Position numbers and translations under genes: made by a program. Positions 1 to 64,000 of a stretch of DNA of 64,000 nucleotides are shown here, one piece after another; the stretch's first letter is position 1; every line of letters starts with the position of its first letter. This stretch comes from Afipia sp. (GTDB lineage: Bacteria; Pseudomonadota; Alphaproteobacteria; Rhizobiales; Xanthobacteraceae), in the NCBI GenBank assembly GCA_017308495.1, contig JAFKES010000069.1, positions 1 through 64,000 of the forward strand, written 5' to 3'. Under the pieces are notes generated by a model, which saw only the letters and a program-made list of their open reading frames with translations, did not search any database and was not told where the DNA came from.

Positions 1-500
1 TGATCCGCCTGTCGTCGGACAAGATCGCGCGTCTCGGCGTCGCGTTCTGCCCGGAGGAGCGCGGCATCTTCTCGACGCTTGACGTCAAGGAAAACCTGAT
101 GCTGCCGCCGGTGATCCGCAGCGGCGGCATGACGCTCGACCAGATTTTCGAGCTGTTTCCCAACCTCAAGGAACGTCTCGACAGCCAGGGCACCAAGCTG
201 TCCGGCGGTGAGCAGCAGATGCTGGCGATCGCGCGCATCCTGCGCACCGGCGCGCGCTTCCTGATGCTGGACGAGCCGACCGAGGGCCTCGCCCCGGTTA
301 TCATCCAGCAGATCGGCAAGATGATCGCGCGGCTCAAGCAGGAGGGGTTCACTATCCTGCTGGTGGAGCAGAATTTCCGCTTCGCCTCGACGGTGGCCGA
401 CCGCTTTTACATCGTCGAGCACGGCAAGATCATCGACGCGTTCGCAAACTCCGAACTCCAGGCCAACATGGAGAAACTCCATACCTATCTCGGCGTGTGA
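1..500 (+). CDS. livF: Branched-chain amino acid-type ABC transporter ATPase LivF (5' partial)
   Basis: Partial gene entering from the left edge; the frame is open from base 3 and stops at 500, so about 165 residues remain. It carries the ABC signature SGGEQQ, a Walker B strand ending in LMLDEP and the LVEQN switch motif typical of LivF; the Walker A loop lies outside the window. By family it hydrolyses ATP on the cytoplasmic side of a hydrophobic amino acid (or amide/urea) importer. The following genes encode the matching binding protein and both permeases, so this is the second ATPase of a complete liv-type cluster, with livG presumably upstream. The substrate cannot be read from the sequence. 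Confidence 0.93.
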   Translation, partial: IRLSSDKIARLGVAFCPEERGIFSTLDVKENLMLPPVIRSGGMTLDQIFELFPNLKERLDSQGTKLSGGEQQMLAIARILRTGARFLMLDEPTEGLAPVIIQQIGKMIARLKQEGFTILLVEQNFRFASTVADRFYIVEHGKIIDAFANSELQANMEKLHTYLGV

Positions 501-560
501 GCGCCGGATCGACGACCAAGACTACACCATACGAAGTCAAGCAGGACTGAGGGAGGAATT

Positions 561-1781
561 ATGAAAGCAAGAATTTCGGCTTTGATGCTGGGTGCCGCTC
601 TGGTGTTCGGCGCGGGCACCGGTGCTTTCGCACAGGACAAGACCGCCAAGATCGGCGTGCTGAGCGACCAGTCGGGACTCTATGCCGACATCGGCGGTCC
701 GGGCTCGGTTCTCGCCGCGCAGATGGCGGTGGAGGATTCCGGCCTGACCAAGAAGGGCTGGAAGATCGACGTTCTCGCCGGCGATCACCAGAACAAGCCG
801 GACATCGGCGTCGGCGTTGCGCGCCAGTGGATCGACGTGGACAAGGTGGACGTCATCGCCGACGTCCCGACCTCGTCGGTCGCGCTCGCGGTCAACAACG
901 TCGTCAAGGAAAAGAACATCATCTTCCTGAACTCGGGAGCGGGCACCTCCGACCTCTCGAACGCCCAGTGCTCGCCGAACACCATCCACTGGACCTACGA
1001 CACCTACATGCTGGCCCACGGCACGGGTTCGGCGCTGACCAAGGCCGGCGGCAACACCTGGTTCTTCCTCACCGCGGACTACGCCTTCGGTTCGGCGCTC
1101 GAGCGCGACACCACGGCGGCGGTGACGGCGCTCGGCGGCAAGGTGCTCGGCAGCGTGCGCCATCCGCTCAACACCTCGGACTTCTCCTCGTTCCTGCTGC
1201 AGGCGCAGGCGTCGAAGGCCAAGGTCATCGGCCTCGCCAACGCCGGCGGCGACACCATCAACGCCATCAAGCAGGCGTCGGAATTCGGCATCGTCAAGGG
1301 CGGCCAGAAGCTCGCCGGCCTCCTGATGTTCATCACCGACGTGCACTCCCTCGGCCTCAACGTCGCCCAGGGCCTGAACATGACCGAGACCTTCTACTGG
1401 GATCTCAACGACGGCACCCGCGCGTTTTCCAAGCGCTTCCAGGAGCGCATGAAGAACAAGAACATGCCGACGATGGTCAATGCCGGCGTCTATTCCTCGG
1501 TGCTGCACTATCTGAAGGTGCTGGACGCGCAGGGCGGAAACTCCCATGACGGCGCCAAGATCGTCGCCGCGATGAAGGCGATGCCGACCGACGATCCGCT
1601 GTTCGGCAAGGGCACGATCCAGCCGAACGGCCGCAAGATCCACCCGGCCTATCTGTTCGAGGTCAAGAGCCCGGCCGAGTCGAAGGGACCGTGGGATTAC
1701 TACAAGACGGTCGCCACCATCCCGGCCGACCAGGCGTTCACGGCGCTCGACAAGAGCACCTGTCCGCTGCTGAAGAAGTAA
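561..1781 (+). CDS. livK: ABC transporter periplasmic substrate-binding protein, LivK type
   Basis: 406 residues starting with a clear Sec signal peptide (basic MKAR, hydrophobic core, cleavage near AFAQ at about residue 25), followed by KIGVLSDQSGLYAD, the beginning of a type I periplasmic-binding fold of the Leu/Ile/Val and amide family. The start is fixed by a strong GGGAGGAA Shine-Dalgarno just before the ATG. It lies between livF and livH on the same strand and should deliver ligand to LivH/LivM. Members of this family bind branched-chain amino acids, urea, amides or aromatic acids; nothing visible decides between them. Its gap to livH is 73 bases without an obvious terminator. Confidence 0.92.
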   Translation: MKARISALMLGAALVFGAGTGAFAQDKTAKIGVLSDQSGLYADIGGPGSVLAAQMAVEDSGLTKKGWKIDVLAGDHQNKPDIGVGVARQWIDVDKVDVIADVPTSSVALAVNNVVKEKNIIFLNSGAGTSDLSNAQCSPNTIHWTYDTYMLAHGTGSALTKAGGNTWFFLTADYAFGSALERDTTAAVTALGGKVLGSVRHPLNTSDFSSFLLQAQASKAKVIGLANAGGDTINAIKQASEFGIVKGGQKLAGLLMFITDVHSLGLNVAQGLNMTETFYWDLNDGTRAFSKRFQERMKNKNMPTMVNAGVYSSVLHYLKVLDAQGGNSHDGAKIVAAMKAMPTDDPLFGKGTIQPNGRKIHPAYLFEVKSPAESKGPWDYYKTVATIPADQAFTALDKSTCPLLKK

Positions 1782-1854
1782 TCGAGCAACGACAGGCGTC
1801 CGGCGGTCCGCCGCCGGACGTCCGTTCTCCTGATCGCGCGAGAGAACCGGTACG

Positions 1855-2718
1855 ATGCAAGCCCTCTACGCCCAGCTCCTGGTCGGTCTGATCAACGGCT
1901 CGTTCTACGCGCTGCTCAGCCTCGGGCTCGCCGTGATTTTCGGCATGCTCAACATCATCAATTTCGCCCATGGCGCGCTGTACATGATGGGCGCCTTCGT
2001 GGCGTATTTCCTGCTCAATCTCGCCGGCATCAATTACTGGTGGGCGCTGATCCTGTCGCCGCTGATCGTGGGCGCGTTCGGCATCCTGCTCGAACGCACC
2101 ATGCTGCAATGGCTGACCGGCCTCGACCATCTCTACGGCCTGCTCCTGACCTTCGGCCTCGCGCTGATCATCCAGGGCCTGTTCCAGAACTATTTCGGCT
2201 CGTCGGGCCTGCCGTATGCCATTCCCGACCTGCTCAAGGGCGGCGTCAATCTCGGCTTCATGTACCTGCCGATCTATCGCGGCTGGGTGGTGATATTCTC
2301 GCTGGCGGTGTGCCTCGCCACCTGGTTCATGATCGAGAAAACGCGCTTTGGTTCCTATCTGCGCGCCGCCACCGAGAACCCGACGCTGGTGCGCGCCTTC
2401 GGCATCAACGTGCCGCGCATGATCACGCTGACCTTCGGACTGGGCGTGGGCCTGGCCGCGCTGGCGGGCGTGCTCTCGGCCCCGATCAACCAGGTGCGGC
2501 CGCTGATGGGCGCGGACCTCATCATCGTGGTGTTCGCGGTGGTCGTGATCGGCGGCATGGGCTCGATCATGGGCTCGATCATCACCGGCTTCACCCTTGG
2601 CGTGATCGAGGGATTGACCAAGTATTTCTACCCGGAAGCCTCCAACACCGTGGTCTTCGTGCTGATGGTGCTGGTGCTGCTGGTGAAGCCGACGGGCCTT
2701 ACGGGGCGGGCGAGCTAG
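1855..2718 (+). CDS. livH: Branched-chain amino acid ABC transporter permease LivH
   Basis: 287 residues, almost entirely hydrophobic, with about eight predicted membrane helices. The N-terminal LINGSFYALLSLGLAVIFG and NFAHGALYMMGAF segments are hallmarks of LivH, and the GGMGSIMGS loop near the C-terminus is the usual contact for the ATPases. It is an inner-membrane component that pairs with LivM to form the import channel. The gene follows livK and precedes livM by 28 bases, consistent with one transcript. Length is normal for the family. Confidence 0.94.
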   Translation: MQALYAQLLVGLINGSFYALLSLGLAVIFGMLNIINFAHGALYMMGAFVAYFLLNLAGINYWWALILSPLIVGAFGILLERTMLQWLTGLDHLYGLLLTFGLALIIQGLFQNYFGSSGLPYAIPDLLKGGVNLGFMYLPIYRGWVVIFSLAVCLATWFMIEKTRFGSYLRAATENPTLVRAFGINVPRMITLTFGLGVGLAALAGVLSAPINQVRPLMGADLIIVVFAVVVIGGMGSIMGSIITGFTLGVIEGLTKYFYPEASNTVVFVLMVLVLLVKPTGLTGRAS

Positions 2719-2746
2719 TGGCGAATTTCGGATCGAGGACACGCAT

Positions 2747-3715
2747 ATGAGCACGATCACCGACAACGCCGCGCCCGCCAAGGGCCGCTCCACCAGCGAC
2801 GAGATGGTCGCCTTCGTCATCATGGCGGTGCTGTTGGCCATCGTGCCGGTCAGCGGGCTCTATCCCTATTTCGTGATGCAGGCGCTGTGCTTCGCGCTGT
2901 TCGCCTGCGCCTTCAATCTGCTGATCGGCTACAGCGGCCTGTTGTCGTTCGGCCACGCCATGTTCCTCGGCACCGGCGGCTATGTGGCGGCCCATGCCCT
3001 CAAGGTGTGGGGCGTGTCGCCGGAGATCGGCATCGTTCTCGGGGTCATCGGCGCGGCGGCGCTCAGCGTCGTCACCGGCCTGATCGCGATCCGGCGGCAG
3101 GGCATCTACTTCGCCATGATCACGCTGGCGCTGTCGCAGCTGCTGTACTTCATCTATTTGCAGACGCCGTTCACCCACGGCGAGGACGGCATCCAGGGCA
3201 TCCCGCAGGGCCGGATGTTCGGATTCCTCGACCTGTCGAACACCACGACATTGTATTACGTCGTCACGGCGATCTTCCTGCTGGCCTTCCTGCTGATCTA
3301 CCGGGCGATCAACTCGCCGTTCGGCGAGGTGCTGAAGTCGATCCGCGAGAACGAGCAGCGCGCCATCTCGCTCGGCTACAAGACCGACCACTACAAATTC
3401 CTGGCCTTCGTGCTGTCGGGCAGCCTCGCGGGCCTCGCCGGCGCGTTGAAGGTGTTCGTGGCGCAGAACGCCTCGCTCACCGACGTGCACTGGACCATGT
3501 CGGGCGAGGTGGTGCTGATGACCCTGGTCGGCGGCCTCGGCACCGTGTTCGGGCCGGTGGTCGGGGCCTTCGTCATCATCGCCATGCAGCAGTATCTGGC
3601 GGGATTCGGCCAGTGGGTGACGGTGATCCAGGGCGCCATCTTCGTGATCTGCGTCCTCACCTTCCGACGCGGCATCATCGGCGAAATCGCTCACATCTTC
3701 AAACGATCGCTGTAA
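2747..3715 (+). CDS. livM: Branched-chain amino acid ABC transporter permease LivM
   Basis: 322 residues with about ten membrane helices. The FNLLIGYSGLLSFGHAMFLG segment and the later LVGGLGTVFGPVVGAF loop are diagnostic of LivM permeases. The ATG follows livH by 28 bases. It forms the inner-membrane channel with LivH. It is the last gene of the liv cluster: the next gene starts 136 bases downstream and belongs to phosphate transport. The short hydrophilic N-terminus (about 20 residues) is usual for the family. Confidence 0.94.
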   Translation: MSTITDNAAPAKGRSTSDEMVAFVIMAVLLAIVPVSGLYPYFVMQALCFALFACAFNLLIGYSGLLSFGHAMFLGTGGYVAAHALKVWGVSPEIGIVLGVIGAAALSVVTGLIAIRRQGIYFAMITLALSQLLYFIYLQTPFTHGEDGIQGIPQGRMFGFLDLSNTTTLYYVVTAIFLLAFLLIYRAINSPFGEVLKSIRENEQRAISLGYKTDHYKFLAFVLSGSLAGLAGALKVFVAQNASLTDVHWTMSGEVVLMTLVGGLGTVFGPVVGAFVIIAMQQYLAGFGQWVTVIQGAIFVICVLTFRRGIIGEIAHIFKRSL

Positions 3716-3809
3716 CTCTCTGTTTTTCCAGCGTGATCGACAAACATTAAACCGGTGGATGACGTCGGTTTTGTCGCTGCCGGTCCCCCGTTGGCGTCGG
3801 GAACGGTTT

Positions 3810-3837
3810 ATGACAGAAGAATGACGCCTTCTGTCAT
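3810..3837. promoter_or_regulatory. Perfect inverted repeat with Pho-box-like half sites before the DUF47-pit pair
   Basis: Arms ATGACAGAAG (3810-3819) and CTTCTGTCAT (3828-3837) are exact reverse complements around an 8-base spacer. On the minus strand the same bases read GCGTCAT, four bases, CTGTCAT, which is the 7-4-7 layout of a PhoB box. The right arm ends 3 bases before the Shine-Dalgarno GGAG of the DUF47 gene, so the element could act as an operator, an mRNA hairpin, or both. In Sinorhizobium meliloti the equivalent orfA-pit operon is repressed by PhoB; operator function here is inference. Confidence 0.5.
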
Positions 3838-3851
3838 GCCGGAGAAAGACG

Positions 3852-4496
3852 ATGCTTGGCTGGTTCCGCCGCTTGCTGCCCCATGAGGAGCGGTTTTTCG
3901 ACCTGTTCGCCAAGCACTCCCAGAAGGTGGTCCTGGGCGCAGAGGCGCTCGAGGGCATGCTCAAGGGCGGCGAGGAGACCCCGGTTTACTGCCAGCGCGT
4001 CAGCCAGTTCGAGAACGACGCCGACCAGATCACCCGCGAGGTGCTGACGGCGGTGCGCCGTACCTTCATCACGCCATTCGACCGCGGCGACATCAAGAAC
4101 CTCATCACCGCGCTGGACGACGCCATCGACCAGATGCAGCAGACCGCCAAGGCCGTCATGCTGTTCGAGGTGCGCAGTTTCGAGCCGCCGATGCGAGAGA
4201 TCGGCAGCATCCTGGTCCAATGCGCCATGCTCGTCGGCCGTGCGCTGCCGCTGATGCAGTCCATGGGCCAGAACGTCGCCACGTTGACGGCGATGACCGA
4301 GGAAATCACCCGGCTCGAAGGCCGCGTGGACGACCTCAACGACATCGGTCTCAAGCACCTTTACGTCAAGCACCGCGACGGCAACGCCATGGATTTCATC
4401 GTCGGCGCGGAAATCTACAAGCATCTCGAAAAGGTCGCCGATCGCTTCGACGACGTCGCCAACGAGATCAACAGCATCGTGATCGAGCAGGTTTAA
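3852..4496 (+). CDS. DUF47 family PhoU-like protein paired with Pit
   Basis: 214 residues, all-helical, soluble, matching the DUF47/PhoU-like family by its start (FDLFAKHSQKVVLGAEALEGM), the FDRGDIKNLITALDDAIDQMQ segment and the terminal helix with VADRFDDVANEINSIVIEQV. These proteins resemble PhoU and modulate the neighbouring Pit phosphate transporter. The ATG has GGAGAAAG upstream. The pit gene starts 15 bases after the stop, so the two are almost certainly co-transcribed, as in the rhizobial orfA-pit operon. The biochemical role of DUF47 proteins is poorly defined. Confidence 0.9.
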   Translation: MLGWFRRLLPHEERFFDLFAKHSQKVVLGAEALEGMLKGGEETPVYCQRVSQFENDADQITREVLTAVRRTFITPFDRGDIKNLITALDDAIDQMQQTAKAVMLFEVRSFEPPMREIGSILVQCAMLVGRALPLMQSMGQNVATLTAMTEEITRLEGRVDDLNDIGLKHLYVKHRDGNAMDFIVGAEIYKHLEKVADRFDDVANEINSIVIEQV

Positions 4497-4511
4497 GATC
4501 GGGATCAGACC

Positions 4512-5522
4512 GTGGACGCTTCGCTCGGCCTTCCAATCCTGATCGGCTTGATTGCCGTCGCGCTGCTGTTCGATTTCCTGAACGGCCTTCACGATGCGGC
4601 CAATTCGATCGCCACCATCGTCTCCACCCGCGTGCTGCGGCCGCACTATGCGGTGGCGTGGGCGGCGTTCTTCAATTTCATCGCCTTCGCGATCTTCGGC
4701 CTTCACGTCGCCGAGACCATCGGCACCGGCATTATCCATCACGAGGTGATCGATGCGCAGGTGATCTTCGCCGCGCTGACCGGCGCGATCATGTGGAACA
4801 TCATCACCTGGGCGCTCGGCATGCCGTCGTCCAGTTCGCACGCGCTGGTCGGCGGCCTGCTCGGCGCGGGCATCGCCAAGGCGGGGATTTCGGTCGCGGT
4901 GTGGAGCGGCCTGACCAAGACGCTGCTCGCCATCGTGCTGTCGCCGCTGGTGGGCTTCCTGCTGGCGCTGCTGCTCACGGCTATCGTGTCGTGGGCCTCG
5001 GTGCGCTCGACCCCGTTCGCGGTGGATCGCGCCTTCCGCATCCTGCAATTCGCCTCCGCCTCGCTGTATTCGCTTGGTCATGGCGGCAACGACGCCCAGA
5101 AGACCATGGGCATCATCGCGGTGCTGCTCTATTCGCAGGGCCTCCTCGGCGGCGAATTCAGCGTGCCGTTCTGGGTGGTGCTGGCCTGCCAGGCGGCGAT
5201 GGCGCTGGGCACGCTGATGGGCGGCTGGCGCATCGTGCGTACCATGGGCCTGCGCATCACCAAGCTGACCCCGATGCAGGGGTTCTGCGCCGAGACCGGC
5301 GGCGCGGCGACGCTGTTCGCTGCGACCTTCCTCGGCGTTCCGGTATCCACGACCCATACCATCACCGGCGCCATCGTCGGCGTCGGCGCCGCGCGACGCG
5401 TGTCGGCGGTGCGCTGGAATGTGGCGGGTTCGATTGTCTGGGCCTGGATCTTCACGATCCCGGCTGCCGCGCTGGTGGCGGCCGCGACCTATTTCGCGGT
5501 GACGCTGGCGGGCTGGCGTTGA
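4512..5522 (+). CDS. pit: Low-affinity inorganic phosphate transporter, Pit family
   Basis: 336 residues with about ten membrane helices. The family's duplicated signature is visible as DFLNGLHDAANSIATIVSTR near residue 19 and SLGHGGNDAQKTMGII near residue 195; PSSSSHALVGG and PVSTTHTITGAIVG are the paired Ser/Thr motifs. It is an inner-membrane H+/phosphate (or metal-phosphate) symporter. A GTG start is chosen because it begins the conserved region directly and follows the DUF47 stop by 15 bases. The length is in the short bacterial Pit class. A strong hairpin follows the stop. Confidence 0.93.
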   Translation: MDASLGLPILIGLIAVALLFDFLNGLHDAANSIATIVSTRVLRPHYAVAWAAFFNFIAFAIFGLHVAETIGTGIIHHEVIDAQVIFAALTGAIMWNIITWALGMPSSSSHALVGGLLGAGIAKAGISVAVWSGLTKTLLAIVLSPLVGFLLALLLTAIVSWASVRSTPFAVDRAFRILQFASASLYSLGHGGNDAQKTMGIIAVLLYSQGLLGGEFSVPFWVVLACQAAMALGTLMGGWRIVRTMGLRITKLTPMQGFCAETGGAATLFAATFLGVPVSTTHTITGAIVGVGAARRVSAVRWNVAGSIVWAWIFTIPAAALVAAATYFAVTLAGWR

Positions 5523-5526
5523 ACGA

Positions 5527-5548
5527 CGTGGCCCGCGAACGGGCCACG
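5527..5548. terminator. Hairpin between convergent pit and gdx
   Basis: Perfect 9-base arms CGTGGCCCG and CGGGCCACG around a CGAA tetraloop, lying between two converging genes. There is no T tract on either side, so it may stop transcription only weakly or protect 3' ends. Confidence 0.5.
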
Positions 5549-5558
5549 CCGGCGGCGC

Positions 5559-5873
5559 TCACGTCACCACTTTGAGGCCGACGATCCCGGCGACAATCAG
5601 CCCGATGCAGGCGAGGCGCAGCGCGGTGGCGGGCTCACCCAAAAGCCAGATGCCGAGCAGGGCGGTTCCCACCGTGCCGATGCCGGTCCAGATCGCATAG
5701 GCGGTGCCGACCGGCAGGGTCTTCAGCGCCAGCCCGAGCAGGATCACGCTGGCGATCATGCTGGTGAGGGTGAGGACCGAGGGAACGAGGCGGGTGAATC
5801 CGTCGGTGTATTTCAGGCCGATGGCCCAGCCGATTTCCATCAGGCCGGCGATCAGCAGCAGCGTCCATGCCAT
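5559..5873 (-). CDS. gdx: Gdx/SugE guanidinium exporter (SMR family)
   Basis: 104 residues with four membrane helices, the standard size of a small multidrug resistance dimer subunit. The Gdx subfamily is indicated by [14 protein letters not shown] and by Glu13, Trp16, Ser42, Tyr59 and Trp62, which match the guanidinium-binding residues known in SugE/Gdx transporters. By family it exchanges guanidinium for protons across the inner membrane. The ATG is set by homology and an AGGAG 7-10 bases upstream. The leader contains two ACGG-loop hairpins (see riboswitch), which independently supports guanidine rather than drugs as substrate. An in-frame extension further upstream runs antisense to prfC and is spurious. 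Confidence 0.93.
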
Positions 5874-5880
5874 GGCGAAA

Positions 5881-5938
5881 CATCTCCTGGCAGGGCCGTC
5901 CCTGCGAATGTGGGGGGAAGCGCGAGGCCGTCCTCGCG
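5881..5938 (-). promoter_or_regulatory. Guanidine-II (mini-ykkC) riboswitch
   Basis: On the minus strand the leader of the SMR gene folds into two hairpins: a 7-base stem CGCGAGG/CCTCGCG with loop ACGG (5938-5921), then a 15-base linker, then a 6-base stem GCAGGG/CCCTGC with loop ACGG (5905-5890). The second hairpin is followed after two bases by AGGAG, the ribosome binding site. Tandem hairpins with ACGR tetraloops next to the Shine-Dalgarno define guanidine-II riboswitches; guanidine-bound loops dimerise and free the ribosome binding site. The downstream gene is a Gdx exporter, the expected target. Confidence 0.9.
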
Positions 5939-6032
5939 GTCGAATTATGCCCCGGTGGGGCGAGGGATGCCAGCCGTCGCCGGTCATGGCTCCCTTGATC
6001 CCGCCGCGTTTCCCTGCCAAACGCTCGCCACC

Positions 6033-7652
6033 ATGACCGACACCGCCATCACCGCCGAATCCCTCGCGCGTGCGCCCCTCGCCGAGGAGGTCGCCCGCCG
6101 CCGCACCTTCGCGATCATCTCCCATCCCGACGCCGGCAAGACCACCCTGACCGAGAAGCTGCTGCTGTTCGGCGGCGCCATCAATCTCGCCGGGCAGGTC
6201 AAGGCCAAGGGCGAGCGCCGCAACACCCGCTCGGACTGGATGAAGATCGAGCGCGAGCGCGGCATCTCGGTGGTCACCTCGGTGATGACCTTCGAGTTCG
6301 AGGGGCTGGTGTTCAACCTGCTCGACACGCCGGGCCACGAGGACTTCTCCGAGGACACCTACCGCACGCTGACGGCGGTGGACTCCGCGGTCATGGTCAT
6401 CGACGCCGCCAAGGGCATCGAGGCGCGCACCCGCAAGCTGTTCGAGGTCTGCCGCCTGCGCGACATTCCCATCATCACCTTCATCAACAAGATGGACCGC
6501 GAGAGCCGCGACCCGTTCGACCTGATGGACGAGATCGAGAAGACGCTGGCGCTCGACACCACGCCGATGACCTGGCCGGTGGGGCGCGGCCGCGATTTTC
6601 TCGGCACCTACGATATTGCCACCGGCGGCATCCGCCTGCTGGAGGGTGGCGGCGCCAAGACCGGGCAGGCCGAGCAGATCGCCATCTCCGATCTCGCCGC
6701 GCGGCACCCCAGTCTCGACGCCGCGGCGGTGGAGGAGGAACTGGCACTGGTCTCCGAGGCCTGCCAGCCGTTCGACCTCGAAGCCTTCCGCGAGGGCCAT
6801 CTGACGCCGGTGTTCTTCGGCTCGGCGCTGCGCAATTTCGGCGTCGGCGACCTGCTCGAAGGTCTTGGCCGCTACGCGCCGCCGCCGCGCGCGCAGGAGG
6901 CCGACAAGCGCAAGGTCGAGGCCGCCGATCCACGGATGAGCGCCTTCGTGTTCAAGATCCAGGCCAACATGGATCCCAACCACCGCGACCGCATCGCCTT
7001 CGCGCGCCTGTGCTCGGGCAAGCTGACCCGCGGCATGAAGGCCAAGCTGGTGCGCACCGGCAAGAACATGAGCCTGTCGTCGCCGCAGTTCTTCTTCGCG
7101 CAGGACCGCGCGATCGCCGACGAGGCCTATGCGGGCGACGTGGTCGGCATTCCGAACCACGGCACGCTGCGCATCGGCGATACGCTGACCGAGGGCGAGG
7201 AGCTGACCTTCGTCGGCGTGCCGTCCTTCGCGCCGGAAATCCTGCGCCGCGTCCGCCTCACCGATGCGATGAAGGCGAAGAAGCTCAAGGAAGCCCTGCA
7301 GCAGATGTCGGAGGAGGGCGTCGTGCAGGTGTTCCGGCCGCGTGACGGCGCGCCGGCGCTGGTCGGCGTGGTCGGCATGCTGCAGCTCGACGTGCTGAAA
7401 GCGCGACTGGACGCCGAATACGCCCTGCCGGTGGAATTCGAGATCTGCGAATATGCGCTGGCGCGCTGGATCTCGTCGGACGACCGCAAGAAGCTCGATA
7501 CTTTTGTCGCGGCCAACAATTCCGGGGTCGCCGACGACGTCGACGGCGATCCGGTGTTCCTCGCCAAGAATCAGTTCTATCTCGACTACACCCGCGAGCG
7601 CGCCGAGGGCATCGTCTTCTCCAGCGTCAAGGACGTGAAGAAGAAGCATTGA
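6033..7652 (+). CDS. prfC: Peptide chain release factor 3 (RF3)
   Basis: 539 residues, normal for RF3 (about 530). The GTPase motifs are complete: [15 protein letters not shown] (G1), [14 protein letters not shown] (switch I), [16 protein letters not shown] (G3) and FINKMDRE (G4), followed by domains II and III. RF3 is the GTPase that recycles RF1/RF2 from the ribosome after termination. The ATG opening [12 protein letters not shown] is chosen; upstream in-frame codons encode a low-complexity extension with no family similarity. The gene is divergent from gdx, with the riboswitch lying in the shared 159-base gap. Confidence 0.95.
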
Positions 7653-7953
7653 CGCGGCTCACGGCCGAACCTTGACCGCGCGCCGGCCATTTTCCTCAGC
7701 CGATGATGACAGGTTGATGAAGCTGGTTCGCGATGGAGGCGAACGGCCGGGCGCAAGTCCCTGATGCAACGGAAAAAAGAGAGGCCGCGCGCGATCCGGC
7801 CTGTGCGCGGGCCATGCGATCTGCGCCGCGTCCGCGCGATGGACCATGCGTCATCGGCAGGCTCCGCATCCGACTTTGCCCGTTGGCGATTCCCGACTTC
7901 CGGGCTAGCGTGGTTAACAGCGCGTTAACCTTATCGCCTTCGGAGCCCGTCAG
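7653..7953. other. Intergenic region prfC-desaturase
   Basis: 301 bases with no convincing gene. It contains a small hairpin (GTTCGC/GCGAAC near 7730) and, close to its right end, the TTAA-N7-TTAAC element described separately. It presumably also holds the prfC 3' end and the desaturase promoter, but no clear -35/-10 pair stands out. Confidence 0.6.
7912..7930. promoter_or_regulatory. CtrA-type site / palindrome upstream of the desaturase
   Basis: GGTTAAC and GTTAACC are exact reverse complements spaced by five bases, and the core reads TTAA-N7-TTAAC (7914-7929). That is the full alphaproteobacterial CtrA recognition pattern. It ends 24 bases before the desaturase ATG. Binding by CtrA is inferred only from the pattern. 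Confidence 0.45.
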
Positions 7954-8979
7954 ATGTCCGTCGCCGACTATCACGACATCGAAGCCGCCGCGGCGCCCAG
8001 CCATCCCGATGTTCATCCCGATGTCCATCCCGACATGCCGCCCGGCGTCATCGTCGGCGGCCCGCTGGTCCACGCCAAGCTGGTCGAGAGCTACATCCTG
8101 ATGGGCATTTTCCTCAGCGGCTCGGTGGCCGGGCTGATGTGGGCTGTCTTGCAGGGCGTCACCTGGATCCAGTGGTCGCTGTTCGCGATCATGTACACGG
8201 TGACGACGATCGGCATCGGCGTCGGCGCGCATCGCATGCTGGTTCACCGCAGCTTCAAGCCGAACGTCGTGGTCAAGTTCCTGCTGTGCGCGGCGGCGCA
8301 GATGGCGGGGCAGGGCTCGCTGCTGAAATGGGTCGGCAATCACCGCCGCCACCATCTCTATGCCGACGACGTCGGCGATCCGCACAGTCCCTATCTCGAC
8401 GGCAAGGGCTGGACCTTCGCCACCCGGCTCAAGGGCTGGCTCCACGCTCATAACGGCTGGCTGTTCGACGACACCATGACCGACAACAGCGTCTACGCCA
8501 AGGACATGCTGGCCGATCCGATGGTGATGATGTTCACGCGCACCCGCTGGTTCTGGTACATGCTGTCGCTGGTGGTCATTCCCGGCGTATGGGGCTACGC
8601 CTTCGGCGGTTTCCACGGCATGATGGGAACGGTGCTGTTCGCGGGACTGCTGCGCGGCTACCTGATGGTGATGTCCAGCGTCGCGGTCGGCTCGGTCTGC
8701 CATCGCATCGGCTATCGCCGCTTCGGGGAGACGAAGGATCATTCCACCAACGAGCTGATCCTGACCGTCCTGACCTTCGGCGAGGGTCTGCACAACAACC
8801 ACCACCGCTTCCCGCGCGATGCCTACATCTCCCACGCCTGGTATGAGTTCGATCTCAACGGCTGGATCATCCGCGGCCTCGCCCGGCTCGGGCTGGTGCA
8901 CGATGTCGTGGACGCTTCCAAGCTGCACCGGGTGCGCGCCGAGGGCTCGGCCAATGAGACGGCGGAAGCCGCGCCTTAG
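7954..8979 (+). CDS. Acyl-CoA / acyl-lipid delta-9-type fatty acid desaturase
   Basis: 341 residues. The three histidine boxes of membrane di-iron desaturases are present: HRMLVH (93-98), HRRHH (130-134) and HNNHH (280-284), with hydrophobic helical pairs between them. By family it introduces a double bond into saturated acyl chains at the inner membrane using O2 and an electron donor. The N-terminus before residue 35 contains a short HPDVHPDVHPDM repeat that is not part of the catalytic fold. It stands alone on the plus strand; a palindromic repeat element follows. Acyl-CoA versus acyl-lipid substrate cannot be decided here. Confidence 0.88.
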   Translation: MSVADYHDIEAAAAPSHPDVHPDVHPDMPPGVIVGGPLVHAKLVESYILMGIFLSGSVAGLMWAVLQGVTWIQWSLFAIMYTVTTIGIGVGAHRMLVHRSFKPNVVVKFLLCAAAQMAGQGSLLKWVGNHRRHHLYADDVGDPHSPYLDGKGWTFATRLKGWLHAHNGWLFDDTMTDNSVYAKDMLADPMVMMFTRTRWFWYMLSLVVIPGVWGYAFGGFHGMMGTVLFAGLLRGYLMVMSSVAVGSVCHRIGYRRFGETKDHSTNELILTVLTFGEGLHNNHHRFPRDAYISHAWYEFDLNGWIIRGLARLGLVHDVVDASKLHRVRAEGSANETAEAAP

Positions 8980-8994
8980 CAGTTTGTTTGGATC

Positions 8995-9112
8995 GTCATG
9001 CGCGGGCTTGATCCGCGCATCCATCATAAAAGAGTTGCTTCAAGCAGGTGGATTGCCGGGGGCATAAGGCCGTTCACGCCCCTCTTAGACGGGCTGTGCC
9101 CGGCAATGACGG
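8995..9112. repeat. Dispersed palindromic repeat, copy 1
   Basis: Begins GTCATGCGCGGGCTTGATCC and ends GCCCGGCAATGACGG, so the two ends are imperfect inverted copies (GTCATGC..GGGC / GCCCGGC..ATGAC). The same architecture recurs at 15881, 27659 and 36465, always between genes. It matches a non-coding repeat type abundant in Nitrobacteraceae genomes that is often mis-annotated as small ORFs. Confidence 0.75.
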
Positions 9113-9140
9113 GTCTCGCTTCTATCAAAAGAGAGACTGT

Positions 9141-9587
9141 CTACCCTCTCACCCGCCGCTCGACATTCGCCTTGATGTTGCCGAGCGCGGTGGTGGCTTC
9201 CGCGTCCATGCGCGCGATCTGGTCGTCGGTCGGTGACTTCGGCCGTTCCGGGTTCTGCGTGGTGCGGGTGAAGCGGGTGCGGCCGTCGACCGTCTCGCAG
9301 GTGTACTGGATGATGATCGGCCCCATGAAGGCGGTGTCGGCGCGGACGATCCACAGCCGCGGGCTGTCGCAGGTCGTCACCGTCCAGTCCATCGGTACGT
9401 CGCCGGAGCGGATGTGCCAGGTCTCGTGGAAGGTTTCGCCCAGCGTCAGCGGCCGGTTGGCGCTGTCGATGTGGTGCGTGGCGCTGATCCATTCCGGCCA
9501 CGATTGCGGATTGGTGACGTAGTCGAACACGGCCTGTGGCGGCGCATCGATCAGGATGTCGTGGCTGCGTTCGAATGAGATGGTCAT
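9141..9587 (-). CDS. SRPBCC (START-like) family protein
   Basis: 148 residues. It opens with ISFERSHDILIDAPPQAVFDYVTNPQSWPEW, the usual start of polyketide cyclase/START-like domains that form a helix-grip lipid or ligand pocket, and ends with a long helix. No active-site residues can be assigned, so a specific function is not claimed. The start has GGAGG upstream (minus strand) and is 32 bases downstream of the binding-protein gene stop, so the two may be co-transcribed. An upstream extension would run through that gene antisense to its frame and is rejected. Confidence 0.82.
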   Translation of the reverse strand: MTISFERSHDILIDAPPQAVFDYVTNPQSWPEWISATHHIDSANRPLTLGETFHETWHIRSGDVPMDWTVTTCDSPRLWIVRADTAFMGPIIIQYTCETVDGRTRFTRTTQNPERPKSPTDDQIARMDAEATTALGNIKANVERRVRG

Positions 9588-9619
9588 GACTGGCCTCCGC
9601 TGCTGCCGCCGGTTTCGGC

Positions 9620-10588
9620 TTAGTTGATCCTGATGTCGCGGGCCTTGATGATCTCGGCCCACAATTTGATCTCGGCTTCCATCCGTGCCCGCAGTTCCTG
9701 CGGCGTCGACGGCGCGGGCTCGATGAGCTGGGCTTCCAGCCGCTCCCGCACGCTCGGCTTGGTCAGGGTGTCGCGCACCTCGTCGTTGATCCGGGCGATG
9801 ATCGCGGGCGGCGTGCCGGCGGGAGCGATCAGCGCGTTCCAGGCGTCGGATTCGACGTCGATGCCGCTTTCCTTCAGCGTCGGCACGTCGGGAAGAAAGC
9901 GCGAGCGCTGCGCGGTCGCCACCGCGAGGATTTTCACCGCGCCGCCGGCGAGCTGCGGCGTCACGGCGATGGCGGGCAGGCACGCGGCCTGGACGTCGCC
10001 GCGGATGAGCGCGGTCATCGCCTGCGGTGAGCTGCTGTAGGGAATGTGCACCATGGTCACGCCCGCGCGCTGGGCGATCGCCTCCATGGTGAGGTGCGAC
10101 AGCGAGCCGGCGCCGATCGAACCGAAGGCGAATTTGGTCGGGTCGCGCTTCACGGCGGCGACGAAGTCGGCGACCGTGCCGACGCCGAGGCTTGACGGCA
10201 CCACCAGCACGCTCGGCAGCGAGGTCAGCAGGGTCACCGGCGCGATGTCCCGGAACGGATCGTAGGGCAGCTTGGAGAACAGCAGCGTGTTGATGGCGAG
10301 CGGGCCGCCGAGGCTGATGCCGAGCGTCGCGCCATCGGGCGCGGCCTTGGCCACCGCGTCGGTGCCGATATTGCCGCCGGCGCCGGGCTTGTTCTCGACC
10401 ACGAAACTGGAGCCGGGATGGCGGGCCTGCAGATCGTCCGCGACGATCCGCCCCACCAGGTCCGGCGTCGATCCGGGCCCGTAGGGCACCACGATTTTCA
10501 CGATCCGTGGCGGCCAGTCCACCGTCTGGGCGTATGCGCCGGTGGTTGCGGCGAGGGCTATCAACGCGGCGGCGACGATATGTTTCAT
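9620..10588 (-). CDS. Tripartite tricarboxylate transporter-type substrate-binding protein (Bug/TctC family)
   Basis: 322 residues with a clean signal peptide (MKHIVAAALIALAATTGAYA, cleavage near residue 20). The mature protein opens DWPPRIVKIVVPYGPGSTPD and continues with the GGNIGTDAVAKAAPDGATLG and PFRDIAPVTLL segments typical of Bug receptors, which capture organic acids in the periplasm. No tctA or tctB membrane genes lie in this window, so it is an orphan receptor, as is common for this expanded family. Its ligand is unknown. It is divergent from nnrU. Confidence 0.88.
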   Translation of the reverse strand: MKHIVAAALIALAATTGAYAQTVDWPPRIVKIVVPYGPGSTPDLVGRIVADDLQARHPGSSFVVENKPGAGGNIGTDAVAKAAPDGATLGISLGGPLAINTLLFSKLPYDPFRDIAPVTLLTSLPSVLVVPSSLGVGTVADFVAAVKRDPTKFAFGSIGAGSLSHLTMEAIAQRAGVTMVHIPYSSSPQAMTALIRGDVQAACLPAIAVTPQLAGGAVKILAVATAQRSRFLPDVPTLKESGIDVESDAWNALIAPAGTPPAIIARINDEVRDTLTKPSVRERLEAQLIEPAPSTPQELRARMEAEIKLWAEIIKARDIRIN

Positions 10589-10660
10589 GAGCTTCGAGCG
10601 GATGCTGGGTGAGGGTGCGGAAGCGGCATTGCGCGCGGGACCCTAAAAATGATACCCGAG

Positions 10661-10701
10661 CACGGCGTGGCCGGGACCCTATCAGGATCGTCCACGCCGT
10701 G
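10661..10701. promoter_or_regulatory. Ten-base perfect inverted repeat in the Bug-nnrU divergent region
   Basis: CACGGCGTGG (10661-10670) and CCACGCCGTG (10692-10701) are exact reverse complements 21 bases apart. The arm spacing is too wide for a simple dimer operator but suits a looped or tetrameric operator, or a leader hairpin. The role is not known. Confidence 0.35.
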
Positions 10702-10795
10702 GAAACGCTTCGCAACGCGGCTCTCAATCGTTGCGCCCCGCGAAGTCATTGTCTCGCGGATCGCGCGGGAGGTCGAGGAGCGGGAGGTCGAGGAC

Positions 10796-11380
10796 ATGGG
10801 TTTGCTGCTTCTCATCGCCGGGCTGGGGCTGTTCCTCGGCGCGCATACGCTGACGACGATGCGGGACGCGCGCGCCGCGCTGATCGCCCGGCTCGGCGAG
10901 GGCGGCTACAAGATCGTCTATTCGCTGGTGTCGCTTGCGGGGATCGCGCTCGCCGCCTGGGGGTTCAGCCTTTATCGCGCCACGGGCTGGATCAACGTCT
11001 GGTATCCGCCCGTCGCCATGCGTCATCTCGCGGTGGGGCTGATGTTGCCGGCGGTCATCCTGGTGGTGGCGTCCTATATCCGCGGCCGCATCTACATCGC
11101 CGTGAAGCATCCGATGCTGGCGGGCGTGAAATTGTGGGCCGTGCTGCATCTTCTCGCCAACGGCGATCTCGGCTCGATCATCCTGTTCGGTTCGGTGCTG
11201 GCCTGGGCGGTTTACGACCGCATCTCGCTGAAACGCCGCAGCGATCCCGGCGCGCCGCCGATCCCGGTCGGCGGCGTCGGCAACGATGTCATTGCGGTCG
11301 CGGTCGGTCTCGTCGCCTATGCGGCGCTGGCCTTCGCGTTCCATCCCCTGATTATCGGCGTTCCCGTGATTGGAGTTTAA
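10796..11380 (+). CDS. nnrU: NnrU family membrane protein
   Basis: 194 residues with about six membrane helices; the start (LLLLIAGLGLFLGAHTLTTM) and the KHPMLAGVKLWAVLHLLANGDLGSIILFGS-type central segment match the NnrU family, first described as a gene needed for nitric-oxide metabolism in denitrifiers and related to isoprenoid-pathway membrane proteins. The ATG at 10796 has GGGAGG about 10 bases upstream; a longer frame to 10649 lacks family similarity. No other denitrification gene is nearby and panB begins 3 bases after the stop, so its name should not be taken as proof of a role in NO metabolism. Confidence 0.8.
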   Translation: MGLLLLIAGLGLFLGAHTLTTMRDARAALIARLGEGGYKIVYSLVSLAGIALAAWGFSLYRATGWINVWYPPVAMRHLAVGLMLPAVILVVASYIRGRIYIAVKHPMLAGVKLWAVLHLLANGDLGSIILFGSVLAWAVYDRISLKRRSDPGAPPIPVGGVGNDVIAVAVGLVAYAALAFAFHPLIIGVPVIGV

Positions 11381-11383
11381 GAC

Positions 11384-12229
11384 ATGTCCGTGCAGACTGC
11401 GGTGAAGCGCAAGACCGCGCCCGATATCCTCAAGCGCAAGGGCGGCGACCCCATCGTGATGCTGACGTCGTATCACGCCCACACCGCGGCGCTGGTCGAC
11501 CGTTATTGCGACATCATTCTGGTCGGCGATTCCCTCGGCAACGTGATGCACGGTTTCGAGACCACCGTGCCGGTCACCCTCGAGATGATGATCCTTCAGG
11601 GCCACGCGGTGATGCGCGGCTCGAAGCAGTCGCTGGTGGTAGTGGACATGCCGTTCGGCTCCTACGAGGCGTCGAAGGAGCAGGCATTCCATTCCGCCGC
11701 GCGCATCCTCAAGGAGACCCATTGCGGCGCGGTGAAGCTCGAAGGTGGCGTGCGGATGGCGGAGACCATCGAGTTCCTCGCCACCCGCGGCATTCCGGTG
11801 ATGGCGCACATCGGCCTCACGCCCCAGTCGATCAATACCCTCGGCAGCTTCCGGTCGCAGGGCAAGGATGAGGCGCTGAGGCTGGAGCAGGGCGGCAACG
11901 GCGGCCCGATCCAGGACGACGCCGTGGCGGTGGCGCAGGCCGGCGCGTTCTCGGTGGTGGTGGAGGCCGTGGCCGAACCGCTGGCGAAGCGCATCACCGA
12001 GGTCATCCCGATCCCGACCATCGGCATCGGCGCGAGCGCGGCCTGCGACGGCCAGGTGCTGGTGCTGGAGGACATGCTGGGGCTGTCGCCTACGGTGCCG
12101 AAATTCGTCAAGCGCTATGGCAATCTCGGCCCCGGCATCGAGGCGGCGATTCAGGACTACGCCCGCGAGGTCCGCTCCCGCGCCTTTCCGGGCCCGGAGC
12201 ATGTCTATGGCGTGAAGCCGAAAGGCTGA
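11384..12229 (+). CDS. panB: 3-methyl-2-oxobutanoate hydroxymethyltransferase
   Basis: 281 residues. It shows the PanB motifs [31 protein letters not shown] and [11 protein letters not shown], and the Mg-binding/catalytic segment with KLEGG. The enzyme transfers a hydroxymethyl group from methylene-tetrahydrofolate to ketoisovalerate, the first step to pantothenate and hence coenzyme A, in the cytoplasm. It follows nnrU by 3 bases, with GGAG inside the end of nnrU, so translation may be coupled. panC is not in this window. Length is typical. Confidence 0.95.
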
Positions 12230-12288
12230 TTGCGGACCGGGATCGATGGCCTCGGCTGGCATCACCGGTTCGGTCCGGCGGCTTTGCC

Positions 12289-12317
12289 TTGCGGTCGCCA
12301 TACCGATACTGTATCGC
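12289..12317 (+). promoter_or_regulatory. Candidate promoter for yfgM-lipoprotein-der
   Basis: TTGCGG (12289-12294), 17 bases, TATCGC (12312-12317), located in the 175-base gap after panB and about 90 bases before the yfgM GTG start. The match is moderate and is based on pattern only. Confidence 0.35.
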
Positions 12318-12404
12318 CGCCATCACATCGGGGGTGCCGCGCCGTCGATGCGGCGGACGACCAATCCCATGATTTTAAACTGGAACGTCGGGCAGGGCAT
12401 ATAA

Positions 12405-13058
12405 GTGTCTGAAATATTTAATGAAATAGACGAAGACCTGCGCCGCGAACAGCTCAGGAAGCTGTGGGACAAGTACTCGATCGTCATCATCGCCGTCGCG
12501 ATCCTGATCGTGGTCGCGGTCGGCGGCTGGCGCGGCTATCAATATGTGGAAGCCCAGCGCGCCGCCGAGGCGGGCTCCGCGTTCGAGGCTGCCGTGGCGC
12601 TGTCCGAGCAGGGCAAGCGCGAGGAAGCCGAGGCGGCCTTCGCCAAGATCGGCGCCGATGGCGCCAAGGGCTATCGCGCTTTGGCGCGCCTGCGCGCCGC
12701 CGCCGAGCTGGCGGGACGCGATCCGCAGGGCGCGGCCAAGCTCTATGACGCCATCGTCAACGATCCGGCTATGTCGGTCTCGGAGCAGGACCTCGCCCGC
12801 ATCCGCGCGGCCGGGCTGCTGCTGGAAACCGAACCCTACGATGCAATCCGCCAGCGGCTTGAGGTCGCGGCCGGCGAGGGCCGCACCTATCGGCACAGCG
12901 CCCGCGAATTGCTGGCACTGTCGGCCTGGCGCGCCAACGACGCGGTGGCTGCCCGGCGCTGGCTGGACATGATCGGCAGCGATCCGCGCACGCCCGCGAC
13001 CATGCGTGGCCGTGCGGAAGCCCTGCAGGCTTTGTTGCCGCCGGCGGCGAAAAGCTAA
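12405..13058 (+). CDS. yfgM: YfgM-like TPR membrane protein
   Basis: 217 residues. A short cytoplasmic N-terminus (DEDLRREQLRKLWDKY) precedes one membrane helix (about residues 25-42), followed by a periplasmic all-helical TPR region rich in Ala/Arg/Glu. This is the layout of YfgM, which associates with the SecYEG/PpiD periplasmic chaperone network. A GTG start is used because it opens the conserved SEIFNEIDEDLR motif. It is the first gene of a yfgM-lipoprotein-der group, matching the yfgM-bamB-der order of other proteobacteria apart from the middle gene. Confidence 0.85.
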   Translation: MSEIFNEIDEDLRREQLRKLWDKYSIVIIAVAILIVVAVGGWRGYQYVEAQRAAEAGSAFEAAVALSEQGKREEAEAAFAKIGADGAKGYRALARLRAAAELAGRDPQGAAKLYDAIVNDPAMSVSEQDLARIRAAGLLLETEPYDAIRQRLEVAAGEGRTYRHSARELLALSAWRANDAVAARRWLDMIGSDPRTPATMRGRAEALQALLPPAAKS

Positions 13059-13138
13059 GTCTTTTTTATCGGGCATGCGCCAGAGTCGTCTGAGGATGCC
13101 GGGCTTCGCTTTGAGCCAGAGTGGGATGAGATAGATCG

Positions 13139-13648
13139 ATGCGCCTCTCGCAACGCCTGATCGCCGCAACCGTCCTCACCGCGATCGCCATCGCGCTGGG
13201 TGGATGCAGCAGCGGGAGCTTCGACCCGAGCGATCTCATGGACGTGTTCGACACCAAGAAGAAGCTGCCCGGCGAACGCAAGCCCGTGTTCCCGGAAGGC
13301 GTTCCCGGCGTCGAGCAGGGTGTTCCCAAGGAATTGTACAAGGGCGCGCAGGAGCAGCCGCCCGAGCAGGCTGCTCCGGTCGCGGAAGCGCCGCCGCCGG
13401 TGCACCATCAGACGAAGGCCAAAACCAAGGCGACCGCAAAACGCGCCGCCACACCTGCCGCGCCCGCGGCGGAATCGGATGAGGCCGCGCCCGCGGTCAA
13501 GCCGAAGCGCAAGCGCATCACCGCGCCGCCACCCGACGATGCTGCGGCCCCGGCCCAGCTCCAGCAGGCCGCGCCGCCGCCTCCGCAGCAACAGCAGCAG
13601 ATGTCACCATTCCCGGCGCCGCTGCCGAGCGGCACCTTCAGCCGCTGA
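13139..13648 (+). CDS. Small Pro/Ala-rich lipoprotein at the bamB position
   Basis: 169 residues. The first 22 form a lipoprotein signal with lipobox LGGC (Cys22). A short conserved-looking segment follows (DPSDLMDVFDTKKKLPGERK, then PVFPEGVPGVEQGVPKEL), after which the protein is low-complexity: Ala/Pro/Lys-rich and then Gln-rich. No enzyme fold is evident. It sits between yfgM and der, where many proteobacteria encode the beta-propeller lipoprotein BamB. It has no propeller repeats, so it is not BamB; a replacement role in outer-membrane assembly is only a positional guess. Basic and proline-rich tails of this type can reach through peptidoglycan. Confidence 0.75.
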   Translation: MRLSQRLIAATVLTAIAIALGGCSSGSFDPSDLMDVFDTKKKLPGERKPVFPEGVPGVEQGVPKELYKGAQEQPPEQAAPVAEAPPPVHHQTKAKTKATAKRAATPAAPAAESDEAAPAVKPKRKRITAPPPDDAAAPAQLQQAAPPPPQQQQQMSPFPAPLPSGTFSR

Positions 13649-13717
13649 CCGCTCGCGGCTCCGCGTATTGACGTTCGGTTATTGACTTGCGGCCGGTTAC
13701 GGGCGAACGGATCATCC

Positions 13718-15106
13718 ATGTCCTTCACCATCGCCATTATCGGCCGGCCCAATGTCGGCAAATCGACCCTGTTCAACCGCCTGGTGGGACAGAAGCTCGC
13801 GCTGGTCGACGACCAGCCCGGCGTCACCCGCGACCGTCGCGAGGGCGCGGCCCGGCTCGGCGACCTGCGCTTCACCATCATCGACACCGCCGGCCTCGAT
13901 GAAGGCGCGCGCGGATCGCTCACCGCGCGGATGCAGGAACAGACCGAGGCGGCGATCGCCGTCGCCGACGCGCTGATGTTCGTGATCGACGCCCGTGCGG
14001 GCCTCATGCCGACCGACCGCGCCTTCGCCGATTTCGCCCGCCGCGCCAACAAGCCGGTGGTGCTGGTCGCCAACAAAAGCGAAGGCAAGCACGGCGAGAC
14101 CGGCGCGCTGGAATCCTACGCCCTCGGCCTCGGCGATCCGGTGCCGATTTCGGCCGAGCACGGCGAGGGTCTCGGCGACCTCTACGACGCCTTGCGTGCG
14201 CTGATGCCCGAACCGGAGTCCGACGAGGACGACGCTGGGAGCGAGGACGACGCTGGCGAAGGCGACGAGCGCGACCCGGCGCGGCCGATCCGCGTCGCCG
14301 TGCTTGGCCGCCCCAATGCGGGGAAGTCGACCCTCATCAACCATCTGCTCGGCGAGGAGCGCCTGCTCACCAGCCCCGAGGCCGGAACGACGCGCGATTC
14401 CATCGCGGTGGACGTGACGTGGCAGGGCCGGGCGTTCCGGGTGTTCGATACCGCCGGGCTGCGGCGGCGCTCGCGCATCGAGGACAAGCTGGAGAAGCTC
14501 AGCGTGTCCGATGCGCTGCGCGCGGTGCGCTTCGCCGAAGTCGTCGTGCTGGTGATGGACGCGCAGAACCGTTTCGAGGAGCAGGATCTGCGCCTCGCCG
14601 ATCTCATCGAGCGCGAGGGCCGCGCCATCGTCTTCGCTGTCAACAAATGGGACCTGATGGAGCGTGCGCCGAACCAGATCGGCAAATTGCGCGAGGCCGC
14701 CGATCACTGGCTGCCGCAGGTGAAGGGCGCACCGGTGGTCGCGGTGTCCGGCTTGATGGGCGAGGGCATCGACCGGCTGATGAGCGCCATCGAGGATGCC
14801 TACCGGGTGTGGAACCGGCGGGTGCCGACCAGCGCGCTGAACCGCTGGTTCGAGCAGGCGACGCAGGCCAATCCGCCGCCGGCGGTGTCGGGGCGGCGGT
14901 TGCGGCTCAACTACATCACCCAGACCAAGGCGCGGCCGCCGAGCTTCGTGGTGTTCTGCACCCGCGCCGATGCGGTGCCGGAATCCTATCTGCGCTATCT
15001 GGTGAACGGCCTGCGCGCGGGCTTCGATCTGCCCGGCACGCCGATCCGCATCACGCTGCGCGAGAAGGCAAATCCCTTCGCCCACAAGGCGAAGCGCAAG
15101 TCATAG
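13718..15106 (+). CDS. der: Ribosome-associated GTPase Der (EngA)
   Basis: 462 residues with tandem GTPase domains: GRPNVGKST with DTAGLDEG in the first half and GRPNAGKST with DTAGLRR and NKWD in the second, followed by the KH-like domain containing [12 protein letters not shown]. The first domain has NKSE in place of the common NKxD. An acidic linker rich in Asp/Glu (about residues 167-187, [10 protein letters not shown]) separates the two domains. Der acts in 50S subunit maturation. The ATG opening [15 protein letters not shown] is chosen over an upstream TTG that adds 12 unsupported residues. It converges with an SDR gene 10 bases away. Confidence 0.95.
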
Positions 15107-15116
15107 GCCGCGGCGC

Positions 15117-15872
15117 TCACGCCAGCGGCGAGCGGAAGCTGAGCAGCGTCTTCGACGGATAGTCAAACAGCCGGCCGTTCTCGGTCCACGACGGCGCGCA
15201 CATCGGCACGATGAATTCGGCGACCTGCTCGGGCGTCTCCAGCATCAGCGGATCCTCGCCCGGCATCACGATGGCGCGCATGCGGGTGCGGATGGGGCCG
15301 GGGCTGAACAGGTTGGCGCGCATCGGCGTGGTCGCGATCTCGTTGGCCCAGACCCGCACCAGCGCGTCGAGCGCCGCCTTCGAGGCGGCGTAGGGCCCCA
15401 TATAGGCGTTGGCCTTGTGGGCGATCCCCGAAGTGATGAACACCGCGCGGCCGGCGTCGGAGTTCTGCAGCAGCGGCTCCATGCAGCGGATCAGCTGGAA
15501 GTTCGCGGTGGTGTTTACCGCCATCACGGCGTCCCAGTATTTGGGATCGGTGTGGCCGAGCGGGGACGACGTGCCGGCGAGCCCGGCATTGCCGATCAGG
15601 ATGTCGAGCTTGCCGTGACGCTCGTTCAGCGCCGCGCCGAGCCGGGCGATGCCGTCATGGTCGGTCATGTCGAGCGGGACCAGCGTCGCCGTTCCGCCGT
15701 CGGCGCGGATGGCGTCGTCGAGTTCTTCGAGGCCACCCTGCGTGCGCGCCACGGCGATGATGTGCGCGCCCGCCCGCGCCAGCGCCCGCGCGGTGGCATG
15801 GCCGATGCCGCGCGAGGCGCCGGTGACGAGAGCGAGGCGGGAGGCGAGCGGTTTGGTCATGTTTGAACTCAT
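15117..15872 (-). CDS. SDR family NAD(P)-dependent oxidoreductase
   Basis: 251 residues of classical short-chain dehydrogenase: cofactor-binding TGASRGIGHAT near residue 19, NAGLAG, and the catalytic YAASK motif. It is cytoplasmic and its substrate is unknown. In related alphaproteobacteria an SDR gene of this kind follows purF directly; here two plus-strand genes and a palindromic repeat separate them. Der converges on it with a 10-base gap. Confidence 0.88.
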   Translation of the reverse strand: MSSNMTKPLASRLALVTGASRGIGHATARALARAGAHIIAVARTQGGLEELDDAIRADGGTATLVPLDMTDHDGIARLGAALNERHGKLDILIGNAGLAGTSSPLGHTDPKYWDAVMAVNTTANFQLIRCMEPLLQNSDAGRAVFITSGIAHKANAYMGPYAASKAALDALVRVWANEIATTPMRANLFSPGPIRTRMRAIVMPGEDPLMLETPEQVAEFIVPMCAPSWTENGRLFDYPSKTLLSFRSPLA

Positions 15873-15880
15873 CCAGCGGC

Positions 15881-15999
15881 GTCATGCCCAGGCTTGTCCC
15901 GGGCATCCACGTCTTTGCCGCAGGTTTTATAGACATGAGCGGCCGGGACAAGCCTTGTGCTCGGGCCGGAGAAGCCGGACCCGGGTGCCGGCCATGACA
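15881..15999. repeat. Dispersed palindromic repeat, copy 2
   Basis: Begins GTCATGCCCAGGCTTGTCCC and carries GGGCATCCACGTCTTTGC. Its right end holds GGCCGGGACAAGCCTTGTGC and later GCCGGCCATGAC, the inverted counterpart of the left end. It has the same family traits as the copies at 8995, 27659 and 36465 and lies just upstream of the SDR start. Confidence 0.75.
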
Positions 16000-16051
16000 T
16001 GGAAAAGCCGACCGCTGGAGGCCGGTGCGATGGTTGTGATAAAGCTTCGTC

Positions 16052-16555
16052 ATGCCCGCAACATCCGTCCCGTGGCGCCCGATGCAGTCCGCAGACCTGC
16101 CCGCCGTCGGCGCGCTGGCGGAGCGCATCCATCCGGCCTATCCGGAGGATGCGGCCGTGTTCGCCGAGCGCTTGCGGCTCTATCCGGACGGCTGCCATGT
16201 GCTGGCGCGCAATGGCGCGCTCGCGGCTTATGTCGTCAGCCACCCGTGGCGCGGCGGGCCGCCGGCGCTGAATTCCCTGCTGGGCGAATTGCCGCCGTCG
16301 CCGTCCACCTTCTACATCCACGACCTCGCGCTCGCGCCGGAGACGAGGGGGCATGGTGCGGCGTCCGCGATCGTAACGCGGCTCGCGGCGCAGGCTCGCA
16401 GCGCGGGACTGGCGCGGATGTCGCTGGTCGCGGTCAACGGTTCGACGGATTTCTGGCGGCGGCAGGGATTCGAAGCCCGGCACGATCCGGCGCTGGCCGG
16501 CAAGCTCGCCAGCTACGGCGATGACGGCGTATGCTTCATGGTGCGGACCTTGTAA
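16052..16555 (+). CDS. GNAT family N-acetyltransferase
   Basis: 167 residues. The acetyl-CoA site is visible as IHDLALAPETRGHGAASAIV (about residues 90-109; R-G-H-G-A), followed by the DFWRRQGFEA segment typical of the last strand-helix of GNAT enzymes. It resembles the RimI-like single-domain group; the acceptor could be a protein N-terminus or a small molecule and cannot be assigned. It is followed after 13 bases by a methyltransferase on the same strand, and both lie within a region where minus-strand housekeeping genes would be expected. Confidence 0.82.
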   Translation: MPATSVPWRPMQSADLPAVGALAERIHPAYPEDAAVFAERLRLYPDGCHVLARNGALAAYVVSHPWRGGPPALNSLLGELPPSPSTFYIHDLALAPETRGHGAASAIVTRLAAQARSAGLARMSLVAVNGSTDFWRRQGFEARHDPALAGKLASYGDDGVCFMVRTL

Positions 16556-16568
16556 CGGAACACGATCC

Positions 16569-17183
16569 ATGTCCTGGCATCCGTCCTCCAAGACCATCGG
16601 CGCGTTGTATGAGCGCCATGCGGCGGCTTTTGACAGCGACCGGGGCAACCGGCTTGTGGAGCGCAAGTGGCTCGACAGGTTCGGCGCGGTGATGACGCCG
16701 GGCGCCGCCGTGCTCGATCTTGGCTGCGGTTCCGGCCAGCCCGTGGCGCGCCACCTGATCGAAACCGGGCATTCCGTCACGGGCGTCGATTCCTCGCCGA
16801 CGCTGATCGATCGATGTCGCCTGCGCTTTGCAGGCCAGGACTGGATCGTGGGCGATATGCGCGACCTTCATCTTGGCCGCCGGTTCGGGGGCATCATCGC
16901 CTGGAACAGCTTTTTCCACCTGACGCCGGACGATCAGCGCGCGATGTGGCCGATCTTCCGCGACCACGCCGCGCCGGGCGCGGCGCTGATGTTCACCAGC
17001 GGACCTGCCGCCGGCGAAGCGATCGGCGCATACCGGGGCGAGACGCTCTATCACGCCAGCCTCGATCCGGCGGATTACCGGGCTCTCGCCGCTGCGCACG
17101 GCTTCGACGTCGTGAGATATGTGCCCGAGGATCAGGAGTGCGGCGGCCTGACGGTGTGGCTCATGCGGCAGCGCCCCGGCTGA
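16569..17183 (+). CDS. Class I SAM-dependent methyltransferase
   Basis: 204 residues with the canonical motif I VLDLGCGSGQPVARHL (about residues 44-59), the acidic motif II VTGVDSS and a post-I segment GDMRDL, that is, a Rossmann-fold methyltransferase of the Methyltransf_11/25 type. The substrate is unknown. The ATG starts 13 bases after the acetyltransferase stop, suggesting a two-gene transcript. It converges with purF, with 30 bases between the stops. Confidence 0.85.
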   Translation: MSWHPSSKTIGALYERHAAAFDSDRGNRLVERKWLDRFGAVMTPGAAVLDLGCGSGQPVARHLIETGHSVTGVDSSPTLIDRCRLRFAGQDWIVGDMRDLHLGRRFGGIIAWNSFFHLTPDDQRAMWPIFRDHAAPGAALMFTSGPAAGEAIGAYRGETLYHASLDPADYRALAAAHGFDVVRYVPEDQECGGLTVWLMRQRPG

Positions 17184-17213
17184 CGCCGACGCGCGCTGCA
17201 AAACCGTGGCGCG

Positions 17214-18755
17214 TCAGCTTGCCTCGGCCAGCAGCGACAGCTGGCGCGGCTGCGACTGGATTTCGCTGTGGTCGGTGAGGTTGGTCGGATAGGCGCCGGT
17301 GAAGCAGTGATCCGAGAACTTCGGATTGACGGGATCGCGGCCGTTGTAGCCCATGGCGCGGTACATGCCGTCGATGGACAGGAAGGCCAGCGAATCCGCG
17401 CCGATGATGTCACGCATCTGTTCGATGGTGTGGGTGGCGGCGAGCAGCCCGCCGCGGTCGGGCAGGTCGATGCCGTAATAATCCGGATGGACGATCGGCG
17501 GCGAGGCGAGGCGGAAATGCACCTCGCGCGCGCCGGCGTCCCGCATCATGCGCACGATCTTCTTCGAAGTGGTGCCGCGCACCAGCGAGTCGTCGATCAG
17601 GATGATACGCTTGCCTTCGATCGCGGCGCGGTTGGGGGCGTGCTTCATGCGCACGCCGAGTTCGCGCACGCTCTGCGACGGCTGGATGAAGGTGCGGCCG
17701 ACATAGTGATTGCGGATGATTCCGAGTTCGAACGGCACGCCGGAATGCTGGCTGTAGCCGATCGCGGCGGGCACGCCGGAATCCGGCACCGGGACGACGA
17801 CGTCGACATCCGCGTGGCTCTCGCGGGCGAGCTGCGCGCCGAAATTCTTGCGCACCTCGTAGACCGAGCGGCCGCCGACCATGGAATCCGGCCGGGCGAA
17901 ATAGATGTATTCGAAGATGCACGGGCGCGGCGGCATCGGCGGGAAGGGCTTGTGAATCTCCGCGCCCTTGTCGTCGAACACGATGACTTCGCCGGGCTCG
18001 ATGTCGCGCACGTATTTGGCGCCGATGATATCGAGGGCGCAGGTCTCCGAGGCGAGGATCGGGCAGCCGTCGAGCTCGCCGAGTACCAGCGGGCGGATGC
18101 CGAGCGGGTCGCGCGCGCCGATCAGCTTTTTGTTGGTGAGCGACACCAGCGCGTAGGCACCCTCGATGGCGCGCAGCGCCTCGATGTAACGCTCGATGAA
18201 GCGGCCGCGCTTCGATTGCGCGACGAGATGCAGGATCACCTCGGTGTCGGTGGTGGACTGCATCACCGTGCCGTGGCGGACCAGCTCGCGGCGCAGCGTC
18301 AGGCCGTTGGTGAGGTTGCCGTTGTGGGCGACGGCGAAGCCGCCGGCGTTCAGCTCGGCGAACAGCGGCTGGACGTTGCGCAGGATGGTGCCGCCAGTGG
18401 TGGAATAGCGGACGTGGCCGACGGCGGTGGCGCCGGGCAGGCGGGCGATCACCTCGGCGCGGGAGAATGTGTCGCCGACGAGGCCGAGGCGGCGCTCGGA
18501 ATGAAAGCGGTGGCCGTCGAAGGAGACGATGCCGGCGGCTTCCTGTCCGCGATGCTGCAGGGCGTGGAGCCCGAGCGCGGTGATGGCGGCGGCCTCGGGG
18601 TGGCCGAAAATGCCGAACACGCCGCACTCCTCGCGCAGCGTGTCGCCGTTGAGATCTTTATCGAGGTCTGTGTCCAAGTCCCGGTCGGGATGATGGTCGG
18701 GGTTGTCGGAGGGGGTGAAGCTCGAATCGCCAGAGGAGTGTTTCATGTGATCCAC
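17214..18755 (-). CDS. purF: Amidophosphoribosyltransferase
   Basis: 513 residues from a GTG start, or 510 from the ATG three codons later. Cys44 in EECGVFGIFGH is the N-terminal nucleophile of the glutaminase domain after processing; the phosphoribosyl-binding motif IILIDDSLVRGTTS confirms the transferase half. It makes phosphoribosylamine from PRPP and glutamine, the committed step of purine synthesis. The propeptide is unusually long (43 residues) and Asp-rich with DLDTDLDKDLNGD; B. subtilis has 11. It lies 35 bases after cvpA, the ancient cvpA-purF pairing. Confidence 0.95.
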   Translation of the reverse strand: MDHMKHSSGDSSFTPSDNPDHHPDRDLDTDLDKDLNGDTLREECGVFGIFGHPEAAAITALGLHALQHRGQEAAGIVSFDGHRFHSERRLGLVGDTFSRAEVIARLPGATAVGHVRYSTTGGTILRNVQPLFAELNAGGFAVAHNGNLTNGLTLRRELVRHGTVMQSTTDTEVILHLVAQSKRGRFIERYIEALRAIEGAYALVSLTNKKLIGARDPLGIRPLVLGELDGCPILASETCALDIIGAKYVRDIEPGEVIVFDDKGAEIHKPFPPMPPRPCIFEYIYFARPDSMVGGRSVYEVRKNFGAQLARESHADVDVVVPVPDSGVPAAIGYSQHSGVPFELGIIRNHYVGRTFIQPSQSVRELGVRMKHAPNRAAIEGKRIILIDDSLVRGTTSKKIVRMMRDAGAREVHFRLASPPIVHPDYYGIDLPDRGGLLAATHTIEQMRDIIGADSLAFLSIDGMYRAMGYNGRDPVNPKFSDHCFTGAYPTNLTDHSEIQSQPRQLSLLAEAS

Positions 18756-18790
18756 CGCACCCTTGTGTGAAGCAGCGCCAGGCCGGAGCC

Positions 18791-19438
18791 CTAGCGTCCC
18801 GCCGGTTTGCCTTCGATCAACTGTTTCAGCCCGTCACGGGCCGATTTGCCGTACCCGCCGTCGTTTCCAACCGCTCCCGTCGCGCGCGGTTCGGGGGCAG
18901 CGTCGGTCTGCTGCTCCTCGTCGCCCTTTTTCTTGAACTTCTTCAAGATGGTGTTCTCGGGATCATCCGGCAAGAGCGCCATCAGCCAGTCACCGGTTCC
19001 CTGCAGCATCACCCGCGACTTGGCGTTGCGGACCCAGTCCGGCTGCTGCTTGTCCGGCACCAGCCAGACGAAGAACAGGAACGCCACCACCATGATGAGC
19101 AGGCCGCGCGCCAGCCCGAACAGGAAGCCGAGGGTGCGGTCGAGCGCGCCGATCCGCGAATCCAGGATCATGTCCGAGATGCGCACGGTGATGATCGACA
19201 CCACGATCAGGGTGAGGATGAACACGCCCGCCACGACCGCGACGGCGGCCACGGTGTCGTTGTTGAAATAGGTTTTCGCGGTGGGGAGCAGCTTCTGGTA
19301 GGCGTAGAGCGTGGTCAGCGCCGCCGCGCCCCAGGCGGCGATCGACAGGACTTCGCGCATGAAGCCGCGGATCATCGCCAGCAGGCCCGACAACAGCATC
19401 ACGGCAAGAACGATAATGTCGAGAAGCGTGATCGGCAT
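18791..19438 (-). CDS. cvpA: CvpA family membrane protein
   Basis: 215 residues. The N-terminal about 165 residues contain four membrane helices and the family-typical start ITLLDIIVLAVMLLSGLLAMIRGFMREVLS; the last 50 residues are a polar, disordered-looking tail. CvpA proteins are inner-membrane proteins linked to colicin V production and envelope stress; the molecular function is unclear. The position directly upstream of purF is conserved across many proteobacteria. Confidence 0.92.
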   Translation of the reverse strand: MPITLLDIIVLAVMLLSGLLAMIRGFMREVLSIAAWGAAALTTLYAYQKLLPTAKTYFNNDTVAAVAVVAGVFILTLIVVSIITVRISDMILDSRIGALDRTLGFLFGLARGLLIMVVAFLFFVWLVPDKQQPDWVRNAKSRVMLQGTGDWLMALLPDDPENTILKKFKKKGDEEQQTDAAPEPRATGAVGNDGGYGKSARDGLKQLIEGKPAGR

Positions 19439-19601
19439 CGGTCAGTCTGGTCCGCTTTCTGTGTCAGGGCTGCGAATCGGATCGCATCCTGTCCGGCGAG
19501 TTGACGGTGATATCGCACGTCCGGCAAGAGCCGGGAACCGGCAAAACCGGGACGCTGCCGTCAGGGGAACGCCATTCCCGCCGGTTCGTCGTCGGCGTTA
19601 A

Positions 19602-21128
19602 TCAAACGTTACCCGGTTCCGTGCCGCGAAGTCCGGCCCGGGCGCGGCCTGTATAGCGCCCGGTCATGGTTTCGTCACCCGCGCTCTCACCATCCTCGCG
19701 GCCAAAACGATCCGGAGCGGCGGTTTTCCCCGGCGCTGTGGCTTTGCTGCCCCGCGCGGCGATCTCCGCCACCAGCGTCATCAGCGATCCCACGTGGTTC
19801 AGCGCAAGTCCGCCATCGCCGCCAGCGTCGCCGCGCGCGGTCTCGGGCAGCACCGCGCGGCCGAAACCGAGCTTGGCGGCTTCCTTGAGCCGGGCCGAGG
19901 TCTGAGCCACCGGCCGCACCGCGCCGGACAGCGAGACCTCGCCGAAATAGACCGCGTCCACCGGCAGCGGCGCGTTGGCCAGCGACGACACCAGCGCCGC
20001 CGCCGCGGCGAGATCGGCGGCGGGCTCGTTGATACGCAGGCCACCGGCGACGTTGAAATAGACGTCGTAGCCGGACATCTTGACCCCGCAATGGGCCTCC
20101 AGCACCGCCAGCACCATCGACAGCCGGCTCGAATCCCAACCGACCACCGCACGGCGTGGCGTGCCGAGGGTGGTGGGCGCCACCAGCGCCTGCAGTTCCA
20201 CCAGCACGGGGCGGGTGCCCTCGATGCCGGCGAACACCGCGGTGCCGGGACTGCCGAGGTCGCGCTCGGACAGGAATAGTTCGGACGGGTTGGAGACCTC
20301 GCGCAGGCCGAGACCGGTCATCTCGAACACGCCGATCTCGTCGGTGGGGCCGAAGCGGTTCTTCACCGCGCGCAGCACCCGGAACTGCTGCGAGCCTTCG
20401 CCCTCGAAGCTCAGCACCGCGTCCACCATGTGCTCGACCACGCGCGGCCCCGCGATCTGGCCGTCCTTGGTGACGTGGCCGACCAGGATCAGCGCGGTGC
20501 CGGACTTCTTGGCGAAGCGGATCAGCGCCTGCGCCGAGGCTCGCACCTGCGTCACCGTGCCGGGGGCGGAGTCCACCGTGTCGGTCCACATGGTCTGGAT
20601 CGAGTCGATCACCACGAGGCGCGGCGGCTTGCCTTCCGAGAGGGTTGCGATGATGTCTTCCACCGAGGTCTCAGCCGCGAGCTGCACCGCCGCGTCGGCG
20701 AGGCCGAGCCGGGCGGCGCGCAGCCGCACCTGGCCGACGGCTTCCTCGCCGGAGATGTAAACTGCGCGGTGGCCGGCCTTGGCCAGTAGACTGGTGGCCT
20801 GGGTGAGCAGGGTCGATTTGCCGATGCCGGGATCGCCCGCCATCAGCAGCACCGAGCCGCGCACGAAGCCGCCGCCGGTGACGCGGTCGAATTCCGCCAT
20901 GCCGGAGGCGAGGCGCGGCGGTTCAGGACTCGCGCCGGTCAGGGTCTCGAGGGCGAACAGCCGGCCCCGGCGCTTGGCGCGCAGATTGGCCGGCACCGAG
21001 TTGGCGCCCGAGGGGTCTTCCTCCGACAGCGAGTTCCATTCGCCGCAGGATTCGCACTTGCCCTGCCATTTGTTGTAGGCGGCCCCGCAGTTCTGGCAGA
21101 CGAAGGACACAAGAGCGGGGCGGGCCAT
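19602..21128 (-). CDS. radA: DNA repair protein RadA (Sms)
   Basis: 508 residues. It has the N-terminal zinc finger C11-x2-C14 ... C25-x2-C28, a RecA-like ATPase with Walker A GDPGIGKST (98-106), the RadA-specific KNRFG motif and a C-terminal Lon-protease-like domain. The C-terminal about 40 residues are a less conserved extension. RadA is a branch-migration helicase in homologous recombination. Its upstream region carries a perfect GTTC-N7-GTTC LexA box overlapping the likely promoter. It leads into cvpA after 163 bases. Confidence 0.95.
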   Translation of the reverse strand: MARPALVSFVCQNCGAAYNKWQGKCESCGEWNSLSEEDPSGANSVPANLRAKRRGRLFALETLTGASPEPPRLASGMAEFDRVTGGGFVRGSVLLMAGDPGIGKSTLLTQATSLLAKAGHRAVYISGEEAVGQVRLRAARLGLADAAVQLAAETSVEDIIATLSEGKPPRLVVIDSIQTMWTDTVDSAPGTVTQVRASAQALIRFAKKSGTALILVGHVTKDGQIAGPRVVEHMVDAVLSFEGEGSQQFRVLRAVKNRFGPTDEIGVFEMTGLGLREVSNPSELFLSERDLGSPGTAVFAGIEGTRPVLVELQALVAPTTLGTPRRAVVGWDSSRLSMVLAVLEAHCGVKMSGYDVYFNVAGGLRINEPAADLAAAAALVSSLANAPLPVDAVYFGEVSLSGAVRPVAQTSARLKEAAKLGFGRAVLPETARGDAGGDGGLALNHVGSLMTLVAEIAARGSKATAPGKTAAPDRFGREDGESAGDETMTGRYTGRARAGLRGTEPGNV

Positions 21129-21163
21129 CGGCGGGGCGTCCTCGGCGGAAACGGGAATCGAAT

Positions 21164-21200
21164 GTTCTTATTTTGTTCCTTATTTCCGACAAAAAGTCAA
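21164..21200 (-). promoter_or_regulatory. LexA (SOS) box overlapping the putative radA promoter
   Basis: GTTC (21164-21167), seven bases, GTTC (21175-21178): an exact copy of the alphaproteobacterial LexA recognition sequence GTTC-N7-GTTC. On the minus strand a TTGACT -35-like hexamer (21200-21195) lies about 17 bases upstream of AACAAA, which overlaps the box. The box is 36-50 bases from the radA start codon, a typical repressor position. Confidence 0.7.
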
Positions 21201-21234
21201 CCACCTCCGCCGCAGCGGGCCGCGCGGTCCCACC

Positions 21235-22002
21235 TCAGCGCGCGTCGATGATCAGCTCGGTGCGCACGCGGCGGACATCGACCTCGAATTCCATGCCGAT
21301 CACCGGAGGCCACGCCGGATACCAGGAGAGGCCGAGCTGGCTCACGCCGTAGTCGGCCAGCACGCCTTCGAGGATCGGTCGGAGGTCGTGGACGGTGTAG
21401 ATCTGTCCCGTGGTGACGGCGGCCCAGTCGCATCCGAGCGCCGCGACGCGCTGGCGCATAGCCTCCATCACGAAACGCGCTTTGGTCTCGAGGCCCTTCA
21501 GCGACACGTCGCGGCCGCCGACGATGCGCTCGCTCGCCGGGCCTTCGCGCACCTCCGGCTTGCCGGAGATGACAAAGTCTCCGGTCGCGCCGGGCTTGAG
21601 CACGGATTCGGGCACGGTGTAGGTGAAGGCGAAGAACATCGTCTCGGCGGGCACTTCGGTGATCGGCGCGAGGTTGCTGCGCGCCAGCGGATTGGCGTCG
21701 CCGTCGTTGCAGCCCCATCGATGCAGCGTCCGGAGGTAGTCGGCGTTGAAGGCCTGGAATTCGTCCATGGTCATGGCGCGCGGCGAGCGCAGTTCGCACG
21801 CCGCGAGCGCGGCGACGGGCCGGCCCTCGCGTTCGAGATGCGCCTTGATGAAGGTGAAGCCCGTGGCCATCGGCACCGGGCGCGCAAAGCGCACGCGGCG
21901 AAGCGCGAATCCCGGCATCGCGGCGACGCCGGCGGAAAACGGTCCGCCGGGTACGTGGAGATAGCGGTAGTCGCCCGGTCCGAATTCGCGCATGTCGGAC
22001 AT
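21235..22002 (-). CDS. RidA-like protein, CnbZ (2-aminomuconate deaminase) type
   Basis: 255 residues, about twice a single RidA domain. Segments such as FNADYLRTLHRWG, NPLARSNLAP, FAFTYTVPE and the C-terminal WAAVTTGQIYTVHDL resemble proteins annotated as 2-amino-5-chloromuconate deaminase CnbZ, which are related to the YjgF/YER057c/UK114 (RidA) fold; I make this match from memory of the family. No catabolic genes are nearby, so an aminomuconate substrate is unlikely to be proved by context; enamine/imine hydrolysis is the general family activity. It starts 17 bases after the alr stop with GGGAG before the ATG, so it is probably co-transcribed with alr. Confidence 0.6.
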   Translation of the reverse strand: MSDMREFGPGDYRYLHVPGGPFSAGVAAMPGFALRRVRFARPVPMATGFTFIKAHLEREGRPVAALAACELRSPRAMTMDEFQAFNADYLRTLHRWGCNDGDANPLARSNLAPITEVPAETMFFAFTYTVPESVLKPGATGDFVISGKPEVREGPASERIVGGRDVSLKGLETKARFVMEAMRQRVAALGCDWAAVTTGQIYTVHDLRPILEGVLADYGVSQLGLSWYPAWPPVIGMEFEVDVRRVRTELIIDAR

Positions 22003-22019
22003 CGTCTGCTCCCTGCGGG

Positions 22020-23171
22020 TCAGGCACCGCCCTTGTAGACGCGCACATAGCGCGGGCCGAGGCTGCTCAGCACTTCGTATCCGATGGTGCCGAAATGCAT
22101 CGCCAGTTCATCGACGCCGATGCCGCCGCCCAGCAGCGTCACCATGCTGCCGCGGCGCAGGGCGTGCGGTGGAACGTCGGTGACGTCGACGGCTATCAGG
22201 TCCATCGAGATGCGACCGGCGACCGGGCAGCGCTGGCCCGCCACCATCACCTCGGCGGTGCGTGCGCCATCGACGCCGCCGGCGGCGCGGAAATAGCCGT
22301 CGGCATAGCCCGCCGCCACGATGGCGATGCGCGCCGGCCGCCGCGCGGTCCATGTTCCGCCATAGCCGACGGTGTCGCCGCGCCCGACATTGCGGATCTG
22401 CACCACGCGCGCCTTGAGTTCGACCACGGGCTGCACCGGCGTGTCGGCCTCCGGTGTCGGGTTGACGCCGTAGAGCGCCGCGCCCGGCCGCACCAGATCG
22501 AAATGGAATTGCGGGCCGAGAAAGATTCCGGACGAATTGGCGAGCGAGGCGGGGATGCCCGCATAGAGCGAGGCGATCTCGCGGAACGCCGCTACCTGCC
22601 GCGCATTGGTGGAAGCGCCGAGCAGTTCGGCGCTGACGAGATGGCTCATCACCAGCGCGATACCGTGATTGGCGTTGCGCAGCCGCGGCAGCAGCGCCTG
22701 TGCCTCGCTCACCGGAAAGCCGAGCCGGTTCATGCCGGTGTCGATATGGATCGCGGCCAGACCCTGCCACCCGCTGTCGCGGCGGAACGCATCCCATTCG
22801 GCGAGTTCGATGGCGTCGCCGATCACCGGGCGGCAATCGATCGCGGCGAACAGCTTGCCCGAGCCGGAGAAAAATCCGTCGAGCACGTAGATCGCGGCGT
22901 TGGGCGCGGCCTCGCGCGCCGCGCGCGCCTCGTCCAGCGTGGCGACGAAGAACGTCTTGCATCCGGCTCTGGCGAGGGCGCCGGTCACCGGTCCGAGGCC
23001 GCAGCCATAGGCGTCGGCCTTGACCACGGCGGCGCATTCGGCCGGCACCGCCTTGCCTTCGAGCATGCGCCAGTTGGCGACGATGGCGTCGAGATCGACG
23101 GTGAGGATGCCGGTCGCGCCCGCATGCGCGGTGTCGTCGGCCCGTGCGGCGGTGGCGCTGTCGGCTGTCAT
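22020..23171 (-). CDS. alr: Alanine racemase
   Basis: 383 residues. The PLP lysine lies in AVVKADAYGCGL near residue 50, and the second catalytic residue is the Tyr of VGYGGTW in the C-terminal half. The enzyme makes D-alanine for peptidoglycan in the cytoplasm. The ATG at 23171 opens MTADSATAARADDTAHAG, after which the conserved LTVDLDAIVANWR begins; upstream in-frame codons overlap the dnaB stop and lack similarity. The dnaB-alr-radA order is characteristic of Hyphomicrobiales, here with a RidA-like gene inserted after alr. Confidence 0.94.
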   Translation of the reverse strand: MTADSATAARADDTAHAGATGILTVDLDAIVANWRMLEGKAVPAECAAVVKADAYGCGLGPVTGALARAGCKTFFVATLDEARAAREAAPNAAIYVLDGFFSGSGKLFAAIDCRPVIGDAIELAEWDAFRRDSGWQGLAAIHIDTGMNRLGFPVSEAQALLPRLRNANHGIALVMSHLVSAELLGASTNARQVAAFREIASLYAGIPASLANSSGIFLGPQFHFDLVRPGAALYGVNPTPEADTPVQPVVELKARVVQIRNVGRGDTVGYGGTWTARRPARIAIVAAGYADGYFRAAGGVDGARTAEVMVAGQRCPVAGRISMDLIAVDVTDVPPHALRRGSMVTLLGGGIGVDELAMHFGTIGYEVLSSLGPRYVRVYKGGA

Positions 23172-23211
23172 GTTCGTCCTGTCGGCTTTTGCCGGAAACT
23201 GGCGGAATAGC

Positions 23212-24711
23212 TCAGCCGAACCGTTCCGGCAACTGACCCTCCATGGACAGGTCGCCGAACCGGGTGACGCTGGCATCGAACTGCAGATTGATGGTGCCGG
23301 TGGGGCCGTGGCGCTGCTTGCCGATGATGACCTCGGCCTTGCCGTGCACGGCCGACATGTCGAGCTGCCACTTCTCGTGCTCGGGCGTGCCGGGGCGCGG
23401 CTCCTTGCTCTGGAGGTAGTATTCCTCGCGGTAGACGAACAGCACCACGTCGGCGTCCTGCTCGATCGAGCCGGATTCGCGCAGGTCCGACAGTTGCGGG
23501 CGCTTGTCGTCGCGGCTTTCGACCTGACGCGACAGCTGCGACAGCGCGATGATGGGGACGTTCAGTTCCTTCGCCAGCGCCTTGAGGCCGGTGGTGATCT
23601 CGGTGATTTCCTGCACGCGGTTGTCGGAACGGCGGCCCGATCCGGTCAGGAGCTGGATGTAGTCGATGATCAGCAGGTCGAGGCCCTTCTGCCGCTTCAG
23701 GCGCCGCGCGCGGGCGGTGAGCTGGGAGATCGACAGGCCGCCGCCGTCATCGACATAGAACGGCAGGTTCTGCATCTCGATGGCGTGGTCGCGGATCTTG
23801 TCGAAGTCCTGCTCGCTGATGCCGCCGCGGCGGATCGAACTCGACGAGATGCCGGTGCGCTCCGACAGGATGCGGGTGGCGAGCTGCTCCGACGACATTT
23901 CCAGCGAGAAGAATCCGACGATGCCGCCGCTGACCGATTTCATCTGGCCGTCGGCCTGAACCTCGCCGTGCCAGTTGCGCGCGACATTGTAGGCGATGTT
24001 GGTGGCGAGCGCCGTCTTGCCCATGGCCGGGCGGCCGGCGAGGATGATGAGGTCGGACGATTGCAGGCCGCCCATCTTGGTGTCCATGTCGCGCAGGCCG
24101 GAGGCGAGGCCGGACAGATTGCCATCGCGGCTGTAGGCGTTGGCGGCCATGTCCACGGCGATGGTCAGCGCCTGCGAGAACTTCTGGAAGCCGCCGTCGT
24201 AGCGCCCGGACTCGGCGAGATCGTAGAGCTTCTTTTCGGCGTCCTCGATCTGCGCGCGCGGCGCGAAATCCACCGGGGCGTCGTAGGCGACGTTGACCAT
24301 GTCCTCGCCGACGCGAATGAGGTCGCGGCGGATCGACAGATCGTAGACGGTGCGACCGTAATCCTGGGCGTTGATGATGGTGGTGGCTTCGGCGGCGAGG
24401 CGCGCAAGGTATTGCGCGACCGTCATGCCGCCGAGATCGGTGTCGGCTGGAACGAAGGTCTTCAGCGTCACCGGGGTCGCGGTCTTGCCGGCGCGGATCA
24501 GGCTCGCGGCGGTCTCATAGATCAGTTGATGGATCGGCTCGAAGAAATGCTTCGGCTCGAGAAAGTCGGAGACGCGGTAAAAGGCGTCGTTGTTAACCAG
24601 AATGGCGCCGAGCAGGCCCTGTTCGGCTTCGATGTTATGGGGCGCGGTGCGGTACGCAGGCGCGCCGGCGTCCGGCGCGAGCTTGATAATGTTCGAATCG
24701 GTAATGGCCAT
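23212..24711 (-). CDS. dnaB: Replicative DNA helicase DnaB
   Basis: 499 residues: an N-terminal helical domain beginning NIEAEQGLLGAILVNN, a linker, and a RecA-type motor with Walker A GRPAMGKTA and the DnaB motifs IDYIQLL and ALSQLSR. It forms the hexameric helicase of the replication fork. The ATG giving MAITDSNIIKLAP is preferred; an upstream ATG adds 17 residues without family support. The insertion WHGEVQADGQMKSVSGG just after Walker A is in a variable loop. alr follows after 40 bases. Confidence 0.95.
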   Translation of the reverse strand: MAITDSNIIKLAPDAGAPAYRTAPHNIEAEQGLLGAILVNNDAFYRVSDFLEPKHFFEPIHQLIYETAASLIRAGKTATPVTLKTFVPADTDLGGMTVAQYLARLAAEATTIINAQDYGRTVYDLSIRRDLIRVGEDMVNVAYDAPVDFAPRAQIEDAEKKLYDLAESGRYDGGFQKFSQALTIAVDMAANAYSRDGNLSGLASGLRDMDTKMGGLQSSDLIILAGRPAMGKTALATNIAYNVARNWHGEVQADGQMKSVSGGIVGFFSLEMSSEQLATRILSERTGISSSSIRRGGISEQDFDKIRDHAIEMQNLPFYVDDGGGLSISQLTARARRLKRQKGLDLLIIDYIQLLTGSGRRSDNRVQEITEITTGLKALAKELNVPIIALSQLSRQVESRDDKRPQLSDLRESGSIEQDADVVLFVYREEYYLQSKEPRPGTPEHEKWQLDMSAVHGKAEVIIGKQRHGPTGTINLQFDASVTRFGDLSMEGQLPERFG

Positions 24712-24896
24712 GGCGCGAAAGTATGCTTCCAATTCGGCGAATGCGGGGCGCGTATCTGGCACCCCGATCAGCGCCGGAGAAAGTACGCTTTCGCCTTATG
24801 CACGATTCCCACAAGGTGCTCCGGGCGGAAAAAGAAACCCGGTCCGCGCGGTTTGTGCTTGACCGTGACATGGCGTTGATCGTGGGCGCGCGGCGC

Positions 24897-26156
24897 CTAT
24901 TCGCCCGCCATCCGCAGCGCCGGCCGCCGGGTCGCCTCGATGGCGCGCAGCCGCTGTTCCTCGCGGCCGATGTAATCGCGGGTGAGGGGAACGGCGTCCT
25001 GTCGCTTGGCCAGCTGGATCTGGAACACCATGCCGTTCTGCTTGCGGAACGACATCTCGGAGGCGCTGAGATAGAACTCCCACATGCGCACGAAACGCTC
25101 GTCGTAGAGCTTGGCGGCTTCCTCGCGCCGGGCGAGGAAGCGCTCGCGCCAGGCCTTGATGGTTTCGGCATAGTGCAGCCGCAGGATTTCGACATCGGTG
25201 ACCAGCAGGCCGGCGCGTTCGATGGCGGGCAGCACCTCCGACAGCGCCGGGATGTAGCCGCCGGGGAAAATATACTTGGCAATCCATGGGTTGGTGATGC
25301 CCGGTCCCTCCGGGCGGCCGATGGCGTGCAGCACCATCACGCCGTCGTCGGTGAGCAGTTCGGCGCAGTGGCTGAAATAGGTGTCGTAGTAATCGACGCC
25401 GACATGCTCGAACATGCCGACCGAGACGATGCGCTCGAACGGGCCCGGCGTGTCGCGATAATCCTGCAGCAGGAAGCGGGCGCGGTCGCTCAGCCCCTGT
25501 TCGCCGGCGCGGGCGTTGGCGACGCCGAACTGTTCTTCGGACAGCGTGACGCCGGTGACGGTCGCGCCGGTCATCTCGGCGAGATAGAGCCCGAGGCCGC
25601 CCCAGCCGCAGCCGATGTCCAGCACGCGATGGCCCGGCTTGACGCCGAGCTTGGCGGCGACGTGGCGCTTCTTGGCAAGCTGGGCGTCGTCCAGGGTGGT
25701 ATCGGGAGTCTCGAAATAGGCACAGCTGTATTGCATGTCCGCATCGAGGAAGAGGCTGTAGAGCCGGCCGTCGAGATCGTAATGGCGCTCCACATTGCGT
25801 CTGGCCCGCCCGCGCGGATTGAACTGCTGGATGTGGCGGGCGAAATAGCGGCCCCACCATTGCAGCTTGCCCCAGCGGGGCAGCAGGTCGGGCTGGTCCA
25901 TCGCGATCGCCAGAAGATCGGTGATGGTACCCTTTTCGACCACGAAGGTGCCGTGGGTATAGGTCTCGCCCAGCGCCAGTTCGGGGTCGGTGAGCAGGTG
26001 TCGCTCGGCCTCGGGGGTGGTGAACCTGACGGCGACCGGCAGGCCGGTTCCATCGCCGCAGGTGAAGCTCGCGCCCGAGGCGGTGGTGAACGTCACCGAT
26101 CCGCGTCGGATAAAGCGCGAAAGAAAGAAGCGAAGAAAACGATCCGTCGCATTCAT
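24897..26156 (-). CDS. cfa: Cyclopropane-fatty-acyl-phospholipid synthase family protein
   Basis: 419 residues. An N-terminal lipid-binding region is followed by a SAM methyltransferase core with VLDIGCGWGGLGLYLAE (about residues 180-196), and the family motifs ERIVSVGMFEHVG and YIFPGGYIPALSEV. It converts membrane unsaturated acyl chains to cyclopropane or methylated chains using SAM. The ATG at 26156 (MNATDRFLRFFLSRF) is chosen; the longer frame has no similarity. With the desaturase at 8 kb this gives the cell control over chain unsaturation. The CFA family also includes mycolate-type and tuberculostearate-like enzymes, so exact product chemistry is open. Confidence 0.92.
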   Translation of the reverse strand: MNATDRFLRFFLSRFIRRGSVTFTTASGASFTCGDGTGLPVAVRFTTPEAERHLLTDPELALGETYTHGTFVVEKGTITDLLAIAMDQPDLLPRWGKLQWWGRYFARHIQQFNPRGRARRNVERHYDLDGRLYSLFLDADMQYSCAYFETPDTTLDDAQLAKKRHVAAKLGVKPGHRVLDIGCGWGGLGLYLAEMTGATVTGVTLSEEQFGVANARAGEQGLSDRARFLLQDYRDTPGPFERIVSVGMFEHVGVDYYDTYFSHCAELLTDDGVMVLHAIGRPEGPGITNPWIAKYIFPGGYIPALSEVLPAIERAGLLVTDVEILRLHYAETIKAWRERFLARREEAAKLYDERFVRMWEFYLSASEMSFRKQNGMVFQIQLAKRQDAVPLTRDYIGREEQRLRAIEATRRPALRMAGE

Positions 26157-26315
26157 GTCCAGCGATCCACGTGGTCCCGGCAAACCAATGTTGGGTCTCT
26201 TTGGCGGACGTTTCAATCGCCAATCGCCCGCTATCCCTTCCGGGTAACGCTGGTCTGCATTTTCGTCAGGCGTTGCGCCGCCATCACACCAATGTTTGTG
26301 GAAGGCCCTGCGACC

Positions 26316-26329
26316 TTCGCATATGCGAA
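26316..26329. promoter_or_regulatory. 14-base perfect palindrome between cfa and the CxxCH gene
   Basis: TTCGCATATGCGAA reads the same on both strands and lies in the 278-base divergent region, 160 bases upstream of cfa and 106 bases upstream of the CxxCH gene. It has the size of a dimeric regulator operator; no known family consensus is assigned. Confidence 0.4.
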
Positions 26330-26434
26330 ATCTGGGTGCTTCCATTCATGGCATAATCCGCTAAAGGTGACCGTCGAACGGTAGCGGGTTCGGATCGCTC
26401 CAATTCGCGCCCTTTGCAGATCTGGAGAAACGGG

Positions 26435-27634
26435 ATGTTGAGCCGAGCGCTCATTTCGGCGGCGGTGGCGTTTGTGCTGGGATGTCTGGTGACGGCGCCC
26501 GCCTATGCGCAGAACCTCGAAGCCGGCAAATCCCCGTCCCAGATTTTCTCCGGAACTTGCGCGCTCTGTCACAAAAGCCCGCGCGGCCTGCTGAAAAGCG
26601 TTCCGCCGGGCTCGCTGTCCGGCTTCCTGCGCCAGCACTACACCACCAGTTCCGACATGGCGTCGGCGATGAGCGCCTATGTGCTGTCGAACGGGGCCAA
26701 CGCGCCCGTCGCCGGCGGCAACCTGACCCGTCAGGGGCAGGACTCGCGCACCGCTCCGCGACCGTCAGCCGAGCCCGAGGGCAGGCCTGAAGGCAGGCCG
26801 GAGAGCAAGCCGGAACCGACGCCTGAACAGGCGGCGGCCGCGGCCGAGGCGCGAAAGAAGCGGGCCGAGGAGCGGGCAGCCAAGCGCGCCGCCGCTAAGG
26901 GACAACCGCCCAAGATCGACGCCCGGCACCAGCAGCAGAAGGACGAGTCCAGGCCCGACGCGGCAAAGCCTGATGCGGCCAAGCCCGAGCCTGCCAAGGG
27001 TGAGCCTGCCAAGGGTGAGCCTGGTAAGGGTGAGGCGGGTCCGGCCGACACCGCCAAATCCGATGCGCCTAAATCTGATGCTCCGAAGGTCGAGCCTGCC
27101 AAGGATGAGGCAGCCAGGAAGGATGGCGCGGGAAGCGAACCGGCCAAGGATCAGGCCGCCAAGCCTGAATCCGCCAAGTCTGAAGCAGCCAAGCCTGAAG
27201 CAGCCAAGACCGAAGCCGGCAGCGAGGCTGCCAAATCTGAAGCCGGCAAGTCTGAAAGCGGCAAGTCTGAAAACGGCAAGAGCGAACCGGCCAAGCCCGA
27301 ACCGCCCAAGAGTGAGGCCACACGGTCCGATCCGGTTCCGGCAGTGACACCCGCGCCGGTCGAGGCGGCGAAGCCGGCCGCGCCCGCCGACCACGCCAGA
27401 CCTTCGGCCGACGCCAAACCGGCCGATACCAAGCCAGTTGACGCCAAGCCGGCTGATACCAAACCCGCCGACGCAGCGACAACTCAGCCGCCATCCGACG
27501 GGGCGGCGCGTCCGCTGACTGTCGAGATCGGGCCCGCGCCCACGCCGGCCCCGGCCGCGAAACCGGTAACGGCCGCTTCGTCGGGTCCGCCTCGGGCACC
27601 GGCCGGACCACCGGTTCCGCCGATCTCGCAATAG
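26435..27634 (+). CDS. Secreted CxxCH protein with long Ala/Lys/Glu/Pro-rich tail
   Basis: 399 residues. A signal peptide (cleavage near APAYAQ, residue 26) is followed by a short domain of about 70 residues with CALCH, a CxxCH haem-c attachment motif, and then more than 250 residues of low complexity built from repeated AKPE/AKSE/GKSE-like units, partly encoded by 15-base tandem repeats near 26990-27030 and 27240-27290. The small domain could bind one covalent haem, but no distal Met ligand is obvious. The tail looks extended and may span the periplasm or bind the wall. The ATG is set by GGAG 9 bases upstream. Function is unknown; divergent from cfa. Confidence 0.75.
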   Translation: MLSRALISAAVAFVLGCLVTAPAYAQNLEAGKSPSQIFSGTCALCHKSPRGLLKSVPPGSLSGFLRQHYTTSSDMASAMSAYVLSNGANAPVAGGNLTRQGQDSRTAPRPSAEPEGRPEGRPESKPEPTPEQAAAAAEARKKRAEERAAKRAAAKGQPPKIDARHQQQKDESRPDAAKPDAAKPEPAKGEPAKGEPGKGEAGPADTAKSDAPKSDAPKVEPAKDEAARKDGAGSEPAKDQAAKPESAKSEAAKPEAAKTEAGSEAAKSEAGKSESGKSENGKSEPAKPEPPKSEATRSDPVPAVTPAPVEAAKPAAPADHARPSADAKPADTKPVDAKPADTKPADAATTQPPSDGAARPLTVEIGPAPTPAPAAKPVTAASSGPPRAPAGPPVPPISQ

Positions 27635-27658
27635 TGCTTGATGGAAATAGGATGATCC

Positions 27659-27748
27659 GTCATGGCCGGGCTTGTCCCGGCCACCTACATCTTCCTTCGT
27701 TGAATCTTCCAAGACGTGGAGGCCCGGCATAAAGCCGGGCATGACGAG
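27659..27748. repeat. Dispersed palindromic repeat, copy 3
   Basis: GTCATGGCCGGGCTTGTCCC at the left end and GGCATAAAGCCGGGCATGAC at the right end are near-perfect inverted counterparts, and CATCTTCC/AAGACGTGG fragments lie between. This is the most compact of the four copies and sits between the CxxCH gene and the rplI terminator. Confidence 0.8.
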
Positions 27749-27774
27749 GATTGATTTCCGTCCTTCGCCTAAAC

Positions 27775-27804
27775 AAAAACCCGGCCTCGATGAGGCCGGG
27801 TTTT
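27775..27804. terminator. Bidirectional intrinsic terminator, CxxCH gene / rplI
   Basis: Perfect 13-base arms AAAACCCGGCCTC and GAGGCCGGGTTTT around a GAT loop, with A and T tracts on the two sides. It lies between two converging transcription units and can end both. Confidence 0.9.
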
Positions 27805-27835
27805 CCGTTGTTGCAGAGAGGCTTGCGCCGTTGTC

Positions 27836-28435
27836 TTACTGCGCGTCGCCAGCGGCAGCCGGAGCCTCTTCGTCATGATCCGCTTCCGGATCAAAGAACT
27901 CGCCGGCGGCGGCGATCGCCTCGGCGGCGGCATCGCGATCTTCCTGACGGCTGTTGACGTCCTCGCCGCGGTTGATGCGCTCGGCTTCCGCCTGGCTGCG
28001 CGCCACCGTCGTCGAGACGTGGACTTCGACTTCCGGATGCACGGCGATGGTGATCGTGTGCTGTCCGATGGTCTTGATCGGAGCGTCGAGCAGTACCTGC
28101 TGGCGACCCAGCGACACGCCGTCGGCCTCGAACGCAGCCATGATATCGCGCACCGACACCGAGCCGTAGAGCTGGCCGGTTTCCGACGCCTGACGGATGA
28201 CGACGACGTTGCGGCCGTCGATCTTCTCGGCGACCTTGGTAGCCTCGCTCTTGGCCTGGATGTTCTTGGCCTCGAGATCGGCCTTCATGCCGTCGTACTT
28301 CTCGCGGTTTTCCTTGGTCGCGCGCAGCGCCTTGTTGCGCTTGAGCAGGAAGTTGCGGGCAAAGCCGTCCTTGACTTTGACGACGTCGCCCATCTGGCCG
28401 AGCTTGGCCACGCGTTCCAGCAGAATGACTTCCAT
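27836..28435 (-). CDS. rplI: 50S ribosomal protein L9
   Basis: 199 residues. The N-terminal domain [30 protein letters not shown] is the L9 signature, joined by the long central helix to the C-terminal RNA-binding domain. A 50-residue acidic/Ala-rich extension (ending [11 protein letters not shown]) is added compared with the about 150-residue E. coli protein, as is usual in this order. It is the last gene of the rpsF-rpsR-DUF2232-rplI group and is followed by a strong terminator. Any in-frame extension upstream is antisense-like and overlaps the DUF2232 gene. Confidence 0.96.
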
Positions 28436-28497
28436 GTGAGTTCTCCGTTTGATGTTCTGGTTGAAGGGATCGCTATCGTTGAAGTGAAACGTGAAGA

Positions 28498-29472
28498 TCA
28501 GGCGGGGGGTGCGGCGGGTGGTCCGCGCCGCATCCGGTAGGTCTGGCGAATGCCGAACACGGCGTCGGCGAGGCCGAGCCCGACCATGCCGATCAGCGGC
28601 CAGCCGACGAACAGCGTCGCGGCATAGGTTGCGCCGAGCACGAACGCCCGGCCGGAATAGGCCTGTGTCAGAGTGTGGAGCACGGCGAAGCCGGTCATGC
28701 CGTAGGCCATCAGCAAAGCGGCGCTGGTGATCTGCGCCGCCAGCGCCACGAGGCCGCCGGTGAAGCACAGCACGAGGACGGCGATCAGCGCGAACAGCAC
28801 CGTGCGCGGCAGCGTGGTGGCGCGCAGGTCGGGCCACGGCCGGTTCAGGCGTCCCGAGGCGACGGTGACCCGGGCGGCGAGCCACAGGTTGAAGGTCAGC
28901 GTCATCATGGCGATGACGGTGGCCGCCGCCGGCGCGATCACCGCCAGCGCATCGGCCACCCGTTCGAGGTCGCCGCTGGTCATGCCGTCGGGGCGCGCGC
29001 CCATGATCCGCATCAGTCCGCGGCGTAGCCCGGCGGTGATGGTGGCGCCGTCGGTGCCGAGCGTCATCAGCGCGCCGATGGTGGTCAGCGAGGCGAACAC
29101 AGCGATCCAGACCAGAATGCGTCCGACCGGATACCAGTCGAGTACCGGGGCGGTGGCGGCTGGCTGCGGCGACTGCGGATCGGCGTAGACGGGGCGTGCC
29201 AGCAGCGCCAGATGCCCGAGCCACCATGCCGGCAGCGCCACGGTAAGCGCGAACGCGGCCATGTAGGGGAAGCCGAAGACGACGCCGAGACCGAGGGCGG
29301 CAATGATGCTGCCGACCAGCGCGGTTATCGATCCGAAGCCCAGCGCCGCGACCATCAGGGGCAGAGGTGCGAGATAGAACAGGACGAGCGACATCAGCGC
29401 GCCCGACGCGATGGATGCGAACATCGTCGCCGACGCGAGGCCGGCCGCCAGTGCTGTGAGAAGACCCATCAT
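28498..29472 (-). CDS. DUF2232 membrane protein
   Basis: 324 residues with about eight membrane helices. The N-terminal [19 protein letters not shown] and the later [28 protein letters not shown] segment match DUF2232 proteins, which in Hyphomicrobiales lie between rpsR and rplI; the function is unknown. The start is at tandem ATG codons (29472/29469) with an AGGGAG about 12 bases upstream. A hairpin separates it from rpsR. It resembles the YybS-like family of Gram-positives, also linked to ribosomal genes. Confidence 0.85.
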
Positions 29473-29547
29473 CAGCTGTCCCGCTCCCTTCGAGCGGTTA
29501 GAGGTTTCGCGGAACCCCAACCATCCACCGCGGGACGACCCCGCAGT

Positions 29548-29581
29548 GTTATGAAATCAACGTCGTTATGAAATCGACGTC
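29548..29581. repeat. 17-base tandem duplication
   Basis: GTTATGAAATCAACGTC (29548-29564) is followed directly by GTTATGAAATCGACGTC (29565-29581), one mismatch. It lies in the gap between rpsR and the DUF2232 gene and looks like a recent slippage duplication. Confidence 0.85.
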
Positions 29582-29590
29582 GTGAGAAAG

Positions 29591-29619
29591 CGGCGGGCGC
29601 GCACGTCGCGCGCCCGCCG
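29591..29619 (-). terminator. Hairpin after rpsR
   Basis: Perfect 11-base arms CGGCGGGCGCG and CGCGCCCGCCG with a 7-base loop, placed 8 bases after the rpsR stop (minus strand), followed by CTTTCTC. It is probably a partial terminator or attenuator between rpsR and the DUF2232-rplI pair. Confidence 0.55.
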
Positions 29620-29627
29620 GATTGATT

Positions 29628-29867
29628 TTAGCGGATCACGTAAGGCAGCAGTCCGAGGAACCGCGCGCGCTTGATGGCGCGGGCGAGTTCACGCTGCTTC
29701 TTCGCCGAGACGGCGGTGATGCGGCTCGGCACGATCTTTCCGCGCTCGGACACGTAGCGCATCAGCAGCTTGGAGTCCTTGTAGTCGATCTTCGGCGCGT
29801 TCGGGCCCGTGAACGGGCACGTCTTGCGGCGGCGGAAGAACGGACGGCGTGCACCTGCTTCAGCCAT
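29628..29867 (-). CDS. rpsR: 30S ribosomal protein S18
   Basis: 79 residues, the normal size. The sequence carries the S18 core [19 protein letters not shown] and the RNA-binding helix [22 protein letters not shown]. It binds 16S rRNA as a heterodimer with S6, whose gene lies 5 bases upstream. The two therefore share a transcript and probably the leader control described for rpsF. Confidence 0.97.
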
Positions 29868-29872
29868 GGTTC

Positions 29873-30319
29873 TTACTCCTCTACCGATGCGGTTGCGTCT
29901 TCGTCGCGCGGACGGCGTGGGCCGCGATCGCCGCGGAAGCCGCCGCCTTCACGGTCGCCACGGAAGCCGCCGCCACCGCGCTCGTCGCGGTCGCGCTCGG
30001 TCTTGCGCATCATCGCGGAGGGGCCTTCCTCCAGTTCGTCGACGCGGACGGTGAGGTAACGGATGATGTCTTCGTTGATGCGTTCCTGCCGCTCGATCTC
30101 GGAGACCACGGCGGCGGGCGCGTCGATGTTCAGCAGCATGAAGTGAGCCTTGCGGTTCTTGTTCATGCGGTAGGTGAGGGAGCGCACGCCCCAGTTCTCG
30201 GTCTTGGTGACCTTGCCGCCAAGACCTTCGATCACGCCGGTGATCTGGGTGGTGAATTCTTCGACCTGCTGGGCGCTCGCGTCCTGACGCGCGAGAAAAA
30301 CATGCTCGTAAAGAGGCAT
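29873..30319 (-). CDS. rpsF: 30S ribosomal protein S6
   Basis: 148 residues. The S6 domain occupies residues 1-100 ([14 protein letters not shown], then [19 protein letters not shown]); after it comes a disordered Arg/Gly/Asp tail with [15 protein letters not shown] and an acidic end, longer than the E. coli tail. It pairs with S18 in the 30S platform. The ATG at 30319 has an AAAGGA ribosome binding site that is complementary to an upstream segment of the leader (see 30324-30383). Confidence 0.96.
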
Positions 30320-30323
30320 GGGT

Positions 30324-30383
30324 GTCCTTTCCAATGTGAGCGCGGGTCCTGGCGGCAAGCCCTTCGAGACCTTCGGAAAGGAC
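30324..30383 (-). promoter_or_regulatory. rpsF leader with Shine-Dalgarno-sequestering stem (possible S6:S18 autoregulation)
   Basis: On the minus strand GTCCTTTCC (30383-30375) and GGAAAGGAC (30332-30324) form a perfect 9-base stem enclosing 42 bases; the right arm contains the rpsF Shine-Dalgarno. The enclosed part includes GCCGCC, and S6:S18 leader motifs in other bacteria use a CCG trinucleotide to bind the protein pair. Pairing is certain as sequence; autoregulation is inferred. Confidence 0.55.
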
Positions 30384-30593
30384 TCGATATTGCTCAGAAG
30401 GCGGAAGCACGGGACGACGGGCCGACTGGCCCTGTCACATCAATATCGCCATAACAATCAAGGTGAAATTGCTGAGACCGTCCGTTCAGCTCCCGGCCGG
30501 GACCTACGGATGGCCGCCTTATAAGGGATTTCGGGCCGGGCGCAAGGCTAAACCGGGTCGATCCGGCGGCGAAAGGCCCGGGATTCCTGCGAA

Positions 30594-30803
30594 TTATCGC
30601 GTATTCGGCGCTGGTGCCGGCGACGGATGGGGCCGGGCCAGGCCGGTTGTGCCCGGAGGCGGCGTGTCCGCAGCGGTAATTGCCGGCGGAACCCGCTCAT
30701 AGCTGGTCACCAGCGCCGTGCCGAACACGGCAACGAGGATGGCGGCGAAAATCAGGACGGGCGCGAGCGCCAAGGTCTGCGGTTTTCGAGGCTCCTTGTC
30801 CAT
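30594..30803 (-). CDS. Small single-helix membrane protein, unknown
   Basis: 69 residues: a basic, polar N-terminus (MDKEPRKPQ), one membrane helix (about residues 12-32, LALAPVLIFAAILVAVFGTAL) and a Pro/Ala/Thr-rich tail. No family recognised. It sits alone on the minus strand, divergent from fabD by 192 bases. The organised N-in/TM/Pro-rich layout and a real gap on both sides favour a true gene, but a short frame in GC-rich DNA could be chance. Confidence 0.45.
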   Translation of the reverse strand: MDKEPRKPQTLALAPVLIFAAILVAVFGTALVTSYERVPPAITAADTPPPGTTGLARPHPSPAPAPNTR

Positions 30804-30941
30804 GATGTTGCTCCATCACCTGCCCCCGCCATCAAAAACGCAGACGGCAAGACCCGGTTCCGGTGGGAGCCGGCGCATGGCCGCTGCGGCCGCAGGCGGG
30901 AGTGGCATCGGCAGCCACGGGGATGGGCGCTGCGTCGCGAC

Positions 30942-30971
30942 TTGACACCCGCCCCGCGCGCGGTGTCTTAC
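30942..30971 (+). promoter_or_regulatory. Candidate fabD promoter
   Basis: A perfect -35 hexamer TTGACA (30942-30947), an 18-base spacer and TCTTAC (30966-30971) precede the fabD ATG by 25 bases. The -10 is weak; the -35 is consensus. Confidence 0.45.
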
Positions 30972-30995
30972 GGCCCATCGATCGCGGGGATTTCC

Positions 30996-31952
30996 ATGAC
31001 AGCAGCATTCACGTTTCCAGGGCAGGGGTCGCAGGCCGTCGGCATGGGCAAGGCGCTCGCCGACGCATTTCCGGCGGCGAAGGCCGTGTTCGACGAGGTG
31101 GATTCGGCGCTGGGCGAGAAGCTGACGGCCATCATCTGGGACGGCCCGGCCGAAACCCTGCAACTGACCGAGAACGCCCAGCCGGCGCTGATGGCGGTGT
31201 CGCTGGCGACGCTGCGGGTGCTGGAAGCCGAGGCCGGGGTGGATGTCGCGCGCGACGCCGCCTTCGTCGCCGGGCACTCGCTCGGCGAATATTCGGCGCT
31301 GGCGGCGGCCGGGGCCTTTTCCATCACCGATACGGCGAAGCTGCTGCGCACGCGCGGCCTCGCCATGCAGAAGGCGGTGCCGGTTGGCGTCGGCGCGATG
31401 GCCGCGCTGCTCGGGCTCGATTACGACGCGGCGGTCGCCGTGGCGCAGGAAGCCGCCCAGGGGCAGGTCTGCCAGGCCGCCAACGACAATGGCGGCGGGC
31501 AGGTGGTGGTCTCCGGCGACAAGGCCGCGGTGGATCGCGCCGTCGAGATCGCCAAGACCAAGGGCGCCAAGCGCGCCATGCTGCTGCCGGTGTCCGCCCC
31601 GTTCCATTGCCGCCTGATGCAGCCCGCCGCCGATGCCATGGCGCAGGCGCTGGCGGGCGTCACCATCCACAAGCCCAAAGCGCCGCTGGTGTCGAACGTG
31701 CTGGCGTCCGCCATCACCGATCCCGACGAGATCCGCAAGCGGCTGGTCGAGCAGGTCACCGGCACCGTGCGCTGGCGCGAGAGCGTCGCCTACATGGCCG
31801 CGCAAGGCGTGACCCATTTCCTCGAGATTGGCGCGGGCAAGGTGCTGTCTGGCCTGGTCAAGCGCATCGCCGACGGCGCGGTGGGCGTGTCGGTCGGCGG
31901 TCCCGGCGATATCGAGGCGGCGAAAGCGGCGCTAGCTGCATCGCGTGGCTGA
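30996..31952 (+). CDS. fabD: Malonyl-CoA:ACP transacylase
   Basis: 318 residues. The start AFTFPGQGSQAVGMG is the FabD signature, the nucleophile Ser lies in AGHSLGEYSALAA, and the catalytic His in VSAPFHCRLMQPA. The enzyme loads malonate onto ACP for fatty acid synthesis in the cytoplasm. The ATG is chosen by this signature; upstream in-frame codons are not similar to the family. It begins the fabD-fabG-acpP-fabF cluster; fabG follows by 17 bases. Confidence 0.96.
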   Translation: MTAAFTFPGQGSQAVGMGKALADAFPAAKAVFDEVDSALGEKLTAIIWDGPAETLQLTENAQPALMAVSLATLRVLEAEAGVDVARDAAFVAGHSLGEYSALAAAGAFSITDTAKLLRTRGLAMQKAVPVGVGAMAALLGLDYDAAVAVAQEAAQGQVCQAANDNGGGQVVVSGDKAAVDRAVEIAKTKGAKRAMLLPVSAPFHCRLMQPAADAMAQALAGVTIHKPKAPLVSNVLASAITDPDEIRKRLVEQVTGTVRWRESVAYMAAQGVTHFLEIGAGKVLSGLVKRIADGAVGVSVGGPGDIEAAKAALAASRG

Positions 31953-31969
31953 TTTGAAGGAGTTTTGAC

Positions 31970-32710
31970 ATGATGTTCGATCTGACAGGCAGGACCGCGC
32001 TCGTCACCGGTGCGACCGGCGGCATCGGCGGCGCTATTGCCCGCGCGCTGCACGGGCAGGGCGCGACGGTGGCGATCTCCGGCACCCGGCGCGAGGCCCT
32101 CGACATCCTCGCCGGCGAGTTGAAGGACCGCGTCCACGTGCTGCCGTGCAACCTCTCCAGCATGGAGGAGGTCGAGGCGCTGGTCCCGGCCGCCGAGAAG
32201 GCCATGGGCCAGCTCGACATTTTGGTCGCCAACGCCGGCATCACCCGCGACAACCTGTTCGTGCAGCTGCGCGACGAGGACTGGGACGACGTCATCCGGG
32301 TCAACCTCACCGCCACCTTCCGTCTCGCCCGCGCCGCCACCAAGTTGATGATGCGCAAGCGATTCGGCCGAATCATCGCGATCACCTCGGTGGTCGGCGT
32401 CACCGGCAACGCCGGGCAGGGCAACTACGCCGCCTCCAAGGCCGGGCTGATTGGCATGATGAAGTCGGTCGGCGCCGAATACGCCCGCCGCAACGTGACG
32501 GCGAACTGCATCGCGCCGGGTTTCATCGCGACCCCGATGACCGACGTTCTCAATGAGAAGCAGCGCGAGACGGTGCTCGCCAAGGTGCCCGCGGGGCGAC
32601 TCGGCACGCCGGAGGACATCGCTGCCGCCGCGGTCTATCTCGCCTCCAGCGAGGCGGCCTACGTCACCGGTCAGACCATTCACGTCAACGGCGGTATGGC
32701 CATGATCTGA
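31970..32710 (+). CDS. fabG: 3-oxoacyl-ACP reductase
   Basis: 246 residues, the standard FabG length. It shows the NADPH site VTGATGGIGGAIA, the NAG motif, catalytic Ser in SVVGVTGNAGQ, and YAASKAG. The ending VTGQTIHVNGGMAMI is typical of FabG and distinguishes it from other SDRs. It reduces 3-oxoacyl-ACP in each elongation round. Tandem ATG codons (31970/31973) make the exact start uncertain by one residue; GGAG lies 9 bases upstream. Confidence 0.95.
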   Translation: MMFDLTGRTALVTGATGGIGGAIARALHGQGATVAISGTRREALDILAGELKDRVHVLPCNLSSMEEVEALVPAAEKAMGQLDILVANAGITRDNLFVQLRDEDWDDVIRVNLTATFRLARAATKLMMRKRFGRIIAITSVVGVTGNAGQGNYAASKAGLIGMMKSVGAEYARRNVTANCIAPGFIATPMTDVLNEKQRETVLAKVPAGRLGTPEDIAAAAVYLASSEAAYVTGQTIHVNGGMAMI

Positions 32711-33107
32711 CCCGCGTTTTCCGGCCGTTTTGTCAAGCGGACAGGGCGTTTGACCGGGCCGGGGGCCGTGTGGTCAAGTCCAAGGAAGTATGGTAACCGG
32801 GCGTCCGCCGGAGGACGTTTCGGGGCTGACCGGGCATCGGCTGGGATGACGCGATGCCGTGATCGTCGCGGGCGGTGGGTATTTTACCGCAAAAGCACTT
32901 CGACTTTTGTGGAATGCCTGCCGAAGGGGAAAACGCCATTGCAGGAACGCCAAACCCTGTATATTGCCGTTCCGGCGGCATCGCCCGGGTGGCGGGGCAA
33001 TATCTGGAATTTGCGGTACGAGCGGCCCGGCCGGGCTGATCTGGCACCGCGAGGGGCTCGTATCGTTTTACGATCGAGTTTAGTGGAACAAACACGAGGT
33101 TGAAACG
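32711..33107. other. Intergenic region fabG-acpP
   Basis: 397 bases without a plausible gene. It holds an imperfect inverted repeat (CCGCAAAAG at 32888 with CTTTTGTGG at 32905, 8 of 9 pairs) and a possible promoter TTGCAG (32939) with TATATT (32960), spacer 15. acpP is usually transcribed at very high level, so an own promoter here is expected. Confidence 0.5.
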
Positions 33108-33347
33108 ATGAGTGAGATTGGCGAGCGAGTTAAGAAGATCGTGGTCGAGCACCTTGGTGTCGAGCCCGAGAAGGTTGTCGACGGCGCGAGCTTCATCGAC
33201 GATCTCGGCGCTGACAGCCTCGACACGGTCGAACTCGTGATGGCGTTCGAGGAAGAGTTCGGCTGCGAAATTCCCGACGATGCCGCGGAAACCATCCTCA
33301 CCGTCGGCGACGCCACCAAGTTCCTTGAGAAAAACGCGAAGAGCTGA
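33108..33347 (+). CDS. acpP: Acyl carrier protein
   Basis: 79 residues, acidic, matching AcpP throughout. The phosphopantetheine attachment Ser lies in [15 protein letters not shown], followed by [13 protein letters not shown]. It carries growing acyl chains for fatty acid, lipid A and cofactor synthesis. AGGTTGAA precedes the ATG. It is followed by a hairpin that may limit read-through to fabF. Confidence 0.97.
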
Positions 33348-33373
33348 CGCTTAGGCTCTGCCACGACGACACG

Positions 33374-33401
33374 CGGCGGGTTGTGATCGAACGACCCGCC
33401 G
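33374..33401 (+). terminator. Hairpin after acpP
   Basis: Perfect 8-base arms CGGCGGGT and ACCCGCCG with a 12-base loop, then TCTTGCTGTCTT. It is a plausible partial terminator explaining the higher level of acpP than fabF usually seen; the T tract is interrupted. Confidence 0.5.
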
Positions 33402-33495
33402 TCTTGCTGTCTTAAGTTGCGATCCTGATCGCCGCCTTGGCGGAGTGGATCGGCGTGGTGGAATCGGCGTTCGCGGTATTGGCCGGAGAGTGGAT

Positions 33496-34761
33496 ATGAG
33501 GCGGGTTGTCGTCACGGGCCTGGGCATGGTGTCGCCGCTCGCCAACGGTGTCGAGCCGACCTGGAAACGCATTCTCAACGGCGAGAGCGGCGCCAAGCGC
33601 GTCGAGACGTTCGACGTCTCCGACCTGACCTGCCAGATCGCCTGCATGGTTCCGCGCGGCGACGGCACCAATGGCACCTTCAATCCCGACGACTGGATGG
33701 AGCCGAAGGAGCAGCGCAAGGTCGACGATTTCATCATCTTCGCGATGGCGGCGGCGACCCAGGCGCTCGATGACGCCAACTGGCATCCTGCCACCGAAGA
33801 AGAAAAGTGCGCCACCGGCACCCTGATCGGTTCCGGCATCGGCGGAGTCGAGGGCATCGGCGAGGCCGCCGTGGTGCTCAAGGAGCGCGGTCCGCGCAAG
33901 CTGTCGCCGTTCTTCATTCCCGGCCGTCTCATCAACCTCGCCTCGGGCTATGTCTCGATCCGACACGGCCTCAAGGGGCCGAACCATGCGGTGGTGACGG
34001 CGTGCTCCACCGGCGCCCATGCGATCGGCGACGCGAGTCGCCTGATCGCTTTTGGCGACGCCGACGTGATGGTGGCGGGCGGCGCGGAATCCGCCGTCAA
34101 CCGCCTCGCCATGGCCGGCTTCTGCGCACTGCGCGCCATGGCCACCAAATACAACGACAATCCGACCACCGCCTCTCGCCCCTACGACAAGGATCGCGAC
34201 GGCTTCGTGATGGGCGAGGGCGCGGGCGTGGTGGTGCTCGAGGAGTACGAGCACGCCAAAAAGCGCGGCGCCAAGATTTACGCCGAGGTCGTCGGCTATG
34301 GCCTCTCGGGCGATGCCTATCACATCACCGCCCCGGCGGAGGATGGCGATGGCGCTTACCGCTGCATGTCGGCGGCGATGAAGCGCGCGGGCATCACGGC
34401 ATCCGATATCGATTACATCAACGCTCACGGCACCTCGACGCCGCTCGGCGACGAGATCGAGCTTGGCGCGGCGCAGCGGCTGCTCGGCGACGCGGCGTCC
34501 CGTGTGTCGATGTCCTCGACCAAGTCCTCGACCGGCCATCTGCTCGGCGCAGCCGGCGCGATCGAGGCGATTTTCTCGATCCTCGCGATTCGTGACAACA
34601 TCGCGCCGCCGACCATCAATCTCGACAATCCGTCGGTCGAGACCGCTATCGACCTCGTGCCCAAAAAGGCGCGACCGCGCAAGATCGACGTGGCGCTGTC
34701 GAACTCGTTCGGATTCGGCGGCACCAACGCGTCGCTGATCGTCCGCCGTCTGGCCGACTAA
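33496..34761 (+). CDS. fabF: 3-oxoacyl-ACP synthase II
   Basis: 421 residues. Catalytic Cys lies in VVTACSTGAHAIGDA, the first His in INAHGTSTPLGD and the second in STGHLLGAAGAIE, the full KAS I/II triad. It elongates acyl-ACP and in E. coli makes cis-vaccenate in a temperature-dependent way. The ATG at 33496 (MRRVVVTGLGMVSPL) has GGAGAGTGG just upstream; the longer frame begins with an unrelated Gly/Arg stretch. It lies in the fab cluster directly after acpP. Confidence 0.96.
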   Translation: MRRVVVTGLGMVSPLANGVEPTWKRILNGESGAKRVETFDVSDLTCQIACMVPRGDGTNGTFNPDDWMEPKEQRKVDDFIIFAMAAATQALDDANWHPATEEEKCATGTLIGSGIGGVEGIGEAAVVLKERGPRKLSPFFIPGRLINLASGYVSIRHGLKGPNHAVVTACSTGAHAIGDASRLIAFGDADVMVAGGAESAVNRLAMAGFCALRAMATKYNDNPTTASRPYDKDRDGFVMGEGAGVVVLEEYEHAKKRGAKIYAEVVGYGLSGDAYHITAPAEDGDGAYRCMSAAMKRAGITASDIDYINAHGTSTPLGDEIELGAAQRLLGDAASRVSMSSTKSSTGHLLGAAGAIEAIFSILAIRDNIAPPTINLDNPSVETAIDLVPKKARPRKIDVALSNSFGFGGTNASLIVRRLAD

Positions 34762-35082
34762 GACGCAGGCGGTCGGCCGACGCATGCGTCATGCGCATGC
34801 AAGTCGCCGCCGTTCAAACCTCGGCCCTTTGAGTCTTCCCCATGAAAATCGCGCAACAGGCCGTCGCGGTCGCCGTCATGCCGTCTTTTCGTCCCGCGCG
34901 CGTCCATCGATATCATTGCGAATATGCCATTGTTCGCCTACGAATATTGTCGTGGCTTGCTGTGGACTGAAGCGCGGGGGACGTTTCCCCGTTTTGCCAT
35001 ATTCGGACATAATTTCTCTCGCGGGCGCGCCTATAACAAACCCGAACAAACGGCACGGCCCGACAGAACTCAGGTTGCCTTG
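34762..35082. other. Intergenic region fabF-mltG
   Basis: 321 bases with no gene. Locally AT-richer around 34910-35040; a CATAAT (35008-35013) and a TATAAC (35032-35037) could be -10 elements for mltG, but neither has a good -35. No repeat or terminator stands out. Confidence 0.5.
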
Positions 35083-36432
35083 ATGAGCCAGAGACCTCCG
35101 ATATCGCCTCGAAGTCCGCGCGCGGCGCTCGAGCCCGAGCAGGTTCCGCAGCCGCCGAAGCATTCGCGGCGCGCGCGCAATCCTTTTGTCATCATCGGTA
35201 ATGCCATCATCACCTTCCTGATCATCGCGATGATCGCGGGGGGCGCTGTCTTCTATTACGGCCGGCAGGTCATCGAGGCCAAAGGGCCGTTGACCGAGGA
35301 TAAGGTCGTCAACATTCCGCCGCGTGCGGGCATGACCGATATCGGTGACATCCTGCAGAAGGCGGGCGTCATCACCGCCGACCGCTGGACCTTCATCGGC
35401 AGCGTGCTCGCTCTCAACGCGCGCTCGGGATTGAAGTCGGGCGAATATCTGTTCCTGAAGAACGCCAGCCTGCGCGACGTCATCAACACCATCGTCGAAG
35501 GCAAGGTGGTGCAGCATGCCTTCACCATTCCCGAGGGACTAACCTCCGAGCAGATCGTGGCGCGGATTCAGGACAGCGACATTTTCAACGGCTCGATCAA
35601 GGAGCAGCCGCGCGAGGGCACGCTGTTGCCCGACACCTACAACTTCCCGCGCGGCACGCCGCGCGATCAGGTGATCCAGCGCATGCAGCAGGCGCAGAAG
35701 CGCGTGGTGGCCGATGTGTGGGCGCGCCGCAACCCGGACATTCCGGTGCGTACGCCCGAGCAACTGGTGATCCTCGCCTCCATCGTCGAGAAGGAAACCG
35801 GCAAGGCCGACGAGCGCAGCCGCGTCGCGGCGGTGTTCGCCAATCGTCTGCGCCAGAAGATCAAGCTGCAGTCCGATCCGACGATCATCTACGGCCTCGT
35901 CGGCGGCAGGGGCACGCTCGGCCGGCCGATCAAGCGCAGCGAGATTCAGCAGCCGTCGCCCTACAACACCTATGTGATCGACGGCCTGCCGCCGGGCCCC
36001 ATCGCCAATCCGGGCCGCGCCTCGCTGGAGGCTACCGCCAATCCGGCGCGCACCCGCGACCTGTTCTTCGTCGCGGATGGCACCGGCGGTCATGTCTTCA
36101 CGGAGACCTATGACCAGCATCAGAAGAATGTCGGCAAGCTGCGCAGCCTCGAGCGCCAGCAGCAGAACGACGCGGTGGAGGTGGACGATCAGCCGGCCGC
36201 AGCGCCGCCGACGCCGTCTGCTCCGGGGTCGACGGCTCCGGCCGCGAGCGCGCCCAAGCCCGCTCCCAAAGCGGCCCCGAAGGCGAAAGGCTCGGCCAAG
36301 GGCGCATCATCGCACGGGCCGGCCAGCATCGTCGCCACTGAGCCGTCCACGGGCAGCACGGCCGCTACCGCCGCGCGCCGGCGGGTGGCGAAGCCGGCCC
36401 CGGCGGCCGCCGAGCCTGCCGAGGACGAATAG
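35083..36432 (+). CDS. mltG: Endolytic transglycosylase MltG
   Basis: 449 residues. A cytoplasmic Pro/Arg-rich segment of about 40 residues precedes one membrane helix (ITFLIIAMIAGGAVFYY), then the periplasmic YceG domain with LPDTYNFPRGT and the catalytic Glu in LASIVEKETGKA; YNTYVIDGLPPGPIANPG is the family's terminal motif. The last 110 residues are an Ala/Pro/Ser-rich tail absent from E. coli MltG. It cleaves nascent glycan strands to release them from elongation. The ATG at 35083 is used. Confidence 0.94.
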   Translation: MSQRPPISPRSPRAALEPEQVPQPPKHSRRARNPFVIIGNAIITFLIIAMIAGGAVFYYGRQVIEAKGPLTEDKVVNIPPRAGMTDIGDILQKAGVITADRWTFIGSVLALNARSGLKSGEYLFLKNASLRDVINTIVEGKVVQHAFTIPEGLTSEQIVARIQDSDIFNGSIKEQPREGTLLPDTYNFPRGTPRDQVIQRMQQAQKRVVADVWARRNPDIPVRTPEQLVILASIVEKETGKADERSRVAAVFANRLRQKIKLQSDPTIIYGLVGGRGTLGRPIKRSEIQQPSPYNTYVIDGLPPGPIANPGRASLEATANPARTRDLFFVADGTGGHVFTETYDQHQKNVGKLRSLERQQQNDAVEVDDQPAAAPPTPSAPGSTAPAASAPKPAPKAAPKAKGSAKGASSHGPASIVATEPSTGSTAATAARRRVAKPAPAAAEPAEDE

Positions 36433-36464
36433 AGCGTTTGTGTTCGGCCGAATCTCATTGATCC

Positions 36465-36585
36465 GTCATGACCGGATTTGTTCCGGCCATCCACGTCTTG
36501 AAAAGCGTTAAGCTAGTAAGACGCAGATGCCCGGCACATAAGGGCGTTCACGCCCGTCTGCGGCGGGTTGTGGCCGGGCATGACG
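36465..36585. repeat. Dispersed palindromic repeat, copy 4
   Basis: GTCATGACCGGATTTGTTCC with CATCCACGTCTTG at the left, and AAGACGCAGATGCCCGGCAC plus GGCCGGGCATGACG at the right. The inner GGGCGTTCACGCCC block is shared with copy 1. It lies between mltG and yicC. Confidence 0.8.
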
Positions 36586-36709
36586 AAAGCTGATTCGATC
36601 TCGAGCAAACCCCCTCTGGCATACCGCACCCGAATTGTCCGGCCTTGCGTGCGCGGCTGAATTCGGGGACAAGCGGGCTCGATCCCACATCTTACGGAGA
36701 AGTTTGGCA

Positions 36710-37597
36710 ATGGCGCTGTCGAGCATGACCGGCTTTGCGAGGAGCCACGGCACCAGCGGGCCTTATGTATTCGAATGGGAATTGAAGTCCGTCAACGCCA
36801 AGGGATTCGACTTCCGCATGCGGCTGCCGCCGGGCTGGGACGAGATCGAACCCGTCGCTCGCAAGCGCGCCGCCGAAGCGCTGTCGCGCGGTACCGTCTA
36901 CGCCAATCTCTCCGTCAAGCGCTCCGGTGCGGCGACGGTCGTGCGCGTCAATGACGAGGTGCTGACCTCGATCCTCAAGGTCGCCGCCGAGATCACGGAG
37001 AAGACCGACGCCGTCGCGCCGAGCGTCGATGGGCTGATAGCGATCAAGGGCGTGATCGAAGTGGTGGAGCCCGAAAGCGATGAGGCCGAACTGGCGGCCG
37101 CGCGCGCCGCGGTCGCCGCCGCGTTCGAGCGGGCGTTGCAGGGGCTGATCGATATGCGCCGCCGCGAGGGTGTGACGCTCGGCCAGATCCTGTCGCAGCG
37201 CATGGACGATATCGAGCGTCTGGCCGCGCGCGCCGAAGCCGCGCCGGGCCGCAAGCCGGAGGCGATCCGCGCGCGCATCGCCGAACAGGTCGCGGTGCTG
37301 CTCGATGCCTCGGACCGGTTCGATCCGGACCGGCTCAGCCAGGAAGCGATCATGATCGCCACCCGGGCCGACATCCGCGAGGAACTCGACCGCATCGCCT
37401 CCCATGTCGCCCAGGCGCGCGAACTGATCGGGACGGGCGGTCCGGTCGGGCGGCGGCTGGATTTCCTCGCGCAGGAATTCAATCGCGAGGTCAACACCAC
37501 CTGCTCGAAGTCGAACGACATCGAACTGACCAACACCGGCCTCGAGATGAAGAACGTGGTCGAGCAGTTCCGCGAGCAGGTTCAGAATCTGGAATAG
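36710..37597 (+). CDS. yicC: YicC family endoribonuclease/adaptor
   Basis: 295 residues. The N-terminal MALSSMTGFARSHG and WELKSVNAKGFDFRMRLP, and the C-terminal DUF1732 segment GRRLDFLAQEFNREVNTTCSKSND, define YicC. E. coli YicC is an RNase involved in small-RNA turnover. Here it is next to gmk, the usual yicC-gmk neighbourhood. GGAGAAG lies about 10 bases before the ATG; a longer frame upstream overlaps repeat-flanking sequence. Confidence 0.94.
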   Translation: MALSSMTGFARSHGTSGPYVFEWELKSVNAKGFDFRMRLPPGWDEIEPVARKRAAEALSRGTVYANLSVKRSGAATVVRVNDEVLTSILKVAAEITEKTDAVAPSVDGLIAIKGVIEVVEPESDEAELAAARAAVAAAFERALQGLIDMRRREGVTLGQILSQRMDDIERLAARAEAAPGRKPEAIRARIAEQVAVLLDASDRFDPDRLSQEAIMIATRADIREELDRIASHVAQARELIGTGGPVGRRLDFLAQEFNREVNTTCSKSNDIELTNTGLEMKNVVEQFREQVQNLE

Positions 37598-37679
37598 GGC
37601 TCCGCGACGCCGGGAGCGCGTGAGCGGCCGGCGCGGGACGATCGGGCAAGGTTTCTGAAAGGGCATTGGGGATTTCGTC

Positions 37680-38336
37680 ATGAGCATCAGCGGCAGCTTG
37701 CAGGGCGTCGAACGGCGCGGACTGATGTTCGTGCTGTCGTCGCCGTCGGGCGCGGGAAAATCCACGCTGGCGCGGATGCTGATCGAGCGGATGCCGGCGC
37801 TGAGCATGTCGGTGTCGGTGACCACGCGCCGGATGCGTCCGGGCGAGGTCGACGGCGCCGATTATCATTTCATCGACAAGGCGACGTTCGATGCGATGGT
37901 CGCCAATGGCGAGCTTCTTGAACATGCATCGGTGTTCGATCATCATTACGGCACGCCGCGCAAGCCGGTGGAGACGGCGCTGGCGGGTGGACAGGACGTG
38001 CTGTTCGATATCGACTGGCAGGGCACGCAGCAGCTGCGCGAGACGGCGCGCGGCGATGTGGTCAGCGTTTTCATCCTGCCGCCGTCGGCCGCCGATCTGG
38101 AACGGCGGCTGCACACCCGTGCGCAGGATTCCGCCGAGGTCATTCGCGGCCGGATGAACCGCGCCAGCCACGAACTGAGCCACTGGGCCGAGTACGACTA
38201 CGTGGTCACCAACAACCAGCTCGATTCCGCCTACAGCGAGGTGGAATTCATCCTCAAGGCCGAGCGGCTCAGGCGCGAGCGCCAGACCGGCCTGTCGGCT
38301 TTCGTGCGCGAGTTGCAGAAGCAGCTTGAGCCGTAA
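37680..38336 (+). CDS. gmk: Guanylate kinase
   Basis: 218 residues. The P-loop SSPSGAGKSTLARML lies at residues 20-34, followed by the GMP-binding SVTTRRMRPGEVDGADYHF, and the lid region GTPRKPV. It phosphorylates GMP to GDP, linking the purine genes of this window (purF, purM, purN, ndk) to nucleotides and (p)ppGpp. It lies 82 bases after yicC. A strong hairpin follows immediately. Confidence 0.96.
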   Translation: MSISGSLQGVERRGLMFVLSSPSGAGKSTLARMLIERMPALSMSVSVTTRRMRPGEVDGADYHFIDKATFDAMVANGELLEHASVFDHHYGTPRKPVETALAGGQDVLFDIDWQGTQQLRETARGDVVSVFILPPSAADLERRLHTRAQDSAEVIRGRMNRASHELSHWAEYDYVVTNNQLDSAYSEVEFILKAERLRRERQTGLSAFVRELQKQLEP

Positions 38337-38356
38337 CGCGCCGGATGACCGGCGCG
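38337..38356. terminator. Hairpin between convergent gmk and secreted hypothetical
   Basis: CGCGCCGG and CCGGCGCG pair perfectly around an ATGA tetraloop directly after the gmk stop codon. A weak T run follows. It likely serves both convergent genes. Confidence 0.5.
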
Positions 38357-38373
38357 CTACTTTCGCGCAACCG

Positions 38374-39315
38374 TCACGCGGTCTGATCGCGCGTCGAGCG
38401 CAGCAGCGCCTCGATCTCGTCGATGCGGTCATTCCGCTCCGGCGCGATGCCGTGACGCGGCGCACGGCTCGCCGGAGCACCGGACGGACGTGCGGGCTGG
38501 CTCCTGACCCGATGATCGCGCGGTCCATCGATGGTGGGCGTGGCGATGTCCCACATCGGCCGTCCGTTCGCCGGAGCGGCGGCCGTCCGTCGCCGCCAGA
38601 CATATTTGAACAGGACGCTGACCAGCACGGCGAGCAGCGCCAGCGCCAGCGTCACCCCGATCAAGAGAATGCGGAACGGGCTCAGCACGTCATCATGCGC
38701 GGCTTGAGTTGTGGGGGCGGCACGATCGGTGGCAGCCGCGGTCGGCGCCGGCGTCGCTGCGGCGACCTGCATGCGGGGCGCGGGGGCGGCTGCCTGCGCA
38801 ATCTGCGCGCTGGCCGTATTGTTTGCGGGCCATCGCGCGGCGACGGCGGCGTCGCCCGGTGCGTTCGCAGCCGCGTCGGCGGCGGATGACGGATCGCCGG
38901 CCGCCGGTGAAGTCGCCTGCTGTCTTTGCTCCGGCATCGGCGGCCAGGTGGTTTCGGCCAGCGTGGGCTGATCCTCGTCCGGCGTGGTGAGTTCGGCGCG
39001 CGCATTCTCGACCGTCGCTGTGCGGGCCGCTTTCGCTTTCGGCTTCGCCGGTGCGGCGGCGGCCGTCGTGGCGTCACCGGCAGCAGCGGCGGTCTTGCCG
39101 GCTCTGGCGGCTTCGTCGGCGAGATACCAGCATTTGCGCTTGGTGCCTTTTTCCACGCGGTAGTACCAGTGGGCGCCAGCCGGCGTCGCGCCTTTCGGCG
39201 CGGCGAGGCATTCGTCCGCGGCGCGCGCCGCAGAGCCGGTCATGGTCGCCAAAGCGAGGCCGCTTAGTGAAGTGACGGTTACTGCCAACGCCCACGCGAT
39301 GCCGCGATGTTGCAT
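38374..39315 (-). CDS. Secreted / membrane-anchored hypothetical protein
   Basis: 313 residues. A signal peptide (cleavage near AARA, residue 32) is followed by a short conserved-looking module with two Cys: DECLAAPKGATPAGAHWYYR and KRKCWYLAD (Cys36, Cys62). A long Ala/Pro/Thr-rich stretch follows, then one membrane helix (about residues 214-238) and a basic cytoplasmic tail of about 75 residues ending in a DEIEALLRS helix. The WYYR/CWYLAD module occurs repeatedly in Nitrobacteraceae secreted proteins; its function is unknown to me. It stands alone between converging gmk and divergent genes. Confidence 0.75.
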   Translation of the reverse strand: MQHRGIAWALAVTVTSLSGLALATMTGSAARAADECLAAPKGATPAGAHWYYRVEKGTKRKCWYLADEAARAGKTAAAAGDATTAAAAPAKPKAKAARTATVENARAELTTPDEDQPTLAETTWPPMPEQRQQATSPAAGDPSSAADAAANAPGDAAVAARWPANNTASAQIAQAAAPAPRMQVAAATPAPTAAATDRAAPTTQAAHDDVLSPFRILLIGVTLALALLAVLVSVLFKYVWRRRTAAAPANGRPMWDIATPTIDGPRDHRVRSQPARPSGAPASRAPRHGIAPERNDRIDEIEALLRSTRDQTA

Positions 39316-39539
39316 GTTGTCCCCCTGCGGTTGGCTGTCCCAAACAGCTTTCGCGTTAGGTTTTCAGTGACGAATGGGGTCGGAATGGGCCGCAAATCCG
39401 GACTCGTCGGGGCTTAATTCGGGCGAGCGCCGTGCCCGGCTGGAACCGCTAAAGCGGACTTGACCGGCCGCGACGGCGTCGGCCATGTCTGCGCGCGGAT
39501 GTCCGCCACGGTCGCGGGCTGCGTATCGAGGAGCCGCTT

Positions 39540-40223
39540 GTGATCCCCTGGAACCTGCTGGACACCGCGCAAATTCCCGGCGGCGGCGAATTGCGCCTGA
39601 TGCGGCGCGGCGCGGAATTTTCCATCAAGCTCGGCCAGAACGAACTGATGAACAGCCGCCTCAGCGGCTCGGAGCAGGCGCTGGCGACGCTGGCCTGCGA
39701 ACGGCTGCGCAGAGGCGCGAAGCCACGTCTTCTGATCGGCGGCCTCGGCATGGGTTTTACGCTGCGCGCGGCGCTGTCCGCCCTCGACGCCGATGCGCGG
39801 ATCACCGTCGCCGAACTGGTGCCGGAGGTCGTCGCCTGGGCGCGCGGGCCGATGGCGGAGGTGTTCGCCGGCTGTCTCGACGATCCGCGCGTCAGCGTGC
39901 GCGAACAGGATGTCGGCCACGTGATCCACGGCGGTCCGGCGGCTTTCGATGCGATCCTGCTCGATGTCGACAACGGGCCCGAGGGCCTGAGCCGCGAGGC
40001 CAACGACGCGCTCTACAGCGCCCGCGGGCTTGCCGCCGCGCATCGGGCGCTGCGTCCGGGCGGGGTGCTGGCGGTGTGGTCGTCGGGGCCGGACCCGCGC
40101 TTCACCCAGCGGCTGCGCCGGGCCGGCTTCGATGTCGATGAAGTCAACACGCGCGCCAACGGCAAGCGCGGCGGCGCGCGTCATGTCATCTGGATGGCGA
40201 CGCGGCTCAGTTCGTCAGCATGA
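39540..40223 (+). CDS. Spermidine synthase-like methyltransferase-fold protein
   Basis: 227 residues. The Rossmann-type core is visible: LLIGGLGMGFTLRAALS (about residues 63-79, the G-x-G-x-G loop), VAELVPEVVAW, and DAILLDVDNGPEGL, the arrangement of spermidine-synthase/SpeE-like proteins. It lacks the N-terminal SpeE domain, so polyamine synthesis is not proven; many such proteins are annotated only as SpeE-like. The GTG start is chosen for its GAGGAG 8 bases upstream. Its 3' end overlaps the convergent alcohol dehydrogenase by 17 bases. Confidence 0.78.
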   Translation: MIPWNLLDTAQIPGGGELRLMRRGAEFSIKLGQNELMNSRLSGSEQALATLACERLRRGAKPRLLIGGLGMGFTLRAALSALDADARITVAELVPEVVAWARGPMAEVFAGCLDDPRVSVREQDVGHVIHGGPAAFDAILLDVDNGPEGLSREANDALYSARGLAAAHRALRPGGVLAVWSSGPDPRFTQRLRRAGFDVDEVNTRANGKRGGARHVIWMATRLSSSA

Positions 40224-41265
40224 TGCGGCCGACCACCTTGCCGGCGCGCAACTGGTCGATCCACTTCTGCACGTCGCCCATCGGCTCGTCCTTCATCGGC
40301 GTCGGCTTGACCTTGCCGGCGCGGGCCAGCGCCATCAGCTCCTGCGCTTCCGCCAGCGTGCCGGTCATGAAGCCTTCGATGGTCATGCGCTTGTAGATCC
40401 ACTGCACCATCGGCAGGTTGAAGTTGCCGCCCATCAGGCCGGAGATCACGATCTTGCCGCCGCGCGCCAGCACGCCCATGGCGAAGGCCATCGACTTCTC
40501 GTTGCCGGCGAAATCCACCACCTCGTCGAAGCCACCGTCGGTCTCCTTGAGAATGCGCTTGACGATATCCGGCTCGGAGGGGTCGTAGGCCATCGCCGCG
40601 CCGTTCTTCAGCGCGCTCTCGCGCGCCGAGGCGCTGAGATCGGCGACGGTGACCGGCTGCTTGAACATCGCCTGCGCGAGCGAGACGCCCATCATGCCGA
40701 CGCCGCCGAGGCCGATCAGCAGCAGGTTGCGCTGGCGCGGACGATCGACGAGACGCTTGAGCGCGCCATAGGCCGTGATGCCGGAGCACATCAGCGTGGC
40801 TGCGGTATCGATCGGCACCTGTCCGTAGTCGATCAGATACTTCTGGTCAGGCACGAGAACGTGGCTGGCGAAGCCGCCGTCGATCGAGACGCCGAGGAAG
40901 CGGTTGCGCGCGCACAGGTTCTCGTCGCCGGCGAGGCAGTCGCGACACTTGCCGCAGCCGATCCAGGGGAACACCGCCATCTTCTTGCCGATCAGCGCCT
41001 TGTCGGCGTCGGGGCCGACCTCGTCGACCACGCCGGCGATCTCATGGCCGAGGGTGAAGGGCAGCGTCATGCCGCGGGTGGTGTCGAGCCGCTTGCCGTT
41101 GCCGATATCGGCGTAGCCATCCTGGATGTGCAGATCGGAGTGGCACAGGCCGCAGCGTTCGATGCGGACCAGGACCTCGCGGCCCTGCGGCGTCGGGGTG
41201 TCGACGATGGTTTCGCACAGCGGAGCATCGAACTTGACGAGAGACTGGCGGCGCATCTGGGCCAT
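40207..41265 (-). CDS. Zinc-dependent alcohol dehydrogenase (MDR family)
   Basis: 352 residues. Catalytic zinc ligands lie in GLCHSDLH (Cys41) and LGHE (His74-Glu75); the structural zinc lobe has Cys104, Cys107, Cys110 and Cys118; LIGLGGVG near residue 185 binds NAD(P). It resembles the AdhP-like group. The reaction is alcohol/aldehyde interconversion; substrate unknown. It ends 17 bases inside the end of the convergent SpeE-like gene and begins 13 bases after the rsmA stop, so it may be a distal member of the lptG-rsmA operon. Confidence 0.92.
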   Translation of the reverse strand: MAQMRRQSLVKFDAPLCETIVDTPTPQGREVLVRIERCGLCHSDLHIQDGYADIGNGKRLDTTRGMTLPFTLGHEIAGVVDEVGPDADKALIGKKMAVFPWIGCGKCRDCLAGDENLCARNRFLGVSIDGGFASHVLVPDQKYLIDYGQVPIDTAATLMCSGITAYGALKRLVDRPRQRNLLLIGLGGVGMMGVSLAQAMFKQPVTVADLSASARESALKNGAAMAYDPSEPDIVKRILKETDGGFDEVVDFAGNEKSMAFAMGVLARGGKIVISGLMGGNFNLPMVQWIYKRMTIEGFMTGTLAEAQELMALARAGKVKPTPMKDEPMGDVQKWIDQLRAGKVVGRIMLTN

Positions 41266-41277
41266 GGGGCTTCTCCG

Positions 41278-42144
41278 TTACGGTGTTTTTGCTTTTGCCG
41301 CTGTTATATCCGTCAATTCCCGCGCCATGGCAACAAAGCCGGCAACCGGGATGGTTTCCGCGCGCTGGGTCGGATCGACGCCTGCGGCGGCCGCGAGGCA
41401 GGCCGGATCGACGCCGAGCGGCTTCAGGCTCTGGCGCAGCATCTTGCGGCGCTGGCCGAACGCCGCCGCCGCAACACGCTCCAGCGCCCGCCGGTCGCAC
41501 GGCTCGGGCGCCGCGCGCGGGACCAGCCGCACCACCGACGAAGTGACCTTCGGCGGCGGCACGAAGGCGCCGGGCGCGATGTCGAACAGGATGCGTGTCT
41601 CGGCGCGCCAATTGGCCAGCACGCCGAGGCGGCCATAGGCGTCGTCGTCCTCGCGGGCGACGATGCGCTCGGCGACCTCGCGCTGAAACATCAGCACCAT
41701 CATGTCGTACCACGGCGGCCACGGCTCGGCGCACAGCCAGTCGACCAGCAGCACGGTGGCGATGTTGTAGGGCAGGTTGGCGACGATCTTCGCCCGCGCG
41801 CCGTCGAGATAGGGGCGGGGATCGAATGTCATCGCATCGTCATTGACGATGGTGAGGCGGCCGGGATAGCGCGCGGCGATTTCCTCGAGCGCGGGAATGG
41901 CGCGTTCGTCGCGCTCGACCGCGATGACGCGACGGACGTTCTGGGCGAGCAGGGCGCGCGTCAGCCCGCCGGGGCCGGGGCCGATCTCGACGATGGTGGC
42001 ATCCTCCAGCGGCGCGGCGGCGCGCGCGATCCGCGACGTCAGGTTGAGATCGAGCAGGAAGTTCTGGCCGAGCGATTTGCGGGCGGACAGCTCGAAGCGG
42101 CGGATGACGTCACTGAGCGGTGGCAGATCGTCGATGGCGCTCAT
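41278..42144 (-). CDS. rsmA: 16S rRNA dimethyladenosine methyltransferase A
   Basis: 288 residues. SLGQNFLLD opens the conserved region, [15 protein letters not shown] is the SAM site and ANLPYNIAT is the adenine-methylase NPPY-like motif. It dimethylates two adenosines near the 3' end of 16S rRNA late in 30S assembly. Its ATG overlaps the pdxA stop (ATGA arrangement, 4 bases), which implies translational coupling. The pdxA-rsmA pairing is widespread in proteobacteria. Confidence 0.96.
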
Positions 42145-43145
42145 GCCCGTGAGGCCGCCGCCATGCGCGCGGCCAGGCGCAGCGCCGCGATCAGGCTCGA
42201 CGGATTGGCCCGCCCGGTGCCCGCGATGTCGAAGGCGGTGCCGTGGTCCGGCGAGGTGCGGATGAAGGGCAGGCCGAGCGTGACGTTGACGCCGTCGTCG
42301 AACGCGATGGTCTTGATCGGGATCAGCGCCTGATCGTGATACATGCAGATCGCGCAGTCATAAGTCGCCCGCGCGGCGGCATGGAACATGGTGTCGGCGG
42401 GCAGCGGGCCGCGCGCGTCGATGCCTTCGCCGCGCAGCGTGGCGATGGCGGGGGCGATGATCGCCTGGTCCTCGTCGCCGAGCGCGCCGTCCTCGCCCGC
42501 GTGGGGATTGAGGCCGGAGATCGCGAGGCGCGGCCGGGCGATGCCGAGCTTCGCGGTAAGCTCCGCCGCAACGATCCGCGCGGTCGTGACGATCAGTTCG
42601 CTGGTGAGCTGGGCGATGGCGTCGCGCAGCGACAAATGGATGGTGACCGGCACCACCGCAAGCTCGGGCGACCACAGCATCATCACCGGATGCGGCACCG
42701 CGCCGATAGCGCCGGCGAGCTGCGCCAGGAATTCGGTGTGGCCGGGATGGGAGAAGCCGGCGCGGTAGAGCACGCTTTTTGCGATCGGGTTGGTGACGAG
42801 CGCGCTGGCGCGGCCTTCCACCACGTCGGCGACGGCGTGGCGGATGGCGGCGATGGCGCTTGGCGCGCTGCTGTGGTCGGGCTCGCCGGGACGGGCGGTG
42901 GCGCGAACGCCGCTTGCGACCACCGGCAGGGCGTCAGGGAAAGTGGCGGCCGCTTCCGCCGCCTCGACATCTGCGAAGGCGATATCGAGGCCGAGATGGC
43001 GCGCGCGCGCTGCCATGAAGGCGCTGTCGCCGATCAGGTAGAAGGCGGGCAGCGCGAGTTCGCGGCGCTTCATCCAGGCCGCGATGGCGATGTCGGGCCC
43101 GATGCCCGCCGGCTCGCCGATGGTCAGCGCGAGAGGTTTGCTCAT
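42141..43145 (-). CDS. pdxA: 4-hydroxythreonine-4-phosphate dehydrogenase
   Basis: 334 residues. It starts [17 protein letters not shown], the PdxA signature, and has the metal-binding [16 protein letters not shown] and [12 protein letters not shown] motifs. It acts in the DXP-dependent pathway to pyridoxal phosphate, which alr in this window uses as cofactor. The ATG at 43145 is chosen; 66 upstream in-frame residues lie within the preceding gene in another frame. It overlaps rsmA by 4 bases and follows the SurA-like gene closely. Confidence 0.96.
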
Positions 43146-43204
43146 GATGGCCGCGACGCTGCTCCCAGGCTTGCCATGGCTACGAGCATAGGCATGAGCC
43201 TGCT

Positions 43205-44143
43205 CTAGCGCATCTCGATCATCGCGCCCTTGCGGGCGTCCTGAAGATAGGCCTTCGACTTGGCTTCGTACCTCTGCGAGTAGATTTTCTCGCGCGCCTC
43301 GCGCTTGGCGGGAGTGTCCGCCTTGGTCGGCTTGCGGCTGCAAAGCGCCACCATTTCGACTCCCTGCTTGGTCACCTCCGGCGGCGTCAGGTGGCCGATC
43401 GGGGTTTTGTCGAGGATGCTGCGCAGGTTGGGCGGCAGATCGGCGGATGTCTTGGTCAACTGGTCGCGGATGGCGGCGTCGCGCATCGTTCGGAACAGTT
43501 CCTGCGCCTCGTCGCAGCTCTGGATGCGGCTGCGGAGCAATTCGGCCTCCTTGCGGCGGCTGTCGATGGTGGCTTGTCCCGATCCGCGCGGCACCAGCAG
43601 GACGATGGGGCGGACCAGATACTCGAAGCTTTCCGCGCCCGACTTGTCGTCGCCGACGTCCTTAAGGTCCTTTTCCGCCACGACGAAGCTCGACTGGAAC
43701 CGGCCGCGGACGAGGTTGCCCCAGGTCATGTCGGCCTTGATACGGCTCTTGAGCGTCGCGGGACGCACGCCGGAATTCTCCAGCGTCTTGGTGAGCTGCT
43801 CCGGTGTCAGCCGCATGCGCGAGGCCATGTTGGCGAAGGCGCCGTCGACATCGGAGGCGCTCATGTCCAGCCCGTATTTCCTGCCTTCCTTGATCTTGAC
43901 CTTGTCGTTGATCAGGTCGTCCAGCGCTTCCTTGCGCGATATCGCCTTGTGCGTCGTCAGCATCGTCAGCTTGATGCGCTGATCGATATCGAATTGCGTG
44001 ATGGCTTCGCCGTTGACGATGGCGGCAACCGTCTGGGCTTTGAGGGGAGACCCGTGGCCCGACAACGCGAGAACGATGGCAACGAGAACCGCAAATTTTG
44101 CGAAACGAAACTGCAACTTCGAATTCATAGTCGGGACCGTCAT
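43205..44143 (-). CDS. surA: SurA N-terminal domain periplasmic chaperone
   Basis: 312 residues. After a signal peptide ([18 protein letters not shown], cleavage near LKAQ) comes a SurA_N domain: [21 protein letters not shown] and [16 protein letters not shown] parvulin PPIase domain is not evident, so this is a SurA-like chaperone with at most a degenerate catalytic part. It assists outer-membrane proteins such as LptD, encoded just upstream in the same operon. ATG at 44143 (GGAG 13 bases upstream) is preferred; ATG at 44128 is the alternative. Confidence 0.85.
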
Positions 44144-44244
44144 CGCCAGTTGAAGGCTCCAGCCTGTATTTTTCGGAAGGTGATTCAATAAAGCCCGGCA
44201 TTGCGGCTGGAATACGCACAGCCGGACTCATCTGAGAGCATTTT

Positions 44245-44276
44245 CGCCCGCGTCCCGACATATTCGGGCGCGGGCG
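44245..44276. other. Hairpin in the lptD-surA gap
   Basis: CGCCCGCG-T-CCCGA and TCGGGCGCGGGCG pair over 13 positions with one bulged base, around ATAT-rich loop sequence. It lies 36 bases after the lptD stop (minus strand). No T tract follows, so mRNA processing or stability is more likely than termination. Confidence 0.4.
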
Positions 44277-44312
44277 GTGGTGAGGCACCGCCAGACGACC
44301 GGACGCGGCGGA

Positions 44313-46790
44313 TTACTGGGCGGCGTTGAACGAGGTTGCGCCGATGGTTCGAAGCCCGATCTGGAGCATCACGCGATGATCCGTGGTCGGGGTGGTGGAC
44401 GCCGGCGTCATATAGTTTCCGGGCGAATAATAGGCGTAGTCGGTAACGTAGTTGACGGCCATGATGAAGCAGTCGTCCACATAGCCCGCGCCGACGATGT
44501 ACTGGTTCACCGAACGGTTGGTGATGTCGTAGCGCAGGCCGCCCGACACCACCCAGTTGGCGCCGATCTTGAACGACCCTGTTCCGAGGACGCCTTCGCG
44601 CCGGTTGAGATAGCCGAGCTCAGGCTGCTTGTCGTAATTGCCGTACAGCATGCTGACCGAGAAGCGGTCGAAATTGGCCTTGCCCTCGAGTTCGAAGCGC
44701 TTCACCGCGAGGTTGCTGTCGTCGAGGCGGAAGCTCGTGGACAGGGTGAAGATCTTGTTGGGCTGGTAGGCGAGGCGGCCGACATAGTCCGAGTGGCGGG
44801 TTTCGAGGCCGCTGTCGACGCCGATGTTGGACATGTTGGGAACGGCGAAGGAGTTCAGCCCGAACAACTGGTAGGATTGGCCGAACAGCACGTTGACGAA
44901 ACCGCCGCGGTCGAATTGCGTCGTGGCCTGCACGCCGACATTGGCGCGGCCGCCGCCCTCGACACGATCCCACCCCGAGAACTTGTTGACGCTGAACAGG
45001 TTGCTGGCGTCGAACGTCAGGCTCTGCGCGTCCTCATTGGGCAGGCGTCCGGCGTTGGGCTCGTTCGGCCGGATGATGATCTGGGCGATCGGCTCGATCG
45101 TCGTGGTGCCCCACGGCTGCACGTTGATGAAGGGATAGCGGTATTCGAGCCCGACGGTCGGCATCAGGCGCGCGGTCTGGTAGGCGCCGGTCTGCACGAA
45201 ATTGGCGACGCCGGGCTGGTTCACGATGTCGGCGTTGATGATGTCGGCGCGCAGCGAGGCGAACGGCGTGAAAATCTGGCCGAACGGATCGGTGAACGAC
45301 CGTCGCCATGACATTTCGCCGGACAGCCGGGTGTAATCGCCGGGCACGCCGCGCAGCAGGCAGTTGGCGCGCGTCCGCGACGCGAACGGATCGGCCGAGG
45401 TCAGTTCGCACAGGCCGTTGTTGAAGGCGGTGGTATTGATCGGGTCGAAATCCGCCTGGTTGCGGCTCAGGCTGATGAAGTTGGCCTTGTAGCTGAACTC
45501 GCCGCCGAGCAGGTTGCGGTTCATCACGTTCGAATAGTCGATCACCGGATGGACGACCGGAATCTGGTTCTGCTGGTCGGCCCCCGAATAGCCGAGGAAG
45601 TGCATGATCCGGGCGTCGAAATAGCTGCGGTTGCCGACGCCGGTCAGATAGAGCTGCGACAGGCCGGTGTCCGGAACCAGCAGGAACGAATTCAGCGCGT
45701 TCTTGTAGGGGCCGAGATTGTAATCGATGAAGAACGCCTTGTCGGTCACCGCGACGGCGTCCCAGCCCCACACCCATTTGTCGTTGAGCGCGAACTGGCC
45801 CTTGGTTTCGACGCCGCCACGGAAGTCGCGGTCGCCGGGGGTGCCGGCGAACTTGCTCGGGTCCTGCTGGTTGATGCCGTAAGCGCGGATTTCATAGGCG
45901 CCGTCGATCAGCCGCTGGCGGAATTCGACCTGGCCGAGGAGACCCTGCCGCGTGGTGTAGCGCGGCGTCACGGTCATGTCGTAGTTCGGCGCCAGCGCGA
46001 AATAATACGGCACCTCGATGCCGATGCCGTAGCGGCTGTTCGACATGTAGCTCGGAATCAGGAAGCCGCTCTTGCGCTTCACCGTCGGGTCCGGCGTCGA
46101 GAAATAGGGCAGGTAGGCGATCGGGCGGCCGAAGAATTCGAGAGTGGCGCTCTCGAAATACAGCATCTTTTCAGTCTGGTCGTGAATGATGCGCGCACCC
46201 TTGACCTGCCACAGCGGCGGCTTCTTCGGATCGTCCTTGCAGGGGGCGCAGGCGGTGTACACGCCGTTCTGGAACACCGTCAGGTTGCCGTCGGTGCGGT
46301 CCGCCCGGGTCGCCGCCATGCGGGTCTGGTCGGCGGTTTCCAGCCGCAGAGAATCGATGAAACCGTCACGGTAATCGTCGGAGAGGTCGATCAGGTCGCC
46401 ATAGGTCACCTTGCCGTCCACGTCGGTGAGGCGGACGTTGCCCTCGGCGTGAAGGCGTTTGGTCTTCTGATCGTAGATGACCCTGTCGGCTTCCAGGGTC
46501 GAGCCGTTGTAATAGATTTGCACGTTGCCGACGGCGGACACGCGCTGGTTGTTGTAGTCGTAATTGACCTCGGTGGCCTGGACGAGCATCTGCCCGTTCT
46601 TGTCGGCGGGGCGCGCCTGCTTCGGCGGCGCGGGCGGGCGGGTGTTGTAACGGTAGGTGCCGATGCCCTGGCCGCCGATCGTATTCGAGCTGGTGATGGC
46701 CTGCGCCTGCGCTGGGCCGATGCCGGACCCGGCCGCCACAAGCAGCGCCAGAATCGCGGACACACCGAGGCATCGACGGCGCAAACTCAT
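44313..46790 (-). CDS. lptD: LPS-assembly outer membrane protein LptD
   Basis: 825 residues. A signal peptide (cleavage near AQAQA, residue 30) is followed by the periplasmic OstA/LptA-like domain (QATEVNYDYNNQRVSAVGNVQIYY, LEADRVIYDQKTKRLHAEGNV) and a large beta-barrel domain with PYFSTPDPTVKRKSGFL and many aromatic-ended strands. It inserts LPS into the outer leaflet together with LptE. The ATG at 46790 starts the signal peptide. The gene order lptG-lptD-surA-pdxA-rsmA is classical. Confidence 0.95.
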   Translation of the reverse strand: MSLRRRCLGVSAILALLVAAGSGIGPAQAQAITSSNTIGGQGIGTYRYNTRPPAPPKQARPADKNGQMLVQATEVNYDYNNQRVSAVGNVQIYYNGSTLEADRVIYDQKTKRLHAEGNVRLTDVDGKVTYGDLIDLSDDYRDGFIDSLRLETADQTRMAATRADRTDGNLTVFQNGVYTACAPCKDDPKKPPLWQVKGARIIHDQTEKMLYFESATLEFFGRPIAYLPYFSTPDPTVKRKSGFLIPSYMSNSRYGIGIEVPYYFALAPNYDMTVTPRYTTRQGLLGQVEFRQRLIDGAYEIRAYGINQQDPSKFAGTPGDRDFRGGVETKGQFALNDKWVWGWDAVAVTDKAFFIDYNLGPYKNALNSFLLVPDTGLSQLYLTGVGNRSYFDARIMHFLGYSGADQQNQIPVVHPVIDYSNVMNRNLLGGEFSYKANFISLSRNQADFDPINTTAFNNGLCELTSADPFASRTRANCLLRGVPGDYTRLSGEMSWRRSFTDPFGQIFTPFASLRADIINADIVNQPGVANFVQTGAYQTARLMPTVGLEYRYPFINVQPWGTTTIEPIAQIIIRPNEPNAGRLPNEDAQSLTFDASNLFSVNKFSGWDRVEGGGRANVGVQATTQFDRGGFVNVLFGQSYQLFGLNSFAVPNMSNIGVDSGLETRHSDYVGRLAYQPNKIFTLSTSFRLDDSNLAVKRFELEGKANFDRFSVSMLYGNYDKQPELGYLNRREGVLGTGSFKIGANWVVSGGLRYDITNRSVNQYIVGAGYVDDCFIMAVNYVTDYAYYSPGNYMTPASTTPTTDHRVMLQIGLRTIGATSFNAAQ

Positions 46791-46840
46791 GCGCCGCCTG
46801 AACCCAGGCGTCAGTTCTTGGAGGGCGGCGACAACGGCCA

Positions 46841-47929
46841 CTACCCGTCCTCCTGATACAGCAAGGCCAAAAATCCCGAGAGGCCGCCCACGCAAACGGG
46901 AAGCCACGCGGCAGCAAGCGGATGCATCAATTCGGCCTTGCTCAAATCTTCAGTTACTTTCGACAGGACATAGAGCAGAAAGCCCGCTGCGACGCCACTC
47001 AAAACCATCTTTTGCACGCCGCCGAAACGGAAGAAGCGCAGGCTCACGGAGGCGGCCAGCATCACCATCGCGGCCAGCAAAAACGGGCGCGCCAGCAGCT
47101 TGTGGTACTGCAAAAGGTATCCGGCTGTGGTTTGCCCGGAATTCTGGGACGACCGGATGTAGTCCGGAAGTTGCCAAAAGGACACAGTTTCCGGGGTCGA
47201 AAAGCTGCTGCGGACCTGCGCCAAAGTCAGGGTGGTGGCGAGTCGGTACTCCGGCTGCTCCGCCGGCGGGCTCTCCAGCGAATAGCGCCGAACGTTGCGA
47301 AACACCCAGTGACCGGATTCGAGGGTGGCTTCCCGTGCCTCGATTCGCTCCTGGAATGCCCCCGACGGATCGTACCGGAACACCGTCACGCCGGTCAGCA
47401 CCGCGCCCTGGCCCTGACTGCGGGCGGCGTTGATGACGGTTTGGCCCTCGCTGGTGGACTGGTTCAGCCAGAAGCTGGCGCCGTCCTGCAGGCCGCGGGG
47501 GCTGTCGGTGTAAATCCGGTTTTCCATGCCCCGGGCCTGTTCCAGCATGTTGGCCGAGACCGGGTTGTAGACGGTGGTGGCCAGCACCCCGAGCACCAGC
47601 GCGCTGACGAGGGCGGGGGTGATGAACTGCCAGGCCGAAATGCCCGCCGCGCGCGCCACCACCAGTTCCAGCCGCCGCGACAGCGCCAGAAACGACACCA
47701 TGCCCCCGATCAGGATGCAGAACGGCATCAGCCGTTCGAGCGTCAGCGGCACCCGGAACAGCGCGGTCTGGGCCACGAAGAACATCGATACCGACTGGAT
47801 GCCGGCGGCCCGGCGCATCAGCTCGATGTAATCGACGATGGCGACGAGCAGGAAAATGCCGAGGAAGGTCGCGACCGAGGCGATCACGAAGCGGGCGGCG
47901 AAATAGCGGGCGAGGATTGTGGTGACCAT
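46841..47929 (-). CDS. lptG: LPS export ABC transporter permease LptG
   Basis: 362 residues with six membrane helices flanking a periplasmic beta-jellyroll domain (about residues 130-265, containing FWLNQSTSEGQTVINA). The start TTILARYFAARFVIASVATFLGIF and LMPFCILIGGMVSFLALSRRLELVVARAAG identify LptG. With LptF and LptB it extracts LPS from the inner membrane. lptD follows after 50 bases. The partner gene lptF, normally directly upstream, is not present between this gene and pepA. Confidence 0.94.
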   Translation of the reverse strand: MVTTILARYFAARFVIASVATFLGIFLLVAIVDYIELMRRAAGIQSVSMFFVAQTALFRVPLTLERLMPFCILIGGMVSFLALSRRLELVVARAAGISAWQFITPALVSALVLGVLATTVYNPVSANMLEQARGMENRIYTDSPRGLQDGASFWLNQSTSEGQTVINAARSQGQGAVLTGVTVFRYDPSGAFQERIEAREATLESGHWVFRNVRRYSLESPPAEQPEYRLATTLTLAQVRSSFSTPETVSFWQLPDYIRSSQNSGQTTAGYLLQYHKLLARPFLLAAMVMLAASVSLRFFRFGGVQKMVLSGVAAGFLLYVLSKVTEDLSKAELMHPLAAAWLPVCVGGLSGFLALLYQEDG

Positions 47930-48405
47930 GCGCGCGATCGCTCTAGGCCGCCATCGGTCGCACGGCGGTCCGTGCGGCCCGGCAGGCCGTTGCGGACGAC
48001 GGCAGTGTCGTCCGGATCATCGTCGCGTCAGTTGAGCCCATTGGGCAGCGCAATCCCCACATTCCCGGCCGGTTCGTCCGTCGTGTCCGAATGGCGCGGG
48101 CGATCCCCCAGGATCTCCCGCAACGGCGCGGACGGTCGTCTCCGGCATTGTCCTATTTCATAGCATCCCTTTGATTGGTCAACAAAATGGCTGAGCCGTA
48201 ACAGAGCTGGCAAGATGGTTAATAAATCGCTGGACGTGGCATTCCGGCCACGGAATCGCGGGGACGAGGCGCCATGACGGCGGCTGGACCGCTTCCGCCG
48301 CGCCGCGCTTGGCAGCACCCGCCGGAAAGCGCCATAGTGCACCATCCCGGCCAGATTCTGGCCCCGTCACCCGCGCAAAGCCGCAATATTCTGGAGGATT
48401 CTTTC
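47930..48405. other. Divergent intergenic region lptG-pepA (lptF missing)
   Basis: 476 bases with no gene that can be supported; an open frame at 48028-48345 (minus) has no similarity to LptF. A TTGACC on the minus strand (48182-48177) followed by AT-rich sequence to 48150 could be the lptG operon promoter. The region around 48170-48230 is distinctly AT-rich for this genome. Confidence 0.6.
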
Positions 48406-49905
48406 ATGACCGACGCCGTCAAGGTCGGCTTCATCCCGTTTTCCGCTGCGGCACGCGGCGTTCTGGTGGTGTTCTGTGACGATGCCCTGAAATTCGGGCC
48501 GGTGACGGGCAGGGCGCTGGGAGCCGCGGCCCATGTGGTCAAGCGCGCCGCCGCCAACCGCTTCAAGGGCAAGAGCGGCGCGACGCTCGATATTCTGGCG
48601 CCCGAGGGCCTCAAGGCGGACCGCCTGATCGTGGTTGGCACCGGCAAGGCCGCTGCGCTCAAGGACAGCGAGTTCATCAGGCTCGGCGGCAAGATCGCCG
48701 CCATGATCAGCGCCGGCACCGAGGCGGTGACGGTGGTGGCGGAACTGCCGTCCGGGACGCTCAAGGCGGCTCAGGCGGCGAACCTCGCCGCCGGCATCCG
48801 GCTGCGGGCCTATCGCTTCCAGCGCTACAAGACCACCAAGAAGGACGGCGACAACGCGCCGCTGCGGGCGCAGTTCTCTATAGCGGTCAGTGACGTCGCC
48901 GCCGCGCGTCGCGCCTTCGCGCCGCAGAACCATGTAGTGGACGGCGTGCTGATGGCGCGCGAGCTGGTCAACGAGCCGCCGAACGTGCTGTTCCCGGTCG
49001 AGTTCGCCCGCCGCGCCAGCCAGTTGCGCAAGCTCGGCGTCCGTGTCGAAATTCTGGATGTTCCGGCGATGAAGAAGCTCGGCATGGGTGCGCTGCTGGG
49101 CGTATCGCAGGGCTCGGAGCACGACGGGCGCGTGGTGGTGATGCGCTGGAACGGCGGCAAGGCGGGAGAAGCGCCCGTCGCTTTCGTCGGCAAGGGCGTC
49201 TGTTTCGACACCGGCGGCATCTCGATCAAGCCGTCCGCCAGCATGGAGGACATGAAGGGTGACATGGGCGGCGCGGCCTGCGTGGTTGGTCTGATGCACG
49301 CGCTCGCTGCGCGCAAGGCCAAGGCCAACGTGATCGGCGCCATCGGCCTCGTCGAGAACATGCCGGACGGCAACGCCCAGCGCCCCGGCGACATCGTCAC
49401 CTCGATGTCGGGCCAGACCATCGAGATCATCAACACCGACGCCGAAGGCCGCCTCGTGCTGGCCGACGTGCTGTGGTACGTGGCCAAGAAGCACAAGCCG
49501 AAATTCATGGTCGATCTTGCCACCCTGACCGGCGCGATCCTGGTCGCGCTCGGCGTCGAATATGCCGGCCTGTTCTCCAACAACGACACGCTGGCCGAAC
49601 GGCTGGCGGCGGCGGGGCAGGAGACCGGCGAGCGCGTCTGGCGCATGCCGCTGGGTCCGGAATACGACAAGCAGATCGATTCCAAGTTCGCCGACATGAA
49701 GAACACCGGCGGCCGCAACGGCGGCTCGATCACCGCCGCCCAGTTCCTGCAGCGCTTCGTCGACGACACGCCGTGGGCCCATCTCGATATCGCGGGAACG
49801 GCCATGGGCGTGCCGGCGTCCGACCTCAACCGCAGCTGGGGCTCGGGCTACGGCGTGCGCCTGCTCAATCAGCTCGTCGCCGATCACTACGAAGCGAAGC
49901 GGTGA
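48406..49905 (+). CDS. pepA: Leucyl aminopeptidase (M17)
   Basis: 499 residues. The metal-binding motifs of M17 peptidases are complete: [26 protein letters not shown] and the signature [12 protein letters not shown]. It is a cytoplasmic hexameric dizinc/manganese enzyme releasing N-terminal residues; E. coli PepA also binds DNA. GGAGG lies 8 bases before the ATG. It is divergent from the lpt operon, as in many proteobacteria, and holC follows by 32 bases. Confidence 0.96.
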
Positions 49906-49937
49906 GATGAAGGACTGGACGGCGCGATGCGGGAGTC

Positions 49938-50402
49938 ATGACGCGCAAGATGACTGAAGTTCTATTCTATCATTTGCAGAACATGACGGTGGAGAGGGTG
50001 CTGCCGCCGCTGCTCGAAAAGTCTCTCGAGCGCGGCTGGCGGGTCGCCATCCAGGCCGGCTCGGACGAGCGCGTCGATGTGCTCGACGGCCATCTGTGGA
50101 CCTATCGCGAGGAGTCGTTCCTGCCGCATGGAACATTCCGCGACAGCGATGCGGCCGGCCAGCCGGTGGTTCTGGTCATCGACGAGAGCAACCCCAACGC
50201 GGCCCATGTCAGGTTCATCGTCGATGTCGCCGGCCTGCCGCGCGACTGCGACAGCTATGAACGGGTGGTGCTTGTCTTCAATGGCGACGACGACGAGGCG
50301 CTCGGTGCGGCGCGGGCGGCCTGGTCGGACGGCAAGGCGAGGGGATACACCACCACCTACTGGCAGGCCGACGAGCGCGGCCGCTGGCAGCAGCGCGGCT
50401 GA
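49938..50402 (+). CDS. holC: DNA polymerase III chi subunit
   Basis: 154 residues. MTEVLFYHLQNMTVERVLPPLLEKSLERGWR and SFLPHGTFRD are the HolC signatures. Chi connects the clamp loader to single-stranded DNA-binding protein. Two starts are possible: ATG at 49938 or ATG at 49950, the latter opening the conserved TEVLFYHL. The pepA-holC order is conserved widely. Confidence 0.93.
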   Translation: MTRKMTEVLFYHLQNMTVERVLPPLLEKSLERGWRVAIQAGSDERVDVLDGHLWTYREESFLPHGTFRDSDAAGQPVVLVIDESNPNAAHVRFIVDVAGLPRDCDSYERVVLVFNGDDDEALGAARAAWSDGKARGYTTTYWQADERGRWQQRG

Positions 50403-50598
50403 CTTGGCAGTGGCGGAAAGGCTCTCTTGGCTGTTAATGATATGGCTGTTTTTCGTTGACCGACCCTGTGGTTAGCCACCATGGTGCCGCAAAGGGATGG
50501 TGGGAAGGCTGCGTGCTCGCGTGGTGCGGAGGCATCGCGCCGGGCGCGCGGCCGTGCTCGATGCAGCGCCGGAAGCCATTCGAATCGCTGGAGTCTGT

Positions 50599-51138
50599 GT
50601 GAGAACCGATTTGAACGTCCGGCGTAAAGGGAAGCCTATCCGGCTTGCGGCGCTCTTCATTGTGGTGGCGCCGGTAATGGCCGGTTGCGGCGGCCTCGGA
50701 GGCATGACCGATCTGTCGCTGAAGGATCAGGAATGGTTCGCGCGGCCGGGCCAGATCTTCAAGGCTGGTAATTCCAAGATCGAAACGCCGCCGCTGTCGC
50801 CGACCAAGGAGGTCACCCCGAACGACCTGATCTCGTCCGACGGCGCGTGCCCGGGAATGCCCGAGCCGGCCGCCGCCGACGCTGCGGGCGTTCCGGCGGC
50901 CGCCCCGGTCGCGCTGGGCCATACCGAATGCGACGTCGCCCGCGCGGTCGGCATTGCACCGGACAACGTCAATCTGTCGAACAACGAGCGCGGCGAGCGC
51001 GTGGCGCTCGTCACCTGGACGCACGGGCCGCGCCCGGGCGCCTATACCTTCACCTCGGGCCGCTTGACCGCGATCGAGCGCGTCGATGTGCCCGCGCCGC
51101 CGAAGCCCACGCGCGCCGCCAAGAAGAAGCGCGGCTGA
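50599..51138 (+). CDS. Putative lipoprotein, unknown
   Basis: 179 residues from a GTG that is preceded by GGAG at a 5-base spacing. A basic N-terminus (RRKGKPIRL) and hydrophobic stretch end in VMAGC, an acceptable lipobox (Cys about residue 31). The centre contains TPNDLISSDGACPG, and the C-terminal part a compact domain (TECDVARAVGIAPDNVNL, ALVTWTHGPRPGAYTFTSG) that ends in a basic tail. The tail domain has the length and spacing of small outer-membrane assembly modules, but no homology is claimed. Followed by an inverted-repeat element. Confidence 0.65.
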   Translation: MRTDLNVRRKGKPIRLAALFIVVAPVMAGCGGLGGMTDLSLKDQEWFARPGQIFKAGNSKIETPPLSPTKEVTPNDLISSDGACPGMPEPAAADAAGVPAAAPVALGHTECDVARAVGIAPDNVNLSNNERGERVALVTWTHGPRPGAYTFTSGRLTAIERVDVPAPPKPTRAAKKKRG

Positions 51139-51150
51139 TCTTGAGATCAA

Positions 51151-51275
51151 GTTCTCATGGTGAGGAGCGAGGCAAAGCCTCGCGTCTCGAACCATGAGCG
51201 AGAGATGAAACGATCTTTGATCGATACGGATTCATCCTTCGAGACGCGCGCAGGCGCGCGCCTCAGGATGAGGAT
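51151..51275. repeat. Second palindromic repeat family
   Basis: TTCTCATGGTGAGGAGCGAG near the left end and CGCGCCTCAGGATGAGGATC at the right end frame inner sequences GTCTCGAACCATGAG and ATCCTTCGAGACGCGC, which pair partly with each other. This differs from the copies at 8995/15881/27659/36465. It lies between two converging genes and is also of a type common in Bradyrhizobium genomes. Confidence 0.65.
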
Positions 51276-51283
51276 CGCACCCG

Positions 51284-53143
51284 TCACCCCGTTGCGTCGT
51301 CGTAAGCCGAACTCGCCGCCAGCCAGTCGTCCTCGGCGCGGGCGAGCGCCTCGGCGGCGCTGACGCGCGCCTTGGTAAGCTGCGCCGCCTGCTTGGGGTC
51401 GCGCTTGAACAGGTCCGGCAGCGCCAGCGCCGCGTCGATTTTCTCGATGATGCCGGTGATCCGCGCCATCTCGCTTTCCGCGCCGGCGATCTGCTGCTTG
51501 AGCGGCGTGCGCTTTTCGCTCCTGAGACGCTGCGGTTTCTCGCGACCCGCTGTCTCGCGGCTGGACGAACGCATGCCGCGCGCCGTCAAGACCGAGCGGC
51601 GATAGTCGTCGAGGTCGCCGTCATAGGGCTGCACCGCGCGGTCGGCGACCACCCACAACTGATCGGCGCAGGATTCGATCAGATAGCGGTCGTGCGACAC
51701 CATGATGATCGTGCCGGGGAAATCGTTGATCGCTTCCGCCAGCGCCGCGCGGCTGTCGATGTCGAGATGGTTGGTCGGCTCGTCGAGGATGATCATGTTC
51801 GGCGCGGCGAAGGTGGCGAGCCCGAGCAGCAGCCGCGCCTTTTCGCCGCCGGACAGCGAACCGACCTTGGTGTCGCCCGCCTTGCCGGAAAAGCCGATGG
51901 CGCCGACGCGGGCGCGCACCTTGGTTTCGGTGTCGTCGGGCATCAATCGTCGCAGATGGTCGTAGGACGAGGCCTCCAGATCGAGTTCGTCGGTCTGGTG
52001 CTGGGCGAAATAGCCGACCGACAGGTTGGCGGAGCGCACCACCTTGCCGGAAAACGGCGCGAGCTTGCCGGCGAGCAGCTTCACCAGTGTCGATTTGCCA
52101 TTGCCGTTGGCCCCGAGCAGGGCGATGCGGTCGTCGTTGTCGATGCGCAGCGTCACCCGGTTGAGCACCGGCCTGTCCGGATCGTAGCCGACCGAGACGC
52201 CGTCCACCGCGATGATCGGCGGCGACAGGGTTTTCTCCGGCTCGGGGAAGGTGATCTCGCGGACGTCCTGCGTCACCAGCGCCGTCACCGGCTTCATCCG
52301 CTCCAGCATCTTGACGCGGGACTGCGCCTGCTTGGCCTTCGAGGCCTTGGCCTTGAAGCGGTCGACGAACGCCTGCAGCCGCTTGCGCTCGTCCATCTGC
52401 TTTTTGGCGTGCTTGGCGTCGAGCATCTCGCGGGTGGCGCGCTGCTCCTCGAACGACGAGTAGCTGCCCTTGTAGAGCGTGAGCTTGCCGTGATCGAGAT
52501 GCAGGATCTGGTCGACCGAGGTGTCGAGCAGGTCGCGGTCGTGGCTGATGACGATCACGGTGCGCGGATAGCTGGCGAGGTGATCCTCCAGCCACAGCGT
52601 GCCTTCGAGATCGAGATAGTTGGTCGGCTCGTCGAGCAGCAGCAGGTCGGGCGCGGCGAACAGCGTCGCAGCCAGCGCCACGCGCATGCGCCAGCCGCCG
52701 GAGAATTCCTGGCAGGCGCGCGCCTGATCGTCGGCAGAGAATCCGAGGCCGGAGAGAATGGCGGCGGCGCGGGCCGGGGCCGAATGGGCGTCGATGTCGA
52801 CGAGGCGGGTCTGGATGTCGGCGATGCGATGCGGGTCAGTGGCGGTGTCCGCCTCGCGCAGCAGGGCGTCGCGTTCGAGATCGGCCTTGAGCACGACGTC
52901 GATCAGGCTTTCGGGTCCGTCCGGGGCTTCCTGAGCGAGGCTGCCAACGCGCCAGCGCGGCGGCAGGGTGATCGCGCCGGCTTCGAGCGGCAGGTCGCCG
53001 CGAATGGCGTGAAACAGCGTGGACTTGCCGACGCCGTTGCGGCCGACGAAGCCGACCCGCGCGCCGGGAACGATCTGTACCGTGCTTTGATCGATCAGCA
53101 GCCGTCCGGCGATGCGGATCGAAATGTCGTTGATGGAGAGCAT
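51284..53143 (-). CDS. ABC-F family ATPase (Uup/YheS-like)
   Basis: 619 residues with two ABC domains in one chain and no membrane segment: Walker A GRNGVGKST and GANGNGKST, Walker B with LLLDEPTNYLD and IILDEPTNHLD. Between them is the charged P-site tRNA interaction linker (KKQMDERKRLQAFVDRFKAKASKAKQ). A C-terminal coiled coil (residues about 555-610) follows. ABC-F proteins act on the ribosome rather than in transport. The subgroup is closest to YheS by the linker; exact role unknown. Confidence 0.93.
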   Translation of the reverse strand: MLSINDISIRIAGRLLIDQSTVQIVPGARVGFVGRNGVGKSTLFHAIRGDLPLEAGAITLPPRWRVGSLAQEAPDGPESLIDVVLKADLERDALLREADTATDPHRIADIQTRLVDIDAHSAPARAAAILSGLGFSADDQARACQEFSGGWRMRVALAATLFAAPDLLLLDEPTNYLDLEGTLWLEDHLASYPRTVIVISHDRDLLDTSVDQILHLDHGKLTLYKGSYSSFEEQRATREMLDAKHAKKQMDERKRLQAFVDRFKAKASKAKQAQSRVKMLERMKPVTALVTQDVREITFPEPEKTLSPPIIAVDGVSVGYDPDRPVLNRVTLRIDNDDRIALLGANGNGKSTLVKLLAGKLAPFSGKVVRSANLSVGYFAQHQTDELDLEASSYDHLRRLMPDDTETKVRARVGAIGFSGKAGDTKVGSLSGGEKARLLLGLATFAAPNMIILDEPTNHLDIDSRAALAEAINDFPGTIIMVSHDRYLIESCADQLWVVADRAVQPYDGDLDDYRRSVLTARGMRSSSRETAGREKPQRLRSEKRTPLKQQIAGAESEMARITGIIEKIDAALALPDLFKRDPKQAAQLTKARVSAAEALARAEDDWLAASSAYDDATG

Positions 53144-53240
53144 GGCGGGCTTTTACGGAACGGTCTGGCGAACGCAACAGCTTTGTCGTGACCGTTCCGC
53201 GAGGACGGCGGACGGCTCACGCCGCCGTGTCGGACATGAA

Positions 53241-53267
53241 AAACCGGCCGCTGGTGGCGGCCGGTTT
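53241..53267 (-). terminator. Intrinsic terminator after the Gly/His/Trp protein gene
   Basis: Perfect 11-base arms AAACCGGCCGC and GCGGCCGGTTT with a 5-base loop; on the minus strand the stem is followed by TTTTTC. It separates the gene at 53303 from the ABC-F gene. Confidence 0.8.
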
Positions 53268-53302
53268 CGAATTGTCAGGCGAGGAGTCGTGCGGGGCAGC
53301 GC

Positions 53303-53767
53303 TTACCAGCCCCAGCCGCCATTCCAGCCGCCGTTCCAGGCGCAGCGGTTGACCCAGCGCGTCTGCCAGCCCCACGGGGTCGCGACCCAGCGGCGCGTCC
53401 AGCAGGAGCCGCCGACGACGCCGGGAGCGACCACAAAGGCCGGACCCCAGCCCCAACCGCCGCGCCGCCAGCCGCGATGCCAGCCACCATGCCAACCAGC
53501 CCCACGCCAAGCGGGACCACCACGCCACACGGTGCCGCCACGCCATGCGGGACCGCCGCGCCAGGCGCGACCACCGCCGCCATGCCAGCCGCCACCGCCG
53601 TGCCAGCCGCCACCACCGTGCCAGCCACCGCCACCATGCCAGCCACCGCCACCATGCCAGCCACCGCCACCGCGGCCGGGGCGCGCGGATGCATCGGTCG
53701 GCGCCAGGGCCATGGCGCCAAGAGCCAGCGCTGCGACGCACATCAACAGAAACTTGCGCAACATCAT
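53303..53767 (-). CDS. Secreted Gly/His/Trp-repeat protein
   Basis: 154 residues. A signal peptide (MMLRKFLLMCVAALALGAMA, cleavage near ASA, residue 26) leads to five tandem six-residue units of the form HGGGGW, then RGGPAWRGG-like units and a C-terminal part with three Cys and many Trp (WTRRWVATPWGWQTRWVNR). AAGGAGA lies 9 bases before the start. The composition suggests metal or haem binding or a surface-sticky protein, but no function is known. The repeat is encoded by near-identical 18-base units. Confidence 0.7.
   Translation of the reverse strand: MMLRKFLLMCVAALALGAMALAPTDASARPGRGGGGWHGGGGWHGGGGWHGGGGWHGGGGWHGGGGRAWRGGPAWRGGTVWRGGPAWRGAGWHGGWHRGWRRGGWGWGPAFVVAPGVVGGSCWTRRWVATPWGWQTRWVNRCAWNGGWNGGWGW
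53582..53671. repeat. 18-base tandem repeat, five copies
   Basis: Five head-to-tail units of the form [A/G]TGCCAGCC[A/G]CC[A/G]CC[A/G]CC; the last two are identical. They encode the HGGGGW units on the minus strand. Because the unit length is a multiple of three, copy number can change without frameshift. Confidence 0.9.
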
Positions 53768-54069
53768 GGATGTCTCCTTGGGTTTGGCGACGAGCCTGAT
53801 CTGGATAACGCAGCGCCTCGTCAAAAGTTCGTTTTCGATCCGGACCGGGAGTTCGTTCGCGACCACCCTAGCACGTCGTTTCTGAATTCTCCCGTCATGG
53901 GTTGGTCAGATTGGGTTCATGTTCATGAAATTGCTGTCATGTTCGGGTGGCCCCGCGATCCTTCGGCGAAATTGGCGGCCGCAAGCCCCGGGGCCGTGCT
54001 TGCCGTTCCCAAAAGCCGCCGTTATAAGCGCGGCAACTTTCCCCAAACATTGTCTGACAGGATCAAATC
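53768..54069. other. Divergent intergenic region before ndk
   Basis: 302 bases without a gene. The central part (53895-53940) has repeated CATG/GTTC words including the palindrome TTCATGAA; the right part holds the ndk promoter candidate. The left part should contain the promoter of the Gly/His/Trp protein. Confidence 0.5.
54000..54028 (+). promoter_or_regulatory. Candidate ndk promoter
   Basis: TTGCCG (54000-54005), 17 bases, TATAAG (54023-54028). The predicted transcript start is about 35 bases before the ndk ATG. A good sigma-70-type match for an alphaproteobacterium. Confidence 0.55.
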
Positions 54070-54492
54070 ATGGCGATTGAGCGCACCTTTTCGATCATCA
54101 AGCCCGACGCGACCGCGCGCAATCTGACCGGTGCCGTCAATGCCATCATCGAGAAGGCCGGCCTGCGGATCGTCGCCCAGAAGCGCATCCTGATGACCCG
54201 CGGCCAGGCCGAGACCTTCTATGCCGTTCACAAGGCGCGCCCGTTCTTCGGTGAACTGGTGGATTTCATGACCTCGGGCCCGGTCGTGGTTCAGGTTCTG
54301 GAAGGCGAAGGCGCCATCCTCAAATACCGCGACGTGATGGGCGCGACCGATCCGTCCAAGGCCGCCGAAGGCACCATTCGCAAGGTGCACGCCAAGTCGA
54401 TTGGCGAGAATTCGGTGCACGGCTCGGACGCGGCGGAGACCGCGGCCATCGAAATCGCGCAGTTCTTCGCCGGGAATGAAATCGTCGGCTGA
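54070..54492 (+). CDS. ndk: Nucleoside diphosphate kinase
   Basis: 140 residues, the standard size. [15 protein letters not shown] opens the fold and the phosphohistidine lies in [15 protein letters not shown]. It balances nucleoside triphosphate pools, working after Gmk for GTP. The start codon is the ATG opening [12 protein letters not shown]. It is followed after about 35 bases by terC. Confidence 0.97.
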
Positions 54493-54514
54493 CACCGGAC
54501 GATGGGCTGCTAAC

Positions 54515-54534
54515 ATGCATCATGATTGATGCAT
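54515..54534. promoter_or_regulatory. Perfect inverted repeat over the terC start
   Basis: ATGCATCA and TGATGCAT, exact reverse complements around TGAT. The right arm contains the ATG at 54529. As RNA it would hide that start; as DNA it would be an operator between ndk and terC. Confidence 0.45.
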
Positions 54535-55419
54535 GAGGTCGGGGGGGCCTTTGACGTGACCTGGGATGTGATCTGGCTCGCGCAGCTCTTCGACTTCGCC
54601 GGCCTCGGCGGCTGGTTCACCCAGCTTGAGGCGGAAGTTCAGCAGCCCCAGTTCTGGGTCGCGCTGACCAAGATCATCTGGATCAACGTCCTCCTGTCCG
54701 GCGACAACGCGCTGGTCATCGCGCTGGCCTGCCGCGGGTTGCAGCCGACCCAGCGTGTCTGGGGCATGATCCTCGGCGCCGGCGTCGCGGTGCTGTTGCG
54801 CGTGATCTTCACGGGCATCGTCGCCACCCTGATGGAGTTGCCCTACCTGAAAGTGGTGGGCGGCCTCGCATTGCTGGTGATCGCGGCGAAACTGCTCGTG
54901 CCCGAGCAGGAGGACGAGGAAGGCGTGCAGGCGGCCGCGCATTTGTGGGCCGCCGTTCGCATCGTCGCCATCGCCGACATCATCATGAGTCTCGACAACG
55001 TGATCGCGGTCGCCGCCGCCGCCAACGGCAGCATCGTGCTGATGGTGCTCGGCCTTGCGATCAGCATTCCCATGATCGTGGCGGGGGCCGCGATCATCAT
55101 GGCGCTGCTCGACCGGCTGCCGGCGCTGGTCTGGCTCGGCGCGGCGCTGCTCGGCTGGATCGCGGGCGAGGTGATCGCCACCGACACCGCGGTGGCGCCG
55201 TGGCTGCATCGTGTTCTGGACGGCCATATCGCCTTCGACGTGCAGACCACGTCGGAAATGTTCGGCTTCACCCGGCATATGCATCTCGGGGGCGAGGCCG
55301 GCGAGATCCTGCTGGCACTGCTCGGCGTCGTCATCGTGCTGGTGGTGGGCTCTATCTGGCGCCGTCGCGCGCTGCGCGAGCAGCAGGATCACGACGGCGA
55401 GGCCCCGGCCGCGGCGTAA
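54529..55419 (+). CDS. TerC/YjbE family integral membrane protein
   Basis: About 296 residues with seven membrane helices. The double TerC signature is present: NVLLSGDNALVIALACRGL and ADIIMSLDNVIAVAAAANG, whose Asp residues lie in the membrane and are thought to bind metal. YjbE-type members export manganese. The start is uncertain: TTG 54526, ATG 54529 (inside the inverted repeat) or GTG 54556; none has a strong Shine-Dalgarno, though G-rich sequence precedes the GTG. Transcription may come from ndk. The C-terminal tail is polar. Confidence 0.88.
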   Translation: MHEVGGAFDVTWDVIWLAQLFDFAGLGGWFTQLEAEVQQPQFWVALTKIIWINVLLSGDNALVIALACRGLQPTQRVWGMILGAGVAVLLRVIFTGIVATLMELPYLKVVGGLALLVIAAKLLVPEQEDEEGVQAAAHLWAAVRIVAIADIIMSLDNVIAVAAAANGSIVLMVLGLAISIPMIVAGAAIIMALLDRLPALVWLGAALLGWIAGEVIATDTAVAPWLHRVLDGHIAFDVQTTSEMFGFTRHMHLGGEAGEILLALLGVVIVLVVGSIWRRRALREQQDHDGEAPAAA

Positions 55420-55461
55420 CGGACGCGTCCGGCTGACACCGTCAGCCGAGGGCGCACGCCT

Positions 55462-56562
55462 TCACCACTTCAGTTCGATGCCCAGCGTGCCCTGATGCGC
55501 GCTGAAGTTGCCGCGGAACTTGCCGTCGTAATTGGCGTAGAGCCGCGCTGTGCCGCTGAGGATGTAGGACGCCGATGCGCCGGCATCGGCCCCGGTGGCG
55601 CTTTCGCGGATGCCCTGAACGCTGATGTTCGTGCCGTAGCCGCTGGCGAGGCTGACCTGCACCGGGTCGATGGTCTGCGAGAAATTATCGACGAACTTGC
55701 CGTACGCCGAGAGGTCGATCGCCTGCTGGCCGATGATCCAGTAGTGGCCGATCTCCGCGCCGGCCAGCAGCCGGGCGCGCTGGCCATTGGCGGCGGCCAC
55801 CGCCACCGGATCGAACCCGCCCGCCTCGGCGAAGCGCTCGGTATGGGCCGCGACATATTCGAGGGCCAGTTTCGGCACGAACCGGGTCTGGCCGAAGGCG
55901 AAGGTGTAGTTGACCTCGCCGAGCACGCCGTCGACATGGCCGCGATAGCTCGCCAGCGCGTTGCCGCCGACCGTCCAGCGGGTCGAATCGATTTGGCCGA
56001 AGCCGTGCACCGCTGCGAACGCCACGGTCCACGGCCCCCGGCTGTAGGCGGCGTTGACGCCGATCTGGGTCATGTCGAGCCCGCCGTTCTGGCGGGCGAG
56101 GGGCACGTCGATGTCGGTGTGGCTCTGGTCCACCGAGAAGCCGACGCTCAGGCCGGGCGCGATCACGGCGCCGATGCCAGCGACTCCGCCGACGGTGCGG
56201 CGCTTGTCGCCCACGAAGGTTCCCTGCGCATCGGTCCGGGCGCTGATGCCGTAGACTTCGGCCCAGGCGCGATAGAGCGGGTCGGCGCTGTCCCGGGACG
56301 CGCCTCCGCCGCCGGAATTGTCGCGCGCGGCGAAACCGGACACGGCCTCGCGGCCCAGGCGCTGCAGGAAGCTGCTACCGAGGTCGAGCTGGCTCGCGCC
56401 GACCGCCAGTTGCGTATTGTTCGAGGTCGGGGACGGGGACGGCGCGATCTGCGCGCGGGCCGCGCCGGTCGTGGCGAGGAGGGCGGCCGCCGAGGCTGCC
56501 ACCGCGAGCATGAACGTCCCGGCCGCGGTGTGGTGTCGTGCCTCGTGGCGGCAGGTCCTCAT
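55462..56562 (-). CDS. Autotransporter-type beta-barrel protein without passenger
   Basis: 366 residues. A long signal peptide (charged about 16 residues, then hydrophobic, cleavage near ARAQ at residue 38) is followed by only about 60 residues of linker before an about 265-residue autotransporter beta-domain (RAWAEVYG, then GIGAVIAPGLSVGFSVDQSH, YKF..., RLYANYDGKFRGNFS) ending in aromatic Trp. No passenger is encoded. It may be a degenerate autotransporter or a simple surface porin-like protein. An alternative start is Met18. Confidence 0.75.
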   Translation of the reverse strand: MRTCRHEARHHTAAGTFMLAVAASAAALLATTGAARAQIAPSPSPTSNNTQLAVGASQLDLGSSFLQRLGREAVSGFAARDNSGGGGASRDSADPLYRAWAEVYGISARTDAQGTFVGDKRRTVGGVAGIGAVIAPGLSVGFSVDQSHTDIDVPLARQNGGLDMTQIGVNAAYSRGPWTVAFAAVHGFGQIDSTRWTVGGNALASYRGHVDGVLGEVNYTFAFGQTRFVPKLALEYVAAHTERFAEAGGFDPVAVAAANGQRARLLAGAEIGHYWIIGQQAIDLSAYGKFVDNFSQTIDPVQVSLASGYGTNISVQGIRESATGADAGASASYILSGTARLYANYDGKFRGNFSAHQGTLGIELKW

Positions 56563-56906
56563 GGATATGCCCGTTTGATCGGCGGCGCACCGCGCCGCGT
56601 TTGCCCCTTGTCGATCATGGATGGACCACGCGAGGCCGTGGCGTCAATCGCTTCGGGGCCGGGCGCGGGGCCATGGCCGGGGTCTGTGGTTGCAGTGCCA
56701 CATGCCGCTGTGGCCCGGTTGCGGGCTTGCTAAGGCGAAATTTTCATGTTGGGATTGTGAATGCAATCGGATTAGGGCGGTTCGTGCGCTTGAGAGTGAA
56801 GAACACTTGCAACAGAATACCTGCAACAAGAGGGATGCCCGCTAACGGCGTGGCCCGCGCGCAAGCGTGGCCGCGTCATTTTTGTATCTAGGACGAGGAG
56901 ACAGAC
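56563..56906. other. Divergent region between autotransporter gene and cspA, with cspA leader
   Basis: 344 bases without a gene. The 56740-56830 part is AT-richer and has the repeated words TTGCAAC/CTGCAAC (56807, 56821), probably promoter and 5' leader of cspA; cold-shock genes often have long leaders. No confident -10/-35 is assigned. Confidence 0.5.
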
Positions 56907-57110
56907 GTGGCAAAAGGCACCGTCAAATGGTTCAACCCAACCAAAGGCTATGGGTTCATCAAGCCGGCCGTCGGCGACAAGGACGTGTTCGTTCACATCT
57001 CGGCCGTGGAGCGCGCGGGACTGACCACCCTCAACGAGAACCAGGTGGTGGAATACGAACTCGTTGAAAATCGAGGTAAGGCGTCCGCCGAAAACCTCAA
57101 GGTGTCCTGA
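56907..57110 (+). CDS. cspA: Cold-shock domain protein
   Basis: 67 residues, a single cold-shock domain with both RNA-binding motifs, KGYGFI (RNP1) and DVFVHI (RNP2). Such proteins bind single-stranded RNA/DNA and prevent secondary structure. The GTG start has GAGGAG 6 bases upstream. It is followed by a strong terminator and stands alone. Which Csp paralogue this is, and whether it is cold-induced, cannot be read here. Confidence 0.95.
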   Translation: MAKGTVKWFNPTKGYGFIKPAVGDKDVFVHISAVERAGLTTLNENQVVEYELVENRGKASAENLKVS

Positions 57111-57144
57111 CGCCGCGCAACCCGCGCGCCGGTGCGAGACGTCG

Positions 57145-57169
57145 CCCCCGGCTCCAGCCGGGGGTTTTT
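57145..57169 (+). terminator. Intrinsic terminator of cspA
   Basis: Perfect 9-base arms CCCCCGGCT and AGCCGGGGG with a two-base loop (CC; in practice four or more bases unpaired), followed by TTTTT. Confidence 0.9.
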
Positions 57170-57204
57170 GTTGGCGGTCTGCGCGACTGAAAGCCGGGCA
57201 GCTG

Positions 57205-57861
57205 CTAGATTACTGCGGGCGAAACCAGCGCGTCGTCGGGGCTGCCGTTCGCCTTCGACGTGCAGACGCCGTTCGCGATCCGCGTGCCGCCGGACGCCAC
57301 CAGCCGCAGCGCGTCGGGATAAATCCGATGCTCCACCGCAAGCACGCGCCGCGCCAGCGTGTCGGGGGTGTCGTTGTCCAGCACCGCCACCGCGCCCTGC
57401 ATGATGATCGGACCGGAATCCATTTCCGGCACCACGAAATGCACCGTCGCGCCGTGGATTTTCACGCCGTCGGCGAGCGCGCGCTCGTGGGTGTGCAGCC
57501 CCTTGTAGGATGGCAGCAGAGCGGGGTGGATGTTGAGCATCCGCCCGTCCCATTGCGACACGAACCATGGCGTCAGCAGGCGCAGGAAACCGGCGAGGCA
57601 GACGAGGTCGATGCCGTGCGCCACCAGCGTGTCGTTGAGCTGACGCTCGAAGGCTTCGCGATCCCTGCCGAACGGCTTGCTCGCGACGGTGACGGTTTCG
57701 ATCCCCGCCGCGGCCGCTTTCTCCAGCCCTGCCGCGCCCGCGATGTTGGAGACCACCAGCACGATCTCGGCGGGGAAATCCGCCGCCTGCGCGGCCTCGA
57801 TCAGCGCGGTCATGTTCGACCCGCGTCCCGAGATCAGGATGGCGACGCGGCGTTTGTCCAT
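57205..57861 (-). CDS. purN: Phosphoribosylglycinamide formyltransferase
   Basis: 218 residues. VAILISGRGSNMTALIEA opens the fold, NIHPALLPSYKGLHTH carries the catalytic Asn and His, and MDSGPIIMQG the catalytic Asp. It transfers a formyl group in step three of purine synthesis. The ATG follows the purM stop by one base, so the pair is translationally coupled. The C-terminus (about 25 residues, ending DDALVSPAVI) is a non-conserved extension. Confidence 0.95.
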   Translation of the reverse strand: MDKRRVAILISGRGSNMTALIEAAQAADFPAEIVLVVSNIAGAAGLEKAAAAGIETVTVASKPFGRDREAFERQLNDTLVAHGIDLVCLAGFLRLLTPWFVSQWDGRMLNIHPALLPSYKGLHTHERALADGVKIHGATVHFVVPEMDSGPIIMQGAVAVLDNDTPDTLARRVLAVEHRIYPDALRLVASGGTRIANGVCTSKANGSPDDALVSPAVI

Positions 57862-57862
57862 G

Positions 57863-58936
57863 TCAGTCCGCCAGATTGAGGTGGCCGTCATAGACGACGC
57901 GCTCGCCGTGTCCGGCCTCGATCACCTCGCCGAGATCGACGGCGTGCTCGCCCGCCTGCGTCAGCACGTCGATCACCTCGGCCCGTGCCTCGCGCCGGAC
58001 GATGGCGATCATGCCGATGCCGCAGTTGAAGGTGCGCAGCATCTCCAGTTCGGCGATGTCGCCGATCCTCGCCAGCCACTTGAACACCGGCAGCACCGGC
58101 ACGGCCGCGAGATCGACGCGGACGCCGAGATGCTTTGGCAGCACGCGCGGGATGTTGTCGGTGAAGCCGCCGCCGGTGATGTGGGCGAGGCCCTTCACCG
58201 CGCCGGTGTCGCGGATCGCCCTCAGGCAGGACCGGACATAGAGCTTGGTCGGCGCGAGCAGCGCGCCGCCCAGCGTCATCACCGGGGCGAACGGCGCGGG
58301 CGCGTCGAAGGCGACGCCCGAACGCTCCACGACCTTGCGCACCAGCGAGAAGCCGTTGGAGTGGACGCCGGAGGAGGCGAGGCCGATCACGGCGTCGCCG
58401 GGGGCGATGTCCTTATGTGGCAGCAGCGTGCCGCGCTCGGCCGCGCCGACCGCGAAGCCGGCGAGATCGTAGTCGCCGTCCTTGTAGAGGCCGGGCATTT
58501 CCGCGGTCTCGCCGCCGATCAGCGCGCAGCCGGATTCGCGGCAGCCTTCGGCGATGCCGGCGACGATGGCGGCGGTGGCCTCCGGATCGAGCTTGCCGCA
58601 GGCGAAATAGTCGAGGAAGAACAGGGGCTCCGCGCCCTGCACCACGAGGTCGTTGACCGACATGGCGACGAGATCGATGCCGATGCCGCCGTGGATGCCG
58701 GTCTCGATGGCGATCTTGACCTTGGTTCCGACACCGTCGGTGGCGGCCACCAGAACCGGATCCTTGAAGCCCGCGGCCTTGAGGTCGAACAGGCCGCCGA
58801 AGCCGCCGATCTCAGCGTCGGCGCCGGCGCGGGCGGTGGCGCGGACCATCGGCTTGATGAGGTCGACCAGCCGGTTGCCGGCGTCGATATCGACGCCCGC
58901 GGACGAATAGGTGAGGCCGGATTTTTTGTCGGTCAT
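57863..58936 (-). CDS. purM: Phosphoribosylformylglycinamidine cyclo-ligase
   Basis: 357 residues. It begins [26 protein letters not shown], the PurM signature, with [12 protein letters not shown] and [11 protein letters not shown] as ATP and metal-binding motifs. It makes aminoimidazole ribotide in purine synthesis, directly after the PurN and PurL steps. It is divergent from the phosphatidyltransferase gene; a FixK/FNR-like palindrome lies in the shared 157-base region. Confidence 0.96.
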
Positions 58937-58975
58937 GCCGGGTTTCCCAGTGCTGGCCGGTGGTTACGTCGGATT

Positions 58976-58989
58976 TTGCGCTGGCGCAA
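58976..58989. promoter_or_regulatory. FixK/FNR-like palindrome between purM and pgsA
   Basis: TTGCGC-TG-GCGCAA, a perfect 14-base palindrome fitting TTG[A/C]-N6-[T/G]CAA as used by Bradyrhizobium FixK-type regulators. It lies 40 bases upstream of purM and 105 bases upstream of the phosphatidyltransferase start. Confidence 0.4.
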
Positions 58990-59093
58990 TGCCCGAGGCG
59001 GCCCTGTGCATAGCTATCTGGCGCCCCCGCGCTCCGATCCTATGCAAGGCCGGGGCGGCCCGTTACAAGTGTCGAAGCTGGGAAAAACGTCGC

Positions 59094-59639
59094 GTGAACA
59101 TACCCAATATCATCACCCTTGCCCGAATCGTGCTGGTGCCCGTGGTCGTCTGGGCCATTGCCTCGAACCAGATGACCGTCGCCTTCGTGACGTTCGTGGT
59201 GGCGGGAGTGAGTGACGCCATCGATGGCTTCCTCGCCAAGCGCTTCAACATGACCACCGAGATCGGCGCGCTGCTCGATCCCGTGGCCGACAAGGCGCTG
59301 CTGGTCTCGATCTACGTCACGCTGGGGATTTCGGGGAACATTCCGCTGTGGCTGGTGATTTTGGTGGTGTCGCGCGACGTCATGATCGTGGGCGCGGTCA
59401 TCATCTCGTGGCTGCTCGGAAACCCGATGCCGATGAAGCCGCTGATGGTCTCCAAGCTGAACACCGTGGCGCAGGTGGCGTTCGCCGCCCTGATCCTGGC
59501 GTCGCTCGGCTTCGGCTTCAGCGCCGTGCCCTACAGCGCGGTCCTGATGGTCTGCGTGACGATCTTGACGCTGCTTTCCGTGTCCTTCTATCTCGTGGAA
59601 TGGGCGCGGCACATGAGTTCGCCCGCGCCGCTTCCGTGA
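59094..59639 (+). CDS. CDP-alcohol phosphatidyltransferase (PgsA-like)
   Basis: 181 residues with about five membrane helices. The active-site motif is VSDAIDGFLAKRFNMTTEIG-ALLDPVADK (residues about 38-65), the CDP-alcohol transferase pattern DG-x2-A-x9-G-x3-D-x3-D. The start GTG opens NIPNIITLARIVLVPVVVW, typical of phosphatidylglycerophosphate synthase. It makes anionic phospholipid precursors in the membrane. The exact alcohol (glycerol-3-phosphate or another) cannot be proved; PgsA is most probable. hdaA follows by 28 bases. Confidence 0.85.
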   Translation: MNIPNIITLARIVLVPVVVWAIASNQMTVAFVTFVVAGVSDAIDGFLAKRFNMTTEIGALLDPVADKALLVSIYVTLGISGNIPLWLVILVVSRDVMIVGAVIISWLLGNPMPMKPLMVSKLNTVAQVAFAALILASLGFGFSAVPYSAVLMVCVTILTLLSVSFYLVEWARHMSSPAPLP

Positions 59640-59667
59640 TCCGGCCCGCCGGGCAAGGAGTACCCGC

Positions 59668-60354
59668 GTGACATCCCGTGTCCAGCAGCCCCGCCAGTTG
59701 GCCCTTGCGCTGCCGCATGAGGAAAGCCTGTCGCGCGACAATTTCCTCGAGGGGCCCGCCAATGCCGGGGCGCTGGCGTTGATCGACAATTGGCCGGACT
59801 GGCCCCACCCGGTGATGATGCTGGCCGGCCCCGAAGGCTCGGGCAAAAGCCACCTCGCGGCAATCTGGGCGGCGGAGGCGGGGGCGCGTTCGGTGGCCGC
59901 CCATGCGCTGACCCCGGCGACGGTGCCGGCCGCGCTCGCCACCGGCGCGCTGGTGGTGGACGATCTCGACCCCGCCACGTTCGACGAGCGGGCGCTGTTC
60001 CACCTGCTCAATCTCGCCCGCGAGAGCGGCGCCTGTGTCCTGATGACCGGCCGCGTCCCGCCGTCGGCCATTGCGGTGCACCTTCACGACCTGCGCTCGC
60101 GCCTGCGCGCGGTGCCGGTGGTGCTCCTGACCCCGCCGGACGACCAGCTGTTCCGGGCGCTGATCGTCAAGTTCTGCGCCGACCGCCAGATGGTGGTGGA
60201 CGAAAGCCTGGTCGGTTACCTCGCCACCCGCATCGAGCGCTCGTTCGCCGCGGCGGGGCGGGCGGTGGCGCGGCTCGACGCCGAGGCGCTGCGACAGCGC
60301 CGGCCGGTGACCCGGGCGCTGGCGGCCGAGGTGCTCAAGGACGATGCGGCCTGA
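59668..60354 (+). CDS. hdaA: DnaA-related regulatory protein HdaA
   Basis: 228 residues. The N-terminal QLALALP is a clamp-binding motif like that of Hda; then a DnaA-like AAA+ domain with Walker A GPEGSGKSHLAAIW and Walker B LVVDDLD. The DNA-binding domain of DnaA is absent. Such proteins stimulate DnaA-ATP hydrolysis at the sliding clamp and limit initiation of replication. The GTG start has AAGGAG upstream. It precedes ppk as in many alphaproteobacteria. Confidence 0.92.
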   Translation: MTSRVQQPRQLALALPHEESLSRDNFLEGPANAGALALIDNWPDWPHPVMMLAGPEGSGKSHLAAIWAAEAGARSVAAHALTPATVPAALATGALVVDDLDPATFDERALFHLLNLARESGACVLMTGRVPPSAIAVHLHDLRSRLRAVPVVLLTPPDDQLFRALIVKFCADRQMVVDESLVGYLATRIERSFAAAGRAVARLDAEALRQRRPVTRALAAEVLKDDAA

Positions 60355-60393
60355 CCGCGCAGGGGCTTGGTCCGATCGCGGTCCTGCCTCATC

Positions 60394-60422
60394 ATGTCAT
60401 TGAACCGTCATGACACTGGCAC
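60394..60422 (+). promoter_or_regulatory. Candidate Pho box upstream of ppk1
   Basis: ATGTCAT (60394), TGAA, CCGTCAT (60405), GACA, CTGGCAC (60416): three direct 7-base units each 11 bases apart. Compare the PhoB consensus CTGTCAT-N4-CTGTCAC. It lies 61-89 bases before the ppk1 ATG, on the coding strand. Confidence 0.55.
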
Positions 60423-60482
60423 ATTGTCCGCCGGGGATGGGCCGTCGGACGGGCGGCCGCGCCGCAACATGGATACGATCCG

Positions 60483-62669
60483 ATGGATACCGCGCAAGCT
60501 ATTGTAAGAAAAGAACAAACCGAAGATATCGTCATTCCCCCGGAGGTCGTTTCGGGGCCGGAGCGTTTCATCAACCGCGAATTGTCGTGGCTGCATTTCA
60601 ACCGCCGGGTGCTGGAAGAGTCGGTCAATCCCAACCACCCGATGCTGGAACGGGTCCGGTTCCTGTCGATTTCCGCCAATAACCTTGATGAATTCTTCAT
60701 GGTCCGCGTCGCCGGACTGAAGGCGCAGGTGCGCGAAGGCATCACCGAGCGCAGCCCGGACGGCTCGATGCCGTCAGAACAGCTCGTGCAGATCAACGAG
60801 ACCGTCAAGAATCTCGCCGCCGACCAGCAGGCGATCTGGCGCGACCTGCGCGCCAGCCTCGCCGAGGTCGGCATCGTGCTGGTGGACGGCAAGGACGTCA
60901 CCAAGGCCGAGCGCGGCTGGATCGAGGATCACTTCCTCCACAACATCTTCCCGCTGCTGACGCCGCTGGCGATCGATCCGGCGCATCCGTTCCCGTTCAT
61001 TCCGAGCCTCGGCTTCACCATCGCGCTGCATCTGGCGCGGGGAACCGACGGCCGGGCGATGAATGCGCTGATCCGCATGCCGGGCAAGATCGACCGTTTC
61101 ATCCGGCTGCCCGCCGGCAAGGACGGCTCAGTGCGGCTGATCACGGTGGAACAGGCCACCAGCCTGTTCATCGGCCGGCTGTTCCCGGGATACACCGTCA
61201 AGGGCGAGGGCGCGTTCCGCATCATCCGCGACTCCGAACTGGAAATCGAGGAAGAGGCCGAAGACCTCGTCCGCCTGTTCGAGACCGCGCTGAAACGCCG
61301 CCGCCGCGGCTCGGTGATCCGTCTCGAAATCGAAGCCACCATGCCGGAAGGGCTGCGCGCCTTCGTCAAGCGCGCGCTGTCCACGCCGGACGACGACGTG
61401 CTGCTGGTGGACGGCGTGCTGGCGATGAACGAACTGTCGCAGCTCACCCGGCTCGATCGGCCCGACCTCGAATTCACGCCCTACGTGCCGCGCCATCCCG
61501 AGCGGGTGCGCGATCACGGCGGCGACATCTTCGCGGCGATCCGGCAGAAGGACTTGATCGTCCACCATCCCTATGAATCGTTCGACGTGGTGGTGCAGTT
61601 CCTGCAGCAGGCGGCGCGCGATCCCGACGTGGTCGCGATCAAGCAGACGCTGTACCGCACCTCGCGCGACTCGCCGATCGTGCGGACGCTGGCGGAAGCG
61701 GCTGAGGCCGGCAAGTCCGTCACCGCGCTGGTCGAACTCAAGGCCCGCTTCGACGAGGAGGCCAACATCCGTTGGGCGCGCGACCTCGAACGCGCCGGCG
61801 TGCAGGTGGTCTACGGCTTTCTCGAACTCAAGACCCACGCCAAGCTGTCGCTGGTGGTGCGCCGCGAGGGCGCGGGGCTGACCACCTATGTTCACGCCGG
61901 CACCGGCAACTATCATCCGGTCACCGCGCGCATCTATACCGATCTTTCCTATTTCACCTCCGATCCGGTGATCGCGCGCGACGCCGCGCGGGTGTTCAAC
62001 TACATCACCGGCTACGCCGAGCCGCGCGACATCGAGAAGATGGCGGTGTCGCCGCTGACGCTGCGCAAGCGCATCCTCGAGCACATCCAGGGCGAGAGCA
62101 ACCACGCGCGCCACGGCAAGCCCGGCGCGATCTGGATGAAGATGAACTCGCTGGTCGATCCGGAGATCATCGACGCGCTCTACGAGGCATCGCAGGCCGG
62201 GGTCTCGATCGATCTCATCATTCGCGGCATCTGCTGCCTGCGCCCCGGCGTGCCGGGGCTGTCGGAGAACATCCGCGTCAAGTCGATTATCGGGCGTTTT
62301 CTGGAGCACGGACGAATCTACTGCTTCGGCATGGGTCACGGACTGCCGAGCGCGAAGGCGGCGGTGTACATCTCGTCCGCCGACATGATGCCGCGCAATC
62401 TCGACCGCCGGGTCGAGGTGCTGTGCCCGCTGCAAAATCCGACGGTGCATCAGCAGGTTCTGGAACAGATCATGGTCGCGAACCTGAAGGACAACGAACA
62501 GAGCTGGCAGTTGTTGCCGGATGGGTCGTCAACGCGTATGAAGGCCGCGAAGGGTGAGGAGCCCTTCAACCTGCACAACTACTTCATGACCAATCCGAGT
62601 CTGTCCGGCCGCGGCAAGTCGCTCAAGGAATCCTCGCCACGCCGCCTGACGCGCCGTTCGGAACGATAG
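60483..62669 (+). CDS. ppk1: Polyphosphate kinase 1
   Basis: 728 residues. The N-terminal domain begins [21 protein letters not shown]; the phosphohistidine is in [11 protein letters not shown] (His471), followed by [13 protein letters not shown]; a second conserved cluster appears near residue 620 ([20 protein letters not shown]). It reversibly makes polyphosphate from ATP, in the cytoplasm/membrane-bound. It starts 128 bases after hdaA, with a Pho-box candidate in the gap, and is 15 bases from ppx. Confidence 0.96.
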
Positions 62670-62684
62670 CGCCAGCGCCTGACC

Positions 62685-64000
62685 ATGATCGTAAAATCCG
62701 AGCGCGCGTCGCGCCCCGCATCGCGCAAGTCACCGACGAGCGTCGCCGTCATCGATATCGGCTCCAACTCGGTGCGCCTCGTCGTGTTCGAGAGCAAGAC
62801 GCGCAATGTCGCGGCGGTGTTCAACGAAAAGACACTGTGCGGCCTCGGCCGCGAAGTGCAGTCGACCGGGCTGCTCGCGGCCGATGCCGTCGACAAGGCG
62901 CTCGCCGCGCTCAAGCGGTTCCGCGCGCTGTGCCGGGTGATGAAGGTCGGCGAGGTCCATGCCATCGCCACCGCCGCCTGCCGCGACGCCACCAACGGAC
63001 CGGACTTCATCGCCAGGGCCGAGCGCATCTGCGGCTGCCCGGTGCAGATCCTGTCCGGCGCGCGCGAGGCGCAGCTCTCGGCGCTCGGCGTCGCATCCGG
63101 CGTCTACAAGCCCGACGGCATCGTCGGCGATCTCGGTGGCGGCTCGCTCGAACTGATCGACGTGCGCGGCCACCGCATCCGATCGGGGGTGACGCTGCCG
63201 CTCGGCGGCCTCGCGCTGCAGGACATCTCGCAGCGGTCGCTGAAGAAGGCCGAGAAGATCGTCGCCGAGCGCCTCGGCGGACTGCCGCAACTGAAGGCGG
63301 GGGTGGGGCGGACCCTCTATGCGGTCGGCGGCACATGGCGCGCGCTGGCGCGCATCCACATCATCCAGAGCGGCTATCCGCTGCGGGTGATGCACGGCTA
63401 CACCCTTCCGGCCGCCGACGCGCTCGACTTCGTGCGCAGGCTGCGGCGGCTCGCGGCGCGCGACATCCTCGCGGACATCGAGACCGTGGCCGATGCGCGC
63501 CGTCCGCTTTTGACCTACGCCGCGCTGGTGATGGAATATCTCATCCGCGTGGGGCGGCCGAAGGAGATCGTGTTCTCGACCTACGGCGTTCGCGAGGGGC
63601 TGCTGTTCGAGATGCTGCCCGAGGATGAGCGCAAGAAGGACGGACTGATCGCCACCGCGCAGACGCTGAACGATCTGTCGGCGCGCTCGCCGGGTCACGC
63701 GGCCGACCTGGTCGGCTGGACCGACCGGCTGGTGCGCGTCGCGGGCTTGCGCGAGACCGAGGACGACAGGCGGCTGCGCCATGCGGCCTGCTGGCTGTCC
63801 GATGCGGGGTGGCGCGCCCATCCGGACTATCGCGGCGAGCAGACCCTCCATCTCATCACCAACGGCAATTTCGGCGCGATCAGCCATCCGGAGCGGGCGT
63901 TCCTCGCGCTCGCGGTCTACTATCGCTACGCTGGCCTCAATGCCGAAAACGAGGCGCCGGAAGTGATCCGGGCACTGGTGACGCCGGCGCATCTTGAGCG
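62685..64000 (+). CDS. ppx: Exopolyphosphatase, Ppx/GppA family (3' partial)
   Basis: 438 codons present; the gene runs off the right edge. The actin-like phosphatase motifs VAVIDIGSNSVRLVVFE and IVGDLGGGSLELI are present, and STYGVREGLLFEML lies near residue 310 as in the family. It hydrolyses terminal phosphates from polyphosphate or pppGpp; with Ppk1 directly upstream the first is more likely. The ATG 15 bases after ppk1 is chosen; the downstream end is outside the window. The N-terminal 20 residues are a variable basic tail. Confidence 0.93.
   Translation, partial: MIVKSERASRPASRKSPTSVAVIDIGSNSVRLVVFESKTRNVAAVFNEKTLCGLGREVQSTGLLAADAVDKALAALKRFRALCRVMKVGEVHAIATAACRDATNGPDFIARAERICGCPVQILSGAREAQLSALGVASGVYKPDGIVGDLGGGSLELIDVRGHRIRSGVTLPLGGLALQDISQRSLKKAEKIVAERLGGLPQLKAGVGRTLYAVGGTWRALARIHIIQSGYPLRVMHGYTLPAADALDFVRRLRRLAARDILADIETVADARRPLLTYAALVMEYLIRVGRPKEIVFSTYGVREGLLFEMLPEDERKKDGLIATAQTLNDLSARSPGHAADLVGWTDRLVRVAGLRETEDDRRLRHAACWLSDAGWRAHPDYRGEQTLHLITNGNFGAISHPERAFLALAVYYRYAGLNAENEAPEVIRALVTPAHLE

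Follow-up and report, generated by a model that had tools for sequence, protein, structure and literature searches.

A guanidine-II riboswitch upstream of a Gdx-type exporter gene in Afipia, with a predicted contest between the P2 hairpin and the gene start

In Afipia sp. (GCA_017308495.1, contig JAFKES010000069.1, positions 1–64,000; this 64-kb stretch is the window, and all coordinates for this locus refer to it), a small SMR gene is preceded by two hairpins that end just before its ribosome-binding site. This arrangement raises the question of whether the leader is a guanidine-sensing RNA that controls a guanidinium exporter and, if so, which part of the transcript hides the gene start when guanidine is absent. 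The protein and the aptamer bear on the first half of the question. The second half is addressed by folding predictions for this leader and for the leaders of its relatives.

The gene, gdx (sugE), occupies 5559..5873 on the minus strand, stop codon included, and encodes a 104-aa protein of the guanidinium exporter type. The product matches PF00893 and scores 139.1 bits against NF008512, the SugE equivalog of NCBIfam (cut-off 126), while the other 20 SMR models listed fall below their cut-offs. Its best solved relative is Gdx-Clo (PDB 6wk5, E 8.6e-32). Residues 13, 16, 42, 59 and 62 are E, W, S, Y and W, and residues 64–66 are GIG. The sequence-only reading of this DNA had named Glu13, Ser42, Tyr59 and Trp62; all four are present, and W16 is present as well. 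Length, E13, W16, S42, Y59, W62 and the TM3 G-x-G are common to Gdx-Clo and the Afipia protein, with no notable difference between them. In the available text of two papers, W62, S42 and W16 of Gdx-Clo hold the central glutamates (PMC7695847; PMC9574504), and the first of these describes W16 as conserved in Gdx and replaced by glycine or alanine in Qac proteins (PMC7695847). The gdx product is the one PF00893 match in the genome, which is 97.36% complete, and gdx is classed as a singleton (homodimer type), not as one of a pair of SMR genes. Three congeners that have this type of leader encode proteins 83–90% identical to the Afipia protein over 103–104 aa.

Two further gdx loci depart from this simple pattern. 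One congener (G065) contains a second gdx that is 55% identical (L115, 3479–3790). RF01068 has a match below the cut-off (31.6 bits) some 1 kb upstream of this second gene, and inverted repeats that contain ACGR stand directly before its ATG; the two-hairpin finder rejected these repeats as a pair. At another locus (L027, 1575–2932) the gdx match is split in two, with about 1 kb between the parts as though an insertion had broken the gene, and this split gdx stands downstream of a guanidine-II leader that scores over the Rfam cut-off.

The leader of the Afipia gene matches the guanidine-II (mini-ykkC) aptamer family RF01068 at 5891..5939 on the minus strand, scoring 42.6 bits where 32 is the gathering score (E 4e-5 in a search of the 64-kb window). 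This is the only Rfam match over the gathering score in the window and the sole RF01068 match in the whole genome. A relaxed Rfam scan of 1.5 kb around the aptamer returns five other matches, all of them weak and far under their family cut-offs. The P1 hairpin (5921..5938, minus strand) reads CGCGAGG-ACGG-CCTCGCG, with 7 bp and its ACGG loop at 5931–5928. The P2 hairpin (5890..5905, minus strand) reads GCAGGG-ACGG-CCCTGC, with 6 bp and its ACGG loop at 5899–5896. Both are thus capped by loops of the ACGR type, whose C and G could pair loop to loop. Between them lies the linker (5906..5920, minus strand), which is predicted to capture the P2 5' strand in some ligand-free folds. The Shine-Dalgarno sequence AGGAG (5884..5888, minus strand) follows P2 after 1 base and stands 10 bases from the gdx ATG (5873); P2 itself ends 16 bases from the ATG. 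The 50-nt aptamer alone folds as P1 and P2 (z -2.35), and 5 of 200 shuffled sequences fold equally well.

By sequence and structure model, the gdx leader is a guanidine-II riboswitch that sits before a guanidine exporter-type gene. RF01068, NF008512 and the Gdx-Clo match together support the sequence-only reading, which had placed a guanidine-II riboswitch before a Gdx-type exporter. Its description of two ACGG-tetraloop hairpins in the SMR leader, the second of them at the AGGAG ribosome-binding site, agrees with the loops and the 1-base spacing given above, and the refutation that it had named, the lack of a mini-ykkC covariance hit, is absent. The span that it had given, 5559..5938, covers the gene and the leader but leaves the promoter outside, with its -10 box at 5949–5944. 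The assignment of riboswitch and exporter is sound and is an ordinary case of a known kind. It is not a novel interpretation, as SMR genes that adjoin guanidine riboswitches are already established in print (PMC7695847, PMC9574504, as far as the accessible text of each goes). The same reading had argued that the RNA makes a generic annotation specific. We agree, because the NCBIfam family name for NF008512 remains 'quaternary ammonium compound efflux SMR transporter SugE' and the RNA sharpens it.

Two genes flank the switch and lie outside it. A gene for a PitA-like phosphate transporter (PHO4; PF01384; 4512..5522, plus strand) is the convergent neighbour, and prfC, for peptide chain release factor 3 (NF001964, 736.6 bits; 6033..7652, plus strand), is the divergent neighbour. 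In each of the three congeners examined (L113, L114 and L116), gdx likewise lies between these two genes. Among the best 80 of 571 relatives, at loci that extend no more than 2.5 kb to either side of gdx, prfC is a neighbour of gdx in 12 and both genes are neighbours in 10. A 696-aa antisense frame on the minus strand (5559–7649), which runs through prfC into the gdx frame, is taken as a GC-rich chance frame.

A promoter scan finds one sigma-70-like site, CTGGCA-18-CATAAT, at 5973–5944, with 0.0 expected in shuffles. It consists of a -35-like box, CTGGCA (5968..5973), a spacer of 18 and a -10 box, CATAAT (5944..5949), all on the minus strand. With its -10 box beginning 18 nt ahead of the P1 loop, the promoter is predicted to start transcription at about 5937, in the first bases of P1. 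A related pattern recurs in other leaders. The set for this comparison contains 72 leaders (E. coli left out) minus 7 with too little upstream sequence. YATA lies 17–21 nt before the P1 loop in 36 of these 65 leaders, the Afipia leader included. A control window 60 nt upstream of that position has it in 1 of 65, and shuffled sequences have it in 314 of 3250. The test is partly post hoc, because the pattern was picked after looking at the leaders. A strict TATAAT signal before P1 is weak (at least 4 of 6 positions in 13/65 leaders vs 9/65 in the control; at least 5 of 6 in 8 vs 0), and the looser YATA pattern is clear. Judging from the -10 box, the gdx mRNA would begin at about the first base of P1. 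A transcript that starts there has almost no upstream RNA left to act as an anti-Shine-Dalgarno. This makes it unlikely that, in this lineage, an anti-Shine-Dalgarno lies 5' of P1 as it does in the Pseudomonas model. When the start is moved 25 nt further up, the 5' flank joins the pairing, with a mean of 1.62 pairs. Transcription termination was rejected as a mechanism, since the scan finds no terminator-like site between P2 and the ATG.

The predicted structure of the Afipia leader depends on how much of the gene is included. In a length ladder, that is, the equilibrium (non-kinetic) folding of growing leader lengths with coding bases included, P1 has a probability of 0.99 at every length. 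The probability of P2 is 0.99 up to +3, 0.48 at +5, 0.07 at +6 and 0.004 at +9, so that P2 is lost once codon 2 is added. P2 is lost on lengthening because its CCUGCC pairs with GGCAUGG of the start and because the Shine-Dalgarno AGG pairs with bases at the AUG. The resulting OFF hairpin (5865..5894, minus strand; predicted) joins the P2 3' strand and the Shine-Dalgarno with the start codon and codons 2–3. Because the P2 3' strand pairs with the ribosome-binding site and codons 1–3, P2 and an open start are predicted to be mutually exclusive with the hairpin formed from them. These folding results rest on one energy model. The ladder and the null tests on the Afipia leader use the core stems; in the runs across relatives, the finder extended the Afipia P1 and P2 by a few bases past the core, across a mismatch.

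The cost of opening the start region, defined as the end of P2 to +6, is about 11.5 kcal/mol in the free fold and 7.3 kcal/mol with P1 and P2 enforced, a gain of 4.2. The gain lies between 2.7 and 5.1 kcal/mol over 25–37 C, 12–60 nt of coding length and the region sizes tried. When the tail from P2 to the ATG is shuffled, 1 of 300 sequences gains 4.2 or more. The same gain is seen in 12 of 300 sequences with a shuffled codon region, in 27 of 300 with a shuffled linker, in 26 of 300 that were recoded synonymously, and in 5 of 40 that carry starts drawn from eight other genes. The stability of the full 95-nt leader is not unusual (z -0.08).

These models suggest that the leader is a translational ON switch of the guanidine-II class for gdx, and that it probably works through a contest for P2 between the aptamer and the gene start. 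P1 and P2 would fold first as the RNA lengthens. Once codons 2–3 are added, in RNA free of guanidine, the P2 3' strand would pair with the Shine-Dalgarno region, the start codon and codons 2–3, and the start would be hidden. Published work on the family suggests that guanidinium in both ACGG loops would cause the loops to kiss and would stabilise P2. A stable P2 would free the start region and the exporter would be made, which would then likely remove guanidinium in exchange for protons. The predicted direction is that of the class, which promotes translation according to the available text of PMC7544219 and PMC9561414.

The element is common in the leaders of related genes. Among the gdx leaders of the best 80 of 571 confirmed candidates, the two-hairpin finder detects paired ACGR hairpins in 61; it detects them in none of 1427 random 200-nt windows drawn from these loci and in none of 1600 shuffled leaders. 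RF01068 is over its cut-off in 32 of the same best 80 of 571, and all 32 are among the 61 finder-positive leaders. In a wider set, the finder is positive for 71 of 90 leaders. The unbiased figure is 61/80, because the wider set includes 9 loci chosen for their RF01068 match, and E. coli. One locus (L020) was left out of the leader set as it lies on the same contig as L038. Two loci, L033 (upstream of 418) and L045 (upstream of 2501), keep the pit-gdx-prfC order and have no two-hairpin leader. The element can therefore be lost, and both are natural losses of the switch beside a close gdx.

Leaders of the Rhizobium/Sinorhizobium type (L053, L065, L066, L083–L085, L088, L089, L092, L099 and L101–L103) have a short P1, for example GCAG-ACGA-CTGC, and often an extra hairpin-like stretch in the linker. 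They fall under the Rfam gathering score and are likely an under-annotated subgroup of guanidine-II.

The set for comparing predicted switching contains 71 leaders, Afipia and E. coli K-12 included, and 42 after dereplication; relatedness inflates the leader counts. The mean start-opening gain over the 71 leaders is 2.4 kcal/mol, compared with 0.2 for shuffled tails and 1.1 when tails and starts are swapped between relatives. The gain is above 2 kcal/mol in 39 of 71 leaders and below -1 in 5 of 71, where P1 and P2 make the site harder to open. Among dereplicated leaders, 21 of 42 have a gain above 2 kcal/mol; the corresponding shares are 10% for shuffles and 24% for swaps. Pairing between the start region and P2 (at least 1.5 expected pairs) is predicted in 53 of 71 leaders and 30 of 42 dereplicated leaders, compared with 30% of shuffles and 51% of swaps. 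By an earlier metric, pairs between P2 and downstream RNA are above each null's mean in 50–59 of 71 leaders. The P2 energy cost is above the null means in only 37–52 of 71, and the lowest count, 37, is that against synonymous recoding. Across relatives, then, folding predicts that formation of P1 and P2 eases the opening of the start site, and does so more often than in shuffles.

The loss of P2 with coding length is seen in part of the set. P2 has a probability above 0.5 at +3 in 41 of 73 leaders, and 20 of these 41 drop below 0.2 by +12, compared with 15% when the codons of other genes are used and 27% with shuffled codons. In 26 of 73 leaders P2 is already below 0.2 at +3. Close relatives also vary. 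Of three congeneric relatives, only L024 clearly agrees (gain 3.1). L113 keeps P2, with a probability of 0.74 at +30 (gain 1.6), and L114 has no start-site relief (7.0 in the free fold and 10.3 with P1 and P2). Among loci with the same gene order, L035 has relief (5.6) and L041 and L068 have none (-0.3 and 0.1).

Co-evolution of the P2-side and start-side arms was examined by an arm-swap permutation on leaders with suitable spacing, 58 of 72, which dereplication reduced to 45. The mean pairing energy is -8.67 kcal/mol for a leader's own arms and -8.32 kcal/mol for swapped arms, and 425 of 5000 permutations are as good, which is not significant. For this reason only an ensemble effect is claimed, and no conserved helix.

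The published mechanism differs in where it places the hiding strand. In the model drawn for E. coli sugE, an anti-Shine-Dalgarno within the linker covers the ribosome-binding site until kissing of the two loops draws the linker off (PMC9300104, PMC9094411, in the available text of both). In the same text of the second source, a simulation at high Mg2+ shows P2 coming apart and base-pairing with the linker (PMC9094411). The Afipia leader does contain a four-pair match, UUCC/GGAG, between linker and Shine-Dalgarno, and linker shuffling lowers the mean predicted gain to 1.75 from the native 4.2, so that the linker matters too. The predicted ensemble, however, contains 0.00 expected pairs between linker and start region. 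Nor is this pairing enriched across the 71 leaders, where the mean is 1.22 pairs compared with 1.51 and 1.81 in the nulls, and where at least 1.5 pairs are present in 14 of 71 leaders compared with 27% of shuffles and 35% of swaps. On these predictions the linker mechanism is doubtful for the Afipia leader, with perhaps a minority share of the probability.

It is improbable that P2 acts mainly by its position, with the docked P1-P2 complex itself altering ribosome access and no alternative hairpin. P2 does end 1 base before AGGAG, close relatives also show a very short spacing between P2 and the Shine-Dalgarno, and P2 is still above 0.5 at +30 in 14 of 73 leaders. Docking beside the Shine-Dalgarno would rather block the ribosome, though, the opposite of the effect known for the class, and the tuned tail (1/300 shuffles) would be left unexplained. 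That the hairpins are relics that no longer regulate, or that the protein transports mainly a quaternary ammonium compound instead of guanidinium, is very improbable: the leaderless loci with conserved gene order and the NCBIfam name point that way, and the intact loops and stems over the Rfam cut-off, the presence of W16 and the high protein identity in the three congeners with the same leader type all point against it.

The contest between P2 and the gene start has counterparts and contrasts among known switches. The E. coli gdx/sugE element (RF01068) has the same parts, namely two GC-rich ACGR hairpins, a short linker, gdx directly after and a Shine-Dalgarno just downstream. It differs in that the Afipia transcript is predicted to start at P1 and in that the Afipia platform is predicted to set the P2 3' strand against the ribosome-binding site and codons 1–3, instead of the linker against the Shine-Dalgarno. 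The guanidine-II element of Pseudomonas aeruginosa is likewise a translational switch with P1 and P2, but in the available text of PMC9561414, a study by RelE assay, a P0 helix made from the 5' and 3' flanks is proposed to hide the Shine-Dalgarno, and almost no RNA is predicted 5' of P1 in Afipia. In the add-type purine riboswitch, a ligand-free hairpin over the RBS and AUG is replaced on ligand binding, as is predicted here, although its aptamer and ligand are unrelated to guanidine-II; the same source, in its accessible part, describes guanidine-II in general as holding the RBS stably within the apo aptamer domain until ligand releases it (PMC10907184). A literature search, from which the original family papers were missing, returned no account of codons 1–3 as the switching strand of a guanidine-II element, and absence from print is not claimed.

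The rest of the genome offers little other guanidine-related context. No guanidine-I or guanidine-III elements were found in the genome, and guanidine-IV has no match over its cut-off within the 64-kb window. A search of the genome for urea carboxylase returns 16 matches, none over the cut-off, and a TIGR03425-related protein (L125; contig C151, 2708–3295) scores 180.3 bits against a cut-off of 205.95. Since both kinds of match are below their cut-offs, no riboswitch-linked route of guanidine degradation is shown. Within the same bacterial family, RF01068 is found in 52 of 119 genomes at E ≤0.001 and over its cut-off in 49 of 119. Among the 30 loci kept from this search, gdx lies beside the RNA in 10 (tblastn) and not in 20. 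Of these 20, one (L008) precedes something else and 19 precede genes of 268–285 or 238 aa (L003–L005, L007, L009–L012, L014, L015, L017–L019, L022, L023, L026 and L028–L030), which we take to encode urea-amidolyase-associated proteins.

For the lineage as a whole, a tentative proposal is that Afipia and many of its alphaproteobacterial relatives may have their own guanidine-II expression platform. In it, the RNA would begin at P1, and the ribosome-binding site and codons 1–3 (Met-Ala/Ser-Trp) would be the strand that invades P2, in place of the linker/anti-Shine-Dalgarno model. Such a platform matters because the existing models for hiding the start already differ, with the linker in E. coli and the P0 helix in Pseudomonas. 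The contest between P2 and the gene start is the part of the finding that is worth a bench test, in which synonymous changes in two codons should break the switch. For the organism, a generic multidrug or quaternary-ammonium annotation becomes a specific and testable one, guanidinium homeostasis under RNA control. If the proposed platform is true, part of the exporter's coding sequence would be a working half of its riboswitch.
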